Shown: in pieces, positions 1 to 46,325 of the stretch
Layout of the letters: each line of letters begins with the position of its first letter
Position numbering within the stretch: position 1 is the stretch's first letter
From: a virus
Reading direction: 5' to 3' (one strand)
IMG/VR virus record: IMGVR_UViG_3300033143_004276
Span: 1 to 46,325 of that record
DNA length: 46,325 nt
Notes under the pieces: model-generated
The model's input: only the letters and a program-made list of their open reading frames with translations
The model's database searches: none
Told to the model about the DNA's origin: nothing
Made by a program: the position numbers and the translations under genes

Positions 1-129
1 AGCAGTGTCGATACCAGTTTGAACCATTGCTTCTATCGAAGAGATAGTCTCTGCGATTTTTGAACCATATTTTCTGTGTTTAAGTGAGGAGATTAGTACT
101 TTCTCCAGAGTTGCCTTGTGTTGTGACAT
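1..129 (-). CDS. Hypothetical protein, 3' end outside window
   Basis: An ATG at 127-129 on the minus strand opens a frame that runs without a stop to the window edge (43 codons seen). It is preceded by an AAGGAAAA ribosome binding site. The visible N-terminus is basic and mostly helical in character, beginning MSQHKATLEK. It is the last gene seen in the minus-strand direction, downstream of the membrane-anchored coiled-coil gene. No family is recognised and the protein is incomplete, so no function is proposed. Confidence 0.6.
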   Translation of the reverse strand, partial: MSQHKATLEKVLISSLKHRKYGSKIAETISSIEAMVQTGIDTA

Positions 130-171
130 AACTTTTCCTTTTAGTTAAGGCGCGATGATTCGCGGCACAAT

Positions 172-594
172 TTATATAAATTTCATTATGGCCACTATAA
201 TACCTAATGTAAGGCTTATAGCAGATAATACTTTAATTCTCTTAGCCCATTTTTCTGAAAAATAGGTCTTTACAGCTGCTGTCGCCTCTGCTTCTTTCAC
301 CAATGGGGTCAACTTATCTTGCATATTTCCTTGACTCTCTTCGAGAAGATCAGTCCGTCTCATGTGCTCTTTCAATTGACTATTATACTCAGTCAGCTGC
401 TTATCTTGTGTGCCTAATTGGGCAATGATATTGCTATTCATATCTTTGAGATCTTGGTGGCGGGTTTCATCTTTAACTTCGTGAGCGTTGAAAGATTCTC
501 TCCCCTCAGCGTTCTCAATTCTTACTTGGTCAAGCTTGTCATCTATCTTCTCAAGCTTGTCTAGGATAAATTTTCCTAGGCCATTGTCATCCAT
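172..594 (-). CDS. Coiled-coil protein with C-terminal membrane anchor (holin/XhlA-like shape)
   Basis: 140 residues. Residues about 5-100 are highly charged and heptad-like, predicting a long coiled coil. A short basic stretch (KRIKVL) is followed by one hydrophobic segment at about 120-138 ending in MKFI, so the protein is probably C-terminally anchored in the inner membrane with its bulk in the cytoplasm. This shape is seen in XhlA-type accessory lysis proteins and small phage membrane proteins, but no diagnostic motif is present. The ATG at 594 has a strong GAGG site five bases upstream. It lies at the end of the minus-strand transcript, where lysis-associated genes could sit. A lysis role is inference only. 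Confidence 0.75.
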   Translation of the reverse strand: MDDNGLGKFILDKLEKIDDKLDQVRIENAEGRESFNAHEVKDETRHQDLKDMNSNIIAQLGTQDKQLTEYNSQLKEHMRRTDLLEESQGNMQDKLTPLVKEAEATAAVKTYFSEKWAKRIKVLSAISLTLGIIVAIMKFI

Positions 595-653
595 ATTTAC
601 CTCAATTTATTAGGTCTTTGACTATAGTTATCCTATCATAAGTACTACTTAAG

Positions 654-659
654 TATAAT
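654..659 (+). promoter_or_regulatory. Putative -10 element for the plus-strand gene pair
   Basis: A perfect TATAAT lies 22 bases before the GTG start at 682, in the divergent gap between minus-strand and plus-strand genes. No TTGACA-like box is seen at the usual distance; a TTGACT at 618-623 is too far away. It is the only plausible plus-strand promoter for the two genes that follow. Confidence 0.45.
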
Positions 660-681
660 ATAGGTGCAAATAGGAGATCTA

Positions 682-879
682 GTGGAAAAGATTTTAGACA
701 ATAAAATTCAGCATTTAGCTAAAGAAGCACAATCTTTAGCTAATGTGAAAGCAGGACTACAGCAGCAATTGGGGGAAATCAATACCAGGTTGACCCAAAT
801 AACAGGTGCCTTGGTAGAATTACATAAAATAAAAGATGAATTTAAAGGGGATAAAAGTGAAAATCAAGCAAATAGTTAA
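682..879 (+). CDS. Small coiled-coil protein, plus-strand island
   Basis: 65 residues from a GTG start at 682, chosen because AGGAG at 672-676 sits five bases upstream; an in-frame GTG at 664 has no ribosome binding site. The protein is almost entirely helical with heptads rich in L, I, Q and K and ends in a charged KGDKSENQ tail. It overlaps the next gene by 23 bases, so the two are translationally coupled. One of only two convincing plus-strand protein genes in 46 kb. No known family recognised; a small oligomeric or chaperone-like role is possible but unsupported. Confidence 0.65.
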   Translation: MEKILDNKIQHLAKEAQSLANVKAGLQQQLGEINTRLTQITGALVELHKIKDEFKGDKSENQANS

Positions 880-1225
880 TCCAGATTTTTCTCAAGCATA
901 TGTGAAATTAATGAAGCTTCAAGTTCCAATGAAGACAGCATATAAGCTGAAGAAGATAGCAGAATTGATAACCGATGAGCAAAAGAAGTATGAAGAGCTA
1001 AGAAAAGAGCTATTGACTAAATTGGGTGAAAAAAATGAAGATGGTAGCCTAAAGATAGATCAAGGAATCGTTAGTTTGGGTGAGAATCAGCAAGCATACT
1101 ATGAGCAACACTTAGAGCTATTAGATATAGATGTAGAGATGGGTGTAATCAAAATAGATGACCTAGGCGATGCACAGCTAAGTGCTGCAGAGCTAAGCTC
1201 ATTAGGTGAGTTAATCGGCGATTAG
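857..1225 (+). CDS. Small phage protein, DUF1617-like
   Basis: 122 residues from a GTG at 857, preferred over an upstream in-frame ATG at 836 because AAAGGGG at 844-850 is correctly spaced before it. The N-terminus (VNPDFSQAY, then a K-rich helix) is followed by a helical middle with an EEL-REL segment and an acidic C-terminus. By eye the pattern (a start such as VKIKQIVNP, a helix ending KKIAELI, a GEKNEDGS turn) recalls the DUF1617 family of small phage proteins, whose role is unknown. It overlaps the preceding plus-strand gene, and its last 15 bases overlap the tail of the convergent HNH gene. Confidence 0.65.
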   Translation: MKIKQIVNPDFSQAYVKLMKLQVPMKTAYKLKKIAELITDEQKKYEELRKELLTKLGEKNEDGSLKIDQGIVSLGENQQAYYEQHLELLDIDVEMGVIKIDDLGDAQLSAAELSSLGELIGD

Positions 1226-1717
1226 CTTATCTGATTTTCTTCTATTTTCTACTCTAGTTAATATCTGTAAATTATTGGGATGATGTAGACCACCTTTAGA
1301 TAAAGGCATAATATGGTCTACTTCATGCTTAATACCTGTTTTTAAACTAATTTCTTTGCATTTCTTATAAATATCAGCAATTTCACCCAATTCTTCTCTT
1401 GTCATATTAGGTGTTTGATTTATTTTTGTCGCACGTCTTCTTGCTCTAAGTTCTGCTTTTCTAGCCAAATTATTTTTACTCCATTCTCTACCATGGGCAT
1501 CCTTATGCTCCTTATTGGCTAAATACCACCTTGCGTTCCTAATACTCTCTTCTTCTTTATGATTATTTTTATATATCTTATTACTATAGTTTTTACACTT
1601 CTTGCAACTACTCATACGGCCAGACTTTAATTCTCTTCTTCTCGGAAAATCAGTTAAAAACTTTACAATATTACATTTAGTACATTTTTTATTTAATAAC
1701 TGCGTCATCACCCTCAT
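1211..1717 (-). CDS. HNH endonuclease with N-terminal zinc finger
   Basis: 168 residues. Residues 12-15 (CTKC) and 38-41 (CKKC) form a zinc-binding module; a basic linker follows. The C-terminus carries an HNH core, VDHIMPLSKGG, then HHPNNLQIL and ENRRKSDK, the usual H..H..N arrangement of the beta-beta-alpha metal fold. Such free-standing phage HNH enzymes are often homing endonucleases. The start could be the ATG at 1717 or the ATG at 1708; the latter follows GAGGGTG. It overlaps the preceding minus-strand gene by 29 bases and the convergent plus-strand gene by 15, suggesting insertion with little spare sequence. Confidence 0.85.
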   Translation of the reverse strand: MRVMTQLLNKKCTKCNIVKFLTDFPRRRELKSGRMSSCKKCKNYSNKIYKNNHKEEESIRNARWYLANKEHKDAHGREWSKNNLARKAELRARRRATKINQTPNMTREELGEIADIYKKCKEISLKTGIKHEVDHIMPLSKGGLHHPNNLQILTRVENRRKSDKLIAD

Positions 1718-1925
1718 CTTCTTCTATTGATTTTTGACAATGATTAGTGTCCATCTTGTTGAGAAGCCAGCATAACCATTTAGCCCATAATTGACGATGT
1801 TGTCTTTTTCCTGCCCTACTAGAGATTGTTTCATCTACATCCCCTCCTAGAATAGTATTAGCTAATTGATCTATGGATATTAAAATATTCCAAATATACC
1901 TGCAAATCCAGCACTGCTTTTCCAT
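1689..1925 (-). CDS. Conserved small phage protein, unknown function
   Basis: 78 residues with a recognisable phage pattern: an N-terminal hydrophobic, W-rich segment, then DQLANTILGGDVDETISS, a basic stretch, WLCWLL and a C-terminal D-x-x-HC-x-x-SIE. Proteins of this pattern are common in tailed phages near virion or lysis genes, but their function is not established. The ATG at 1925 overlaps the stop of the preceding gene. The hydrophobic stretches are short and interrupted, so a membrane protein is possible but not clear. Confidence 0.75.
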   Translation of the reverse strand: MEKQCWICRYIWNILISIDQLANTILGGDVDETISSRAGKRQHRQLWAKWLCWLLNKMDTNHCQKSIEEDEGDDAVIK

Positions 1926-2941
1926 TATTCATCTTCCTCTATAGTATAAAAAGTCATTGTCCCATATGTGCCACTCATTGCAATATCGTTTACAATCTTA
2001 ATTCTTAATTCCATACCTTTTGATGCTTCTAATATGACCTTACGATCATAGGAAAAAGGAAATACGTATGTGGGGAGAGTTAATACGTCACATGGTTCTA
2101 TTTGCCCTTTACCTTGCCGAGCCACATTGATTATATCTCTAATGTTTTTATATTTACGAGAATACACATTAACTTTATTAGGCAAGTTGTTAGGGTCGTA
2201 TGCCCAAATTTCAAATGTGATAGGTTCCATGCCTAAATCAGAAGAAAATTGTATTTCAGCATCTTTGATACTAAGTATTTTCTCAGCAGCTGGCTTTATT
2301 GTATATGTAGATCCTGCAGCATATGAGTAATCAACCGTAAGAGCACCCGTTAATGTGTAACTAGCGTCTATGATAATCTTGCCTAATTCAAAATCAACTG
2401 TATAATCCGTATCTTGAGTTATCTCAACACCACCATCGTAAGCATGAAATAATTGCGCAGTGTTTAATGTATCTTCAAATGTTATTTTTCCATGAGAACA
2501 ATCGATAATGTAATCTTTAACTAGGTCATATATTTTTTCAGAATCTAATATTGGAGATTCGGCCACTACTCTTATGCTCTCTTCATACCACGTGCTTTTA
2601 TCCATAAAATTATGCGTACAAATAGTTTCAGCACTGCCTTCTGCTTCAATAAGGATCATTTCAGGGCGACCAGTTACTGGAGATACCTTATCTAATTTCA
2701 CTTTAATACTATTTGGGAACGCCCCTTTAATTAAATCTATACCATCAGACATACCTAAATCACTAGAGCCATCATTGATAACAATATCTCCGCTACCGAC
2801 ATGCACAATGATCTCATCACTGTTTGCCCATAGCAAATAATCTAGTGCAGGAATAGTAACTTGTGAATTCGCGTTAATTGTAACACCTGTATCAGATATA
2901 GATATACTACTGCCAGTTGTATTTTTTATAATTTTACTCAT
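1925..2941 (-). CDS. Probable virion protein (tail or head appendage), beta-rich
   Basis: 338 residues. Residues 1-75 contain a short beta module, with LLWANSDEI, GSGDIVINDG and SDGIDLIKG, which is a recurring N-terminal piece of phage structural proteins. The rest is beta-rich, with DYTVDFELGKIII and YSYAAGST, ending in a charged strand and an EEDE tail. No enzyme motif is seen. It is the last of five adjacent, tightly spaced virion-type genes (3958 to 1925), each starting at or near the previous stop. An appendage or receptor-side role is inferred from composition and position only. Confidence 0.7.
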   Translation of the reverse strand: MSKIIKNTTGSSISISDTGVTINANSQVTIPALDYLLWANSDEIIVHVGSGDIVINDGSSDLGMSDGIDLIKGAFPNSIKVKLDKVSPVTGRPEMILIEAEGSAETICTHNFMDKSTWYEESIRVVAESPILDSEKIYDLVKDYIIDCSHGKITFEDTLNTAQLFHAYDGGVEITQDTDYTVDFELGKIIIDASYTLTGALTVDYSYAAGSTYTIKPAAEKILSIKDAEIQFSSDLGMEPITFEIWAYDPNNLPNKVNVYSRKYKNIRDIINVARQGKGQIEPCDVLTLPTYVFPFSYDRKVILEASKGMELRIKIVNDIAMSGTYGTMTFYTIEEDE

Positions 2942-3420
2942 TAATTAGATCCTGATAATTCAAGTCCGCATACCATATTTCTTGCGGATCCAGATATTAC
3001 TCTCATAGCAAGTTGTGTATTAGTGGGAACTGCCCAAGTAACGTTAAAACTGCCCCCTCTAGCGCTTACAATTGAAACAGTACCTATAAGGGTTAAATTA
3101 GTTTCATCACCTGTATGGTGATATACAGATATATCAAATGTGCTTATATTTTCCGAAGAAACGAAGATTCTTTTTATTTCTGCGTTATTGATATATACAA
3201 AGCGACCAGCTTTATTGCTTGGAACAGTTTCGCACTGAAGCCATGTTCCAGAATTTATATTAGAAGCTCTACCGAAAGAAAATCCAGGAGAAGCAGAAGT
3301 TATTATAGTATCTTGAACTTCTTCAATTGCCTCTTGGATATTGTCAGCAACAAACCCGTTTGTTTCGTTATCGAAGAGCAAACTTCTAGCTACATCTTTT
3401 ATGTATGAGCGGAGAGACAT
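2941..3420 (-). CDS. Probable virion protein with C-terminal beta domain
   Basis: 159 residues. A short helical N-terminus (residues 1-40, including FVADNIQEAIEEVQDT, a pattern common where phage fibre proteins trimerise) is followed by a glycine- and serine-rich linker and a beta domain of about 110 residues. The ATG at 3420 has GAGG seven bases upstream and overlaps the previous stop. The NIQEAIEEVQ segment is typical of collar or fibre proteins. Function inferred from composition and neighbours. Confidence 0.65.
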   Translation of the reverse strand: MSLRSYIKDVARSLLFDNETNGFVADNIQEAIEEVQDTIITSASPGFSFGRASNINSGTWLQCETVPSNKAGRFVYINNAEIKRIFVSSENISTFDISVYHHTGDETNLTLIGTVSIVSARGGSFNVTWAVPTNTQLAMRVISGSARNMVCGLELSGSN

Positions 3421-3707
3421 TAGGCTACCTCAGTAATTCTTACATCTACTGTTTCACCAGTATTTGCCACGATCCATATGGGGAGAGACTCTGATGCCTC
3501 GATCTGTATCCATTGGCCTTTAAAAATTTTAGTACCACTGTTCGAATCTACGGAATTATCATATCCGTAATAGATTGTGCCATCAGTTGGTTGAAGAGTT
3601 ACAACCTTGCGTTCTTCCTGAACAGATCCGCCGACTTTAACTTCTTGAGCTGTATCGGTTACAGGTGTGGCTTTATAAGCACCTGGCCCGTCTAATGGTT
3701 GAATCAT
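3420..3707 (-). CDS. Small virion protein, beta-sandwich type
   Basis: 95 residues. The middle, TLQPTDGTIYYGYDNSV, followed by GTKIFKGQW and ESLPIWIVAN, is a pattern seen in many small phage head or decoration proteins: a single beta domain of about 70 residues after a short N-terminal arm. Start ATG at 3707 overlaps the preceding stop and has an AGGTG site. No enzyme motif. Likely displayed on the capsid or at the tail; exact location unknown. Confidence 0.65.
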   Translation of the reverse strand: MIQPLDGPGAYKATPVTDTAQEVKVGGSVQEERKVVTLQPTDGTIYYGYDNSVDSNSGTKIFKGQWIQIEASESLPIWIVANTGETVDVRITEVA

Positions 3708-3958
3708 TATTCACCTGCACCATCTTCTGCACTAGAGTCGCTGCTTTCGACTTCAGATTCAGGCTCTACAACTTGTAGTACCTCTAAACAGTGCCTATCT
3801 ATCTTAGGTATTAAGCCCTGTTGCATAAAGGATAGGAGCTTAAAATACTCAATAATTTCAGCTGTATCCATTGTGAATTTAGCATTTTTAGCCACTATAT
3901 TCATGAACTTGATTACTTTTTGCTTATCTTCTTCATTAAAGTTTTTATTCGGGTTCAT
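3707..3958 (-). CDS. Small helical protein, unknown
   Basis: 83 residues from the ATG at 3958, which has GGAG five bases upstream. A longer in-frame start at 4027 is rejected because that extension covers the promoter and part of the terminator. The protein is helical (KVIKFMNIVAKNAKF, EIIEYFKLLSFMQQG) with an acidic, serine-rich tail ESEVESSDSSAEDGAGE. No family recognised. It is the first gene after a terminator-promoter junction, so it heads a new transcript for the virion genes to its left. Confidence 0.7.
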   Translation of the reverse strand: MNPNKNFNEEDKQKVIKFMNIVAKNAKFTMDTAEIIEYFKLLSFMQQGLIPKIDRHCLEVLQVVEPESEVESSDSSAEDGAGE

Positions 3959-3988
3959 ATGCTCTCCAGATCTTATACTAATATATTC

Positions 3989-3997
3989 ATTATACCA
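3989..3997 (-). promoter_or_regulatory. Extended -10 promoter TGGTATAAT
   Basis: Reads TGGTATAAT on the minus strand, an extended -10 (TGn before TATAAT) with no clear -35. It is 31 bases upstream of the ATG at 3958 and just after the 4017-4049 terminator. The same nine bases recur upstream of several genes in the window. Confidence 0.6.
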
Positions 3998-4016
3998 TAC
4001 CACTCTATATTGCAAT

Positions 4017-4049
4017 AAAAAAGCCACTGCTTTTACACAGTGGCTTTTT
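4017..4049. terminator. Bidirectional rho-independent terminator
   Basis: GCCACTG at 4023-4029 pairs with CAGTGGC at 4038-4044 around an eight-base loop, and the stem is extended by A-T pairs. Minus-strand reading ends in TTTTTT and plus-strand reading in TTTTT. It ends the transcript of the repeat-containing virion gene at 4067-5206. Confidence 0.9.
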
Positions 4050-4066
4050 ACTAAATTAAAGCAATA

Positions 4067-5206
4067 TTAGGACATTTCTAATGTTCTAATATTATGAGCG
4101 AGCTTACTGGATACCCACTCAATATCGACAGATGCACCAGCTCTCATTTCCATGTATGAACCTGGAGAGATTGGAAAACCATTTGTCGCAGTTACACCAG
4201 TAGCACCAATGAATAATTTCTTATTATCATTGTTGTAAATCCATAAGTATTTACGAGCAGCAAGCGGAGAAGCAACAATATCTTCAGCTACATTAGCTGT
4301 ACCAAGAGTGTTAACATTACTAGCAATCGCAGTGTTAGCAAGAGCTGCATCATTAACAGTAAGAGGATCAGATCCTGTAAGGTAAGTATAAAGTGCGCCA
4401 TCAGCATCAACTTGAAGCGGAGTATAGTCTCCATCAGTATCTGCAAGTGAAGCTAGAGTATCGTTACGAACAGCAAGTCCCATAACGCCCTGATCACCTG
4501 ATGCATGAGCTGCGTCCTCTGCTTTAGAAAGAGCAGTAAGCGTTGCATCTATACTTGTAGTGTCACTAGCAATTGTACCAGTATCTACTAAGATTGAATC
4601 TAAAGTAATACCTTGAGCTAATTGTTCAACTTCGATAGCTGCAAGGTCGATAACCATTGCTGCTGTATCAAGAGCGATTGCACTAGTATCTGCATCAATT
4701 GTAGTCAAGATATCCACAGCGTCGTTATCACGAACGTGCATTTCACCTTTAGCATTAGTAAAAATTCCTTGATAGTCTCCTTCAGTACCAGCAAGCAATG
4801 CTGAGTTTGAACCGTCAACATCGTCCATTCTAATACCTAAGATAAATCCACCAGTATCGCCTGAAGTATGTGTACTATCTTCTGCATAATCTGAATTGGC
4901 ATCAACGTTAACTACAGCATTAACACGTAATGCACCAGCGGCGTCAACCTGAAGTGGAGTATAGTCTCCATCAGTTGATGCTAAAGTTCCACCAGCATCA
5001 CTACGGACAGCTAGTCCCATGACACCAGTATCACCAGAAACATGTGCACTATCTTCTGCTTGGCCTAATTCAGTATATACATCGATAGCTTCACGTGAGC
5101 CATCAGTTGTATGAGTTACTAACGTACCATCGCTGGATCGTAGATATGCGCCTACGCTATCACTATCGGCGATTTCAGTAGTATCGAAATTTAATTGGTC
5201 TTTCAT
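4067..5206 (-). CDS. Virion protein with three internal repeats
   Basis: 379 residues. Three copies of a roughly 45-residue unit are visible, at about 50-95, 107-155 and 231-275. Each starts ED(S/A)-x-H-x-SGD-x-G, has a short LAVR or LGIR strand and ends in DGDYTPLQVDA-like sequence. A C-terminal beta domain (about 310-379, with KYLWIYNNDNKKLFIG) closes the protein. These repeats and the C-terminal domain are common in phage virion surface proteins. It has its own promoter upstream (5243-5251) and a terminator downstream, so it is probably a single-gene transcript, as expected for an abundant structural protein. Confidence 0.8.
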   Translation of the reverse strand: MKDQLNFDTTEIADSDSVGAYLRSSDGTLVTHTTDGSREAIDVYTELGQAEDSAHVSGDTGVMGLAVRSDAGGTLASTDGDYTPLQVDAAGALRVNAVVNVDANSDYAEDSTHTSGDTGGFILGIRMDDVDGSNSALLAGTEGDYQGIFTNAKGEMHVRDNDAVDILTTIDADTSAIALDTAAMVIDLAAIEVEQLAQGITLDSILVDTGTIASDTTSIDATLTALSKAEDAAHASGDQGVMGLAVRNDTLASLADTDGDYTPLQVDADGALYTYLTGSDPLTVNDAALANTAIASNVNTLGTANVAEDIVASPLAARKYLWIYNNDNKKLFIGATGVTATNGFPISPGSYMEMRAGASVDIEWVSSKLAHNIRTLEMS

Positions 5207-5242
5207 AAAGATCCCCTAAAAAAAATGTTTATCATCAATACT

Positions 5243-5251
5243 ATGATACCA
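5243..5251 (-). promoter_or_regulatory. Extended -10 promoter TGGTATCAT
   Basis: Minus-strand TGGTATCAT, one mismatch from the recurrent TGGTATAAT, 36 bases upstream of the ATG at 5206. It lies in the 60-base gap between two virion genes, consistent with a separate transcript for the repeat protein. Confidence 0.45.
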
Positions 5252-5266
5252 CAAGTGTGAGTTAAA

Positions 5267-5980
5267 TTAACTCCAAGTTAATATTTCTATTACAGTATTG
5301 TCTTTGTTAGCCTTCATATATATAGTTGAATTCGTCAGTTTAACACCTTCTACTAAGTAGATATTGCCAGGCATAACTGTTATAAAATTTACCGTTGTTG
5401 TATTGGCAATATAAGATATAGCTATTTTAGCTTTATTACGGGCTCGTAATAAAAACTGTACTGTACCAGTTGGCAGTAATTGCGAATACTCTGTTGATGA
5501 ACTTAGGGCCTGTATATTAAAAATACTAGGTGTTCCAGCGTTAGAGACGTTTATAGTAGCTTCAACAGGAAGTGGATTATTATCTCCTATTTTTGTCCCG
5601 TACTTGTCAACCAGGATAGTTCTTCTAGCAACAACAGGTTCTTCTTCATATGTTATTCGTTCAACTTCTTGTTCTGGCACATTAGGTCTGTTTTGCTCAA
5701 TGGCTTCAATTGTCGCATTATCGCCAGCAAGGAAAGCGGATATATCTGTCTTGTGACTTACTCCTTTACTAATTGGACCAACTAGCAGTGTCACTCTATC
5801 TGGTAATACTTTTTTTACTTTTAAACTTAGATTGTCTTGGGTAGACGATTTTAGGATTATTACTTGGCCAACTCTCAAAATACAATTATCAGCTACAGTA
5901 AGGGCACCTGATATTGAACCATCAGATGTTAGTGGAGTAGGGGGAACGCTATAGAGGCGTTTCTCAGTTATGTTGCTCAT
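5267..5980 (-). CDS. Probable virion protein, beta-rich
   Basis: 237 residues from ATG at 5980; AAGG lies four bases upstream, whereas the in-frame TTG at 5995 has no binding site. Three parts are visible: a beta region at 1-90 (NCILRVGQVIILKSS), a linker with ARRTILVDKYGTKIGDNNPL at about 120-140, and a C-terminal beta domain (about 165-237) with QFLLRARNKAKI and EGVKLTNSTIYMKA. Such C-terminal domains recur in phage head and tail surface proteins. A -10-like sequence lies upstream, inside the gap before the preceding gene. Confidence 0.7.
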   Translation of the reverse strand: MSNITEKRLYSVPPTPLTSDGSISGALTVADNCILRVGQVIILKSSTQDNLSLKVKKVLPDRVTLLVGPISKGVSHKTDISAFLAGDNATIEAIEQNRPNVPEQEVERITYEEEPVVARRTILVDKYGTKIGDNNPLPVEATINVSNAGTPSIFNIQALSSSTEYSQLLPTGTVQFLLRARNKAKIAISYIANTTTVNFITVMPGNIYLVEGVKLTNSTIYMKANKDNTVIEILTWS

Positions 5981-6027
5981 TTTTACCTTAACCAAACATC
6001 TACAACCGTATGTAGACTTTTATAGTA

Positions 6028-6033
6028 TTATAT
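6028..6033 (-). promoter_or_regulatory. Possible -10 element TATAAT
   Basis: TATAAT on the minus strand, 47 bases upstream of the ATG at 5980 and close to the stop of the preceding gene. It lacks the TG or TA extension shared by the stronger sites, so support is weak. Confidence 0.3.
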
Positions 6034-6036
6034 AAT

Positions 6037-6450
6037 TTAACCTATATGCATGTTTCTTTTCTGAAGCTCTTCTTCTTCAAGACTTTCATTAAAAGATTTA
6101 CCATTGCCCCAACTACTGTTCTCCGTAGAATCTCGCTTCTCTAATGGCTTTGCTGCTTCTTCGTAAAAACCGTTTAACTTGCCGTTCCATTCGTCTTCAG
6201 CCTTCTGAAGTTGTTCTTCTGAAACAGTTAAGTGCCCAAACATTTCTTGGTCAGTGGGCTGTTTAGGTGTACCTTTAACTATTGATTTAGCAAAATCACT
6301 AAAAATTTGTTTAGCTTCTTCGCTATCTGGGTCTATTTTTCGTCTCTCAATGACGTCATTTTTTCCAGCTTGTGATTTTTCACAGGTTTTGAATAATAGA
6401 GTATTTTCACTACCAGACAAAGACCATTGACCACTTTGATTAACCTTCAT
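6037..6450 (-). CDS. Hydrophilic protein with N-terminal GQWSL peptide, unknown
   Basis: 137 residues from ATG at 6450, which overlaps the previous stop by 11 bases; an upstream in-frame start at 6480 lies deeper in the neighbour. The protein is charged and probably largely helical or disordered. Its N-terminus, MKVNQSGQWSLSG, carries a peptide found also in the upstream gene (6440-7105) and, near its C-terminus, in the protein at 36466-36747. No enzyme motif. The location between neck and virion surface genes suggests an internal head or assembly protein, which is inference. Confidence 0.65.
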   Translation of the reverse strand: MKVNQSGQWSLSGSENTLLFKTCEKSQAGKNDVIERRKIDPDSEEAKQIFSDFAKSIVKGTPKQPTDQEMFGHLTVSEEQLQKAEDEWNGKLNGFYEEAAKPLEKRDSTENSSWGNGKSFNESLEEEELQKRNMHIG

Positions 6451-7105
6451 CGTTTTCGTTCCCACCACGCATATTACCATTGTAATCTATTTTTTTAGCT
6501 TCATCGTGCTTCGTTTGAAGTGCCACTTTCTCTTCTTCAGAAAAAACCTTAACAGGCTGCTGAGCACTCTTCTCTTGATCAGTCTTAACTTGACGCGCCA
6601 ACTGATTTTTAGTACTATCACGTCCGCCTGACGCCCATTCTTTTTGCGCTTTATTACCACCTGCACCCTCAACTTCCACGCTTGTACGATTTGATTTTCT
6701 TTTTATATTATCTTTTGTACTATATAGTTCCATATCCTTAGGACCATAATTGCTCTTGTCTAAAGACCATTGCCCATTGTCATCAAATTTTATTAATTCT
6801 GTTTGCAATAACGGTTCTGGTTTAGGCTTTATTGCTTCTTTTTCGCCTCTATCACGATCGATAACATGGCGAGTAGCATCAGCCTCACCAAAGCCCTTTT
6901 TATCCATAGCTGCTCGGATTTTATCTTGAATCTTTTTATCGATATCATCATCTTTATTCATATTAGCTACATCACTAGAGATACGACTGTTGACTGTCTT
7001 CTCTTCTTTAGAGCCATCCGGCTCACTGTTAGTGCCATTTTCAGCAGACTTATTTAGTTCGTTTTTATATTCTTGCAACTTTTTATATATGCTATTTAAA
7101 TCCAT
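6440..7105 (-). CDS. Hydrophilic protein with internal GQWSL peptide, unknown
   Basis: 221 residues, strongly charged, low in hydrophobics and probably extended. Residues 52-75 form a helical stretch with a KKGFGEADATRHV segment. The peptide IKFDDNGQWSLDKSN is at about 105-119; its GQWSL core (111-115) is shared with the next gene and with 36466-36747. The ATG at 7105 touches the preceding stop, and its end overlaps the next gene by 11 bases, so the three genes from 8196 to 6037 are probably translationally coupled. Unknown function. Confidence 0.65.
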   Translation of the reverse strand: MDLNSIYKKLQEYKNELNKSAENGTNSEPDGSKEEKTVNSRISSDVANMNKDDDIDKKIQDKIRAAMDKKGFGEADATRHVIDRDRGEKEAIKPKPEPLLQTELIKFDDNGQWSLDKSNYGPKDMELYSTKDNIKRKSNRTSVEVEGAGGNKAQKEWASGGRDSTKNQLARQVKTDQEKSAQQPVKVFSEEEKVALQTKHDEAKKIDYNGNMRGGNENDEG

Positions 7106-8196
7106 TATTTGCCTGCCTTTTCTTTCTTAGAAGTTTTAGATGCATCTTGGCTTCTGCTTTGAGCATTAGCTTTCTTAGCTGCTGTCGCTTCTTTTTGTGA
7201 TTCTTCTTTATGTTTTAATTTCATTTCTAATTCTTTTTGTTTAAAATCGAGTTCCATCTCTTTTTCTTTTTGAGCAGTCTCGAATTCTAAATCCAACATT
7301 CGCTGCTTGTGATCTCGATCTAAGCCATTAGTCCCCTGCTCTTGTTGAGCGGTCTCGTATTCCAGATCATCCATCCTACCTTGATGTCCACTTTCATTTT
7401 CTTTTTTAGTGGCCTCATACTCAAGATCATTCATTCGACTATCATGATCATTTGTTTGTTGTATTTTAGCACCTTCACCATCCATCTTAACATCATCGAT
7501 ATTAGGAACTGGAAGATTGTGGTCATGGACTACGTGGGCGATCTCAGCCTCTGAGTACCCCGCTTCCTGCAAAGCCTCGATGACTCTTTGTTGATCTTGT
7601 TCGCTATCTCCATTTTCTGATGCGGCGTCAGCTTCGCCGTCTGCAGGCACATCTTGTTCATCGACCTGTTCATCCTGATCTCCGCCACTATCTCCTTGAG
7701 CTCCGTCGATATCATTTTGAGCAGGTTCTTGTTCATCTTCATCGATATTGGCCGCTTGTTCATCTGGAGCCCCTTCTTGTTCAGTTGGTTCTTCTTGTTC
7801 AGCTGATTCTTCTTGCCCTTCTGGGTCTTCTTGATCTTCATCTGGGTTATATTCTTGTCCAGCTATTTCCATAATAGCATCATCACTATTGACAACTGCT
7901 TTCTTGAGATTATTCCACTTTTTCTTTAGCTTATTTAAATCTTCAGATCCATAGTCTAGTTCTTTTTTACCATCAGCTTCAACCTCTACTCTATCGTATT
8001 TCTCGATAGATTTAAGTTTCTTATAGTAATCTTTATCTTCGACTAGGTGATCCATAGCAATCTCTTTAGCAATACCCCTATCAGTAGTGTGCTCCATTTC
8101 ATGCTTAATACCGTCAGCTAAGCATTTTGGATCAAAGTCTTTTGCTGACTTGCCATCTGCTTTACCGCCTGGAATTTTATCTTTTTCACTATTCAC
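7105..8196 (-). CDS. DUF5661-like domain plus acidic and coiled-coil repeat region
   Basis: 363 residues from a GTG at 8196 with AAGGAG five bases upstream. Residues about 8-60 match by eye the small domain DUF5661: IPGGKADGKS, then FDPK, GIKHEMEHT and IAMDHLVEDKDYY. It is found in phages and bacteria and its function is unknown. The middle (about 115-205) is a D/E/Q-rich tract. The C-terminus holds three degenerate copies of a unit built on RM-x-DLE(Y/F)E(T)A, then a K-rich coiled coil. The protein is likely elongated. It sits after the neck adaptor gene, which suggests a virion-internal or assembly role, not shown by the sequence. Confidence 0.65.
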   Translation of the reverse strand: MNSEKDKIPGGKADGKSAKDFDPKCLADGIKHEMEHTTDRGIAKEIAMDHLVEDKDYYKKLKSIEKYDRVEVEADGKKELDYGSEDLNKLKKKWNNLKKAVVNSDDAIMEIAGQEYNPDEDQEDPEGQEESAEQEEPTEQEGAPDEQAANIDEDEQEPAQNDIDGAQGDSGGDQDEQVDEQDVPADGEADAASENGDSEQDQQRVIEALQEAGYSEAEIAHVVHDHNLPVPNIDDVKMDGEGAKIQQTNDHDSRMNDLEYEATKKENESGHQGRMDDLEYETAQQEQGTNGLDRDHKQRMLDLEFETAQKEKEMELDFKQKELEMKLKHKEESQKEATAAKKANAQSRSQDASKTSKKEKAGK

Positions 8197-8205
8197 TATA
8201 ACTCC

Positions 8206-9036
8206 TTAGAAGTAATCAACAAGAAAACCACGTTGATAATAGCCAGTTAAGGCTGTTATGACACGTTCGCGTTCTGCATTAAGTTGATCTATCCTATCAT
8301 TTAAATGTTTTGGTCCAAAGCCACCAACGCTTTGACTGACTCCATCGATACCTATTGAAGTAGATGTATTTGGAAATAATACAGGCCCCAATACTGATAA
8401 AACTTTAATTGCTGCTATAGTCTCTATAGCTTCACAGATCAAGTACGGAACTTTGTCTGGAAGAAAACCAGCAGTATATTCAACACGTATTCCACCTGGA
8501 AAATCTGATACACCTATTGCACGCAGTGCATGAAACTGTGTACCACTGAAAGCAGATAGTAAGAAGCCAGATAAAGAAGTACCGAAAGCTGGAACTAACT
8601 GTATGACGCCTTCTTGAGGTTTCACATAGACAAACTCCATAGGAAACCTAACGAACCCCTCTGTAGCTTGATTATTACTAAAACTTAACTCTACTACTTC
8701 AACACTCAATATATTTGGGTGATCAAGTTTCATATAGTTATAGCTCCATGTAAAACTCTGACTCCTGTAATCATGTGTTTCCCGGAATTTAACAGGAGTA
8801 ATATGTAAATCAAGTGTATGCTCTATTTCAGATATGGCTGAATTAATGTAAAAATCCATAGCCTCATCAGAGAACTCTGCCCCTGTTAAAGATGAACAAA
8901 GTGGAATACCAAATAATTTGGTTTTCTTTAGCATATCTGTAGTAGGTAGTGGGCAAAACCTACTTACCTTATTTTCCCCTTCGTCTATATGTCGAAGAGG
9001 AAACGGTTGTTGTACTGGTGTTTTACTGTCCGCCAT
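8206..9036 (-). CDS. Head-tail adaptor (neck) protein
   Basis: 276 residues, mixed helix and strand. The pattern LTGAEFSDEAMDFYINSAISEIE followed by a DLHITP segment, a repeated beta core, a VEYTAGF segment and a helical region with ETIAAIKVLSVLG, then SIGIDGVSQSVG, is the arrangement of phage head-completion adaptors that sit on the portal ring. Start ATG at 9036 has AAGGA upstream; the preceding gene overlaps by 14 bases. The position downstream of capsid and portal genes fits. A neck role is known for this type; the fit here is by pattern and context only. Confidence 0.75.
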   Translation of the reverse strand: MADSKTPVQQPFPLRHIDEGENKVSRFCPLPTTDMLKKTKLFGIPLCSSLTGAEFSDEAMDFYINSAISEIEHTLDLHITPVKFRETHDYRSQSFTWSYNYMKLDHPNILSVEVVELSFSNNQATEGFVRFPMEFVYVKPQEGVIQLVPAFGTSLSGFLLSAFSGTQFHALRAIGVSDFPGGIRVEYTAGFLPDKVPYLICEAIETIAAIKVLSVLGPVLFPNTSTSIGIDGVSQSVGGFGPKHLNDRIDQLNAERERVITALTGYYQRGFLVDYF

Positions 9037-10036
9037 TATCTTTCCTTCTTAAAATAGTGCGTTGCTTACCATTGGTAGAGGCTGCGCTGTCAATTCTGTC
9101 TAATCTGCCTTTTTGTTCATCAGATAACATACCGACTAACTTCTGATTCTTATCTGCAAAATTAGATAATGGATCTTTAGAAATCGAGCCAGTGGCTGCT
9201 GAGCCTTCATTACCGAGACTAATACCTGCGTGCTGTGCTCCAGCTTCTACACTGTGTGTCTCATCAGGAGAATATCCGCCTGATATAATATTTGAGAGTT
9301 TATCCTTTAAGCCCTGCTTACTAGACTCTCTTGATTCATTTACACCTTGCTGTGCCTGAGATGCATTAGCTATATTGTCAGCATGATCGGGATTGTCTTC
9401 TCTAAATTGTTTTTTAAACCCCTTTATAGCGTTATGCCTATCTCTACCCGTGAGCCCTTTAAGATCATCAGAACTTAAAAAATCTTCATATGCCTTCTTG
9501 TAATCCCCCATATGCTCATCATGTGCAGCAATCATTTTTCCTGATGCATGTTTCATGGGATTTTTTTCTATATCTGCATTTAGTTTTTCATGTTTATCTG
9601 CATTACCTAGCCATTCTTTAGCTAACCCCTTCATATTGTCAATCATCTTATCTGACATCATTGATGGTTTAGTTCTAGACTTAAGAGCTTGGTTAAAATT
9701 TGATTCTTCTTTGTGGGCCCCAGCTTTACGATGTGCTTCTCTTTCAGAGTATCCATCTTCAAGGTGTTTATCAACTTCAGTTTTTTGCTCATCAGTTAAA
9801 TCGCCGGCTTCCCAATCTCCGCTCCCTTTTGTTGGAGCTTCTTCATCTGTTTGTCCTTTTTCCTGTGCTGCTAACCATGAAGATGCATCATCTTCTTCTT
9901 CACCGCTATCGTCGGGGTTATCAACTACAGAGTATCCATCATCAGCCTTATGTAGCATTTTGAGAAGACTGATTCCTTTATCAGGATCATCTTCATAGAT
10001 TGCTGCTATCTTTTCTAATAGTTCTTTATTTTTCAT
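9023..10036 (-). CDS. Large hydrophilic protein, unknown (possible internal head protein)
   Basis: 337 residues, highly charged, with a helical N-terminus (KNKELLEKIAAIYEDD), an acidic tract at about 37-75, and a long K/D/N-rich region containing GLTGRDRHNAIKGFKKQFRED. Glycine- and serine-rich stretches near 240-300 imply disorder. No enzyme motif found. Start ATG overlaps the preceding gene by 11 bases. With its neighbour (10026-11072) it lies between capsid and neck genes, where some phages encode proteins packed inside the head; that role is only inferred. Confidence 0.65.
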   Translation of the reverse strand: MKNKELLEKIAAIYEDDPDKGISLLKMLHKADDGYSVVDNPDDSGEEEDDASSWLAAQEKGQTDEEAPTKGSGDWEAGDLTDEQKTEVDKHLEDGYSEREAHRKAGAHKEESNFNQALKSRTKPSMMSDKMIDNMKGLAKEWLGNADKHEKLNADIEKNPMKHASGKMIAAHDEHMGDYKKAYEDFLSSDDLKGLTGRDRHNAIKGFKKQFREDNPDHADNIANASQAQQGVNESRESSKQGLKDKLSNIISGGYSPDETHSVEAGAQHAGISLGNEGSAATGSISKDPLSNFADKNQKLVGMLSDEQKGRLDRIDSAASTNGKQRTILRRKDNGGQ

Positions 10037-11072
10037 CTTTAAACCTTGCTAAAATTCTAGCCTTTAAATCATCAGGTATGTCTTTTGAATTAGTTATGCT
10101 TGACATAAAATCGTCTTTTGACATATCTGGTTTAGCTTCGGCCTTAGGTTTTAAATTGCCCTCTTGAGGTGTTAGATCAAGTGGTTGATCTGTTTTCTTA
10201 TGTATAGGGTCAGATGCCTTAGATCCTCTTGCATCATATTTATCAGGATCATCTTCTCGCATTGCATCATGTCTATCAAAGTACTTATCCATATGCTTTG
10301 AATCATCGAATGCCATTGCTTCAGTATCATACTTCTGATCATCTTCAGGTGTTCTCTTACCTGCTGATTGTTTTCCGTGTGTCATGATTGGATGGTTATC
10401 AAATTCGTGTCCTTCGTATCCTTTTAAGTCATTCGAATCGACATCATCAATATGGATATACTTACCATTGACACGGGTTTGCTCCATTGGGTATGCATCG
10501 TCATGCCCATGTCTACGAATCTCTTTAACTTGAGATCCATGAGGAGCTTTCTGAAGAAAAGAATAGTCTTTGCCTTTATAGTTCCACCCCTTAGTATCGG
10601 TGACAAACTGGCCAGACTTTCTCTTACCTGCTTGTACCATTGCACTATCATCATCATATTGATTTAGTTTTGAATGACGCTCCCAGGGAGTAGGAGATAC
10701 AGCATTTACATCTAATTTTCCGTCGGAATGTTTTTGTGCAAGATGGGAAGTATTGATAATGCTATAGAATTGTTTCGCATGAGCATTCGCTAGATCTTGT
10801 CTGTTTGCACCAACAGCAGCTTTGTACCTAGAAGCATGGTGACCTAAAGCATCTCTAATCATGTCAGGGTGTGTTTCGCTATCCATCTCTGAGCCAAAGT
10901 TTCTCAGTGCCATATTGGCTGAATCCCCCTTGTGCTTAGCGTCAGCCATTTTCTCTAATGACTCAAATACTAGCTCAGCAATGATATCTTCTTTAGCAAA
11001 TTTTATTAAACCTTTAAGGGAATCGTCTTCACACTTTTTAAGAAGAAGTTCCCTGAAGCTACCTAACTTCAT
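10026..11072 (-). CDS. Hydrophilic protein, unknown (possible internal head protein)
   Basis: 348 residues. The N-terminus (about 1-60) is a helical leader with FRELLLKKCEDDSLKG; the middle has many H, D and K residues (PWERHSKLNQYDDDSAM, DYSFLQKAPHGSQVKEIRR); the C-terminus is a charged, PKAEAKPD-type linker and a short helix. No catalytic motif recognised. The ATG at 11072 has AGGAG six bases upstream. It follows a small beta-type protein and precedes another large hydrophilic protein in the head cluster. Unknown function; a virion location is inferred from position. Confidence 0.65.
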   Translation of the reverse strand: MKLGSFRELLLKKCEDDSLKGLIKFAKEDIIAELVFESLEKMADAKHKGDSANMALRNFGSEMDSETHPDMIRDALGHHASRYKAAVGANRQDLANAHAKQFYSIINTSHLAQKHSDGKLDVNAVSPTPWERHSKLNQYDDDSAMVQAGKRKSGQFVTDTKGWNYKGKDYSFLQKAPHGSQVKEIRRHGHDDAYPMEQTRVNGKYIHIDDVDSNDLKGYEGHEFDNHPIMTHGKQSAGKRTPEDDQKYDTEAMAFDDSKHMDKYFDRHDAMREDDPDKYDARGSKASDPIHKKTDQPLDLTPQEGNLKPKAEAKPDMSKDDFMSSITNSKDIPDDLKARILARFKDEK

Positions 11073-11084
11073 TTAAAACTCCTA

Positions 11085-11396
11085 TTATCTAGTACGTCTA
11101 CCTGTTTCGATATCTTTTGCTACTTGTACATTTGCGCCGCCAGTTATGACAACTTCAACAGTAGATCTATCATCTGCGCTACCTGTACCTGCACAGAATA
11201 TCTCAACTTCGCCCGATTGCATAGTCATGGCTAATTCTCCATCAATAGTCACAGTAGCTGCTGCTGTAGCACTTACTCTAAAAGATTGTTGAAATTTCAC
11301 TTTAAAAGTGCCAGTACCGCCAGTAATGACTTCTTGCCACACTAGACCGACTTGCGACATCCGCTGGGAACCAGCAGGAATATTAGTAGTTTTCAT
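11085..11396 (-). CDS. Small beta-sandwich virion protein
   Basis: 103 residues with an alternating strand pattern: TGTFKVKFQQSFRVSATAAA, DGELAMTMQSGEVEIFCAG, DRSTVEVVITGG. This composition fits a single small beta-sandwich such as a capsid decoration or tail-tube-linked protein. ATG at 11396 with GAGG seven bases upstream; a TGGTATAAT promoter lies 39 bases further up, so this gene probably begins a transcript that continues into the hydrophilic proteins and neck adaptor. No known family assigned. Confidence 0.65.
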   Translation of the reverse strand: MKTTNIPAGSQRMSQVGLVWQEVITGGTGTFKVKFQQSFRVSATAAATVTIDGELAMTMQSGEVEIFCAGTGSADDRSTVEVVITGGANVQVAKDIETGRRTR

Positions 11397-11435
11397 TAGT
11401 TATCCTCTTATTATGTATTCTATATTACTATAGTA

Positions 11436-11444
11436 ATTATACCA
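11436..11444 (-). promoter_or_regulatory. Extended -10 promoter TGGTATAAT
   Basis: Exact minus-strand copy of the recurrent nine-base element, 39 bases upstream of the ATG at 11396, in a 90-base gap. No -35 box seen. Confidence 0.6.
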
Positions 11445-11486
11445 CATAAGGTTACTAACCGACACTGCTAGACTTCGGTGTCTTTG

Positions 11487-12041
11487 TTACTTTCTGAATA
11501 TTTCAAATAGACTTTTACGAAGACGATGTTTAGGTGTGATGCCGAGTGGCTCTAACATCTTCTCATATTTAAGGATTTCTTCCCATGCTTCTTCTTCTGA
11601 TTCCCATTCTAGCTCTTCATCTGCCTCAATCTCTATAAAACGACGCTTCTCTTTAAGTTCCATGTCATAGACAACATAGTAAACTAGGTCAACTTTATCT
11701 GTCCAGAATATATTGCATGTCTTATATATGCTAAAATTAGGCTCATATCCGAGAAGGCCAAGGAAAGCGGACGTAGTCTTGACATTGTCACCAATAGTAG
11801 GAAGATTTACTTCGATCCTATCAAGGTTGTTTTTGTCATTTGTCTTTCTTTTGACAGTTAGTTCGCCGCGATCTGTATGATGACGATATCTAACAAAATT
11901 TCCATCATCATTAGTGTAGTACTCATCATAAGAAGAAACCATTAATTTCTTGCGAATAGGTAGATTCTCTACGATTTTCAAGAAATCTGACATTTTTATA
12001 TTATCAGCGTCATATTTAGTCTCTATCTCTTTAAATTGCAC
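11487..12041 (-). CDS. CYTH-domain (triphosphate tunnel) protein
   Basis: 184 residues from a GTG at 12041, supported by AGGAG six bases upstream. Residues 5-9 give the E-x-E-x-K signature (EIETK). The tunnel residues continue with RYRHH (51-55), LTVKRK (61-66), RIEVNL (75-80) and FIEIEAD near the C-terminus. CYTH proteins bind triphosphates in a beta-barrel and include thiamine triphosphatases, inorganic polyphosphatases and class IV adenylate cyclases; which substrate this one uses cannot be read from the sequence. It follows the A1-like phosphoesterase by 12 bases, in one operon with dTMP kinase. The catalytic set looks complete. Confidence 0.8.
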   Translation of the reverse strand: MQFKEIETKYDADNIKMSDFLKIVENLPIRKKLMVSSYDEYYTNDDGNFVRYRHHTDRGELTVKRKTNDKNNLDRIEVNLPTIGDNVKTTSAFLGLLGYEPNFSIYKTCNIFWTDKVDLVYYVVYDMELKEKRRFIEIEADEELEWESEEEAWEEILKYEKMLEPLGITPKHRLRKSLFEIFRK

Positions 12042-12053
12042 AACGTGCTCCTC

Positions 12054-13793
12054 TCACGAAGATGACTCAAAATATGAATCTTCTTCTAATCTCCAATCAC
12101 CATTGATTGCATTAATCATTTGACGTGACCCATTTGGATATACTAAACAACTAGCATGCATCCATGAACTAGGACCACGATTATAACCTAATTTTAAGAG
12201 GGAAGTAGTTCCAACTTGCCAAGCACCTCGTAGAATCTCAGGAGTATGTGCATGCCCAGTGATGGACAATCCGTATGAAGCTTCAATTGTCTTAATACCT
12301 CCCCGCGAGCCATTGGCCCCGAGATCACCATGCGCTCCAAGTTGTATCCCAGCGAGTTTGAAGTCTTCATCTCTATCTAACCACCTTATATTATTTGGCT
12401 TCTTGAGCCCTACAGCTGAATATACTGCGTGTACTAATGGGTCTTCACCGTCCATTGCAACGATGGCTAAATCTAAAGCATAGCGGTGGTTCTGTGGATC
12501 TTTAACATAGTAACCACTCGTTAAGTATCGATCTAGAAATTCATCATGATTTGACTTAACAATAACTAGTTCTTTAACTATATCGGTCAGTTCATTTAGG
12601 TCATTAACTAAAAACTGTACTTCACTCTTTAGATCATGTTTGTTTTTCTCTACTTTTCTAGCTCTAGAGATTACATTCTCACGTTCATGGTGATTTATGG
12701 ACTCAGCATCAAATAAGTCATGCATAATCATCTTCTGCACATCTAATAGTTTAGCAATTTCAAACCAAGCACCTTTAGCAAGCGGATCTGTTGAACCCGA
12801 ATGCCAATCACCTAATACGAACGCCTCAGGCGCGATCCTATTGACGTTGCCATCAGCGTGATATTGTACACCAAGATCGATAAACGCGCCATCCTCGTCC
12901 ACCTGGACCTGTCTGAAATGATATTTATCATCATCTACAACCTCGACGATTAATCCACCCACTACATGATCATGTTCTGCAATGAAAGCAGTTCTTCCAC
13001 TCATATAGTTATCTGTAGAATAATCAGCTACAGTAACAGCCCCAGTAGTCATCACATAATGTGGGAACTTCTTATTTGATATTGGAATTGCTTTTAATCG
13101 TTGCTTAGGAGAAGCGAATATGAAGGTTCCATTTTTAGAAGCGATACGGCCCATACTTGTAGCTGGGTCTATAGCTTTAGCACTCAACTTTACCGTACTA
13201 ATACATAGATTAGTATTAAGCGCTATATCTGAAACGACTATAGAGATATCAGGATCATTAGCTAGTTGTGCATCTACTGTTCCATAATTTGCACCTGGTG
13301 CAAACTTATTGTGAGCAGGATCTGAAGCCACCAGTATTAATGCATGCGCGTTATTCCTAGAGCAAAAGTTCTTTATTGAAGCTATGAATTCATCATTAGC
13401 TCTACACCCCGTCACCGCAGTAGTTACAAAGAATCGCTTATGATCTTTAACTGCAGTTTGCATTTTATGTAAATTTTCTGGTGTTATTAATTCATTAAGA
13501 TAAACATCGAAAAAAGATTCAGGGTATTTTTCACGAGCTGCCTTATTAAGACGAGCAAGGTTTCGAAAATAATATGAAATAGTATCTTTTGTATACCCCG
13601 CGTCAATCATATCATTCATACTGACATAGCCCTTAGTATCAGCTATCTCTGAATAAGCAGATATTATCTCATCTACTTTCTTTTCGCGGTCGGCTTCCTC
13701 TTTAGCTTTAGCGTCTTCTTTAGCTTTAGCTTCTTGAAGTTTTATTTCTTCTTTTAGCTTTTTCGCTTCTTTTTTTGATACATTGTCTGTCAT
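12054..13793 (-). CDS. A1-like calcineurin-fold metallophosphoesterase
   Basis: 579 residues. After a K/E/A-rich N-terminal helix (1-40), the core carries the metal-binding motifs of calcineurin-like phosphoesterases in order: GDWHSG (328-333), HD (358-359), SNHDE (414-418), AHGD (487-490) and GHAHT (513-517). The pattern of conserved segments, with FASPKQRLKAIPIS, MTTGAVT and GPSSWMH, resembles the family annotated in phages as A1, after the phage T5 protein involved in host DNA destruction. Nuclease or phosphatase activity is therefore likely, but the substrate is unproven. ATG at 13793 has GGAG five bases upstream and follows the kinase gene by two bases. Confidence 0.8.
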   Translation of the reverse strand: MTDNVSKKEAKKLKEEIKLQEAKAKEDAKAKEEADREKKVDEIISAYSEIADTKGYVSMNDMIDAGYTKDTISYYFRNLARLNKAAREKYPESFFDVYLNELITPENLHKMQTAVKDHKRFFVTTAVTGCRANDEFIASIKNFCSRNNAHALILVASDPAHNKFAPGANYGTVDAQLANDPDISIVVSDIALNTNLCISTVKLSAKAIDPATSMGRIASKNGTFIFASPKQRLKAIPISNKKFPHYVMTTGAVTVADYSTDNYMSGRTAFIAEHDHVVGGLIVEVVDDDKYHFRQVQVDEDGAFIDLGVQYHADGNVNRIAPEAFVLGDWHSGSTDPLAKGAWFEIAKLLDVQKMIMHDLFDAESINHHERENVISRARKVEKNKHDLKSEVQFLVNDLNELTDIVKELVIVKSNHDEFLDRYLTSGYYVKDPQNHRYALDLAIVAMDGEDPLVHAVYSAVGLKKPNNIRWLDRDEDFKLAGIQLGAHGDLGANGSRGGIKTIEASYGLSITGHAHTPEILRGAWQVGTTSLLKLGYNRGPSSWMHASCLVYPNGSRQMINAINGDWRLEEDSYFESSS

Positions 13794-13795
13794 AG

Positions 13796-14440
13796 TTACT
13801 CCAATTGTAAGGAGATTAATATCTCCTTAAATACTTCATTGATATTTTTACCATCAACACATATTATATCAGTTTCGAAGTGTGTTGCGAATTCTTGCAT
13901 ATTATCTGCGACCTTATGCATGAAGTCATTTCCCATTGCTTCCATGGCATCTCCAGCTTCAAATTCTTGTTTAGAATCTAATGCCGTCGCTAATCCTTTA
14001 GAAACATCTCCAGTCAAATATACTATTTTGTCATACATTTCAGTGTAATCATCGTTGATACAGTTGACTTTACATGCTAAATCATTCAACCATTCTATGT
14101 CGTTGCCGCATGTCGTACCGTATGCTAGACCAGATAGGATCCCACGATCTTGAATAATAAAATCATATTCTTCTAAGGCTGGCTTGATTACATTTTGTAA
14201 GTGGATTGATCTGATTGCTTGACTAACTAATTCTCTTGCGGGAACTGTCATTTCGTTTTCGTATTGAGCATCTAACATGATGCCCCGTAATTGCATGGTT
14301 AGAGGAGATAGTGGTGTTCCGGGTTCTTTTGTTTTTAGAACTTTATAGCCTTTATCTATTAGGTACTGGACTAGTTTTTCTGTTTGAGTAGTTTTTCCTA
14401 CCCCCTCAGTCCCTTCTAAGCAGATATATTTTGCACGCAT
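13796..14440 (-). CDS. tmk: Thymidylate kinase
   Basis: 214 residues, the usual length of dTMP kinase, which converts dTMP to dTDP with ATP. P-loop GTEGVGKT at 10-17; the EPGTPLS segment (39-45) and QDRGILSGLAYG (97-108), containing the D-R signature, are typical of the family. GGGG lies seven bases before ATG at 14440. It heads a transcript from a promoter just after the capsid gene terminator, and is followed directly by the A1-like and CYTH genes. A second, shorter-core kinase gene lies at 19605-20477. Together with the dUTPase at 42251 it supports phage control of dTTP supply. Confidence 0.9.
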   Translation of the reverse strand: MRAKYICLEGTEGVGKTTQTEKLVQYLIDKGYKVLKTKEPGTPLSPLTMQLRGIMLDAQYENEMTVPARELVSQAIRSIHLQNVIKPALEEYDFIIQDRGILSGLAYGTTCGNDIEWLNDLACKVNCINDDYTEMYDKIVYLTGDVSKGLATALDSKQEFEAGDAMEAMGNDFMHKVADNMQEFATHFETDIICVDGKNINEVFKEILISLQLE

Positions 14441-14476
14441 ATGAGTTCCCCTTTATTAATAGAATTCCATATACAT

Positions 14477-14482
14477 ATTATA
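14477..14482 (-). promoter_or_regulatory. -10 element after capsid terminator
   Basis: Minus-strand TATAAT in TTTGTATAATATGTATATGG, immediately after the terminator at 14487-14514 and 36 bases upstream of the kinase ATG at 14440. No -35 seen. Confidence 0.5.
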
Positions 14483-14486
14483 CAAA

Positions 14487-14514
14487 TAAAAAAAGAGGGC
14501 CGAAGCCCTCTTTA
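14487..14514 (-). terminator. Rho-independent terminator of the major capsid gene
   Basis: On the minus strand GAGGGC, a TTCG tetraloop and GCCCTC form a perfect hairpin (14495-14510), extended by A-T pairs and followed by TTTTTTT. It lies 21 bases after the capsid stop and isolates the capsid transcript from the kinase operon. Confidence 0.95.
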
Positions 14515-14535
14515 GTTAATTGCGTATTAGATAAA

Positions 14536-15987
14536 TTACTTACCCATGTTCCTATATACACCATTGAAACGTGGTGTGTATACGAAAAGCGCTCCGTAAA
14601 GTACAACTGCAAACTCAAGAGCAGTAGTCACGATAGCAAAATTAATCTTGCTAAGTGGTGCTAATTGCTTGAATCGCATGCACTCTGCGTTAAGGTCAAG
14701 CATAAATGCTTCACCAAGACCTGGTTGTTTTTCGCCAACATCCACATAAGCAGAAAGACCTACCTTGTAGTTTCCAACGAACTCTTCAGATCCAACAGCT
14801 CCACCAGTAGCAGAACGATATACTCTAAAGTATTTTGTTCCAGCAGATGGGGTCGGCATTGTAAGAACTACTGAAGCATCATCACCAGTAGTGGTGGCAG
14901 CAGTAGCTTGACGAGGAGAAGACTCTCCAAAATCATTAACTTCAGTTACTTTATACTGATAAACACCTTGAGCTAATTTACCATCTCCACCAGCAGAACC
15001 GGCAGTTCCGACTGCTGCTGGAAGACCAGGAGCATTAGAATTAACTGCTTTTGCACGAGCGCGAGCACGTGGTCGTAAGAACAAGTTAGGCTTAAGATCC
15101 AAAGTTCCTGCTGTTGTCTGAACCTTAGATACATCGTAACCAACTGTTTGATTAGCGAGACCTGGAGCAGATCGGAATTGTGGATAGAATTGTCTAACGA
15201 ATGAGCTAAGCGCTAGTGGCTCAATGTGAAGCTCAGATGGAGAACCGAAATTCTCTAAAAGAATCACTGATAACTCTTCGATATCATCTTGTGTCATTAC
15301 TGATCCAGCTTGATCACGGATAACTGATTCAAATGAACCGTATCCTTCAAAGTCACCAGAATGCTGTTGAGCATCGTCGTCACCTCTAAGAAGTTGCTGA
15401 AGAAGACCGTTCATAGCAAGAGAATCTGCTGGAAGGTCTGAAGTAGAACCTGATTGTTGCCCTACAGCGTCTGTAAAGTGGCTGTGTGCCCAATACATTT
15501 CTCGCTCAACATTCTTAAGAAGATGCATAGTACCTTCTTTAGCCTGTTGTGCAACAACATCACCAACTGTTGTACGGACAAGAGTCATTTGGTGAGAGAC
15601 TTTACGTCTAGTACCAAAGAACACAATTCTTTGTCCATCACGGATGTAAGTAGAATCTTCTTCTTGAGGAGCTCCACCTTCGCCAATGTAAGGACTAGAA
15701 TCTGAACCGTAACCAGTTAATCGGTTGTACTGCTCAAATAAGTTATATGCTTTGTCGATACTAATCGCAGGCCATAACTTAAGGTTTTTCATATCAAAAG
15801 TGACACTCTTAAGAGTTGTCTCTAGTGACTCTGTTTGGATTACACCACCATAGGTTAGGTCGGTCGGCTTTCCAGCTCCACCATAACCAGCCGTGATAGC
15901 TTTGGTTAAATTTTCAACTTCATCAGGAGTTACGAGACCCTGCTCGATGCCTTGCATGATTGAATTTACTGCTTCGTTAAATGCCAT
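14536..15987 (-). CDS. Major capsid protein
   Basis: 483 residues from ATG at 15987, with AAGGAG ten bases upstream; the in-frame TTG at 15996 is too close to the binding site. A helical N-terminus of about 30 residues ends in KAITAGYGGAGKPTDLTYGG, a likely protease site (see findings). The body shows phage coat features, and residues about 335-420 look like an inserted Ig- or fibronectin-like domain with QGVYQYKVTEVNDFGESS and KYFRVYRSA. The call rests on position after portal, protease and scaffold genes, high length and its own strong terminator, as expected of the most abundant virion protein. Catalytic motifs are absent. Confidence 0.85.
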   Translation of the reverse strand: MAFNEAVNSIMQGIEQGLVTPDEVENLTKAITAGYGGAGKPTDLTYGGVIQTESLETTLKSVTFDMKNLKLWPAISIDKAYNLFEQYNRLTGYGSDSSPYIGEGGAPQEEDSTYIRDGQRIVFFGTRRKVSHQMTLVRTTVGDVVAQQAKEGTMHLLKNVEREMYWAHSHFTDAVGQQSGSTSDLPADSLAMNGLLQQLLRGDDDAQQHSGDFEGYGSFESVIRDQAGSVMTQDDIEELSVILLENFGSPSELHIEPLALSSFVRQFYPQFRSAPGLANQTVGYDVSKVQTTAGTLDLKPNLFLRPRARARAKAVNSNAPGLPAAVGTAGSAGGDGKLAQGVYQYKVTEVNDFGESSPRQATAATTTGDDASVVLTMPTPSAGTKYFRVYRSATGGAVGSEEFVGNYKVGLSAYVDVGEKQPGLGEAFMLDLNAECMRFKQLAPLSKINFAIVTTALEFAVVLYGALFVYTPRFNGVYRNMGK

Positions 15988-16001
15988 TTTAGACAAACTC
16001 C

Positions 16002-16769
16002 TTATTTAATGTTGTACTTATTAACGATTTTAACAAGCTCACTTGGATTACCCAATTCAGCGCTTGCGATATCTACTGTGTCTACTTTTTCGCCGCTCTT
16101 CTTAAGATCAAAAAGTTTTTCAACAATCTGAGACTTATTAAGTGCTTCAAATTCAGGCTCTGATTTATTAAGAGGCTGTACGTTCTTATAAGAAGAACTC
16201 TTAGAAGGGACTGGAGAATCAGCTAAAACTTGAACCGCTTTAACTATTGCTTCGAGTTTTCCTTCAAGACTGCCAATTTTTTCATCAACGTAAGACTTCA
16301 TTAAAGTCTCAGACTCTTGCATAGACTTGACTAATTTATGATTTCCTGCATTAGGATCAGCTTCGGAATTCTTTCCTTCACCTTTACCCATGTCATCATC
16401 CATTTTTTTAGCGTCGTCTTTGTCGTCATCATCATCTTCATCGTCGTCTTCGTCATCACCTTTAACAACTTTATGATTTCCTGCATTAGGGTCAGCTTCG
16501 GAATTCTTTCCTTCAGCTTTATCTACGCAGTCGTCTTTGTCGTCTTTGTCGTCTTTGTCGTCTTTGTCGTCTTTGTCTTCGTCATCATCGTCAGCTTTCT
16601 CAGCATCTTCTTTACCTAAAGAACCGTTTTTGTCCTTACCAGCAAGACCCTCAGAATCACCAATTTTAACTTCAGAAGCGGAAAAACGATCAGACTTTTT
16701 AAGTTCTTCGATCTCTGCTAGAGATTCGTCGATTAAAGACACTAGACTTTTCATCATTTCTTCATTCAT
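16002..16769 (-). CDS. Putative capsid scaffold protein, acidic and repetitive
   Basis: 255 residues, helical at both ends, with an acidic low-complexity middle (about 60-125) of D, K and E. A 17-residue unit, EGKNSEADPNAGNHK(V/L)VK, appears twice in this region. The C-terminal 110 residues are a helical, K/E-rich domain with KSYVDEKIGSLEGKLEAIVKAVQVL, suggesting a coiled coil. Placed just upstream of the major capsid gene and downstream of a small decoration-type gene, it fits the position and composition of a scaffolding protein. ATG at 16769 has AAGGA eight bases upstream. Confidence 0.65.
   Translation of the reverse strand: MNEEMMKSLVSLIDESLAEIEELKKSDRFSASEVKIGDSEGLAGKDKNGSLGKEDAEKADDDDEDKDDKDDKDDKDDKDDCVDKAEGKNSEADPNAGNHKVVKGDDEDDDEDDDDDKDDAKKMDDDMGKGEGKNSEADPNAGNHKLVKSMQESETLMKSYVDEKIGSLEGKLEAIVKAVQVLADSPVPSKSSSYKNVQPLNKSEPEFEALNKSQIVEKLFDLKKSGEKVDTVDIASAELGNPSELVKIVNKYNIK
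16335..16521 (-). repeat. Direct repeat inside the scaffold gene
   Basis: Two near-identical copies of about 48 bases, at roughly 16336-16383 and 16471-16518, encode the repeated EGKNSEADPNAGNHK unit. The first copy is flanked by an acidic codon run. Confidence 0.85.
16528..16580 (-). repeat. Short tandem repeat encoding acidic DDK run
   Basis: Plus-strand GTCTTTGTC-type units repeat about five times, giving DDKDDKDDKDD on the minus strand. Such runs are prone to copy-number change during replication. Confidence 0.8.
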
Positions 16770-16800
16770 ATGTCGAATCCTTTCATAAGTTAAATGGTTT

Positions 16801-17205
16801 TTACTGACCTAATCCGATAACATCAGATAATCCAGCGATCCTAGCTAGCTCAGTTGTATCTGCGCCGCTCTCAATGACAACATCGTTAGCATGTGCAGTA
16901 CACTCAGCTAGTAATATTAATGCATCACCGTCATCCATAATTGCTGCGATTGTTGTTTCTGCTGCTGCGCCTTTGATCTTGATTTGACCAGGTGCTGCGA
17001 TACCAATTCCTAGGAATGGTGACGATTGGTCACTTACTCCGCCCATTGGCGCTTGGATATCTTTTTCTACATAGGATACTACTAGAACATCTCCAGTACC
17101 GCCTGCTTTTGTTACTTCGACTGTTTCGCCTACACGTGCTGCAGATAATCCGCGTTGCCCCATGTTACGAGCGATTTTGTCGAGAATTGCTACTTTATTA
17201 GCCAT
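16801..17205 (-). CDS. Probable capsid decoration or stabilisation protein
   Basis: 134 residues. The N-terminus (AILDKIARNMGQRGLSAARV) is a helix; the rest alternates short strands with glycines (VGETVEVTKAGG, GDALILLAECTAHANDV), a beta-barrel-like pattern. It lies just upstream of the scaffold and capsid genes, downstream of the prohead protease, where tailed phages often encode a decoration protein. ATG at 17205 has AAGGAG nine bases upstream. Assignment is from context and composition, not a motif. Confidence 0.55.
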   Translation of the reverse strand: MANKVAILDKIARNMGQRGLSAARVGETVEVTKAGGTGDVLVVSYVEKDIQAPMGGVSDQSSPFLGIGIAAPGQIKIKGAAAETTIAAIMDDGDALILLAECTAHANDVVIESGADTTELARIAGLSDVIGLGQ

Positions 17206-17303
17206 TTAAAATTACTCCTTAATTAAGTTGATTTGCAAACCGCTTAATGCGATATTTACTATATCATATATACAAAGTTAAACATACTCGGGTATTACTC
17301 AGG

Positions 17304-18566
17304 TTATACCATCATCTGAACTAGGTCTTCAAAAGATAAACTCTTTTTGCATTCTCGGCACTTAACCTGGTTAGCCATGTAAACTTGTTCATGGCCACAG
17401 TCTTTACAGGTTGTGTACTTAAATCCGTCACTTACAGACTCTGATTGAATAACTGAACCACCAGTCATATCCGTAGGGATACCACCGCCGCCGTAACCAG
17501 CAGTTAGAGCTTTCTCGAATTTAACTACGTGGCGATGACTAGGAGATACGAATGATTGATGGTAATTGGCCATCGTTGTCAGTTCACTCTTTAGATTGCT
17601 ATTTTTAGCATTTGCTGCTTTTTCAGCATATTGCCCAGCGTGAGATGTATTCTGTGCATCTGTCATCTTGTGGGCTTCTTGGTCGCCGATTCTCATTTTA
17701 TGCTCTGGATATGGATGCTGAGAACTTAAGGCTTTTTTGAGTTCTGCATAGGATTCGAATAATGTCTTAAAATTATTGAAGCTATTGTCTTCGGTGGCAC
17801 ATTTAGCACTACTGATGATATCGTTAATTTTTTCTATATTTTTTCGTAACTTGTACTGTATAGAATTCTTAATTATGTCGTCTACGTCTTCATAAGGCAT
17901 CTTAATCTCTATGCCTATAGATGATGCTAAATCTTGAATTTTATTGAGATTTTCCATTAATTTTTCAGCAGAAGCATGACGAGTTATGTGGCGGAAAGAT
18001 GGCACGTTGGTCTTTGCTAAGTGCACAACGGATTTGATTAGTTTTTCATCTTCTTCCCAATTTGAGCTTTTCGCTAAACTGGTTGGCTCTACTAGGGTGG
18101 CTTGATTAGCAGGAGTAAAAGTCAGTGCGACTGAATGTATTTTGGTCCTAGCTAGCAAATTGGTATCTGCTATGCCTCTAGCTACAACTCCACCTTCAAC
18201 AGATGCCTTTAGTCTCAAAGGGCAATCCGTCTTATGGATATTCCTTAGTATAGCTGCAGCCGCTTTTGCGTTGGGGTGATCACTATCGTTATATAGTTCT
18301 CCTTGAACGTATATGAAAGGAGATTTTACTTTATTCCAGTAATATGTATGGCGAGGATCTGTACAATCTTCTGCCTTAAGTATCTTTTTAGCACCAGTTA
18401 CTTTTCCAATAGAATTAAAGAACCCTTTGCCGTGGTTGTCGTTTAAACGCCCCCTGCCAGCCTCTAATTCAGATATATCAGCTCCTTCTACACTGAGCAT
18501 TTCTCCCTGTGTATCTCTAAGTTGACTGCCTGCTATCATGTCTATTTCAAGTGTTTTCTTTCCCAT
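17304..18566 (-). CDS. Prohead maturation protease
   Basis: 420 residues. The N-terminal 160 residues look like a herpes/HK97-type prohead protease: NDNHGKGFFNSIGKV with a candidate catalytic His (45), then RLKASVEGGVV with a candidate Ser (122), and HSVALTFTPANQ, matching the usual G-x-S-x-EG and ALT-x-x-PAN pattern. A helical middle follows. The C-terminal 70 residues hold KALTAGYGGGGIPTD (353-367), very like the major capsid N-terminus, and a CxxC zinc ribbon (Cys 387, 390, 403, 406). The ATG at 18566 lies seven bases after a promoter -10, so the mRNA may be almost leaderless. Confidence 0.8.
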   Translation of the reverse strand: MGKKTLEIDMIAGSQLRDTQGEMLSVEGADISELEAGRGRLNDNHGKGFFNSIGKVTGAKKILKAEDCTDPRHTYYWNKVKSPFIYVQGELYNDSDHPNAKAAAAILRNIHKTDCPLRLKASVEGGVVARGIADTNLLARTKIHSVALTFTPANQATLVEPTSLAKSSNWEEDEKLIKSVVHLAKTNVPSFRHITRHASAEKLMENLNKIQDLASSIGIEIKMPYEDVDDIIKNSIQYKLRKNIEKINDIISSAKCATEDNSFNNFKTLFESYAELKKALSSQHPYPEHKMRIGDQEAHKMTDAQNTSHAGQYAEKAANAKNSNLKSELTTMANYHQSFVSPSHRHVVKFEKALTAGYGGGGIPTDMTGGSVIQSESVSDGFKYTTCKDCGHEQVYMANQVKCRECKKSLSFEDLVQMMV

Positions 18567-18573
18567 ATAGACT

Positions 18574-18582
18574 ATTATACTA
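18574..18582 (-). promoter_or_regulatory. Promoter TAGTATAAT abutting the protease start
   Basis: Exact copy of the T(G/A)GTATAAT element. Seven bases separate TATAAT from ATG 18566, so transcription would start at or just before the start codon, leaving no room for a ribosome binding site. Confidence 0.55.
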
Positions 18583-18603
18583 CATAACTTACTGGAAATG
18601 AGA

Positions 18604-18647
18604 GAACCCGCTTAACTAATGACTTTTCAGCCTAATTAAACGGGTTC
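18604..18647 (-). terminator. Possible weak terminator hairpin
   Basis: GAACCCG (18604-18610) pairs with CGGGTTC (18641-18647), with an additional TTAA/TTAA match inside the stem around a 20-base loop. No U-run follows on either strand. It follows the HTH gene at 18675 and precedes the protease promoter, where a terminator would be expected. Confidence 0.4.
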
Positions 18648-18674
18648 ATGGGGATGCGCATTGATATTATACTA

Positions 18675-19016
18675 TCACTTCTTTTTATCTACAATCTCTT
18701 CAAAAGAGTCAGTTTTGCGTATTTTCTCTAACGCCTTCTTTTCACTCTTCTTAATGGTGTCTATACTTACACCACAAAAATGAGCTATCTCCATATCTGA
18801 TAAATCTTTATGGTCTGGCATATGATGCTTAATTAATTTAAAAAAGCAATAATTAGCTAATTGATGCGAGACTGCCCATGGACAACCCGGTAGTTCAGCT
18901 TCTTTCTCTTCTGATAAATTACCAGAATAACCACGAATAGCTTTTAAGCGCTGAACAGCTAAGTCGCACCATTCAGTGGGAAGATTTTCTAATTGCTTTA
19001 AACATCTAGAGTCCAT
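18675..19016 (-). CDS. Helix-turn-helix protein, sigma region 4-like
   Basis: 113 residues from ATG at 19016 just after the stop of the upstream gene; the in-frame TTG at 19058 lies inside that gene. The C-terminal half reads DLSDMEIAHFCGVSIDTIKK followed by a basic helix, a classic HTH like sigma-70 region 4 or LuxR-type DNA binding. No other sigma regions, so a free-standing transcription factor rather than a full sigma factor. A strong virion-operon promoter lies just downstream, making late-gene regulation a plausible but unproven role. Confidence 0.7.
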   Translation of the reverse strand: MDSRCLKQLENLPTEWCDLAVQRLKAIRGYSGNLSEEKEAELPGCPWAVSHQLANYCFFKLIKHHMPDHKDLSDMEIAHFCGVSIDTIKKSEKKALEKIRKTDSFEEIVDKKK

Positions 19017-19017
19017 A

Positions 19018-19608
19018 TTAAGCTTCTTGTCCTGAACTTGGTTCAGCAACTTCTTCAACTAATGGTTTCTGAAAAACCTCTAACACTGTAACTTCATGCT
19101 CTACACCCTGAAGATCAGCAGTGAAACTGTCGCCTGCTTTACGATCAATAAGTGAATCTTTAAACTCTGGAAGAGCAATTTCTGTCAATGCTAGTTTAGA
19201 ACGTAGGATACTTTTGCCTTCTGCATTCGCAGTTGTAGTGAAAACAACAACACTTTCGCTATTGATTACTTCACCAGGAGTGAAACCTAAATCAGTATTC
19301 TCTTTATCTGATGCACTAGTAAAATCAACGATTTGTTTCTTTTCAGCTAAGGCATTAACATCTTCTACATTGAGGTCTTTATCAATCTCTTGAATAGCCG
19401 AAAGACGGTATTGAATATCGCGTTGCCTATTTGCAATCTCTCTAAGATCTGCAGCAAGTTGAGACATTGAATTCCCTACTTGCTGAGTTAGCATTTGAGA
19501 GACACGTGTTGCCATCTCTAATTGCTCAACTCGCTTATCGAGATCATCTGTCTTCCCTTTAATGTTTTGAGCTAATTCATTCTTTGTTGGTGCTTTGCGT
19601 TGCTTCAT
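19018..19608 (-). CDS. Coiled-coil protein with C-terminal FKBP/GreA-like fold, unknown
   Basis: 196 residues. Residues about 20-80 form a coiled coil (RVEQLEMATRVSQMLTQQ). Residues about 108-180 read like an FKBP-type fold, as in GreA or trigger factor C-terminal domains: GEVINSESVVVF, ALPEFKDSLIDRKAGDSF, GVEHEVTVLEV. A coiled-coil plus this fold is the GreA layout, but GreA acidic tip residues are not obvious. ATG at 19608 with AGGAG upstream; overlaps the kinase gene by four bases. The protein could affect transcription or folding; this is speculative. Confidence 0.6.
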   Translation of the reverse strand: MKQRKAPTKNELAQNIKGKTDDLDKRVEQLEMATRVSQMLTQQVGNSMSQLAADLREIANRQRDIQYRLSAIQEIDKDLNVEDVNALAEKKQIVDFTSASDKENTDLGFTPGEVINSESVVVFTTTANAEGKSILRSKLALTEIALPEFKDSLIDRKAGDSFTADLQGVEHEVTVLEVFQKPLVEEVAEPSSGQEA

Positions 19609-20477
19609 GTTTTCTCCTTTTGTTTATCTAAGATTCTTTTAGCATATAGCTTTAAAACTAAAACTTCATCATTGGTTAATTCTTTTATACTTGTACCGCC
19701 GTTGAATAAGGTTTTAAGTTGGTGGTTTAAGTAATCCTTGATATTTGACTCTATGAGATCGAAAGTTGCGCCTTTTTGCTTAACTATTCTCTTCGAGAGT
19801 ATCGTGTTGATGGCATTGGCCTTTTCAAGGATATTTTGCTCTTTGGTTTTTCCATCTTCCGTTTTTGAAACCTCTCCAGCTTTGCCAGGAATAGTAGTGT
19901 CGGAATCGCCTTCAGAAGTCGAAACTTTTCTCGCATCGATAGGTTGTGGGTCTTCGCTTTTTTTGAGAGAAGTAGTATCGTCGCTCTTACTGTCTGGAGT
20001 CTCTGGTTTAAAGTCACTTAATTGCCTCGGCATGAAATTAAAGTTATGAGCCAGCTTGGTAAACAATTTGCTGGCTATATTAAATTGTGGACGAGTTAGG
20101 GGTTCTTTATTTTCTACGCATCTTTTCCAATGAGCTTCTACATCGGGGTCAACAAGGAGAATTTTTTCAACTTGATTTCTATCTTCGAATTCTTGAAGAA
20201 TTTCAAGATCGTCATCTGAAAGCATCGCTTTTCTACCGTAAACATGTGGCCAGATCCACTCACCATAAATCGATCTGTCAAAGATAACATCTTTATTATC
20301 GTATTTCATATATAAATCTAAAATATCATCTAAATACGATGGGCCAGAATATCCAGGTTCATTATACTTAGCGTCTGGAGCAGACATATGAATAACTTCG
20401 AATCCCCGTTTTCGATATAGTTCGGCTACAGTTGATTTTCCTGTCCTATCTAATCCTTCAAGTACTATAAAACTCAT
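19605..20477 (-). CDS. P-loop nucleotide kinase with C-terminal extension
   Basis: 290 residues. The N-terminal 150 residues resemble thymidylate or deoxynucleotide kinases: GLDRTGKS at 8-15, VIFDRSIYGEWIW with a D-R signature at 67-68. The core is compact. Residues about 155-205 are a charged, low-complexity linker (KPETPDSKSDDTTS), and the last 75 residues form a separate helical segment (ANAINTILSKRIV, KELTNDEVLVLKLYAKRI) not seen in ordinary kinases. The substrate cannot be inferred. It sits between portal and prohead protease genes, upstream of the coiled-coil gene, and overlaps it by four bases. Confidence 0.75.
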   Translation of the reverse strand: MSFIVLEGLDRTGKSTVAELYRKRGFEVIHMSAPDAKYNEPGYSGPSYLDDILDLYMKYDNKDVIFDRSIYGEWIWPHVYGRKAMLSDDDLEILQEFEDRNQVEKILLVDPDVEAHWKRCVENKEPLTRPQFNIASKLFTKLAHNFNFMPRQLSDFKPETPDSKSDDTTSLKKSEDPQPIDARKVSTSEGDSDTTIPGKAGEVSKTEDGKTKEQNILEKANAINTILSKRIVKQKGATFDLIESNIKDYLNHQLKTLFNGGTSIKELTNDEVLVLKLYAKRILDKQKEKT

Positions 20478-20480
20478 TAA

Positions 20481-21185
20481 TTACCCCTTATATCTATTAC
20501 CTTTGCTTGCGTTTTCAGATTTCCACAAAGGTTGTAAATTACCTAATGACCACGACTCCATGAATCCTTCATCATTATACGACTCATAACTAAACCATGA
20601 GTCAGGTGTTATGTGGTCTATTTCCCACATACCATAATTATCCCAAGCCATGCCTTCTGTGAACTTAGATTCTAATCGTTCCAATAATTCTTCAAGAGTA
20701 TAAGAGAGCATTAAAAAAGTAGATGTATAGTTTTTACTAGAATTGCGTGATCGAAGTCTAGCGCTTATACTTGCTTTCATAGACGACTTGATACGTTTTT
20801 GTTCAGGTGTATACATGCGGACCTTATCTGCTTGGCACCCTCTGCATACCCTATCGCCATCAATATTACGATGGTACCCCATATCGGTTGCACAACATGG
20901 GCAATGCTTGCGGTATCTAACGCACTTATTGCCTGCTTTAGAAAACCTAACAGACACATCGTTATAGTCATAATGTAAATAATTATGTTTGCGAAATTTT
21001 TCTCTATTAGAATGAGAACGTCCAAGCATGGGATTAGTTTGACGCTTTTTACTAGCGCAACTAGCACATGTAGTTTTAGTTAAGTGTTTGCGCTTATAGC
21101 CACGATCAATACCGCAAGTACCGCAAGTAGATTTATAATATCTATGATTGCTGTTTTTTTTATAAATATAATCTAATTCATCCAT
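20481..21185 (-). CDS. HNH endonuclease with zinc ribbons
   Basis: 234 residues with four CxxC pairs (CGTC, CASC, CPCC, CRGC) and a C-terminal HNH core: WEIDHITPDS, then SWSLGNLQPLWKSENASKGN. HNH plus zinc ribbons is typical of phage homing endonucleases. It sits between portal and kinase genes, separated by only 17 and 3 bases, as expected for a mobile gene in an operon. The ATG at 21185 lies six bases after TAGTATAAT and has no ribosome binding site, so its message may be leaderless. No disruption of the portal gene is visible. Confidence 0.85.
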   Translation of the reverse strand: MDELDYIYKKNSNHRYYKSTCGTCGIDRGYKRKHLTKTTCASCASKKRQTNPMLGRSHSNREKFRKHNYLHYDYNDVSVRFSKAGNKCVRYRKHCPCCATDMGYHRNIDGDRVCRGCQADKVRMYTPEQKRIKSSMKASISARLRSRNSSKNYTSTFLMLSYTLEELLERLESKFTEGMAWDNYGMWEIDHITPDSWFSYESYNDEGFMESWSLGNLQPLWKSENASKGNRYKG

Positions 21186-21191
21186 GAATAT

Positions 21192-21200
21192 ATTATACTA
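21192..21200 (-). promoter_or_regulatory. Promoter TAGTATAAT abutting the HNH start
   Basis: Exact copy of the element, six bases before ATG 21185 and just after the portal stop at 21203. The expected start of transcription coincides with the start codon. Confidence 0.5.
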
Positions 21201-21202
21201 AC

Positions 21203-23131
21203 CTATTCTTCTATATCGTCATCATTTAGTGGATTGCTTACCATTTTTCCACCAATATTTAAAGGTTTAGAGGCTGCACCTGAAGCTTTAGCAGAATCTT
21301 TAAGACTCTCGTGCTGGACAGCTGCATGAGCTTGTCTAGCTTTTTGGTCATCCATTTCTGAATCATGTTGTTCTTGTTCACGCTGTCCTTGCTGCTCTTG
21401 TTGTTGTCCAGCTTGTTCTTGCTGTTGTTGTTCTGCTTGCATCTGTTGAGCTTGCATCTTATCCTGCTGCTTAGACCTATCGAGAGTCATGAGCATTTGT
21501 TGCCACCCCATAAAGGCCGGATCTCCAGGGAAGTAAGCAAGTTCTCGTTTACCTTTTGCTTGCTTATCATCTAAGAATAGTTCTCTCTGCTCTGCCTTAG
21601 TCAATAGAGAGTTAGCTAATTCCCAAAAAGTTTGATTAAGAGGTAGATCAAAGATAGGATGTTTAGTTGCTTCTTTCTCAGAGGCACGAAGAAGATCATT
21701 CATTGATGCATTAACTGTCATCTCAGCCTGTAGCAGTGCCACGTTGGTCTGTGGTGTCTCATCAGTGTATCCAACAAATTTAAATTCATATTTCTTAGCT
21801 AGTTCTTTGTCGATAGCAGGAATGATATTCCCGTTAATAGTATCTTCGAACATCATAAGTAGAGGCATTAATCCTCTTTCACGAGAGTAAGTAATCTTAT
21901 ACTCGTTATTTGCTTGTTGCATGGACGCACCACTAGTTGAACTAGTTAAGTAATCAAGTCCTAATTCGACCGGGTCGATCTGAAATTGAGTACATAACGC
22001 TCTCATTAGATGATTGTTGTAATTTAGATATTCCATCTCTCTAGCACTACCAGTGAGACTCACCCATTGAACGTCGTCTAGACCAGCAATAATTGGAGTT
22101 CGCCAAGCATTTTGAACACCTGAAATAGTATTATAGAACTGTCGTCTAAAAGATGACATTTGTGCTTGAGTAACTGTCCCTTTTAAATGGAGAATTCCTC
22201 GTGCCGCATAACCATGAGTAAAAAAGTTAGCATTATAATTTTCTACGTTTAAATGATTTGTTACATTGATAATAGCTAATTCAAGTACAGAATAGCAATA
22301 CCCCATAGAATCAGCAAAGTTTTGAGGGTTTGCTAGTTTCCAAATCATATCCTCATCGCCGAATGCAGCCAGTACCCTATTGTCATAAGACATCTGCACA
22401 TACTTAAAGTATTCTATATCTGGTTCATTTATCTCAAGATCAGCATTTGGATTATTGTCTCCAAATTCTTTAGCTCGCATTGTCATCTTACGGGCCGAAG
22501 CAATCTCTTTTTGGATAATCTCTCTACTTGTTTCTTGATTGATAAGATACATAGACTCACCAGGAATTGGACGTATCCTATGAAGACCGCCACTTCTAGT
22601 TAAGATTTTTTCAACAGCGATATGGCCGAACGTAATTGCGTCTCTAGCACATAGCTTAAGGAACTCAGCAAAAAGCATTTCTTCACCAGCTGGAGTTCCG
22701 TCTTTACGACCGCAGTTTAAGATAAAATCTTCTAAATCTGCAATTTCTTGCTTCTCTTGCGAAGTAAGATGTTCGTCACCATCTTTTTTCTTTATCCGAT
22801 ACCCCATGTCAAACTGACGTCTCTGTGGTCTAGCAAACATTAACATGGTATCTACACGTGCTTGAATGATAGCTGATACTAACCAGTCCCTTACAGACGT
22901 GTCTTTTAGGGTTTTATTAGATAACCTAGACATCTTATTCTTAAAAATAAAATGTTGATGCACTTGATCGAAGAACGGATCATCAATTATCGCTTTCTGA
23001 CCAATAGCGCCTTTATTATCTGATTCCATAGCGTGATCTGGCAGAGCGTCAGCATCTGCTTTTAACAACTCATCGATATCACCACGAAGTGAATCTCGAA
23101 TACTACCTGTAAGATTATCAAAGAATCCCAT
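21203..23131 (-). CDS. Portal protein
   Basis: 642 residues, the length of large phage portals. Features include an N-terminal helical region (DIDELLKADADALPD), the core with RDWLVSAIIQARVDTMLM and VAVPGES-like loops (GLHRIRPIPGES), and a long helical segment with NEYKITYSRERGLMPLLMMFED. The C-terminus is a glutamine-rich tail (about 550-605). The portal forms the dodecameric ring through which DNA enters and leaves. It follows the terminase large gene by 21 bases, the usual order. GAGG lies six bases upstream of ATG 23131. Confidence 0.9.
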   Translation of the reverse strand: MGFFDNLTGSIRDSLRGDIDELLKADADALPDHAMESDNKGAIGQKAIIDDPFFDQVHQHFIFKNKMSRLSNKTLKDTSVRDWLVSAIIQARVDTMLMFARPQRRQFDMGYRIKKKDGDEHLTSQEKQEIADLEDFILNCGRKDGTPAGEEMLFAEFLKLCARDAITFGHIAVEKILTRSGGLHRIRPIPGESMYLINQETSREIIQKEIASARKMTMRAKEFGDNNPNADLEINEPDIEYFKYVQMSYDNRVLAAFGDEDMIWKLANPQNFADSMGYCYSVLELAIINVTNHLNVENYNANFFTHGYAARGILHLKGTVTQAQMSSFRRQFYNTISGVQNAWRTPIIAGLDDVQWVSLTGSAREMEYLNYNNHLMRALCTQFQIDPVELGLDYLTSSTSGASMQQANNEYKITYSRERGLMPLLMMFEDTINGNIIPAIDKELAKKYEFKFVGYTDETPQTNVALLQAEMTVNASMNDLLRASEKEATKHPIFDLPLNQTFWELANSLLTKAEQRELFLDDKQAKGKRELAYFPGDPAFMGWQQMLMTLDRSKQQDKMQAQQMQAEQQQQEQAGQQQEQQGQREQEQHDSEMDDQKARQAHAAVQHESLKDSAKASGAASKPLNIGGKMVSNPLNDDDIEE

Positions 23132-23152
23132 TTTTTACCTCTAAAAGTTGTG

Positions 23153-25093
23153 CTAGAAAGACCACAAGAAACTACCGTCGCCGCCGATGGCCTCTTCTTC
23201 ATCATCTTCAAGTTCCGATGCTGTTCCAATTTTACCAAGTTTGCTTGTATCTATGTCGGTATTAACAGTAATACCTCTAGCATGGGCAAATTCTTCTGGA
23301 TTGGGCATTCTTGCGAAATTACCCACACCGTCGACTATAGTATCAGCTGATAATTCTGTCGTATCACCTGTAATTAATGTAGTGTTGCTAAAAAGTGCAT
23401 ACATTGCGTAACGTAAAGCATCCAGCCAATGATCGTACTCTTTAGCTGGATCTTCTGTTATAACTCCAGCGGCGTCTGTCTTATAATGATATAGACCAAA
23501 CTCTTCTATAATGTGAGTGCAGGTCTCTTTAGCGAAATACATTTTAGGTACTGGTGAAGCAAGGCTTCTAAGCCATTTTTTAACAACTTGAATGCCTCCA
23601 TCAGTATCTTTAGTTTGCTTAGATGGACATGGTAATCCTTCTTGCTTCATGGTTACACCATCGCCGGGATTCGCCATATCAGGAAAATATAACTGGCAGC
23701 GATACATTTGATGCCACTTGCTTTTTATTGTTTGAGCCCAAGTAGGATTATTAGTGTGAGTCTGTCCCTCACATCGAACTACATATATTGTCTCTCTACT
23801 ATCGACAAAGAAGTAAACTACAGTTGATGGATTAGACCATCCCCAGTCAATACCCGCATAACAAGTTAATTGCATCTCATGGCATTTTTTTACAAATATA
23901 TCATGGTCACATTCGCCAGGGTACTCCTTACCTGTCAATATGAGCCACATATCGGACCAACTCTTAACATGCTTTCTTTCTTCAAATTCTTTATAGATTA
24001 TTCCTTCAACTGAAGGTTTAAGATTAAAAAGTTGAGAAATAGCCCAATCGGCACCTTGCCCCATTGCTTTCTTAATAGGGTCGGTAATAGGTTTAAGCAT
24101 GTCTGATTTACATTGTTGTAATTTAGCATCACCTAGGCATAGAGCTCCAAGTGGGCACTTTAGACAGTTGGATCCTGGAAAATCGTTCTCGAAGTACTCT
24201 TCGCGTTTAGCTTTTGATTTTTTACTCCAAACTTCTTCTGTGAGAATATCCATATCTTCTTGAAGGACATATGCTTTAACCTTGTCGGTTCCCGATCTCT
24301 CATCAGGACAACGCTCTGTAAACTCCAATGCAGTCCAATACCTAACTGTACGTCCAGCTTCCTCTGCGTCTTCAATTTGCTTATTCATTAATCCGTATCT
24401 AGATTTTCTTGTAGATATACCAACTCGCAAACCACGTCTCTGTCCTTTAGAATCGAGCATTCCCTCAATATCTTTAAAGGCTCTCAGCCCTTCACCAGAT
24501 ACGGTGTCAATCTCATCCACTACCACTAGTGGAACGTGCGGACCGTTAACTGCCTTGAGAGTGCAAGGCAATACTTCTAATGATACTTTAACCATGTGCT
24601 TGCTGAATTTATCGATAAGATTAAACATAGATTTTTCCATGTTTAATTTTTCAAGGATTTTTTCATCCCCTCTTATATATTGTTTTAATATAGGTCTTAA
24701 CTTATCATTAAGCATGAACCCCATCTGATAGTCGTAACACCTCTTCGCTTGCGACATGATAGCACCAACATGCACTATGTCGCGCTGATCATGGAGCATA
24801 ATTAATAATTCTGCTATCGCAACACCTAGCGTCTTACCAGAACCACGACTAGCAACATATAAGAGCTCTTCGATCTCATCGGGATTATCAGCGTTAACGC
24901 ATATGTTATAAATGCTCCAGATTGCATCTAAGGGGTTCGTATCTGCATATCTAGATACAGTAAAATCAGGAATATCCATATGTAAATGGTATCGTATCCA
25001 ATTTTTTAATTGTTCTTTTGTTTTACACGGTGTCAGAAGTGCTTTTAAACTTTGACTCGCTGTTAGCGTCTTTTTTGTTTTACCTATTGTCAA
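23153..25093 (-). CDS. Terminase large subunit
   Basis: 646 residues. Walker A ASRGSGKT at 81-88; Walker B VVVDE at 190-194, followed by T-V; a C-terminal nuclease signature AGIDWGWSNPSTVVYFF, with the first catalytic Asp in GIDWG (414-418). A cysteine cluster (310, 313, 319, 328) between motor and nuclease probably binds a metal. The start is a TTG at 25093: GGAG lies five bases upstream and no in-frame ATG exists near it. This ATP-driven motor cuts and packages DNA into the prohead. It follows the putative small subunit gene by 11 bases. Confidence 0.95.
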   Translation of the reverse strand: MTIGKTKKTLTASQSLKALLTPCKTKEQLKNWIRYHLHMDIPDFTVSRYADTNPLDAIWSIYNICVNADNPDEIEELLYVASRGSGKTLGVAIAELLIMLHDQRDIVHVGAIMSQAKRCYDYQMGFMLNDKLRPILKQYIRGDEKILEKLNMEKSMFNLIDKFSKHMVKVSLEVLPCTLKAVNGPHVPLVVVDEIDTVSGEGLRAFKDIEGMLDSKGQRRGLRVGISTRKSRYGLMNKQIEDAEEAGRTVRYWTALEFTERCPDERSGTDKVKAYVLQEDMDILTEEVWSKKSKAKREEYFENDFPGSNCLKCPLGALCLGDAKLQQCKSDMLKPITDPIKKAMGQGADWAISQLFNLKPSVEGIIYKEFEERKHVKSWSDMWLILTGKEYPGECDHDIFVKKCHEMQLTCYAGIDWGWSNPSTVVYFFVDSRETIYVVRCEGQTHTNNPTWAQTIKSKWHQMYRCQLYFPDMANPGDGVTMKQEGLPCPSKQTKDTDGGIQVVKKWLRSLASPVPKMYFAKETCTHIIEEFGLYHYKTDAAGVITEDPAKEYDHWLDALRYAMYALFSNTTLITGDTTELSADTIVDGVGNFARMPNPEEFAHARGITVNTDIDTSKLGKIGTASELEDDEEEAIGGDGSFLWSF

Positions 25094-25104
25094 TGTAGCT
25101 CCAT

Positions 25105-25722
25105 TTATTCTATTACTTCAGCAATAATATCCGCGATATCATTATCAGGCTCTTTTTCCTTACCAGGTAACTTCTTCGCTGAAGGCTTGGGGTCTAGAGT
25201 ATCAAACATTGCAGATGATTTACTGTTCTTGACTGCACCAGTTGCCCCGGCTACTAACTTATGTAGTGTCTCCACTACCTCTTTATATTCTTTAATGTTT
25301 TGAACTCTGATTGTTGGGGCAGGATTATTATCTGGATCGATAACATACTTTTTCATTGATTCTATATGCTCTGCATTAGTTACAGATAACATAGTAGTTA
25401 AGAAGTCGACTTGCTCAATGACTGATTTTACAACTTTTGCTTGAACTCTATCTCGAAGAGATCCCATCATCTTGTCTCTATCTCTCGGCCAACCTCTTAA
25501 GGCTGCTGTCAAGATGATTTGATCTAATGTATGTTGTGGGAATTGTTGATAGATTTCGTGAAAACTACAACCAACAATATACATCTCGTATAACTTCATT
25601 GACTCTAGTTCACTAACAGCACCAGCTGTCTTATGCTTTCTTAGGTACTTCTCTGCACGCTTAATTTCTTCTTCAGTTAAGCCGTATCGCTCTTGTTCTG
25701 TAAAAGATCTCTTGAGAGCCAT
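25105..25722 (-). CDS. Putative terminase small subunit
   Basis: 205 residues directly upstream of the large subunit. The N-terminal part has a DNA-binding-like helix-turn-helix (SFHEIYQQFPQHTLDQIIL, ALRGWPRDRDK), followed by a long helical region (VVKSVIEQVDFLTTMLSV) that could oligomerise and a charged C-terminus. Small terminase subunits recognise phage DNA and stimulate the motor. There is no diagnostic motif; order, size and HTH support the call. ATG at 25722 has GGAG six bases upstream. Confidence 0.75.
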   Translation of the reverse strand: MALKRSFTEQERYGLTEEEIKRAEKYLRKHKTAGAVSELESMKLYEMYIVGCSFHEIYQQFPQHTLDQIILTAALRGWPRDRDKMMGSLRDRVQAKVVKSVIEQVDFLTTMLSVTNAEHIESMKKYVIDPDNNPAPTIRVQNIKEYKEVVETLHKLVAGATGAVKNSKSSAMFDTLDPKPSAKKLPGKEKEPDNDIADIIAEVIE

Positions 25723-26102
25723 TTTTCACTCCATGTTTTCTTACTTTGTATAGTTGAAAGTAACTGTTTAACACCTACTAGGCTTATACCCAAGTGTACA
25801 CAAACTTCACCTATATTATAACCCAAAGCAAATAAACACATGAGTTCTTTTTCACAATCTGTGAATTTTTCTATAAATTCTTCTTTAGGGGGGTTATATA
25901 GCAGATCATTAAGGAGTACATTATCTACTGTTTGCGAGTAATATTTTAATTTATGCTGATATGCTTTGAAGACTAAAAGACTAAGATCTGTACCAGTTAG
26001 ATAATCTAACCATAGATCTTGCTTAATATCTTCATTATGGGCTAAGCTGTTTATCAGCTGCTCCACTTTCTTTTGATTCTTCTTCATCGAATCCATCTTC
26101 AT
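25677..26102 (-). CDS. Helix-turn-helix protein, sigma region 4-like
   Basis: Up to 141 residues. The C-terminal half reads TDCEKELMCLFALGYNIGEVCVHL then GISLVGVKQLLSTI, a region 4-type HTH; the rest is helical. The start is ambiguous: the ATG at 26102 gives an overlap of 68 bases with the preceding gene, while ATGs at 26096 and 26087 are also in frame, the last after a GGA. Together with the HTH gene at 18675 it may be a transcription or terminase-associated factor. It overlaps the start of the small-subunit-like gene by 46 bases. Confidence 0.65.
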   Translation of the reverse strand: MKMDSMKKNQKKVEQLINSLAHNEDIKQDLWLDYLTGTDLSLLVFKAYQHKLKYYSQTVDNVLLNDLLYNPPKEEFIEKFTDCEKELMCLFALGYNIGEVCVHLGISLVGVKQLLSTIQSKKTWSEKWLSRDLLQNKSDTA

Positions 26103-26484
26103 AACTTTTATAATCTTTTAAATTCAGCTCTACTTTCCATTTTGGACCACAATAATCTATTACGAATTTATCTAATAAGAACTTAAAATTCAGATTCCCT
26201 TCTTTTTTAAGCAATCTTTTAAATTTCCACAACCCATAAAGATTTTTGGACTGTGATAACTGCTTATACTTAACTATTTTACCCAACAAAGAACTAGTAC
26301 AAAACATTGTATATGTTATTATCTTCTTTTCGATGTTGACATCTAACTCTAAGGCATTAATATCTTTATGAGCAATAGCTCCATACATGTAAAGATTATC
26401 TTTATGTAAATCGTTTATGAACCCATGTTCTAACAACCACCTTTGGTGATCCATGTGATCATGTATGCTAATATTGTCACTCAT
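26035..26484 (-). CDS. Unknown protein before terminase genes
   Basis: 149 residues, mixed helix and strand, with one His-rich N-terminus (SIHDHMDHQRWLLEHGFINDLHKD) and a middle with YTMFCTSSLLGKIVKYKQL. It is followed by an acidic tail (FDEEESKESGAADKQLSP). No family is firmly recognised. It leads the packaging operon from its own promoter (26503-26511), with GAGG five bases before ATG 26484. Confidence 0.65.
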   Translation of the reverse strand: MSDNISIHDHMDHQRWLLEHGFINDLHKDNLYMYGAIAHKDINALELDVNIEKKIITYTMFCTSSLLGKIVKYKQLSQSKNLYGLWKFKRLLKKEGNLNFKFLLDKFVIDYCGPKWKVELNLKDYKSYEDGFDEEESKESGAADKQLSP

Positions 26485-26502
26485 AGTAACCTCTTATGAT
26501 AG

Positions 26503-26511
26503 AATATACCA
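26503..26511 (-). promoter_or_regulatory. Extended -10 promoter TGGTATATT
   Basis: Minus-strand TGGTATATT, one mismatch from TGGTATAAT, 18 bases upstream of ATG 26484. It is placed between the recombination genes and the packaging operon, so it may start the late head transcript. Confidence 0.5.
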
Positions 26512-26522
26512 TAGGTATATAG

Positions 26523-27530
26523 TTAAACATTGCTTTTATCTGTCTTATTCAGTAGTTGTACTGCCTTGTCTTTTAGAGCAGTTTTTTCTAATGACCCCGT
26601 ATAAATTGTATCAACATAATCACAAACAATATCTGAAATAGCAACAGACGAGATCTTCTTCTTTTCTACCCTATTATTATCTGTATATGTTGGACGAACT
26701 CTTATTGGTTGCTTTTTTTGAAGATCTGACCATTTTTTAGAGTCTAAATAAGAAATTATTTCAGCCTTAGGCCCAGTGATATCTATCACCCAATTATCTT
26801 TATTAGGATTATCATCTATGCTAGAAATTATAGTTTTATGAAGATCGTTAACAGGCAGAGTATCGCTTATCTCTAATTTTATACCGCGCCATCTAGGGAA
26901 GGGGGAGTAGATAAACTCCATCTTGTATGTAGCGGTGTCGAAGATTGTTATTCCTTTTTCTTGATCTATGTCTCCAAGATTATGTGCAAATGGGGCACCA
27001 GGGTAATAGACTTTTCCGAAATTCTGTTTTTTATGTATATGACCGCTGATTATAATTTCAGCTGAGATCTTGTCAGCATCTACTCCCACATCAGGACGAT
27101 AGTAGCCGTAATCAGCACCTACGAAAGTCTGGTGAGCAATACAAATTGGTTTAGTTTCTTTTGGGAAATTTACAAAATCATGCATATATGGAATGAAAGA
27201 TATCTCTTCAATATCTGTGGGTTTATCTATTACTCTAAATCCATCTATATTAAAAGATTGGAGTGCATGGTATGTATCGTCATTCGGCTTAAATCTATCG
27301 TGGTTACCTAAAACATATATGTATGGTACTGGACAATCTTCTACATGTTTCTTGAATTCATATAGGATCTCGGATCTCAATATAGCATGGGTGTCGAACG
27401 TATCACCTAAGTTTACAACTAAATCTGGCTGTACTTCTTTAATAGTAGTACCTATCCAAGCAAGAAAACGTTTGGATAGGTCGAATTTAGATATTTTGAG
27501 ATGCATATCTCCAATGAAAAGAATTTTCAT
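26523..27530 (-). CDS. SbcD/gp47-type recombination nuclease
   Basis: 335 residues with the five phosphoesterase motifs of the Mre11/SbcD/gp47 family: GDMH (7-10), GDTFD (42-46), GNHD (75-78), AHQT (132-135) and SGHIH (162-166). With its partner, the SbcC-type ATPase at 36921-38681, it forms a DNA end-processing nuclease; in phage T4 this pair (gp47 and gp46) prepares recombination intermediates. Here the two genes are 9.4 kb apart. ATG at 27530 has GGAG six bases upstream and the gene follows the recombinase by three bases. Confidence 0.9.
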   Translation of the reverse strand: MKILFIGDMHLKISKFDLSKRFLAWIGTTIKEVQPDLVVNLGDTFDTHAILRSEILYEFKKHVEDCPVPYIYVLGNHDRFKPNDDTYHALQSFNIDGFRVIDKPTDIEEISFIPYMHDFVNFPKETKPICIAHQTFVGADYGYYRPDVGVDADKISAEIIISGHIHKKQNFGKVYYPGAPFAHNLGDIDQEKGITIFDTATYKMEFIYSPFPRWRGIKLEISDTLPVNDLHKTIISSIDDNPNKDNWVIDITGPKAEIISYLDSKKWSDLQKKQPIRVRPTYTDNNRVEKKKISSVAISDIVCDYVDTIYTGSLEKTALKDKAVQLLNKTDKSNV

Positions 27531-27533
27531 TTT

Positions 27534-28682
27534 TTACTCCAAGATCTTACTGACTAGATCATTAGAATAGCCAAGTTCTTCATTACGTTTAGTAATGGCT
27601 GCATCGCTATCTACTGTATAGCATGCTTGCTCAATTTCTAATTGAACATCTTTATTCTCTTCAACCCACTTTAACATATTTGCCTCACCACGGATAGCAT
27701 CATGGTTTCCAAATTTCCACATCTGATTATTTACTTTACCAGTTGCATCGTTTTTGGGGTGATAAACTAATCCTAAAGATTTTCCCAGCTCAAATATCTC
27801 ATTAGCGACGTTGACCACACCTTCCGTATAAGATAGAGCAAATTCTCCAGCCCTGAATGGGGCACCAACACGGTTTTTCTTACCACGAACGCGTACAATG
27901 TGTCCGACTTGTTGCGCCCCGCCGTACATGTTCTTACCTGATTCTAATCTACCTGCCTTAGTATCAATCCTCGTGACCTCTAGCATGTAATCAGAGAAGT
28001 GTTTCAGTGCTCTTCCATCAGGAACAATATATGGATTTGTCATCTTTTTCCATTCATCCATTTCTTCGTAGACTTGTTGAACTAAGACAGTAGTGATATC
28101 ATGATCACGAATTACTGGTAAGACACCTTTAAGAGCAGAACCAAGATATGCAGCTCCGCTGCCACCCATAACCATCTTGGTGGTCTGTGTTTTAATGTCT
28201 TTTGGATACCTAATGGACTTAACAGAATCAATACCTAGTCCGACAATTGGACAACCGTCCTGAATTAACTCTTGCATCTCACCTTCGATATAATCAAAGA
28301 TTTTCAATGGATCATTTGACTGTCGAACAATAAGTCTTGACACGATATCTTCTGCATCGAGAGTCTCTGTCGGATCGGTAGTAAACCCCGCTAGTTTTCT
28401 AAACCAATCAGGGTTAAAAGAATATTCTGCATCAAATAAAATACAAAAGCTTTCTGGATTATCTCTTAAAAGCTGAATAAGGATTAACTGCATTAGTAAA
28501 GATTTGCCACCAGATTCTGGACCGAAGAGCGTTAAGGCTTTCCCTCTCGTAACACCTCCATTCCCTACAACCCAATTAAGAGAAGGTGAAGGTAGCTTAA
28601 CTACATTCTCTGAGGGCGATGACATATCTGTTGCCATCTTGCCAACGTCTTTAGCTAATTTACTCATCCATTTATTAGTCAT
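27534..28682 (-). CDS. uvsX: RecA/UvsX-type recombinase
   Basis: 382 residues. Walker A GPESGGKS at 54-61, a Walker B-like VGLGIDSVKS, and a long core with the TVLVQQVYEEMDEW segment, give a RecA/UvsX fold. It forms the ATP-dependent filament that pairs homologous DNA strands in recombination-dependent replication. It follows three genes that include the gp32-like protein and a possible mediator, and precedes the gp47-like nuclease, matching a T4-style recombination set. AGGA lies five bases upstream of ATG 28682. The symbol uvsX is used by analogy. Confidence 0.9.
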   Translation of the reverse strand: MTNKWMSKLAKDVGKMATDMSSPSENVVKLPSPSLNWVVGNGGVTRGKALTLFGPESGGKSLLMQLILIQLLRDNPESFCILFDAEYSFNPDWFRKLAGFTTDPTETLDAEDIVSRLIVRQSNDPLKIFDYIEGEMQELIQDGCPIVGLGIDSVKSIRYPKDIKTQTTKMVMGGSGAAYLGSALKGVLPVIRDHDITTVLVQQVYEEMDEWKKMTNPYIVPDGRALKHFSDYMLEVTRIDTKAGRLESGKNMYGGAQQVGHIVRVRGKKNRVGAPFRAGEFALSYTEGVVNVANEIFELGKSLGLVYHPKNDATGKVNNQMWKFGNHDAIRGEANMLKWVEENKDVQLEIEQACYTVDSDAAITKRNEELGYSNDLVSKILE

Positions 28683-28689
28683 AACATTC

Positions 28690-28911
28690 CTATCTGTCCG
28701 TAGACTTGTGCCGTGGCACTATGTTAATATATACTGTTTTTTCTTGAAATTGATACATTAGAGCTGAAACACCACGCGGTGCAGGATTGCAGTACCTCAT
28801 CTCTTCCTCTAGCATTGCAAAGAGATGTGATGATGATGGTTCGATCTCATTAGGTATAGTCATACCTAATACCTTGTAACATGTGTACCAAAATCTCATT
28901 ACTGCATCCAC
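28690..28911 (-). CDS. Small protein, unknown
   Basis: 73 residues from a GTG at 28911, which shares bases with the stop of the previous gene and has GAGGG six bases upstream. It contains a WYTCYKVLG segment, an EEEMRYCNPAPRGVSALMYQF helix and a basic tail. No family recognised. Its position in the recombination operon, next to the recombinase, suggests a small cofactor; not supported by a motif. Confidence 0.55.
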   Translation of the reverse strand: MDAVMRFWYTCYKVLGMTIPNEIEPSSSHLFAMLEEEMRYCNPAPRGVSALMYQFQEKTVYINIVPRHKSTDR

Positions 28912-29363
28912 TACATTCCCTCATTCGGTGAGTTACTGTAATCACTTGTATAAGCCATCTTTTTTACATCATCATGTGCCATCCGAAACTCTTGCAACTT
29001 GTTTTTCAGCCATACTGTCATGGCTTCTGTCTTTGCTTTATCATTGACAGCCTCTATAACAGCTGGATCTGTAGGTATGTACATCTTCTTAGCCTCAGAG
29101 CTTTCTTTTACCCCTTTTGATTTTAGGAACTCAGGTGCACGATCGAAGTAGGCTTCAGCCTCAGATTGTTTTAGTATTGCTGTTGCGCGTAAATCATTGC
29201 GGATTGCTTTTGCAAGCAAATCAGATGTGACATCCATTGCAATAATGAAATCCCGCATCATAAGGGGTGCCAACATAGTGTTGGCACCCTCCGCAATCTT
29301 TTCTAATTTCTTTGAATATTCGATAACTCGTTCAAATTGAGACGACTCTTGAATACTTGACAT
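28911..29363 (-). CDS. Possible recombination mediator (UvsY-like by context)
   Basis: 150 residues from ATG at 29363, with a full AAGGAGG five bases upstream; an in-frame ATG at 29381 lies in the gp32-like gene. Mostly helical (SQFERVIEYSKKLEKIAEGAN, AKAIRNDLRATAILKQSEAEAYFDR). In T4 the small helical UvsY lies with gp32 and UvsX functions; here the same size and location fit a mediator that loads the recombinase onto SSB-coated DNA. Sequence similarity to UvsY itself is weak, so this is mainly context. Confidence 0.45.
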   Translation of the reverse strand: MSSIQESSQFERVIEYSKKLEKIAEGANTMLAPLMMRDFIIAMDVTSDLLAKAIRNDLRATAILKQSEAEAYFDRAPEFLKSKGVKESSEAKKMYIPTDPAVIEAVNDKAKTEAMTVWLKNKLQEFRMAHDDVKKMAYTSDYSNSPNEGM

Positions 29364-29373
29364 ATTGACCTCC

Positions 29374-30414
29374 TTAGTCACCTAGGACTGAATCAGCAAG
29401 ATCCTTGATATCATCCATATTTAGATCAGCAGCAGCAGCAGCAGCTTGCACCGATTGAGTTTTAATTTTGGTTCCACCAGAGAATGGTACACCATCGTCA
29501 TCATCATCAAGTTTCAAGGCTACTTTCTTTGTTCCTTGAGGACGAGTTTGTTGAGTTGGCATTTCATTAGGGGTAGGTTCAGGGGCAGATGTTACGACTC
29601 CGCTTGTTGGCTCAAAACCAGGAAGGATTGCTTCCGGTAATTCTTCACCAATTAGCGATAGATTGTACAAGAGGATATCACGAAGATCATTGTAGTTCTT
29701 ACGGTAATAGATAGTGCTAAGATCGTACGCTAGATCGTCATACCCATCTACTACATTTGGTGCCAATGCAGAACGATCTTCCGCAGAAACAAGACGACCA
29801 GTATCATCTTTAAAACGATCCATGCTGAAATCTACTGAATAAGTAGTATCTTTGCCAACACCTTCTTTGGAAAAATTAAACCATACACCGGCATCATCAC
29901 TTGCAGCATTTAATGATGTAGGATCTTGACCGTATAAAGAGATATACTCTGACATCTTCTTCTTAAGTGCTTTCTGTGCCGTAGATTTAATCTCAAGAAG
30001 CCCAACATTACCAGACTTATCACATGCATTATAAGCATATAGGTGCTGTACTTTAACTTGCCATTGGATCTCATAAAGACCTTTTAATTCTTCTTTTACT
30101 ACTGATTTTGATGCACCACTAGCTTCAAGAGTAGCTTTTTTCTTTTCAATAAAAGACTTAAGCGCATCTTGATACTCTTTAACAGGGCAATTTTCTTCGC
30201 CATCAGTCAAAGGAGAGGCAAAAGGACGTCTCTTACCTGTTCTTGGGTCAACTAGCCATGCTATGGACCACTTCTTATAAGGGTAATTGTTGTGAACTTC
30301 AACATCACCATTTGGCGGCAGAATTCTAAAGATATTAGAACCATCCTTGACGGTATGTCTTTTCCACTCTCGCGATGTTTTAAGGGAATCTTGATTGATA
30401 GTAATCTTACTCAT
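29374..30414 (-). CDS. Single-stranded DNA-binding protein, gp32-like
   Basis: 346 residues. The core (about 10-250) has a mixed OB-fold-like pattern: SNIFRILPPNGDVEVHNNYP, HLYAYNACDKSG, VWFNFSKEGVG. An acidic, low-complexity C-terminal tail ends in DIKDLADSVLGD, the kind of tail by which gp32-type proteins contact partner proteins. A run of alanine codons precedes it. A perfect TGGTATAAT promoter lies 53 bases upstream of ATG 30414, fitting high expression. GGAG seven bases before the start. Located before the mediator and recombinase genes. Confidence 0.85.
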   Translation of the reverse strand: MSKITINQDSLKTSREWKRHTVKDGSNIFRILPPNGDVEVHNNYPYKKWSIAWLVDPRTGKRRPFASPLTDGEENCPVKEYQDALKSFIEKKKATLEASGASKSVVKEELKGLYEIQWQVKVQHLYAYNACDKSGNVGLLEIKSTAQKALKKKMSEYISLYGQDPTSLNAASDDAGVWFNFSKEGVGKDTTYSVDFSMDRFKDDTGRLVSAEDRSALAPNVVDGYDDLAYDLSTIYYRKNYNDLRDILLYNLSLIGEELPEAILPGFEPTSGVVTSAPEPTPNEMPTQQTRPQGTKKVALKLDDDDDGVPFSGGTKIKTQSVQAAAAAADLNMDDIKDLADSVLGD

Positions 30415-30466
30415 AATTTTTCTCCAGTGTCTAACAGACGTTTATCGATTGCCTCTTGGCATATAC

Positions 30467-30475
30467 ATTATACCA
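30467..30475 (-). promoter_or_regulatory. Extended -10 promoter TGGTATAAT for SSB
   Basis: Exact nine-base copy, 53 bases upstream of ATG 30414. It overlaps the 3' end of the preceding gene (stop at 30468-30470), so it lies inside a continuing transcript. No -35. Confidence 0.6.
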
Positions 30476-30992
30476 CGTTATTTAATTTATCAGCTTTTTC
30501 TTTTGTTATAGCAGGCTTACCTACAACTTTTTTAGGTTTATCTTTTAAAAATAAATCTATCTCTTTTGTAGGTAAGAAATCTATCCCGTGAGATAGAAAA
30601 GCCGATGCAAAATTAGGGTCTCCTGAGAAGTAGATCAGTTTAGTCCCCTTAGGTCTATTTTTAATTTGATAATCAACATATTGAGTGAAAATCTCAGGAT
30701 AAGACTTCTTAAATGCTTGCACCACAATAGCTTGAGTTTCTTTATCCGTAGTGCAAGGAACACCCCTATATAGGGAGACATTGACACTCGACAAAGGGTT
30801 AAAGTCTTCTGAGGCATATTTTAAACCAATCGTAGAGACTATCTCCCTTAGATAATTAATGCTCATACTCATCGATCTAGGCTTCTTACGGAAACACTTC
30901 TCAATTTCGCTAATGAAATCTGGTTCCCCGATGACGATGCAGTCCTTATCTAACTTGCTTGGCTCTTTGTTAACTAATACATATTTAGTCAT
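30468..30992 (-). CDS. Unknown protein next to the polymerase
   Basis: 174 residues with mixed strands and helices (CIVIGEPDFISEIEK, SLYRGVPCTTDKET, GTKLIYFSGDPNFASAF). It ends in a K-rich tail. The ATG at 30992 has AAGGA upstream and is one base from the polymerase stop, so the genes are coupled. No family is recognised; the replication neighbourhood suggests a small accessory or nucleotide-handling protein, but nothing in the sequence shows it. Confidence 0.6.
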   Translation of the reverse strand: MTKYVLVNKEPSKLDKDCIVIGEPDFISEIEKCFRKKPRSMSMSINYLREIVSTIGLKYASEDFNPLSSVNVSLYRGVPCTTDKETQAIVVQAFKKSYPEIFTQYVDYQIKNRPKGTKLIYFSGDPNFASAFLSHGIDFLPTKEIDLFLKDKPKKVVGKPAITKEKADKLNNVV

Positions 30993-30993
30993 A

Positions 30994-33900
30994 TTATTTT
31001 TCCTTTATAATTTCTAAATCTTCAATTGTTATACTAACAGGTGTATTCCATCCAGTTTTTAACTGTCCACGGACATACACAATTGAGTTAATGGGTAAAT
31101 TAAGTGCTTTATCTCGATCCCACCAAACACATTCAGTCGAAGCATAGCCATCTGATAGTTCTATTTTTACCATTTTATACGGTTTGCCTGTTTTTTTAGA
31201 AATTCCTCTCTTAAGAGAGGATCCTTCAAACAACATTACCATTCCAACTGCTTGATCGTGATCCTTATCTACTAACCCCTTCGCAACAGTTAGGTTAGCT
31301 AAAACCGGAATACTCCCATTAGACAATGGGACGCCGCTGCGCCCTGTAATATTAAACTTAGGTACGGCAGTTGTGATTGTTTTTAATAATTTCTTATCCT
31401 TAAGAAGTGTCTTATTAAAACACTTATTGGTTTCTCTCTCCATAAGGAAAATGGACATTGGGTCTACTTTTAATAGCTCTTCTTTGAAGGGCTTACATTT
31501 TCTCTTAGAAACATAATCGCTCATTAGCTTGAGACGTGCTTCATCGTAGTCTAAATCTTTATCCATTAGGCAATCAGCTGCTCTCCCTTTGATAATAGAA
31601 GAGAAGTGACCTATATTTACTTTATTATGTTTCACCCTAGCAACATAATCGTCTAAAGATGAGAATGGGCCCTTTTTAACTAATTCATCCACACATGCGT
31701 CTCCGACTCTCTTAAGCACTGATATTGGCGCTACAATAATCTTATCGTGGATCTCAAAATCTCTACTTGGATTCTTGACAGAAGGTGGATCTACAATGTT
31801 ACCTAGCAGGGTCATATATCCTCTAACCTTATCTTCTTTATCCATATTATTGTTTAACTCAGCTGCCCACCATTCTAATTTATGTTTATTTTTTAAATAC
31901 ATAGTTATGTAACCAGTTTCACCGTAACAACGGGAGTGAGAACGGTTAAAGGAATACCTAGCAAATGCTTGAATCTGATCGCAAACCACTTGGGCTTGCT
32001 CTGGTGTCCATCCTCGCTTAGCGGTATTGATACGGATCCTATCGAAAGCTTCCATCATTACTTCAGCTTTCTTTTTAGCTATAGCGCCACGAACGCGGTC
32101 TGACTCTTCCAGTGTATACCCCGCATAATCTACTAAAAACTTCATGACCTCTTCTTGATACACAAATACACCGTTTGATGTACAAGTCGCAAGATCATCA
32201 TGCAAGTATGATAGCTTCCTTTTGCCATTTCTGACATCCATATAGTACTGTGCAGCAGATACGCCATCCTCTAATGATATTTCATCATTAACAAAAGGTG
32301 CATCTAGTGTTCCAGGCCTACATAGTGCTGTCATTGCAGATAGATGCTCTCGTTGAGAAGGAGCAAATTGTTGTATATATCCTTTAATTAGAGCAGTATT
32401 AAATTGAAAAGAGGAATCTGTCCTCTTATTATAGAAGTCTCTATAGACAGCTTGATCCTCAGGTAGTCTATAGATTAAAGCAGTTCCTTTATCGTCCTCT
32501 TCAAGATAATCAATACCAGTACGCTCTTTAACTAATTTAATACAATCAGATATAGATTGAATTGTTGTTACACCTAAGATGTCAGCTTTCACTAGACCGG
32601 CATCTTCAACCATTGAAGCTGAACATTGTGTTACGTTTACCATTTTACCTAAGAACTTATCATACATCTTCATAGTAGGTATACGCTCTGAAGACAAATC
32701 TACAGTTGATACAACATACGCTGAAGCATGACGACCCCATCCACGCACAAGCCCAACAAGACGGCCTACCATTTCTTCAACTTGAGTAAATTGTTTAAAA
32801 AAGGCAGCCACTTCTGGGACGGTTTCTACTAGTCCAGGTGTATACTCACCCTCTTTATTTGTAAAGCCATAAATAAAATCATATTCATCTATGCCTTGTG
32901 ATGAGTCCGGTATTAGTCTGCACACTGCTTCAACATTTAGATCTTTACGGTTTTTACCATAAAGAGCCCACATAGCATCTTTAATTGCATTCTTTGTCTT
33001 CATCTTTTGGAAAGTACAAATTTGTGCAAAACCTAAACCGTACTTCTCATCTAAGTATTTCAAGATAGGGATTCTATTTCCAAAGTCAACGTCAATATCT
33101 GGAAACGATCCTGCATTAATACGTGCTATAGATAAGAAGCGCTCAAATGGTAGATCTGTTTCGATGGGATCAATATGAATGATTTTTAAATAGTAAGATA
33201 TCAGGCAACCACCGGCAGATCCACGACCGATACCCTGAAGAACACCTTGAGACCTAGCGTGAGTACATATATCTTCATATAAAAGAAAATATGGCAAGAA
33301 ATTCAAAGTACCATTCTGCATGATAACCTTGACTTCTTTTTTAAAACGAGCAACATATTCTGGATCGTCATTCCAACGACCGTGTTGCTTGCATAGCTGT
33401 ATAGTGTACAGTAGGGTCTGCTTATCGTAATCATCAGTTTGTTCTTGTATTGCTTTAGGGATATCTATCTTAGGCATGTGGTAATCATGCTTGTGTTCTA
33501 TTTTTCTAGCTTGCTCAACGATCTCCAAAGTATTATTTATCCAGATCTCAAAAATATCAAGAGTTAATCTATCTCCTAATTGCCCCTTTAAAACCTTATA
33601 CATGTCTTCTCCAAGACGAGCATGATACGATTCAATATAGTACTTACCACTATCATATGAATTTTTCGCGATAACGTCCTGTAAAAGTTTGTCACTCTTT
33701 TTAATAAAATGAGCACCACTTGATGGAATAGCTTTTAGGGCATATTTTTCTACCATATCAAGTAAGAAGATATTATATGCCTTACCTAGATCTCCTTCCG
33801 TGACTAAATCATTCTTCCATATAGCTTGAAATCCTGTTTTAGACGAATAACTGTCTTTAATAGATACAGGAATGAATTCGACATGGAGCTGATCCATAAA

Positions 33901-34968
33901 AGTATCCATATATAGCTGCATTGATTTTACGGCAGCTTCTCTGTTTCCATCTCTAACGTGGTCACCGATAGCACCATAGACGTCACCAGTGCCGAACATG
34001 AGACCTTCTCTATGGGAATCTATATCTTCGATTGTGACAATAGGCTTTATTACACCATCTTCTTCTATTTGATCTTCGTATCCTAAAGATGATAATTTCA
34101 TCAAATTTAAATACCCTAGATTGCTAACAGCCCAAGCATTAAAAGGGTGCAGTTTACCGTCTGATTTGAAAAACATACCTACACCGGGTACAGCTACTGT
34201 GTCGCTTGTACTAATCTTTAGTGCTTCAACGATCGATACAGCTGGACCGTGATCTACTACACTGAATCCAGGTACTCCAGCTTCCTTACACCATGCAGAC
34301 CACTCTTCGACTCTTGGTACAGATTCGACCATACCGTACATAGAATGGACATGAAGTTGAGCAGGTTCAGGAAGATTATAATTGTCTACTGTAATTATAG
34401 GCGCTGGAGCAACCGTTGTTCTCTCTTCTTCACCTAGCAGTTTTGCAACCTCTTTATCCACCTCTATTGTAGCATTGATATCAGAATATGCATCATGGGC
34501 CTTGATTGTTATGCCATAGTGCTTCGCTAGTGTTTCTAATTTATGATTGTCTGTCTTAATCTGCGTCTTTACAGACTTGACTCTTTTATATGTGCAATGG
34601 GTGTGTAGCTCAAACAGGGAAAAGAAATCTTCTGGTCGACCACATTTTGCAAATAATTCAGCTGTAAATCTTTTATCAAAATCTACGTTATATCCAGCGA
34701 TAATAAATTTAGCATCGAATTGCTTCAAGTATTTGACTAATTTTTCTACTAATTGTTCTGGTGTCTGGAATGTCTTCATTCTCTCACGAGTGATACCATG
34801 AATCTTCACGGCTATATCGTCTATCGCATTCCAGTTCTTAGGTTGACAGAATTCATTAAAGAAATCATGCCTCACGCCATTGACGATAGGAACACAAGCT
34901 ACCTGAACAACATCATTCTTATCAGGATAGAGACCTGTTGTTTCTACGTCAATCCACAAAAAATTCAT
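30994..34968 (-). CDS. DNA polymerase III alpha with N-terminal proofreading exonuclease
   Basis: 1324 residues from ATG at 34968, with GGAG eight bases upstream; in-frame starts at 35025 and 34992 have no such site. A DEDDh exonuclease is at the N-terminus: DVETTG at 7-12, GYNVDFDK near 92-99, HDAYSD at 158-163. A PHP domain follows (HVHS 206-209, DHG 239-241); the next PHP acidic residue is replaced by G in PGVGMFF. The family C polymerase core has GRGSAGG (581-587), PDIDVDF (623-629, metal ligands D626 and D628) and the third Asp (796) in VKADILG, then a C-terminal HhH and OB region. This gives a full replicative polymerase like Gram-positive PolC, but arranged as exonuclease-PHP-Pol. Confidence 0.95.
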   Translation of the reverse strand: MNFLWIDVETTGLYPDKNDVVQVACVPIVNGVRHDFFNEFCQPKNWNAIDDIAVKIHGITRERMKTFQTPEQLVEKLVKYLKQFDAKFIIAGYNVDFDKRFTAELFAKCGRPEDFFSLFELHTHCTYKRVKSVKTQIKTDNHKLETLAKHYGITIKAHDAYSDINATIEVDKEVAKLLGEEERTTVAPAPIITVDNYNLPEPAQLHVHSMYGMVESVPRVEEWSAWCKEAGVPGFSVVDHGPAVSIVEALKISTSDTVAVPGVGMFFKSDGKLHPFNAWAVSNLGYLNLMKLSSLGYEDQIEEDGVIKPIVTIEDIDSHREGLMFGTGDVYGAIGDHVRDGNREAAVKSMQLYMDTFMDQLHVEFIPVSIKDSYSSKTGFQAIWKNDLVTEGDLGKAYNIFLLDMVEKYALKAIPSSGAHFIKKSDKLLQDVIAKNSYDSGKYYIESYHARLGEDMYKVLKGQLGDRLTLDIFEIWINNTLEIVEQARKIEHKHDYHMPKIDIPKAIQEQTDDYDKQTLLYTIQLCKQHGRWNDDPEYVARFKKEVKVIMQNGTLNFLPYFLLYEDICTHARSQGVLQGIGRGSAGGCLISYYLKIIHIDPIETDLPFERFLSIARINAGSFPDIDVDFGNRIPILKYLDEKYGLGFAQICTFQKMKTKNAIKDAMWALYGKNRKDLNVEAVCRLIPDSSQGIDEYDFIYGFTNKEGEYTPGLVETVPEVAAFFKQFTQVEEMVGRLVGLVRGWGRHASAYVVSTVDLSSERIPTMKMYDKFLGKMVNVTQCSASMVEDAGLVKADILGVTTIQSISDCIKLVKERTGIDYLEEDDKGTALIYRLPEDQAVYRDFYNKRTDSSFQFNTALIKGYIQQFAPSQREHLSAMTALCRPGTLDAPFVNDEISLEDGVSAAQYYMDVRNGKRKLSYLHDDLATCTSNGVFVYQEEVMKFLVDYAGYTLEESDRVRGAIAKKKAEVMMEAFDRIRINTAKRGWTPEQAQVVCDQIQAFARYSFNRSHSRCYGETGYITMYLKNKHKLEWWAAELNNNMDKEDKVRGYMTLLGNIVDPPSVKNPSRDFEIHDKIIVAPISVLKRVGDACVDELVKKGPFSSLDDYVARVKHNKVNIGHFSSIIKGRAADCLMDKDLDYDEARLKLMSDYVSKRKCKPFKEELLKVDPMSIFLMERETNKCFNKTLLKDKKLLKTITTAVPKFNITGRSGVPLSNGSIPVLANLTVAKGLVDKDHDQAVGMVMLFEGSSLKRGISKKTGKPYKMVKIELSDGYASTECVWWDRDKALNLPINSIVYVRGQLKTGWNTPVSITIEDLEIIKEK

Positions 34969-35001
34969 ACAATAATCTCCATTAAAATCCATTACAGATG
35001 T

Positions 35002-35007
35002 ATTGTA
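35002..35007 (-). promoter_or_regulatory. -10 element TACAAT after terminator
   Basis: Minus-strand TACAAT in TTTGTACAATACATCTG, immediately downstream of the terminator at 35013-35038. Together they make a terminator-promoter junction. A transcript from here would have a 5' leader of about 25 bases before the polymerase ATG at 34968. Confidence 0.5.
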
Positions 35008-35012
35008 CAAAT

Positions 35013-35038
35013 AAAAAAGGCACAACAGTCGTTGTGCC
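35013..35038 (-). terminator. Rho-independent terminator
   Basis: Minus-strand GGCACAAC, a four-base loop GACT and GTTGTGCC (35019-35038), an eight base-pair perfect stem, followed by TTTTTT. Ends the transcript of the small gene at 35064-35396. Confidence 0.95.
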
Positions 35039-35063
35039 TAATTATATTAATAATTTATTTTAT

Positions 35064-35396
35064 TTAGAAACTAAAATTCAGATCAACACTAGTGCTTACA
35101 GTATCTGAAGTATTAAGTTCGATAATGACTTCATTCTGCATTACATCTTCAGAAGATAGTGCTTCAGAGATTCCACTTTTATATGCTTCCCATAATGGAC
35201 CTAAAAGTCTTAGGTCATCTGGCTGAAAGGATGCCCCGTAATTAAGAGTAAACACTTTTTTACCTTGTGCAGCAGCAATTGCCATATCTGTTGTAATCTG
35301 TGCTAGATTAGTCACTGTAACAAAATCATGTCCAGCTTGCCTTGCTTGTGCAAGTTTTGCATCCATGGTTCCTGTGTAGCCGGTACGTAACGACAT
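35064..35396 (-). CDS. Unknown protein on a single-gene transcript
   Basis: 110 residues: a helical N-terminal half (SLRTGYTGTMDAKLAQARQ, DMAIAAAQGKKVF), a SFQPDDLRLLGPLWEAYKSG segment and a beta-like acidic C-terminus (EVIIELNTSDTVSTSVDLNF). The AGGAG box, seven bases before ATG 35396, is followed by a terminator just past the stop, and a hairpin with an embedded -10 lies upstream. The isolated transcript implies separate, perhaps strong, expression. No family recognised. Confidence 0.65.
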   Translation of the reverse strand: MSLRTGYTGTMDAKLAQARQAGHDFVTVTNLAQITTDMAIAAAQGKKVFTLNYGASFQPDDLRLLGPLWEAYKSGISEALSSEDVMQNEVIIELNTSDTVSTSVDLNFSF

Positions 35397-35415
35397 ATAA
35401 TTACTCCTAAAAAAA

Positions 35416-35452
35416 GATACAAATGGTACTTTATTATTGTACCATCTGTATC
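35416..35452 (-). terminator. Terminator hairpin with embedded promoter
   Basis: On the minus strand GATACAGATGGTAC and GTACCATTTGTATC are 14-base arms, one mismatch, around nine bases, with TTTTTTT after the stem. The -10 TGGTACAAT (35436-35444) begins in the first arm and its end is in the loop, so transcripts would begin inside the second arm. It ends the 35489-35785 gene and could start the next. Confidence 0.75.
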
Positions 35453-35488
35453 AGTTAACCTAGACTATTTCGTTTGCTTTTCATCTAG

Positions 35489-35785
35489 TTAAACACTTGC
35501 ATTTGGATTTACATCGCCTTCTTGGATCTCTTCAATCTTAGCAAGAAGGTATTGGATCTTAGCCTGTTCATACTTAATGGCGGTTTTATATCCAGATTCT
35601 AGATCTTTTTTAATCTGTGACGCTGCTAGAAGCTGTTCATCTTCTCCCATTTCATCGTTAAGGGCCTTCATTTGCTGCTCTGCCTTCACGATCAATGATG
35701 CAGCTAAATCCTCATTAACTTCATTATTGTCTTCAAGAAATGTCTTACTGAGAATCTTCTTTGCCTTACCTAAATCTAGTGCCAT
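35489..35785 (-). CDS. Small helical protein, unknown
   Basis: 98 residues, nearly all helical (KAKKILSKTFLEDNNEVNEDL, QIKKDLESGYKTAIKYEQAK), ending GDVNPNASV. GAGGAG six bases upstream of ATG 35785. It sits three bases after the ruvC stop, in one operon with it. No motif. Composition suggests a small dimer or coiled coil; no function is proposed. Confidence 0.6.
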   Translation of the reverse strand: MALDLGKAKKILSKTFLEDNNEVNEDLAASLIVKAEQQMKALNDEMGEDEQLLAASQIKKDLESGYKTAIKYEQAKIQYLLAKIEEIQEGDVNPNASV

Positions 35786-35788
35786 GCT

Positions 35789-36429
35789 TTACTCCTCTGG
35801 ATAAGTGAATTGTGCTTTAGATATTGTTTTCATAATTACATCATCTGGTGCTTTCACAGATAATTCTACCTCTGTTAAATTCAAATATAGCCTGCAGAAG
35901 AATACGGCTTGCCCTACAGCATCAACAACATCATATCTAAATTTGATTGGTTTACCTGTCTTCTTAGACAGTGAATGGTTAGGAAACCTGAAGTTATATT
36001 TGTCCCATAAAGCCTGCTGAATCATTAGTTTCTTAGATGGCTCTTTGCCCCATTTTAGTTTCTGTTCTTTAGTGGAGGTCGACCTACCTGCAACGAATTT
36101 TTTCCAGTTACCTATATTTAAAATGGTGTAATCTAACCCCATGCGTCTTGCTTGGATCCATATAGCTGTACGGAAAGCCACATTCAGTGTACCACCAGAT
36201 GCGAACCTTTTTGAGAAGAAGTAATCTTCTAAAGCTACCTGCGTTACGTTGTGATCGTTGATGATTGTTTCGATTTGATCCATTAGATTAATACAGCGGT
36301 CGCCATCGTAATCTGTAATGTCTTGTACTTCTAAAACCCATACTCATAAATATCTGCTTTGGTACCGTCTATCTTTACTAAACAATAACCTGTAGATATT
36401 GCCGGATCAAGTACTAGTGCTACTTCCAT
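35789..36429 (-). pseudogene. ruvC: RuvC-type Holliday junction resolvase, frameshifted
   Basis: The N-terminus is in one frame (36331-36429, 32 residues then TAG): MEVALVLDPAISTGYCLV, holding the first catalytic Asp in D-P-x-x-x-T-G. It has AGGAGG four bases before its ATG. The remainder is in another frame and continues from 35789 to about 36336: LEVQDITDYDGDR, then VALEDYFFSKRFASGG with the ALE acidic residue and DVVDAVGQAVFF with the final Asp pair. The two pieces meet at TTTT on the minus strand (36333-36336). One added T would join them exactly as YGFLEVQD. Either a genuine frameshift mutation, a sequencing error or recoding; see findings. RuvC cleaves Holliday junctions. Confidence 0.85.
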
Positions 36430-36447
36430 AAAACCTCCTATTGAGAG

Positions 36448-36453
36448 GTTATA
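36448..36453 (-). promoter_or_regulatory. Possible -10 element TATAAC before ruvC
   Basis: Minus-strand ATAGTATAACC, one mismatch from the recurring TAGTATAAT, 18 bases before the ATG at 36429 and directly followed by the AGGAGG site. Support is moderate. Confidence 0.4.
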
Positions 36454-36465
36454 CTATGAGACAAA

Positions 36466-36747
36466 CTATGAAAGTTTCCACTGGCCACTTTTACTAAAAC
36501 TGACACCCTCTTTGAGTTTCTTAGCTTCTTTCATGGCTGAATCTTTAACAGCTACATCTTTAAGCTGTTCAGCCATTTTCTTTGGATCCTTCTTGGAAGT
36601 TGCAGCGCCTGCTTTTGGAGCTTCTGGTTGCTTAATGACATCTGGGCCATTTGCAGTGGGTGGTGTAGGTGGCTTTAGTGATGGTGGGACATCTAGAGTT
36701 TTTGCTAGTTCCCTTATTTCTTCAAGTTTTTTTAGTAATTTATCCAT
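36466..36747 (-). CDS. Small proline- and lysine-rich protein ending in GQWKL
   Basis: 93 residues: a helical start (DKLLKKLEEIRELAKTL), a proline-rich middle with PSLKPPTPPTANGPD, a second helix and a C-terminus SFSKSGQWKLS. The last motif matches the GQWSL peptide seen in two head-region genes (6037 and 6440). ATG at 36747 lies six bases after TACAAT and has at most a weak AGG; the message could be nearly leaderless. No enzyme motif. Confidence 0.65.
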   Translation of the reverse strand: MDKLLKKLEEIRELAKTLDVPPSLKPPTPPTANGPDVIKQPEAPKAGAATSKKDPKKMAEQLKDVAVKDSAMKEAKKLKEGVSFSKSGQWKLS

Positions 36748-36920
36748 ATGCCTATTGTATCAGAAAGTACCTGTTGCCACAGACTCTTCATCAGTTGAGG
36801 AACACTTTAATGACGTATATCTGCAGATTTAGCCACTTAAGTAAGAGATTGCCCGAATGTACCTATCGAGGGCGTAGCCAAACAGCTCGTTTTTACCCCT
36901 CAATGCAGTACTTATACTTT
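36748..36920 (-). other. Gene-free gap with possible RNA structure
   Basis: 173 bases between the SbcC-type gene and the next. On the minus strand GAGGG near 36895 can pair with CCCTC near 36870, and GCCC there can instead pair with GGGC near 36853, so two alternative hairpins compete. A 34-codon open frame exists in this strand but has no ATG or binding site. The TGATACAAT -10 for the following gene is at 36754-36762. No tRNA fold is seen. Confidence 0.4.
36754..36762 (-). promoter_or_regulatory. Extended -10 promoter TGATACAAT
   Basis: Minus-strand TGATACAAT, TGn with TACAAT, six bases before ATG 36747. A message started here would be close to leaderless. Confidence 0.45.
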
Positions 36921-38681
36921 CTATGAGACTATACTAGAAATCCCATTTTTCTTCTCAATTCGTATTGTTTCTGAGAACATTGACTTAGCCTCAGACGCGT
37001 GATCAATAATCCATATCTGACGATCACAAGATAGCTTCTCTAGCAGATCTACAGCTCTTTCACGATTAGATGTATCCAGTCCATCAAAGGGCTCATCTAA
37101 GAAGACAGGGGAGATCGAGAAGCCGAACATAGACTCAACCACATCAATTATCGCAAAATCCACTGATATAGATAGGCATCTAAATTCCCCACCAGAAAGA
37201 CTACCTATAGATACATCTCTACCAGAGATCACTAGTTTATCTGAGAATTTTGCTCTAACATTGCCATCCTGATTCTCTTTAAAGGATTGTAATTTATATG
37301 ATGCATTTGGCCATATCATGGCTACATAATCAGATACTTTCTGATTAAAGACTTCGACGACAGTATCAACAATATAGGCTGGAGCTCCAGTGGGAGAAAG
37401 GATATTTGATATAGTCGATACTAATTCAATCTCTGAATTTAGAGCTAGTAATTTCTTAGATGCCTTACTTAGAATCTTGTCTATCTCAGCTATCTTAGAT
37501 GTAAATAGTTCTTGTTTTTCTAATTTCTCATTTAAAGTAATTAATGTGTTTTGCTGTATTGCTAGTTTGGTTTTTAAATCAGATACACAACTAGTGGCCT
37601 CACTATATTCGGCCTCTGTTTTTTGGATTTTAGCGTTAAGTTTAACACTGAGATCCATTATCTCAGATCTTTTGGCTCTAGTATTACCTGCACCTTTTAT
37701 CGCAACTAGTTTCTGCGATAAAATATCTTTTTTAGCTTTTATCTTTTCTTTATGTTGTTCCTGTAGTTGATCAATTTTTATCATCCCGGAATTGGATGAA
37801 ATAAAACGCTCGCTGCAACTCGGACACTCAATACCGTCCTCGCTAAAATCATGAGATTCTAGTTCAGATATCTCCTTCTGTAATTGACTATGAAGTGAAT
37901 GGTCTATGGCCAACTTATTATCGATAGTATCTAAATTTCTTAGATTGTTATTTATCTTATCTCTAAGGTCTTGAAATTTAGAATAATCAGGTTTCGTGAC
38001 TGTACTCATTTTTTTAAGTTCTTCAGCTATTTTGCTATCAGATAGTGTTTTGATTTGTTCTTTTAAAGTTTTAACATCTACCAGTTCACTAACATAAATA
38101 GATTTCTTAGAGACACAATCATCTATTATCTTTTCTATTTCCACTTTATTGTTTATTAGTGCTTTTATATCAGAATCTAGTTCTTTCTTCTTAATTAAGA
38201 ATTTATTTAGATCCATCAGCTTTAAAATGAAGTCTTTCTTAGACGTATCGTTAACAGACATAAAGCGCTGACCATCGATTTGGGCAGCATACATACATAT
38301 GAGGAACTGATCGTATGACATGCGGATCTTCTTTTCAAACTCATCCTGTGTCATTGTCTTAGGCGTACCGTCGATAGAGAATTCTACTTTCTTAGGCCTA
38401 GATCTCTTAATCTCTATAAGTTCTCCACCAATCTCTATACCGATTTTTACATATCCCTTTTTAGTTCCTCTTCTAACAATTTCAGATTTACTTATCTTTC
38501 TAGGCATATTGTCATAAAGGCCAAATGCAAGAGCATTGGGAATAGCTGTCTTACCTGCACCATTAGCTGAGTCGTCATCGTGATTCCAGCCATCTAATAA
38601 AATAAGGCCAGTGTTACCGAATTCTAGTTTCACGTGGCCTATACTTAATATATTTTCTATTTCAATGTATTTTATTTGCAT
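36921..38681 (-). CDS. SbcC/gp46-type recombination ATPase
   Basis: 586 residues, short for SbcC but usual for phage gp46. Walker A NGAGKT (40-45), a long coiled coil broken by a zinc hook CPSC (286-289), the ABC signature LSGGE (495-499), Walker B FLDEP (527-531) and an H-loop in IIDHASE. With the SbcD-type nuclease at 26523 it forms an SMC-like complex that resects DNA ends for recombination-dependent replication. The binding site before ATG 38681 is weak (GAG), and the gene follows a zinc ribbon gene by two bases. Confidence 0.9.
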   Translation of the reverse strand: MQIKYIEIENILSIGHVKLEFGNTGLILLDGWNHDDDSANGAGKTAIPNALAFGLYDNMPRKISKSEIVRRGTKKGYVKIGIEIGGELIEIKRSRPKKVEFSIDGTPKTMTQDEFEKKIRMSYDQFLICMYAAQIDGQRFMSVNDTSKKDFILKLMDLNKFLIKKKELDSDIKALINNKVEIEKIIDDCVSKKSIYVSELVDVKTLKEQIKTLSDSKIAEELKKMSTVTKPDYSKFQDLRDKINNNLRNLDTIDNKLAIDHSLHSQLQKEISELESHDFSEDGIECPSCSERFISSNSGMIKIDQLQEQHKEKIKAKKDILSQKLVAIKGAGNTRAKRSEIMDLSVKLNAKIQKTEAEYSEATSCVSDLKTKLAIQQNTLITLNEKLEKQELFTSKIAEIDKILSKASKKLLALNSEIELVSTISNILSPTGAPAYIVDTVVEVFNQKVSDYVAMIWPNASYKLQSFKENQDGNVRAKFSDKLVISGRDVSIGSLSGGEFRCLSISVDFAIIDVVESMFGFSISPVFLDEPFDGLDTSNRERAVDLLEKLSCDRQIWIIDHASEAKSMFSETIRIEKKNGISSIVS

Positions 38682-38683
38682 TG

Positions 38684-39055
38684 CTATCGCTCGTTAGGTG
38701 GTTTATCATGAACACATATTTCTTCCTTCTCATTAAAATATACCCAACCATTCTCAAACATTGTTTCTACACTATACGTTCCAGAGCTTACCATGCGAGG
38801 AACCTCATGTCCCCAGTAATATTTGTCACGTCTAGCCTTAATAGATTCTTGTTGGCCATCTTGCCAAACCCTATTTACATACTTATCTACAGTCTCATTG
38901 ACAGTACTAGGACCATTAAGAGTTGGCATTTGTCGTTTCATCCAGGACTCTTTTTCAGGAGAACACTTGCAACAAGACACCTCCCTAGTACTGCGAGGTG
39001 TATATTGCTGCTCTATGGTTCCACATTCTGGACATATAAAAGTATATTTAGGCAT
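38684..39055 (-). CDS. Zinc ribbon protein (FmdB-like)
   Basis: 123 residues. The N-terminus CPECGTIEQQYTPRST followed by CCKC forms a four-cysteine zinc ribbon like FmdB-type small regulatory domains. The remainder is a basic helical region (VDKYVNRVWQDGQQESIKARRD) and a C-terminal strand-rich part (SVETMFENGWVYFNEKEE). The role is unknown; such proteins are frequent in phages beside replication genes. It sits between the membrane-linked coiled-coil protein and the SbcC-type ATPase, all overlapping or a few bases apart. Confidence 0.7.
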   Translation of the reverse strand: MPKYTFICPECGTIEQQYTPRSTREVSCCKCSPEKESWMKRQMPTLNGPSTVNETVDKYVNRVWQDGQQESIKARRDKYYWGHEVPRMVSSGTYSVETMFENGWVYFNEKEEICVHDKPPNER

Positions 39056-39795
39056 TACCAGCTAATTCCTATACCGATCCTAGCTTCTGGCTCTTCCATG
39101 TTTACATCTGCTGAAAAACCACCACCCACGAATACTGGTCCCCAAAGCGGATAAGAAAAATGAGTGTATATCTTATCATCTGTAGAATAACCAGCTTCAG
39201 TTCTTAGTTTTTTTTCGTTAATTTTTACAATTTTTTCTTTTTCTACTTCTTTTTCAATATAGCGAATTTCTTCATCTTTCTCAAGAAGCTTCTTCTCATA
39301 AGTCTCTTTAATTTCTAATACTCGAGTCTTGTGTATTTGCTTCCATTTTGATTCTATAGATTTGACCTTACGATCAAACTCTTGACGAACTTCAGTTATG
39401 ACAGAAGTAATTTCTTCAGAACTTGACTCTTCATATTCTTTCTCAATAATCGTTCCATCGGGTTTAACAATTCGGAACTTTTTACGCTTAGCATGTCGTT
39501 TAAGAGAACTGTTCTCGGTGCGCAATGATTCAATTTTAATATTAACAGTTTCTTTGTAATCCTTGAGGGAAGCCTCGCTTCGCTGTAAAGCAGTCTTGTC
39601 CTCTCGAGTTTTGCTCTGTTGTTCATCGATTGTCCTTTCATGACTCTTAACTGTCTCTTCGAGAGTGTGTATTTTTTCCCGAAATTCAGTAGTCTTAGAT
39701 GGATAAAAAATCACACCAATACTAGCACCGATTACGAATGCTAGCATACACTGTACCCATTTATTCTTTAAGAATTGTAATAATTGTATCCCCAT
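39055..39795 (-). CDS. Membrane-anchored coiled-coil protein
   Basis: 246 residues. One hydrophobic segment near the N-terminus (about 13-31, MLAFVIGASIGVIF), followed by a long charged coiled coil (about 35-200) with KSHERTIDEQQSK, and a C-terminal beta-like part (YPLWGPVFVGGGFSADV, RIGIGISW). A single N-terminal anchor and a periplasmic coiled coil resemble i-spanins, but the length and C-terminal segment are not typical. It lies directly downstream of the GroEL gene, with overlapping stop and start. GGAGG four bases before the ATG at 39795. A lysis role is possible, not shown. Confidence 0.65.
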   Translation of the reverse strand: MGIQLLQFLKNKWVQCMLAFVIGASIGVIFYPSKTTEFREKIHTLEETVKSHERTIDEQQSKTREDKTALQRSEASLKDYKETVNIKIESLRTENSSLKRHAKRKKFRIVKPDGTIIEKEYEESSSEEITSVITEVRQEFDRKVKSIESKWKQIHKTRVLEIKETYEKKLLEKDEEIRYIEKEVEKEKIVKINEKKLRTEAGYSTDDKIYTHFSYPLWGPVFVGGGFSADVNMEEPEARIGIGISW

Positions 39796-41501
39796 TATTC
39801 CTCCGCAGTGCTCATCATATTACTGAAAGCCTGATTAGCTAGATCCATTTGCATTTCTAAGTTGCTATCACGAGGCACCACTACGATTCCCCCTAATGTA
39901 GTCAAGAGTGTGGCAACAGATAGTGCGTTGCCGATACTTACTCGTATTACTTTAGCCGGTTCAATTATTCCGGCAGCGATTGGTTCTACTATTTCATGAT
40001 TATTAGCATCAAAGATAAGCTCAGGAATAAGTGTATCTACTGCTTCTACTTGTTTTTTTATAGACAGATAGATTTCATCTGGATTCTCTCCGCAGTTCGC
40101 CATCAATAAATTAAATGGAGATCTTAATGCTTCTATCAAAATATCCCAAGATGCTTTCTTTTTATCAGATATAGCTAGTTCTTTAGCTAGACGTAAATGC
40201 ATACTAGCTCCACCGGGAACAATGCCTTCTGCTATAGCAGACCGTACTGCCTCTACCGCATCTTCTACACGGCCTTTCTTTTCTCTAATCTCTAAGTCAG
40301 AATTACCACCAACGATAATAGTTGCAACACCGCCTGTTAGCTTAGCCATTGCTGCTCTTATGAAAGATTTATCCATTTCACTAAAAGCAGCCTTCTCAAT
40401 AGATCTTAATTCTACAAGGCGCTCTTCTACTTCGCCAGGATTAGGATCGCACATGATAAATGTCTCGTACATGTTAACTGTAGCAGTGACAAAGTTCCCT
40501 AAATGCTCTTTTGACATATTATCTATATTAGATGGGTCATAAATCATTCCACCAGTGTATGCGGCCATGTCGTTCAAGAACTCAGATGCACCATTTGGTA
40601 GACCAGATCTAGGTGTTTTAACAGGAACAATCGTTAATCCTGCTTTTGTAGATTTTGCAAATTTCTCTAACACTGAATCAGCAAATGAGTGTGCTAAGAC
40701 CAGAATAGGTGTACCATCTGTATATCCTTGGTTATCTGCAATGCAGCTTTGAATTGCACCAGGTAATTTTAAATCATTAACTGCACCATCATATAAGATG
40801 ATGAAACCCGCATCCATTTTTACTTGTTGTCCGGCCTTATCATTGATGAAAGCTGGACCTATTTGACCAATATCTTTAAGACCAGTAGTGACTATATATC
40901 CGTCTACTGTTTCGACCTTAGTGATAGAATCTCTGCCTTCATTTATTAGGACAGTACCGTCGTCTCCTGCTGCTAATACTGCTTCAACTACGATTTCTGC
41001 AGTAAATAAATCACCGTTAGCAGAAATAGTAGCAACATTCTTCAATTGATCTTCTGTGTCAACTGGAATCGCTGCTGATTTTAAGAATGGTGTGATTACT
41101 GATTCATACGCATAGTTTAATTCAGTAATCATCTTCTGTGGATTATATTTGGGATTGCTTTCAAGAAAAACCTGTCCTTTATTAATCAATTCACTAGCTA
41201 ACACAATAGCTGTAGTTGTTCCGTCACCAGCTTGCTTAGCAGTATTGATACAGATCTCTTTAGCAGCATCAACAACAATATTAGCTTCTGCATTCGCAAG
41301 ACCTAAGGACTTTGCCACTGTGACACCATCTTTTGTAGCCAGTGGAGCTAATCCTTCTCTTTCTATTAAGACTGGATTTCCACCAGGACCAAGAGTGCGA
41401 CCAACAATTTCAGCCATTACCCCAATGGTCTCAGAAACTGTTTTACGAAGATGATCCTTATCGGATAAAATCGCCTTTGCTTTACTTTTAGTGTAGATCA
41501 T
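39795..41501 (-). CDS. groEL: GroEL-like chaperonin
   Basis: 568 residues, close to bacterial GroEL. TLGPGGNPVLIE (36-47) and GDGTTTA (92-98) are nucleotide-site motifs; RVEDAVEAVRSAIAEGIVPGG matches the conserved ATPase segment. The C-terminus lacks the GGM repeats seen in E. coli GroEL. It folds proteins in an ATP-driven ring; several phages carry such genes to fold coat or polymerase proteins. No GroES-like gene of about 95 residues is recognised in the window, so it may use the host cofactor or work alone. The start overlaps the preceding methyltransferase stop. Confidence 0.95.
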   Translation of the reverse strand: MIYTKSKAKAILSDKDHLRKTVSETIGVMAEIVGRTLGPGGNPVLIEREGLAPLATKDGVTVAKSLGLANAEANIVVDAAKEICINTAKQAGDGTTTAIVLASELINKGQVFLESNPKYNPQKMITELNYAYESVITPFLKSAAIPVDTEDQLKNVATISANGDLFTAEIVVEAVLAAGDDGTVLINEGRDSITKVETVDGYIVTTGLKDIGQIGPAFINDKAGQQVKMDAGFIILYDGAVNDLKLPGAIQSCIADNQGYTDGTPILVLAHSFADSVLEKFAKSTKAGLTIVPVKTPRSGLPNGASEFLNDMAAYTGGMIYDPSNIDNMSKEHLGNFVTATVNMYETFIMCDPNPGEVEERLVELRSIEKAAFSEMDKSFIRAAMAKLTGGVATIIVGGNSDLEIREKKGRVEDAVEAVRSAIAEGIVPGGASMHLRLAKELAISDKKKASWDILIEALRSPFNLLMANCGENPDEIYLSIKKQVEAVDTLIPELIFDANNHEIVEPIAAGIIEPAKVIRVSIGNALSVATLLTTLGGIVVVPRDSNLEMQMDLANQAFSNMMSTAEE

Positions 41502-42205
41502 TTAAATTCCCCAGTTTCAGAATATTTCTCGATTAGTTTTTCATATTTCTTTACTCTCTTGGGGTCTTTCTCAAAACCGTAAAAAGAGTGACCTAGTTTT
41601 ATTGAAGTAAGCATTGTTGATTGATTCCCCATGAAAGGATCAAATACTATAGACCCAGGTAAAGCATCTGTCATTCTTAAAAGAAGTTCTGCTAGATCGG
41701 AAGAGATTGACTCGTCAAGTGAGCCTGTTTCTACTTTCCAAGTATTACCTGGACATGTTACATCTTCGTTTGTTTTTAAATAATCTCTTATCGGGAGACG
41801 GTCTAAGTTCCAGACATCGCCATTGCAAAAATATAAAACATATTCATGAGAGTTTACTAAGTTAATTTCTGATCTCTTACCCGGAAACCAACTTTTTTGC
41901 ACTATTATGTTATCTATATGGTTAAAGCCAGCATCTGTCATAAGCTTAGCTACTTCAAATGGACGAGCTTTACATTCTACTGGGGCATAGCACACTAAGA
42001 ACACTATTCCGTTCTTCACCATATTGGATTTTAACTTATGTGCAAAACCACGCATCACAAGATCGTCATAGCCATCGCGTTTTCTAATAGGTACGCGAGT
42101 GATACATATTTCAATCTTGTGTGGCCAGACAGCATCTGCATCTAGTGCGCTAATGCTATTGACTCTAATATTAGAATTAAAGAGTTTTGATAAGTTGTTT
42201 TCCAT
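41498..42205 (-). CDS. DNA methyltransferase-like protein, catalytic motif degenerate
   Basis: 235 residues from ATG at 42205, five bases after AAGG; an ATG at 42208 is too close. The C-terminal segment FDPFMGNQSTMLTSI followed by FYGFEKDP is the SAM-binding region of beta-class DNA N-methyltransferases, and PGSIVFDPFMG is typical. The catalytic (D/N/S)PP(Y/W) motif expected near the N-terminus is not found; the corresponding place reads CITRVPIRKRDGY. It may have lost activity, use a divergent motif or act by binding DNA only. Adjacent to dUTPase and chaperonin genes. Confidence 0.7.
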   Translation of the reverse strand: MENNLSKLFNSNIRVNSISALDADAVWPHKIEICITRVPIRKRDGYDDLVMRGFAHKLKSNMVKNGIVFLVCYAPVECKARPFEVAKLMTDAGFNHIDNIIVQKSWFPGKRSEINLVNSHEYVLYFCNGDVWNLDRLPIRDYLKTNEDVTCPGNTWKVETGSLDESISSDLAELLLRMTDALPGSIVFDPFMGNQSTMLTSIKLGHSFYGFEKDPKRVKKYEKLIEKYSETGEFK

Positions 42206-42250
42206 CATTTCCTTGTTATACTTACTTTATCAACTGACCTTCTAACTCTA

Positions 42251-42799
42251 TTACTTGCCAGTTGATCCAAAACCACCTTCACCTCTAGCAGTATCAGTAT
42301 CTACTGACTCTACTTGTTCCACAAAGAATTCTAAGTTATGTGGGTTCATTGTCATTTGAGCGATCTTTTGACCAGCTTTAACTTCGATGACTGTTCCTTC
42401 ATTTAAGTTAGTCATGATCACGTGGGGGACACCTCGATATCCTTGATCGATAACTCCAGCATATACTAGCATTCCTTTCGATCCTAGACCAGACTTAGTT
42501 TCTACACGTGCCCAAGAACCAGAAGGAAGCTGCATACGAATATTTAATGGAACCTTAACGATCTTGCCAAATGGAATACTCACATCATAAGGGGTGATAA
42601 GGTCAAAGCCAGCATCAGTGATGTTTTTCTTAAATGGTAGCTGACCAGCAGCGTCAACTGTGATCTCTTTATCACCAGAAGTGTAAGTATCACCCGGCTG
42701 CAATACCTGCACACCAATTCTAAATGCTTGTTGTCTCAATTTTGTAAGATGTTGGTGTAATTTTACTTCTTGCTCTGTTACTAGATCTTTTCTTGCCAT
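42251..42799 (-). CDS. dut: dUTP diphosphatase
   Basis: 182 residues. The trimeric dUTPase motifs are in order: DAGFDLIT, ETKSGLGSKGM (motif 2, normally RSGLA-like), VIDQGYRG (motif 3), AGQKIAQM (motif 4) and RGEGGFGSTG (C-terminal motif 5). It hydrolyses dUTP to dUMP, preventing uracil in DNA and supplying a dTMP precursor. A GGGG site lies five bases before ATG 42799. A TAGTATAAT promoter is 41 bases upstream. It is the first gene of the replication-side transcript. Confidence 0.95.
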   Translation of the reverse strand: MARKDLVTEQEVKLHQHLTKLRQQAFRIGVQVLQPGDTYTSGDKEITVDAAGQLPFKKNITDAGFDLITPYDVSIPFGKIVKVPLNIRMQLPSGSWARVETKSGLGSKGMLVYAGVIDQGYRGVPHVIMTNLNEGTVIEVKAGQKIAQMTMNPHNLEFFVEQVESVDTDTARGEGGFGSTGK

Positions 42800-42839
42800 A
42801 ATTTCCCCAATATATCTTATTTGTACAATCGTGTGTTTA

Positions 42840-42848
42840 ATTATACTA
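42840..42848 (-). promoter_or_regulatory. Promoter TAGTATAAT before dUTPase
   Basis: Exact copy of the T(A)GTATAAT element, 40 bases before ATG 42799. It probably starts the dUTPase-methyltransferase-chaperonin transcript. No -35 seen; the upstream side is A/T-rich. Confidence 0.6.
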
Positions 42849-42884
42849 ATTAAAATTTTTTTAAGTAAAATTATCCCTCACGGG

Positions 42885-42890
42885 TATAAT
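42885..42890 (+). promoter_or_regulatory. Plus-strand -10 element
   Basis: Plus-strand GGGTATAATGG contains TATAAT, with no protein gene downstream on that strand. It resembles the minus-strand promoters and could drive the ncRNA candidate at 42897-42980. Confidence 0.35.
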
Positions 42891-42896
42891 GGATTA

Positions 42897-42980
42897 GTCT
42901 AGACTGGTCTAGTCTTATCTATTCTTATCTACATTATGAACCTTATCTTTACGTCCGCGTCTACGCGGACATTCTTTTTG
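42897..42980 (+). ncRNA. Candidate plus-strand small RNA
   Basis: A TATAAT lies just upstream, and the 84-base interval ends in a perfect seven base-pair hairpin (GTCCGCG, loop TCTA, CGCGGAC; 42953-42970) followed by ATTCTTTTTG. Near its start it holds overlapping palindromes (GTCTAGAC, GACTGGTCTAGTC). A 31-codon frame (42936-43031) has no binding site. It lies opposite the end of the tRNA array. Confidence 0.35.
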
Positions 42981-43003
42981 TGCTTCGCACAAAAACAAGA
43001 ATG
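42953..43003. terminator. Tandem hairpins after the tRNA array
   Basis: The first hairpin is GTCCGCG/CGCGGAC (42953-42970). The second is CATTCTT-TTTGTGC with GCACAAA-AACAAGAATG around a TTC loop (42970-43003). Minus-strand transcripts from the tRNA array meet them about 46 bases after the last tRNA; the U-run is better on the plus strand. Confidence 0.6.
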
Positions 43004-43048
43004 GAATAGTGTAGATAGATTTCAGGAATAAATATAATATAGGAATTA

Positions 43049-43122
43049 TGGCACAAGATGAAGGAATCGAACCATCAGTTCCGGGGTTGGAAGCCGGCGT
43101 GTTACCACTACACTAATCTTGC
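43049..43122 (-). tRNA. tRNA-Trp (CCA), alternative Gly (UCC)
   Basis: 74 bases with encoded CCA. Acceptor GCAAGAT/ATCTTGT, D-arm GTGT/ACAC, T-loop TTCGATT. A strict seven-base anticodon loop gives TTCCAAC, anticodon CCA (Trp), with discriminator G; the stem closing pair is C-C. The alternative reading UCC has only two paired stem bases. A UCC tRNA exists separately at 44102. Confidence 0.8.
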
Positions 43123-43196
43123 TGGGGCACCTAGAAGGAATCGAACCATCATCCCCTGATTACAAAACAGGTATTCTGCCATTGAACTATAGGTGC
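43123..43196 (-). tRNA. tRNA-Thr (UGU)
   Basis: 74 bases, directly abutting the previous tRNA. Acceptor GCACCTA/TAGGTGC, anticodon loop TTTGTAA giving UGU, encoded CCA. Stem closing pair T-T is unpaired. Its T-arm, GATGGTTCGATTCCTTC, is identical to that of the neighbour at 43049, including a T-T mismatch, suggesting duplication or conversion. Confidence 0.85.
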
Positions 43197-43204
43197 ATAA
43201 TCTG

Positions 43205-43280
43205 TGGTACTCCGAGATGGATTCGAACCATCGACATCTTGCTTATAAGACAAGCGCTCTCACCGCTGAGCTACCGGAGT
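43205..43280 (-). tRNA. tRNA-Ile (UAU)
   Basis: 76 bases, well formed: acceptor ACTCCGG/TCGGAGT, anticodon loop CTTATAA giving UAU for AUA codons, T-arm GATGG/CCATC, A73 and encoded CCA. Most bacteria read AUA with a modified CAU anticodon, so UAU is unusual. Confidence 0.9.
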
Positions 43281-43355
43281 TGGTAGGTCTACCAGGATTC
43301 GAACCTGGAATGCTACTTTATCAGAGTAGAGTGATCACCATTTCACTATAGACCT
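43281..43355 (-). tRNA. tRNA-Ile (GAU)
   Basis: 75 bases, no gap to the neighbour. Acceptor AGGTCTA/TAGACCT, anticodon loop CTGATAA giving GAU, T-loop TTCGAAT, A73, encoded CCA. Together with the UAU tRNA it covers all three Ile codons. Confidence 0.95.
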
Positions 43356-43431
43356 TGGTCAGGAACCCGGGAGTCGAACCCGGAATCTCAGTCTTCCAAA
43401 GACCGCGGGTTACCATCAACCCCTGTTCCTG
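43356..43431 (-). tRNA. tRNA-Pro (UGG)
   Basis: 76 bases, no gap to the previous gene. Acceptor CAGGAAC/GTTCCTG, anticodon loop TTTGGAA giving UGG, T-arm CCGGG/CCCGG, A73, encoded CCA. Confidence 0.95.
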
Positions 43432-43433
43432 TC

Positions 43434-43507
43434 TGGTGGAATGTGAAGATTCGATACTCCATCTCCTGGTGGATCAAGACCAGTGCTCTAACTTGAGCTA
43501 ACATTCC
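43434..43507 (-). tRNA. Degenerate tRNA-like gene with eight-base anticodon loop
   Basis: 74 bases with acceptor GGAATGT/ACATTCC, A73 and encoded CCA. The anticodon stem CTGGT/ACCAG encloses CTTGATCC, eight bases, so the anticodon could be UGA or GAU. The D-loop (AAGTTA) lacks the usual GG and the T-loop is TATCGAAT, eight bases. Possibly defective or with altered decoding. Confidence 0.65.
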
Positions 43508-43508
43508 T

Positions 43509-43584
43509 TGGTAGTTCCGGAGAGATTCGAACTCTCACTGTACGCGTTCTAAGCGCGATGCCTCTGCCGTTGGGCTACGGAACC
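43509..43584 (-). tRNA. tRNA with UAG anticodon (Leu codon CUA), class I
   Basis: 76 bases. Acceptor GGTTCCG/CGGAACT, anticodon loop CTTAGAA giving UAG, T-arm GAGAG/CTCTC, A73, encoded CCA. Bacterial leucine tRNAs have a long variable arm; this one has only five bases there, so leucine charging is uncertain. Confidence 0.85.
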
Positions 43585-43591
43585 ATACGTA

Positions 43592-44083
43592 TTAATAAGT
43601 AAAACCAAATTCTTTTAATAAACTTTGCAAAGCCTTTGTTTTAGGTTTAGGCTGTACAGGTTTCTTTAACAACTTCATACCAGCCTCAGCCGGTGTTCTA
43701 TCGTCTTTTTTGTTATTACACTTACAACATGCCGTAACGATATTATCCCAAGATGATTTACCACCTCGTGAGCTCGGGAAAACGTGATCCATCGTTGCGT
43801 CTTTCCCTGTAACATGCTTACTACAATATTGACAAGTATTCTTATCCCTCGTTAAAATATTTCTTCTACTATATCGAACAACTGCTGCATCTTTTGCGAT
43901 CTTTACGTATTTGCACAACCTAATGATCTTTGGCATCTCAAACGCCTCATATGCAGATCTAACCATCTTATCTGCGTATGTTGATACAACCTCTGCCTTT
44001 TCCTTCATGACCATACAAACGGCGTCTTTCCAATCTACCATCTGTATGGGTTCATAACTCGCATTTAAAACTAGTGTCCTCAT
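43592..44083 (-). CDS. HNH endonuclease within the tRNA array
   Basis: 163 residues from ATG at 44083, with AGGA six bases upstream; longer starts lie inside the neighbouring tRNA-Gly. The core reads CQYCSKHVTG, then DHVFPSSRGGKSSWDNIV and CKCNNKKDDRTPAEAGM, a well-formed HNH with a CxxC pair in the zinc site. It lies between tRNA genes at 43584 and 44102, as for phage homing endonucleases. The N-terminal RTLVLNASYEPIQ segment is common among phage HNH proteins of this family. Confidence 0.9.
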   Translation of the reverse strand: MRTLVLNASYEPIQMVDWKDAVCMVMKEKAEVVSTYADKMVRSAYEAFEMPKIIRLCKYVKIAKDAAVVRYSRRNILTRDKNTCQYCSKHVTGKDATMDHVFPSSRGGKSSWDNIVTACCKCNNKKDDRTPAEAGMKLLKKPVQPKPKTKALQSLLKEFGFTY

Positions 44084-44101
44084 TCTTGATCCTTTTTCTT
44101 G

Positions 44102-44176
44102 TGGACCCGGTGGCGAGACTTGAACTCGCTTTTCAAGGGTGGAAGCCTTGCACATCACCATATATGCTTCACCGGG
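44102..44176 (-). tRNA. tRNA-Gly (UCC)
   Basis: 75 bases. Acceptor CCCGGTG/CACCGGG, anticodon stem CAAGG/CCTTG with loop CTTCCAC giving UCC, T-arm GCGAG/CTCGC, U73 (a bacterial glycine identity base) and encoded CCA. Confidence 0.95.
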
Positions 44177-44217
44177 ACATTATTACCTAGTTCTATTATA
44201 ACCTCGTTAAGGTTATT

Positions 44218-44297
44218 TGGCGGAGTATATGGGATTCGAACCCATCTGAACGCTTCCCGTGACAGGGGAATGACCACACCTAGCAGTCCCATACTCC
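44218..44297 (-). tRNA. tRNA-Asp (GUC)
   Basis: 80 bases. Acceptor GGAGTAT/ATACTCC, anticodon stem TTCCC/GGGAA with loop CTGTCAC giving GUC, T-arm ATGGG/CCCAT, discriminator G (Asp identity) and encoded CCA. The variable loop has eight bases, longer than usual. Confidence 0.9.
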
Positions 44298-44307
44298 AAG
44301 TAAATAC

Positions 44308-44583
44308 TTAAACTCTTATATTAACTTTTCCCATGGTTACTTCTAAATCATCTACTGCAATATCAGGAACGAATGAACCTTTGACTGCAATTTCAGCCTC
44401 TAATCCTAATTTCTCTGACCAACGCTTTGCGTAATCAAATCCTCCTCCAGACCAAATAACCATCTTCCACCCTAGGTTCTCAAACATTCTAAACATCTCG
44501 ATGACATCGTACCTAGGTGTATCTTCTCTTTCTCCAACTTGATGAATGAGTGTTCCATCAACATCAAAAGCTATAACTTGCAT
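44308..44583 (-). CDS. HAD-superfamily phosphatase, small
   Basis: 91 residues from ATG at 44583, with GGAG six bases upstream; the ORF extends further but overlaps the tRNA-Ala. Motif 1 FDVDGTL (6-12) with the nucleophile and acid pair, then VIWSGG (motif 2), a lysine region with LEAEIAVKGSF, and PDIAVDDLE as the C-terminal acidic motif. Such mini-HADs, lacking a cap, dephosphorylate small molecules or RNA ends. It sits among tRNA genes; a role in tRNA or RNA end repair is conceivable but only inferred. Confidence 0.85.
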   Translation of the reverse strand: MQVIAFDVDGTLIHQVGEREDTPRYDVIEMFRMFENLGWKMVIWSGGGFDYAKRWSEKLGLEAEIAVKGSFVPDIAVDDLEVTMGKVNIRV

Positions 44584-44598
44584 AATAATCTCCAAAAT

Positions 44599-44673
44599 TG
44601 GTGGAACCACTGAGAATCGAACTCAGGTCTTCTGCTTGCAAAACAGGTGTGTTACCATTATCACCATGGCCCC
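44599..44673 (-). tRNA. tRNA-Ala (UGC)
   Basis: 75 bases. Acceptor GGGGCCA/TGGTTCC contains the G3-U70 wobble that marks alanine tRNAs. Loop TTTGCAA gives UGC; T-arm CTGAG/CTCAG; encoded CCA. A second G-U lies next to it. Confidence 0.95.
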
Positions 44674-44712
44674 ATGGTTTGTTTAATTAAATTTTAGCTG
44701 GGTTCTTGTGTA

Positions 44713-44835
44713 TTAGCGCCAGTACGCGGGTGTAATAGTGGTCAGAAGACCATCAATACCCGTATGTATCGGCACTAACTGATCGATAGATTGATCAGTT
44801 GAGAGAATATGAAATTGTGTGAATAAATTTTCCAT
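44713..44835 (-). CDS. Short open reading frame, possible small peptide
   Basis: 40 codons and a stop, MENLFTQFHIL to TPAYWR. It starts nine bases after an extended -10 promoter (44845-44853) and before the tRNA-Ala, so it is the first possible reading frame of the tRNA transcript. No Shine-Dalgarno sequence is seen, so a near-leaderless message would be required. Codon use looks ordinary. A perfect eight-base inverted repeat (AACTGATC/GATCAGTT) lies within it. Confidence 0.4.
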   Translation of the reverse strand: MENLFTQFHILSTDQSIDQLVPIHTGIDGLLTTITPAYWR

Positions 44836-44844
44836 AGTAAATGA

Positions 44845-44853
44845 ATTATACCA
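44845..44853 (-). promoter_or_regulatory. Extended -10 promoter TGGTATAAT of the tRNA region
   Basis: Exact copy of the recurrent element, upstream of a short frame and then tRNA-Ala, the first gene of the tRNA array. Probably drives the whole array. Confidence 0.6.
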
Positions 44854-44890
44854 CGTTATTTTAGATTACTGGGATTTATTTTAAATTATT

Positions 44891-44940
44891 GATACTAAAA
44901 AAATAAGGCAAAATATCCCTTACCTTATTTTTTAGTATAC
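44891..44940 (-). terminator. Rho-independent terminator
   Basis: Minus-strand TACTAAAAAATAAGG pairs with CCTTATTTTTTTAGTA around a short loop, with a run of T. It follows the virion-like gene at 44953-45444 and precedes the tRNA promoter. Confidence 0.85.
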
Positions 44941-44952
44941 TTTTAGCTTATT

Positions 44953-45444
44953 TTAAGTTACAGTTCCATTAAAGCTCAATGTTGCAGAACCATTACCATC
45001 TAATGCTGTATTCCAGATAGTGGATCCTCCAGCATGATTAACATTAATACCTTTTGTAACCATTTTACCAGCAAAACTAAGTTCAATTTTAAATTCTGAA
45101 AACTGAACAGGGTCCATATTAAAAGCATTAGATTGAGCACCACCAAAACTAGGACTTATGTCTGCTCCATATCCATACGAATCATTAGATCCTACAGCAT
45201 AAGCACCAACTGAACTATCAAAGGTTTGCTTATCTGCAAGATTGCCGTCTTTATCATAAAGTTTGAGTATATAGTGCCCTTTAGATAGCCCCTGTTGAGA
45301 TTGAACTATAAGTGTTGCTGCTAAAGCAACAGCACTTTGAATGTTTCCCACTTGAGAAGTCATACCATGTAATTCTACAGTGGTACCTTCTACACCTAGT
45401 TGTGCTTGAGGTGTCCCGTTAACTGTTATAGTTGCGTGTGCCAT
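44953..45444 (-). CDS. Unknown, beta-rich, possibly virion protein
   Basis: 163 residues with strand-like segments (HATITVNGTPQAQLGVEGTTV, GHYILKLYDKDGNLADKQ, FKIELSFAGKMVTKG) and glycine- and serine-rich loops. No signal peptide or enzyme motif. AAGGAG lies six bases before ATG 45444. A terminator follows. It resembles beta-sandwich proteins of phage virions but has no recognised family. Confidence 0.6.
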   Translation of the reverse strand: MAHATITVNGTPQAQLGVEGTTVELHGMTSQVGNIQSAVALAATLIVQSQQGLSKGHYILKLYDKDGNLADKQTFDSSVGAYAVGSNDSYGYGADISPSFGGAQSNAFNMDPVQFSEFKIELSFAGKMVTKGINVNHAGGSTIWNTALDGNGSATLSFNGTVT

Positions 45445-45482
45445 ATTTTCTCCTTTAAAAAAGTTATTTTAGTAGCGCATTA

Positions 45483-46277
45483 TTACACTATTACTTCTAT
45501 AATTTTATAATCTATTCTTATTTTTAGTGGTGAGTCACCTGATGTTGGATTTGCAATCAACATACCTAATGTAATGCCTTCATTTTCGCCTATAACATGG
45601 TTACTGGAATGATGAACACATTGTCTTTCGTCATTAGTGGTGTCCAATAATCCAGACGTTGGGATTTGTTGAAGTTCTACAGAAGCCCCATAAGACACAG
45701 AAAGAGGATTAATATTTGAGTAGGTAGTAGTCTCATAGTCTAAGAATAACTCAACCCGTTTTATTTCAATATATTTTCCAGCACCGGGGGCAGGAATAAG
45801 AGAAATAGGAGAAGTATTCAATGTTAATAATTCAGCAGACGAGACCGTTATATCTCTAACATAAGTTTTAGAACGATCTACTTCATTAGCAAGAAAATTA
45901 ATAGCACTTAAAATTTCATCTCTATCAATTTTCTTTTCGATAAAGACAGATAGTAGTCGTATACTTCTTTTAAGTTCTTCAATGTCTTCTACTTTTTTTA
46001 TTATCGGTGATAGATCTATAGGTTGAATAGCAGATTCAATCTTAATAGATGCTTTAGCAGCAAAACTTTTTAATTCAGAAAGAATATACCCTTCCATGTC
46101 ACTCATGTTTTCGTATCCCACGTCTGACATGTCTGCTAAAGGGGTTTTTACAAAATCTAATTCACCTGTTGCATCTGCAATCCGGCGAAGAATTTCACCT
46201 AAAGGTAAATTTTTAAATAATTTATTTAAGTTGTTTTCTTCTTTTTGCGATAGCAATTCTATTTTTTTTATAGTCAT
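45483..46277 (-). CDS. Virion protein with C-terminal beta domain
   Basis: 264 residues. The N-terminal half is helical (KKIELLSQKEENNLNKLFKN, KSIRLLSVFIEKKIDRDEI). The C-terminal 110 residues, with TLNTSPISLIPAPGAGKYIEIKR and a series of strands, match a type of beta domain repeatedly found in phage minor capsid and tail proteins. A TAGTATAAT promoter lies 36 bases upstream of ATG 46277. The start lacks a strong binding site (GAGA only). Confidence 0.7.
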   Translation of the reverse strand: MTIKKIELLSQKEENNLNKLFKNLPLGEILRRIADATGELDFVKTPLADMSDVGYENMSDMEGYILSELKSFAAKASIKIESAIQPIDLSPIIKKVEDIEELKRSIRLLSVFIEKKIDRDEILSAINFLANEVDRSKTYVRDITVSSAELLTLNTSPISLIPAPGAGKYIEIKRVELFLDYETTTYSNINPLSVSYGASVELQQIPTSGLLDTTNDERQCVHHSSNHVIGENEGITLGMLIANPTSGDSPLKIRIDYKIIEVIV

Positions 46278-46312
46278 ATCTATATCTCTCTGTTAATAGT
46301 AGTATTTCTATA

Positions 46313-46321
46313 ATTATACTA
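46313..46321 (-). promoter_or_regulatory. Promoter TAGTATAAT at the right edge
   Basis: Exact copy, 36 bases upstream of ATG 46277. Together with the sites at 18574, 21192 and 42840 it forms the TAG variant of the element. Confidence 0.55.
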
Positions 46322-46325
46322 ACAG

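Follow-up and report, generated by a model that had tools for sequence, protein, structure and literature searches.

The window analysed here, the whole 46,325 bases of IMG/VR record IMGVR_UViG_3300033143_004276, is a genome fragment of an uncultured bacterial virus in which a ruvC gene is written in two reading frames. This raises the question whether the break is a programmed site at which the full enzyme is made, a division into two working pieces, a mutation in the sampled phage, or an error in the assembled sequence.

Two halves of a RuvC resolvase gene

On the minus strand, the open reading frame at 36331-36429 begins with an ATG preceded by AGGAGG a few nucleotides upstream, and encodes 32 residues, MEVALVLDPAISTGYCLVKIDGTKADIYEYGF, including the first catalytic Asp within LDPAISTG, before it ends at TAG. 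One base back, in the -1 frame, LEVQDITDYDGDRC... continues from 36334 down to a stop codon at 35789-35791, giving a C-terminal piece (35789-36334) of 181 codons plus the stop codon, with no internal stops. The first-pass annotation had described a ruvC gene split by a single one-base frame break, a 32-residue N-terminal frame with an AGGAGG start and a TAG stop, and a second frame carrying on with LEVQD and the remaining acidic motifs, and this reading holds to the base.

Both halves align side by side to the intact relatives, with no gap at the join. The N-terminal piece is 45-61% identical to these relatives (E 1.8e-8 to 2e-3), and a profile of the relatives' RuvC proteins matches the two halves separately, at 6.0e-80 and 3.9e-8, thus the match of both halves is not a matter of chance. 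At the join the relatives have either Ile or Val, and the lost base can therefore not be named and may lie outside the T run. Adding one T, as had been proposed, is a possible repair but not a unique solution, and the idea that the missing base must belong to the homopolymer is unsupported.

On the basis of Pfam, PHROGs and a structure predicted for one intact relative, the gene is a putative phage RuvC-family Holliday-junction resolvase gene, in line with the original family assignment. The C-terminal part scored 1.7e-4 and 21.9 bits against Pfam RuvC, slightly below the 22.2-bit cut-off, and 22.7 bits in a genome search, whereas intact relatives were above the cut-off (2e-7 and 1.6e-8); against phrog_159, a RuvC-like resolvase family, it reached 5.3e-11. 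The model of the intact relative L002 (pLDDT 87.5) shows the RNase H-like RuvC fold, and its top 12 matches in a PDB fold search were all RuvC, the best being bacterial RuvC proteins with E-values of 1.9e-9 to 3e-7. Among these, the E. coli (1hjr), Deinococcus (7xhj) and Thermus (4ep4) proteins matched at about 1e-8 to 2e-9, although they share only 15-18% identity with the phage protein, and the solved chains have 147-166 residues compared to ~211 for the phage protein. When the PDB chains were searched by sequence with the profile of the relatives' RuvC proteins none was found, and the likeness appears by fold only.

D7, E66, D165 and D168 are invariant among seven relatives and correspond to the E. 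coli RuvC tetrad D7, E66, D138 and D141. The window has all four, divided over two frames: D7 in the N-terminal piece, and the equivalents of E66, D165 and D168 (L002 numbering) in the C-terminal piece. In RuvC of Lactococcus phage bIL67 the tetrad is D8, E71, D145 and D149 (PMC3864405). This protein (PDB 4ktw) shares the RuvC fold with the L002 model (E 1.1e-5), as well as the D, E, D, D tetrad, but its sequence is very distant, and the window gene differs from it in its broken frame and in its neighbours, SbcC and a C-family polymerase. The intact homologues are probably active enzymes.

The break falls between L002 residues 31 and 32, within the third strand, and parts D7 from the other three acids. 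In the window the gene is not in one open frame (split at 36331-36343), whereas in 12 of 12 related viral records (the ten IMG/VR relatives L002-L011, plus L047 and L056) ruvC runs in a single frame across the join. The ruvC gene of the window is a broken or mis-sequenced member of the RuvC family and not an intact one.

As written, the first piece would supply a single catalytic acid out of four. In the second, ATG 36283 is the first common start codon, and its predicted product would be without the first Asp and the first sheet strands. With the acids divided and the second product truncated, an active enzyme is not expected from the pieces. That they are made separately as a split enzyme, or that the C-terminal piece serves alone as a junction binder, is very improbable: ATG 36283 could start a 164-aa product, but no Shine-Dalgarno sequence was seen ahead of it and, judged from the L002 model, this is the product that would miss the first part of the active site and of the sheet.

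Origin of the frame break

The exact alignment of the halves, the strong ribosome site and the intact catalytic residues would also suit programmed -1 frameshifting or transcriptional slippage that yields the full enzyme. The -1 frame is not open until after a TGA, which leaves an overlap of 13 nt with three sense codons (36331-36343, minus strand) as the sole stretch allowing a -1 shift, and in which no tandem slip is possible. This overlap contains no slippery heptamer, since the codons TAT GGG TTT TAG permit no X_XXY_YYZ slip, and the original remark that a classic -1 site is missing was justified. At TTT-TAG a +1 slip would be easy, but it ends in the third frame, which is the wrong one. 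The RNA downstream, folded without pseudoknots, is predicted to be less stable than the mean of shuffled sequences (z = +1.3), and a run of four T would be too short for transcriptional slippage. The short overlap, the missing slippery heptamer, the lack of notable downstream structure and the short T run make recoding very unlikely, and since the split is not conserved in relatives, next to nothing is left of this reading; we consider it extremely improbable. Programmed frameshifting and transcriptional slippage were rejected on these grounds, and stop readthrough was rejected as well because it would leave the frame unchanged.

Whether relatives share the split was a check that the first-pass annotation had proposed. 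With all 12 related records intact, the split is private to the contig of the window, where it should be considered that none of the relatives compared is closer than 65% identity in ruvC, and that the nearest relative overall has no ruvC. A near-identical second viral record that could be used to check the base was sought but none was found, and searches of cellular genomes and of named phages gave zero relatives and zero matches, respectively.

The broken gene shows no sign of age. In protein branch length, RuvC of the window (0.43) is comparable to the intact proteins of L002 (0.50) and L004 (0.57). The excess of third-position differences in the C-terminal part is the same as between pairs of intact genes; synonymous sites are saturated, and therefore only this excess is readable. 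An old pseudogene, which the first-pass annotation had also argued against, can be ruled out in view of the 181 stop-free codons, the retained active-site residues and the ordinary rate of evolution. With the C-terminal part stop-free, the catalytic acids retained and evolution no faster than in the homologues, the indel is either recent or an artefact.

Because no relative shares the break, its likeliest origin is a mistake in the sequence or a mutation of recent date, rather than a new mode of reading a gene. We are confident that the frame was broken by a one-base indel that is private to this contig and unprogrammed, and that very probably arose either as an error in the assembled consensus, which would be slightly likelier, or as a null mutation that the sampled phage acquired very recently. 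A consensus error, with the real ruvC of the phage intact, would account for a break private to the contig, an undecayed C-terminal part, and intact genes in all relatives that have ruvC; the first-pass annotation was right to make a sequence error a main suspicion. However, such an error would be isolated, and the lost base need not fall in the T run. No other real gene was found to be split over about 34 kb compared with relatives, and about 33 kb compared with the closest relative; the leftover frame changes were antisense shadow ORFs, the repeated segment of a capsid protein, and a match to an HNH gene in which the break belongs to the relative. Wholesale indel errors in the contig are thereby excluded, and to a single isolated error we give about an even chance.

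Gene neighbourhood of ruvC

The ruvC gene lies on the minus strand in a replication and recombination block. Ahead of it, at 36435-36455, are a promoter-like AGTATAAC and the AGGAGG ribosome site, and relatives also retain the TATAA motif. The upstream neighbour (36466-36747, minus strand) encodes a 93-aa protein with a C-terminal GQWKL and is conserved on that side, and the downstream neighbour (35489-35785, minus strand) encodes a 98-aa protein that is conserved on the other side and is 88% identical in the closest relative. Further out are genes for an SbcC-like recombination nuclease subunit (36921-38681, minus strand; phrog_77, 3e-75) and for a C-family DNA polymerase with an N-terminal exonuclease (30994-35025, minus strand; phrog_405, 1.3e-177, and phrog_192, 7.6e-38).

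The promoter-like motif AGTATAAY occurs 11 times in the window versus 5.6 expected, among other places at 36448-36455, 21192-21199, 18574-18581 and 42215-42222 (minus strand), and several of the copies are right ahead of start codons. In L006, L007, L010, L011 and other relatives it is located only about 5-8 nt ahead of the ruvC ATG, from which a nearly leaderless ruvC mRNA would result. Several unlike small proteins share a GQWSL/GQWKL motif, in many cases close to their C-terminal end (6432, 6775 and 36486, minus strand), and the motif is also present in relatives L013, L015, L043, L044, L138 and L139; it did not occur in any of 20 codon shuffles of the window.

Elsewhere, the product of the head protease gene (17304-18566, minus strand) contains in its C-terminal part a repeat of an N-terminal segment (TAGYGG..PTD...) of the major capsid protein (14536-15996, minus strand), in relatives too, and this repeat is possibly a copy of the cleavage site. 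Nine tRNA genes are located at 43049-44673 (minus strand) with an HNH gene among them, the longest open reading frame of which overlaps tRNA-Gly (44102-44176), so that the gene probably starts at a more internal position. The window also encodes a GroEL chaperonin (39795-41501, minus strand; phrog_5725, 8.7e-97), with homologues in relatives.

A slot shared by RuvC and an HNH nuclease

Judged by the flanking proteins, L030 is the closest relative, and it lacks ruvC. It is 75% identical to the window in SbcC, 58% in the 93-aa protein, 88% in the 98-aa protein, 75% in a 110-aa protein and 73% in the polymerase, and exactly in the place of ruvC it has a gene for a 138-139-aa HNH nuclease that is unrelated to RuvC. 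This gene has a similar promoter-like motif ahead of it, and its junction to the 98-aa gene is nearly the same as that in the window. The slot spans 35786-36465 in the window, 1726-2145 in L030 and 2047-2457 in L035, and is found in other records as well. Among the window and 21 records, RuvC without a slot HNH gene occurs in the window and eight others, the HNH family without RuvC in 12, and neither in one, the distant L045; the two were never found together. The only match of the window to the HNH profile is weak and outside the slot (2.9e-4), as is one in G005. A wider search yielded 26 records with an HNH gene adjoining the 98-aa gene, none of which had ruvC within the stretch read.

The RuvC carriers do not form one clade in the tree of flanking proteins (p-AU 3e-7), whose starred branches require a minimum of three changes at the slot. 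The window pairs with L030 as its fully supported sister, although the two differ at this position. These comparisons mark ruvC as a module that is exchanged within this group of phages, something that the first-pass annotation had not noticed. The slot fits the non-orthologous displacement of resolvases that is known from phages, and would be a local instance of it. In jumbo phages, the distribution of RuvC is nearly complementary to that of the unrelated endonuclease VII or RusA (PMC7824862). Here too an unrelated nuclease is complementary to RuvC; in contrast to the jumbo phages, closely related records make the exchange at a single fixed position, and RuvC alternates with a plain HNH family that is not clearly endonuclease VII and is only a putative resolvase. 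The best PHROGs of this family are phrog_1985 and phrog_3106, both plain HNH, and an assignment as endonuclease VII was dropped since there was also no significant PDB fold match. In other phages, members are likewise found near SbcD, exonuclease or polymerase genes. In L081, a distant record, such an HNH gene is adjoined by one that resembles endonuclease VII, which counts against junction resolution by the HNH protein and argues that it may not always be the sole resolvase. That the slot HNH family is a junction resolver replacing RuvC at a fixed exchange slot, and that the frameshift caught RuvC in the middle of being lost, is conceivable but on balance unlikely.

An exchangeable slot would also suit a genuine recent loss of RuvC, tolerated because another nuclease, of the phage or of the host, resolves junctions. 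The window encodes an HNH protein at 1211-1717 with an endonuclease VII-type match (phrog_1035, 1.9e-27) and another at 43595-44086, and since it is only a fragment, while related records reach about 166 kb, more nucleases may lie beyond it. However, the HNH genes of the window are not members of the RuvC-replacing family, to which their best match reaches only 2.9e-4, and relatives without RuvC have the slot refilled and not left broken, which suggests that a resolvase function is needed. We consider recent loss a plausible explanation, at somewhat less than an even chance.

As a candidate for recoding the locus is ordinary; the frameshift matters little in itself and should not be annotated as recoding, and the modest interest that is left is in the exchange slot. 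A single slot in the replication and recombination block that holds either RuvC or the HNH nuclease, and never both in these records, leads one to predict branched-DNA cleavage by the HNH family, and it offers naturally matched backgrounds in which RuvC and HNH may be compared.
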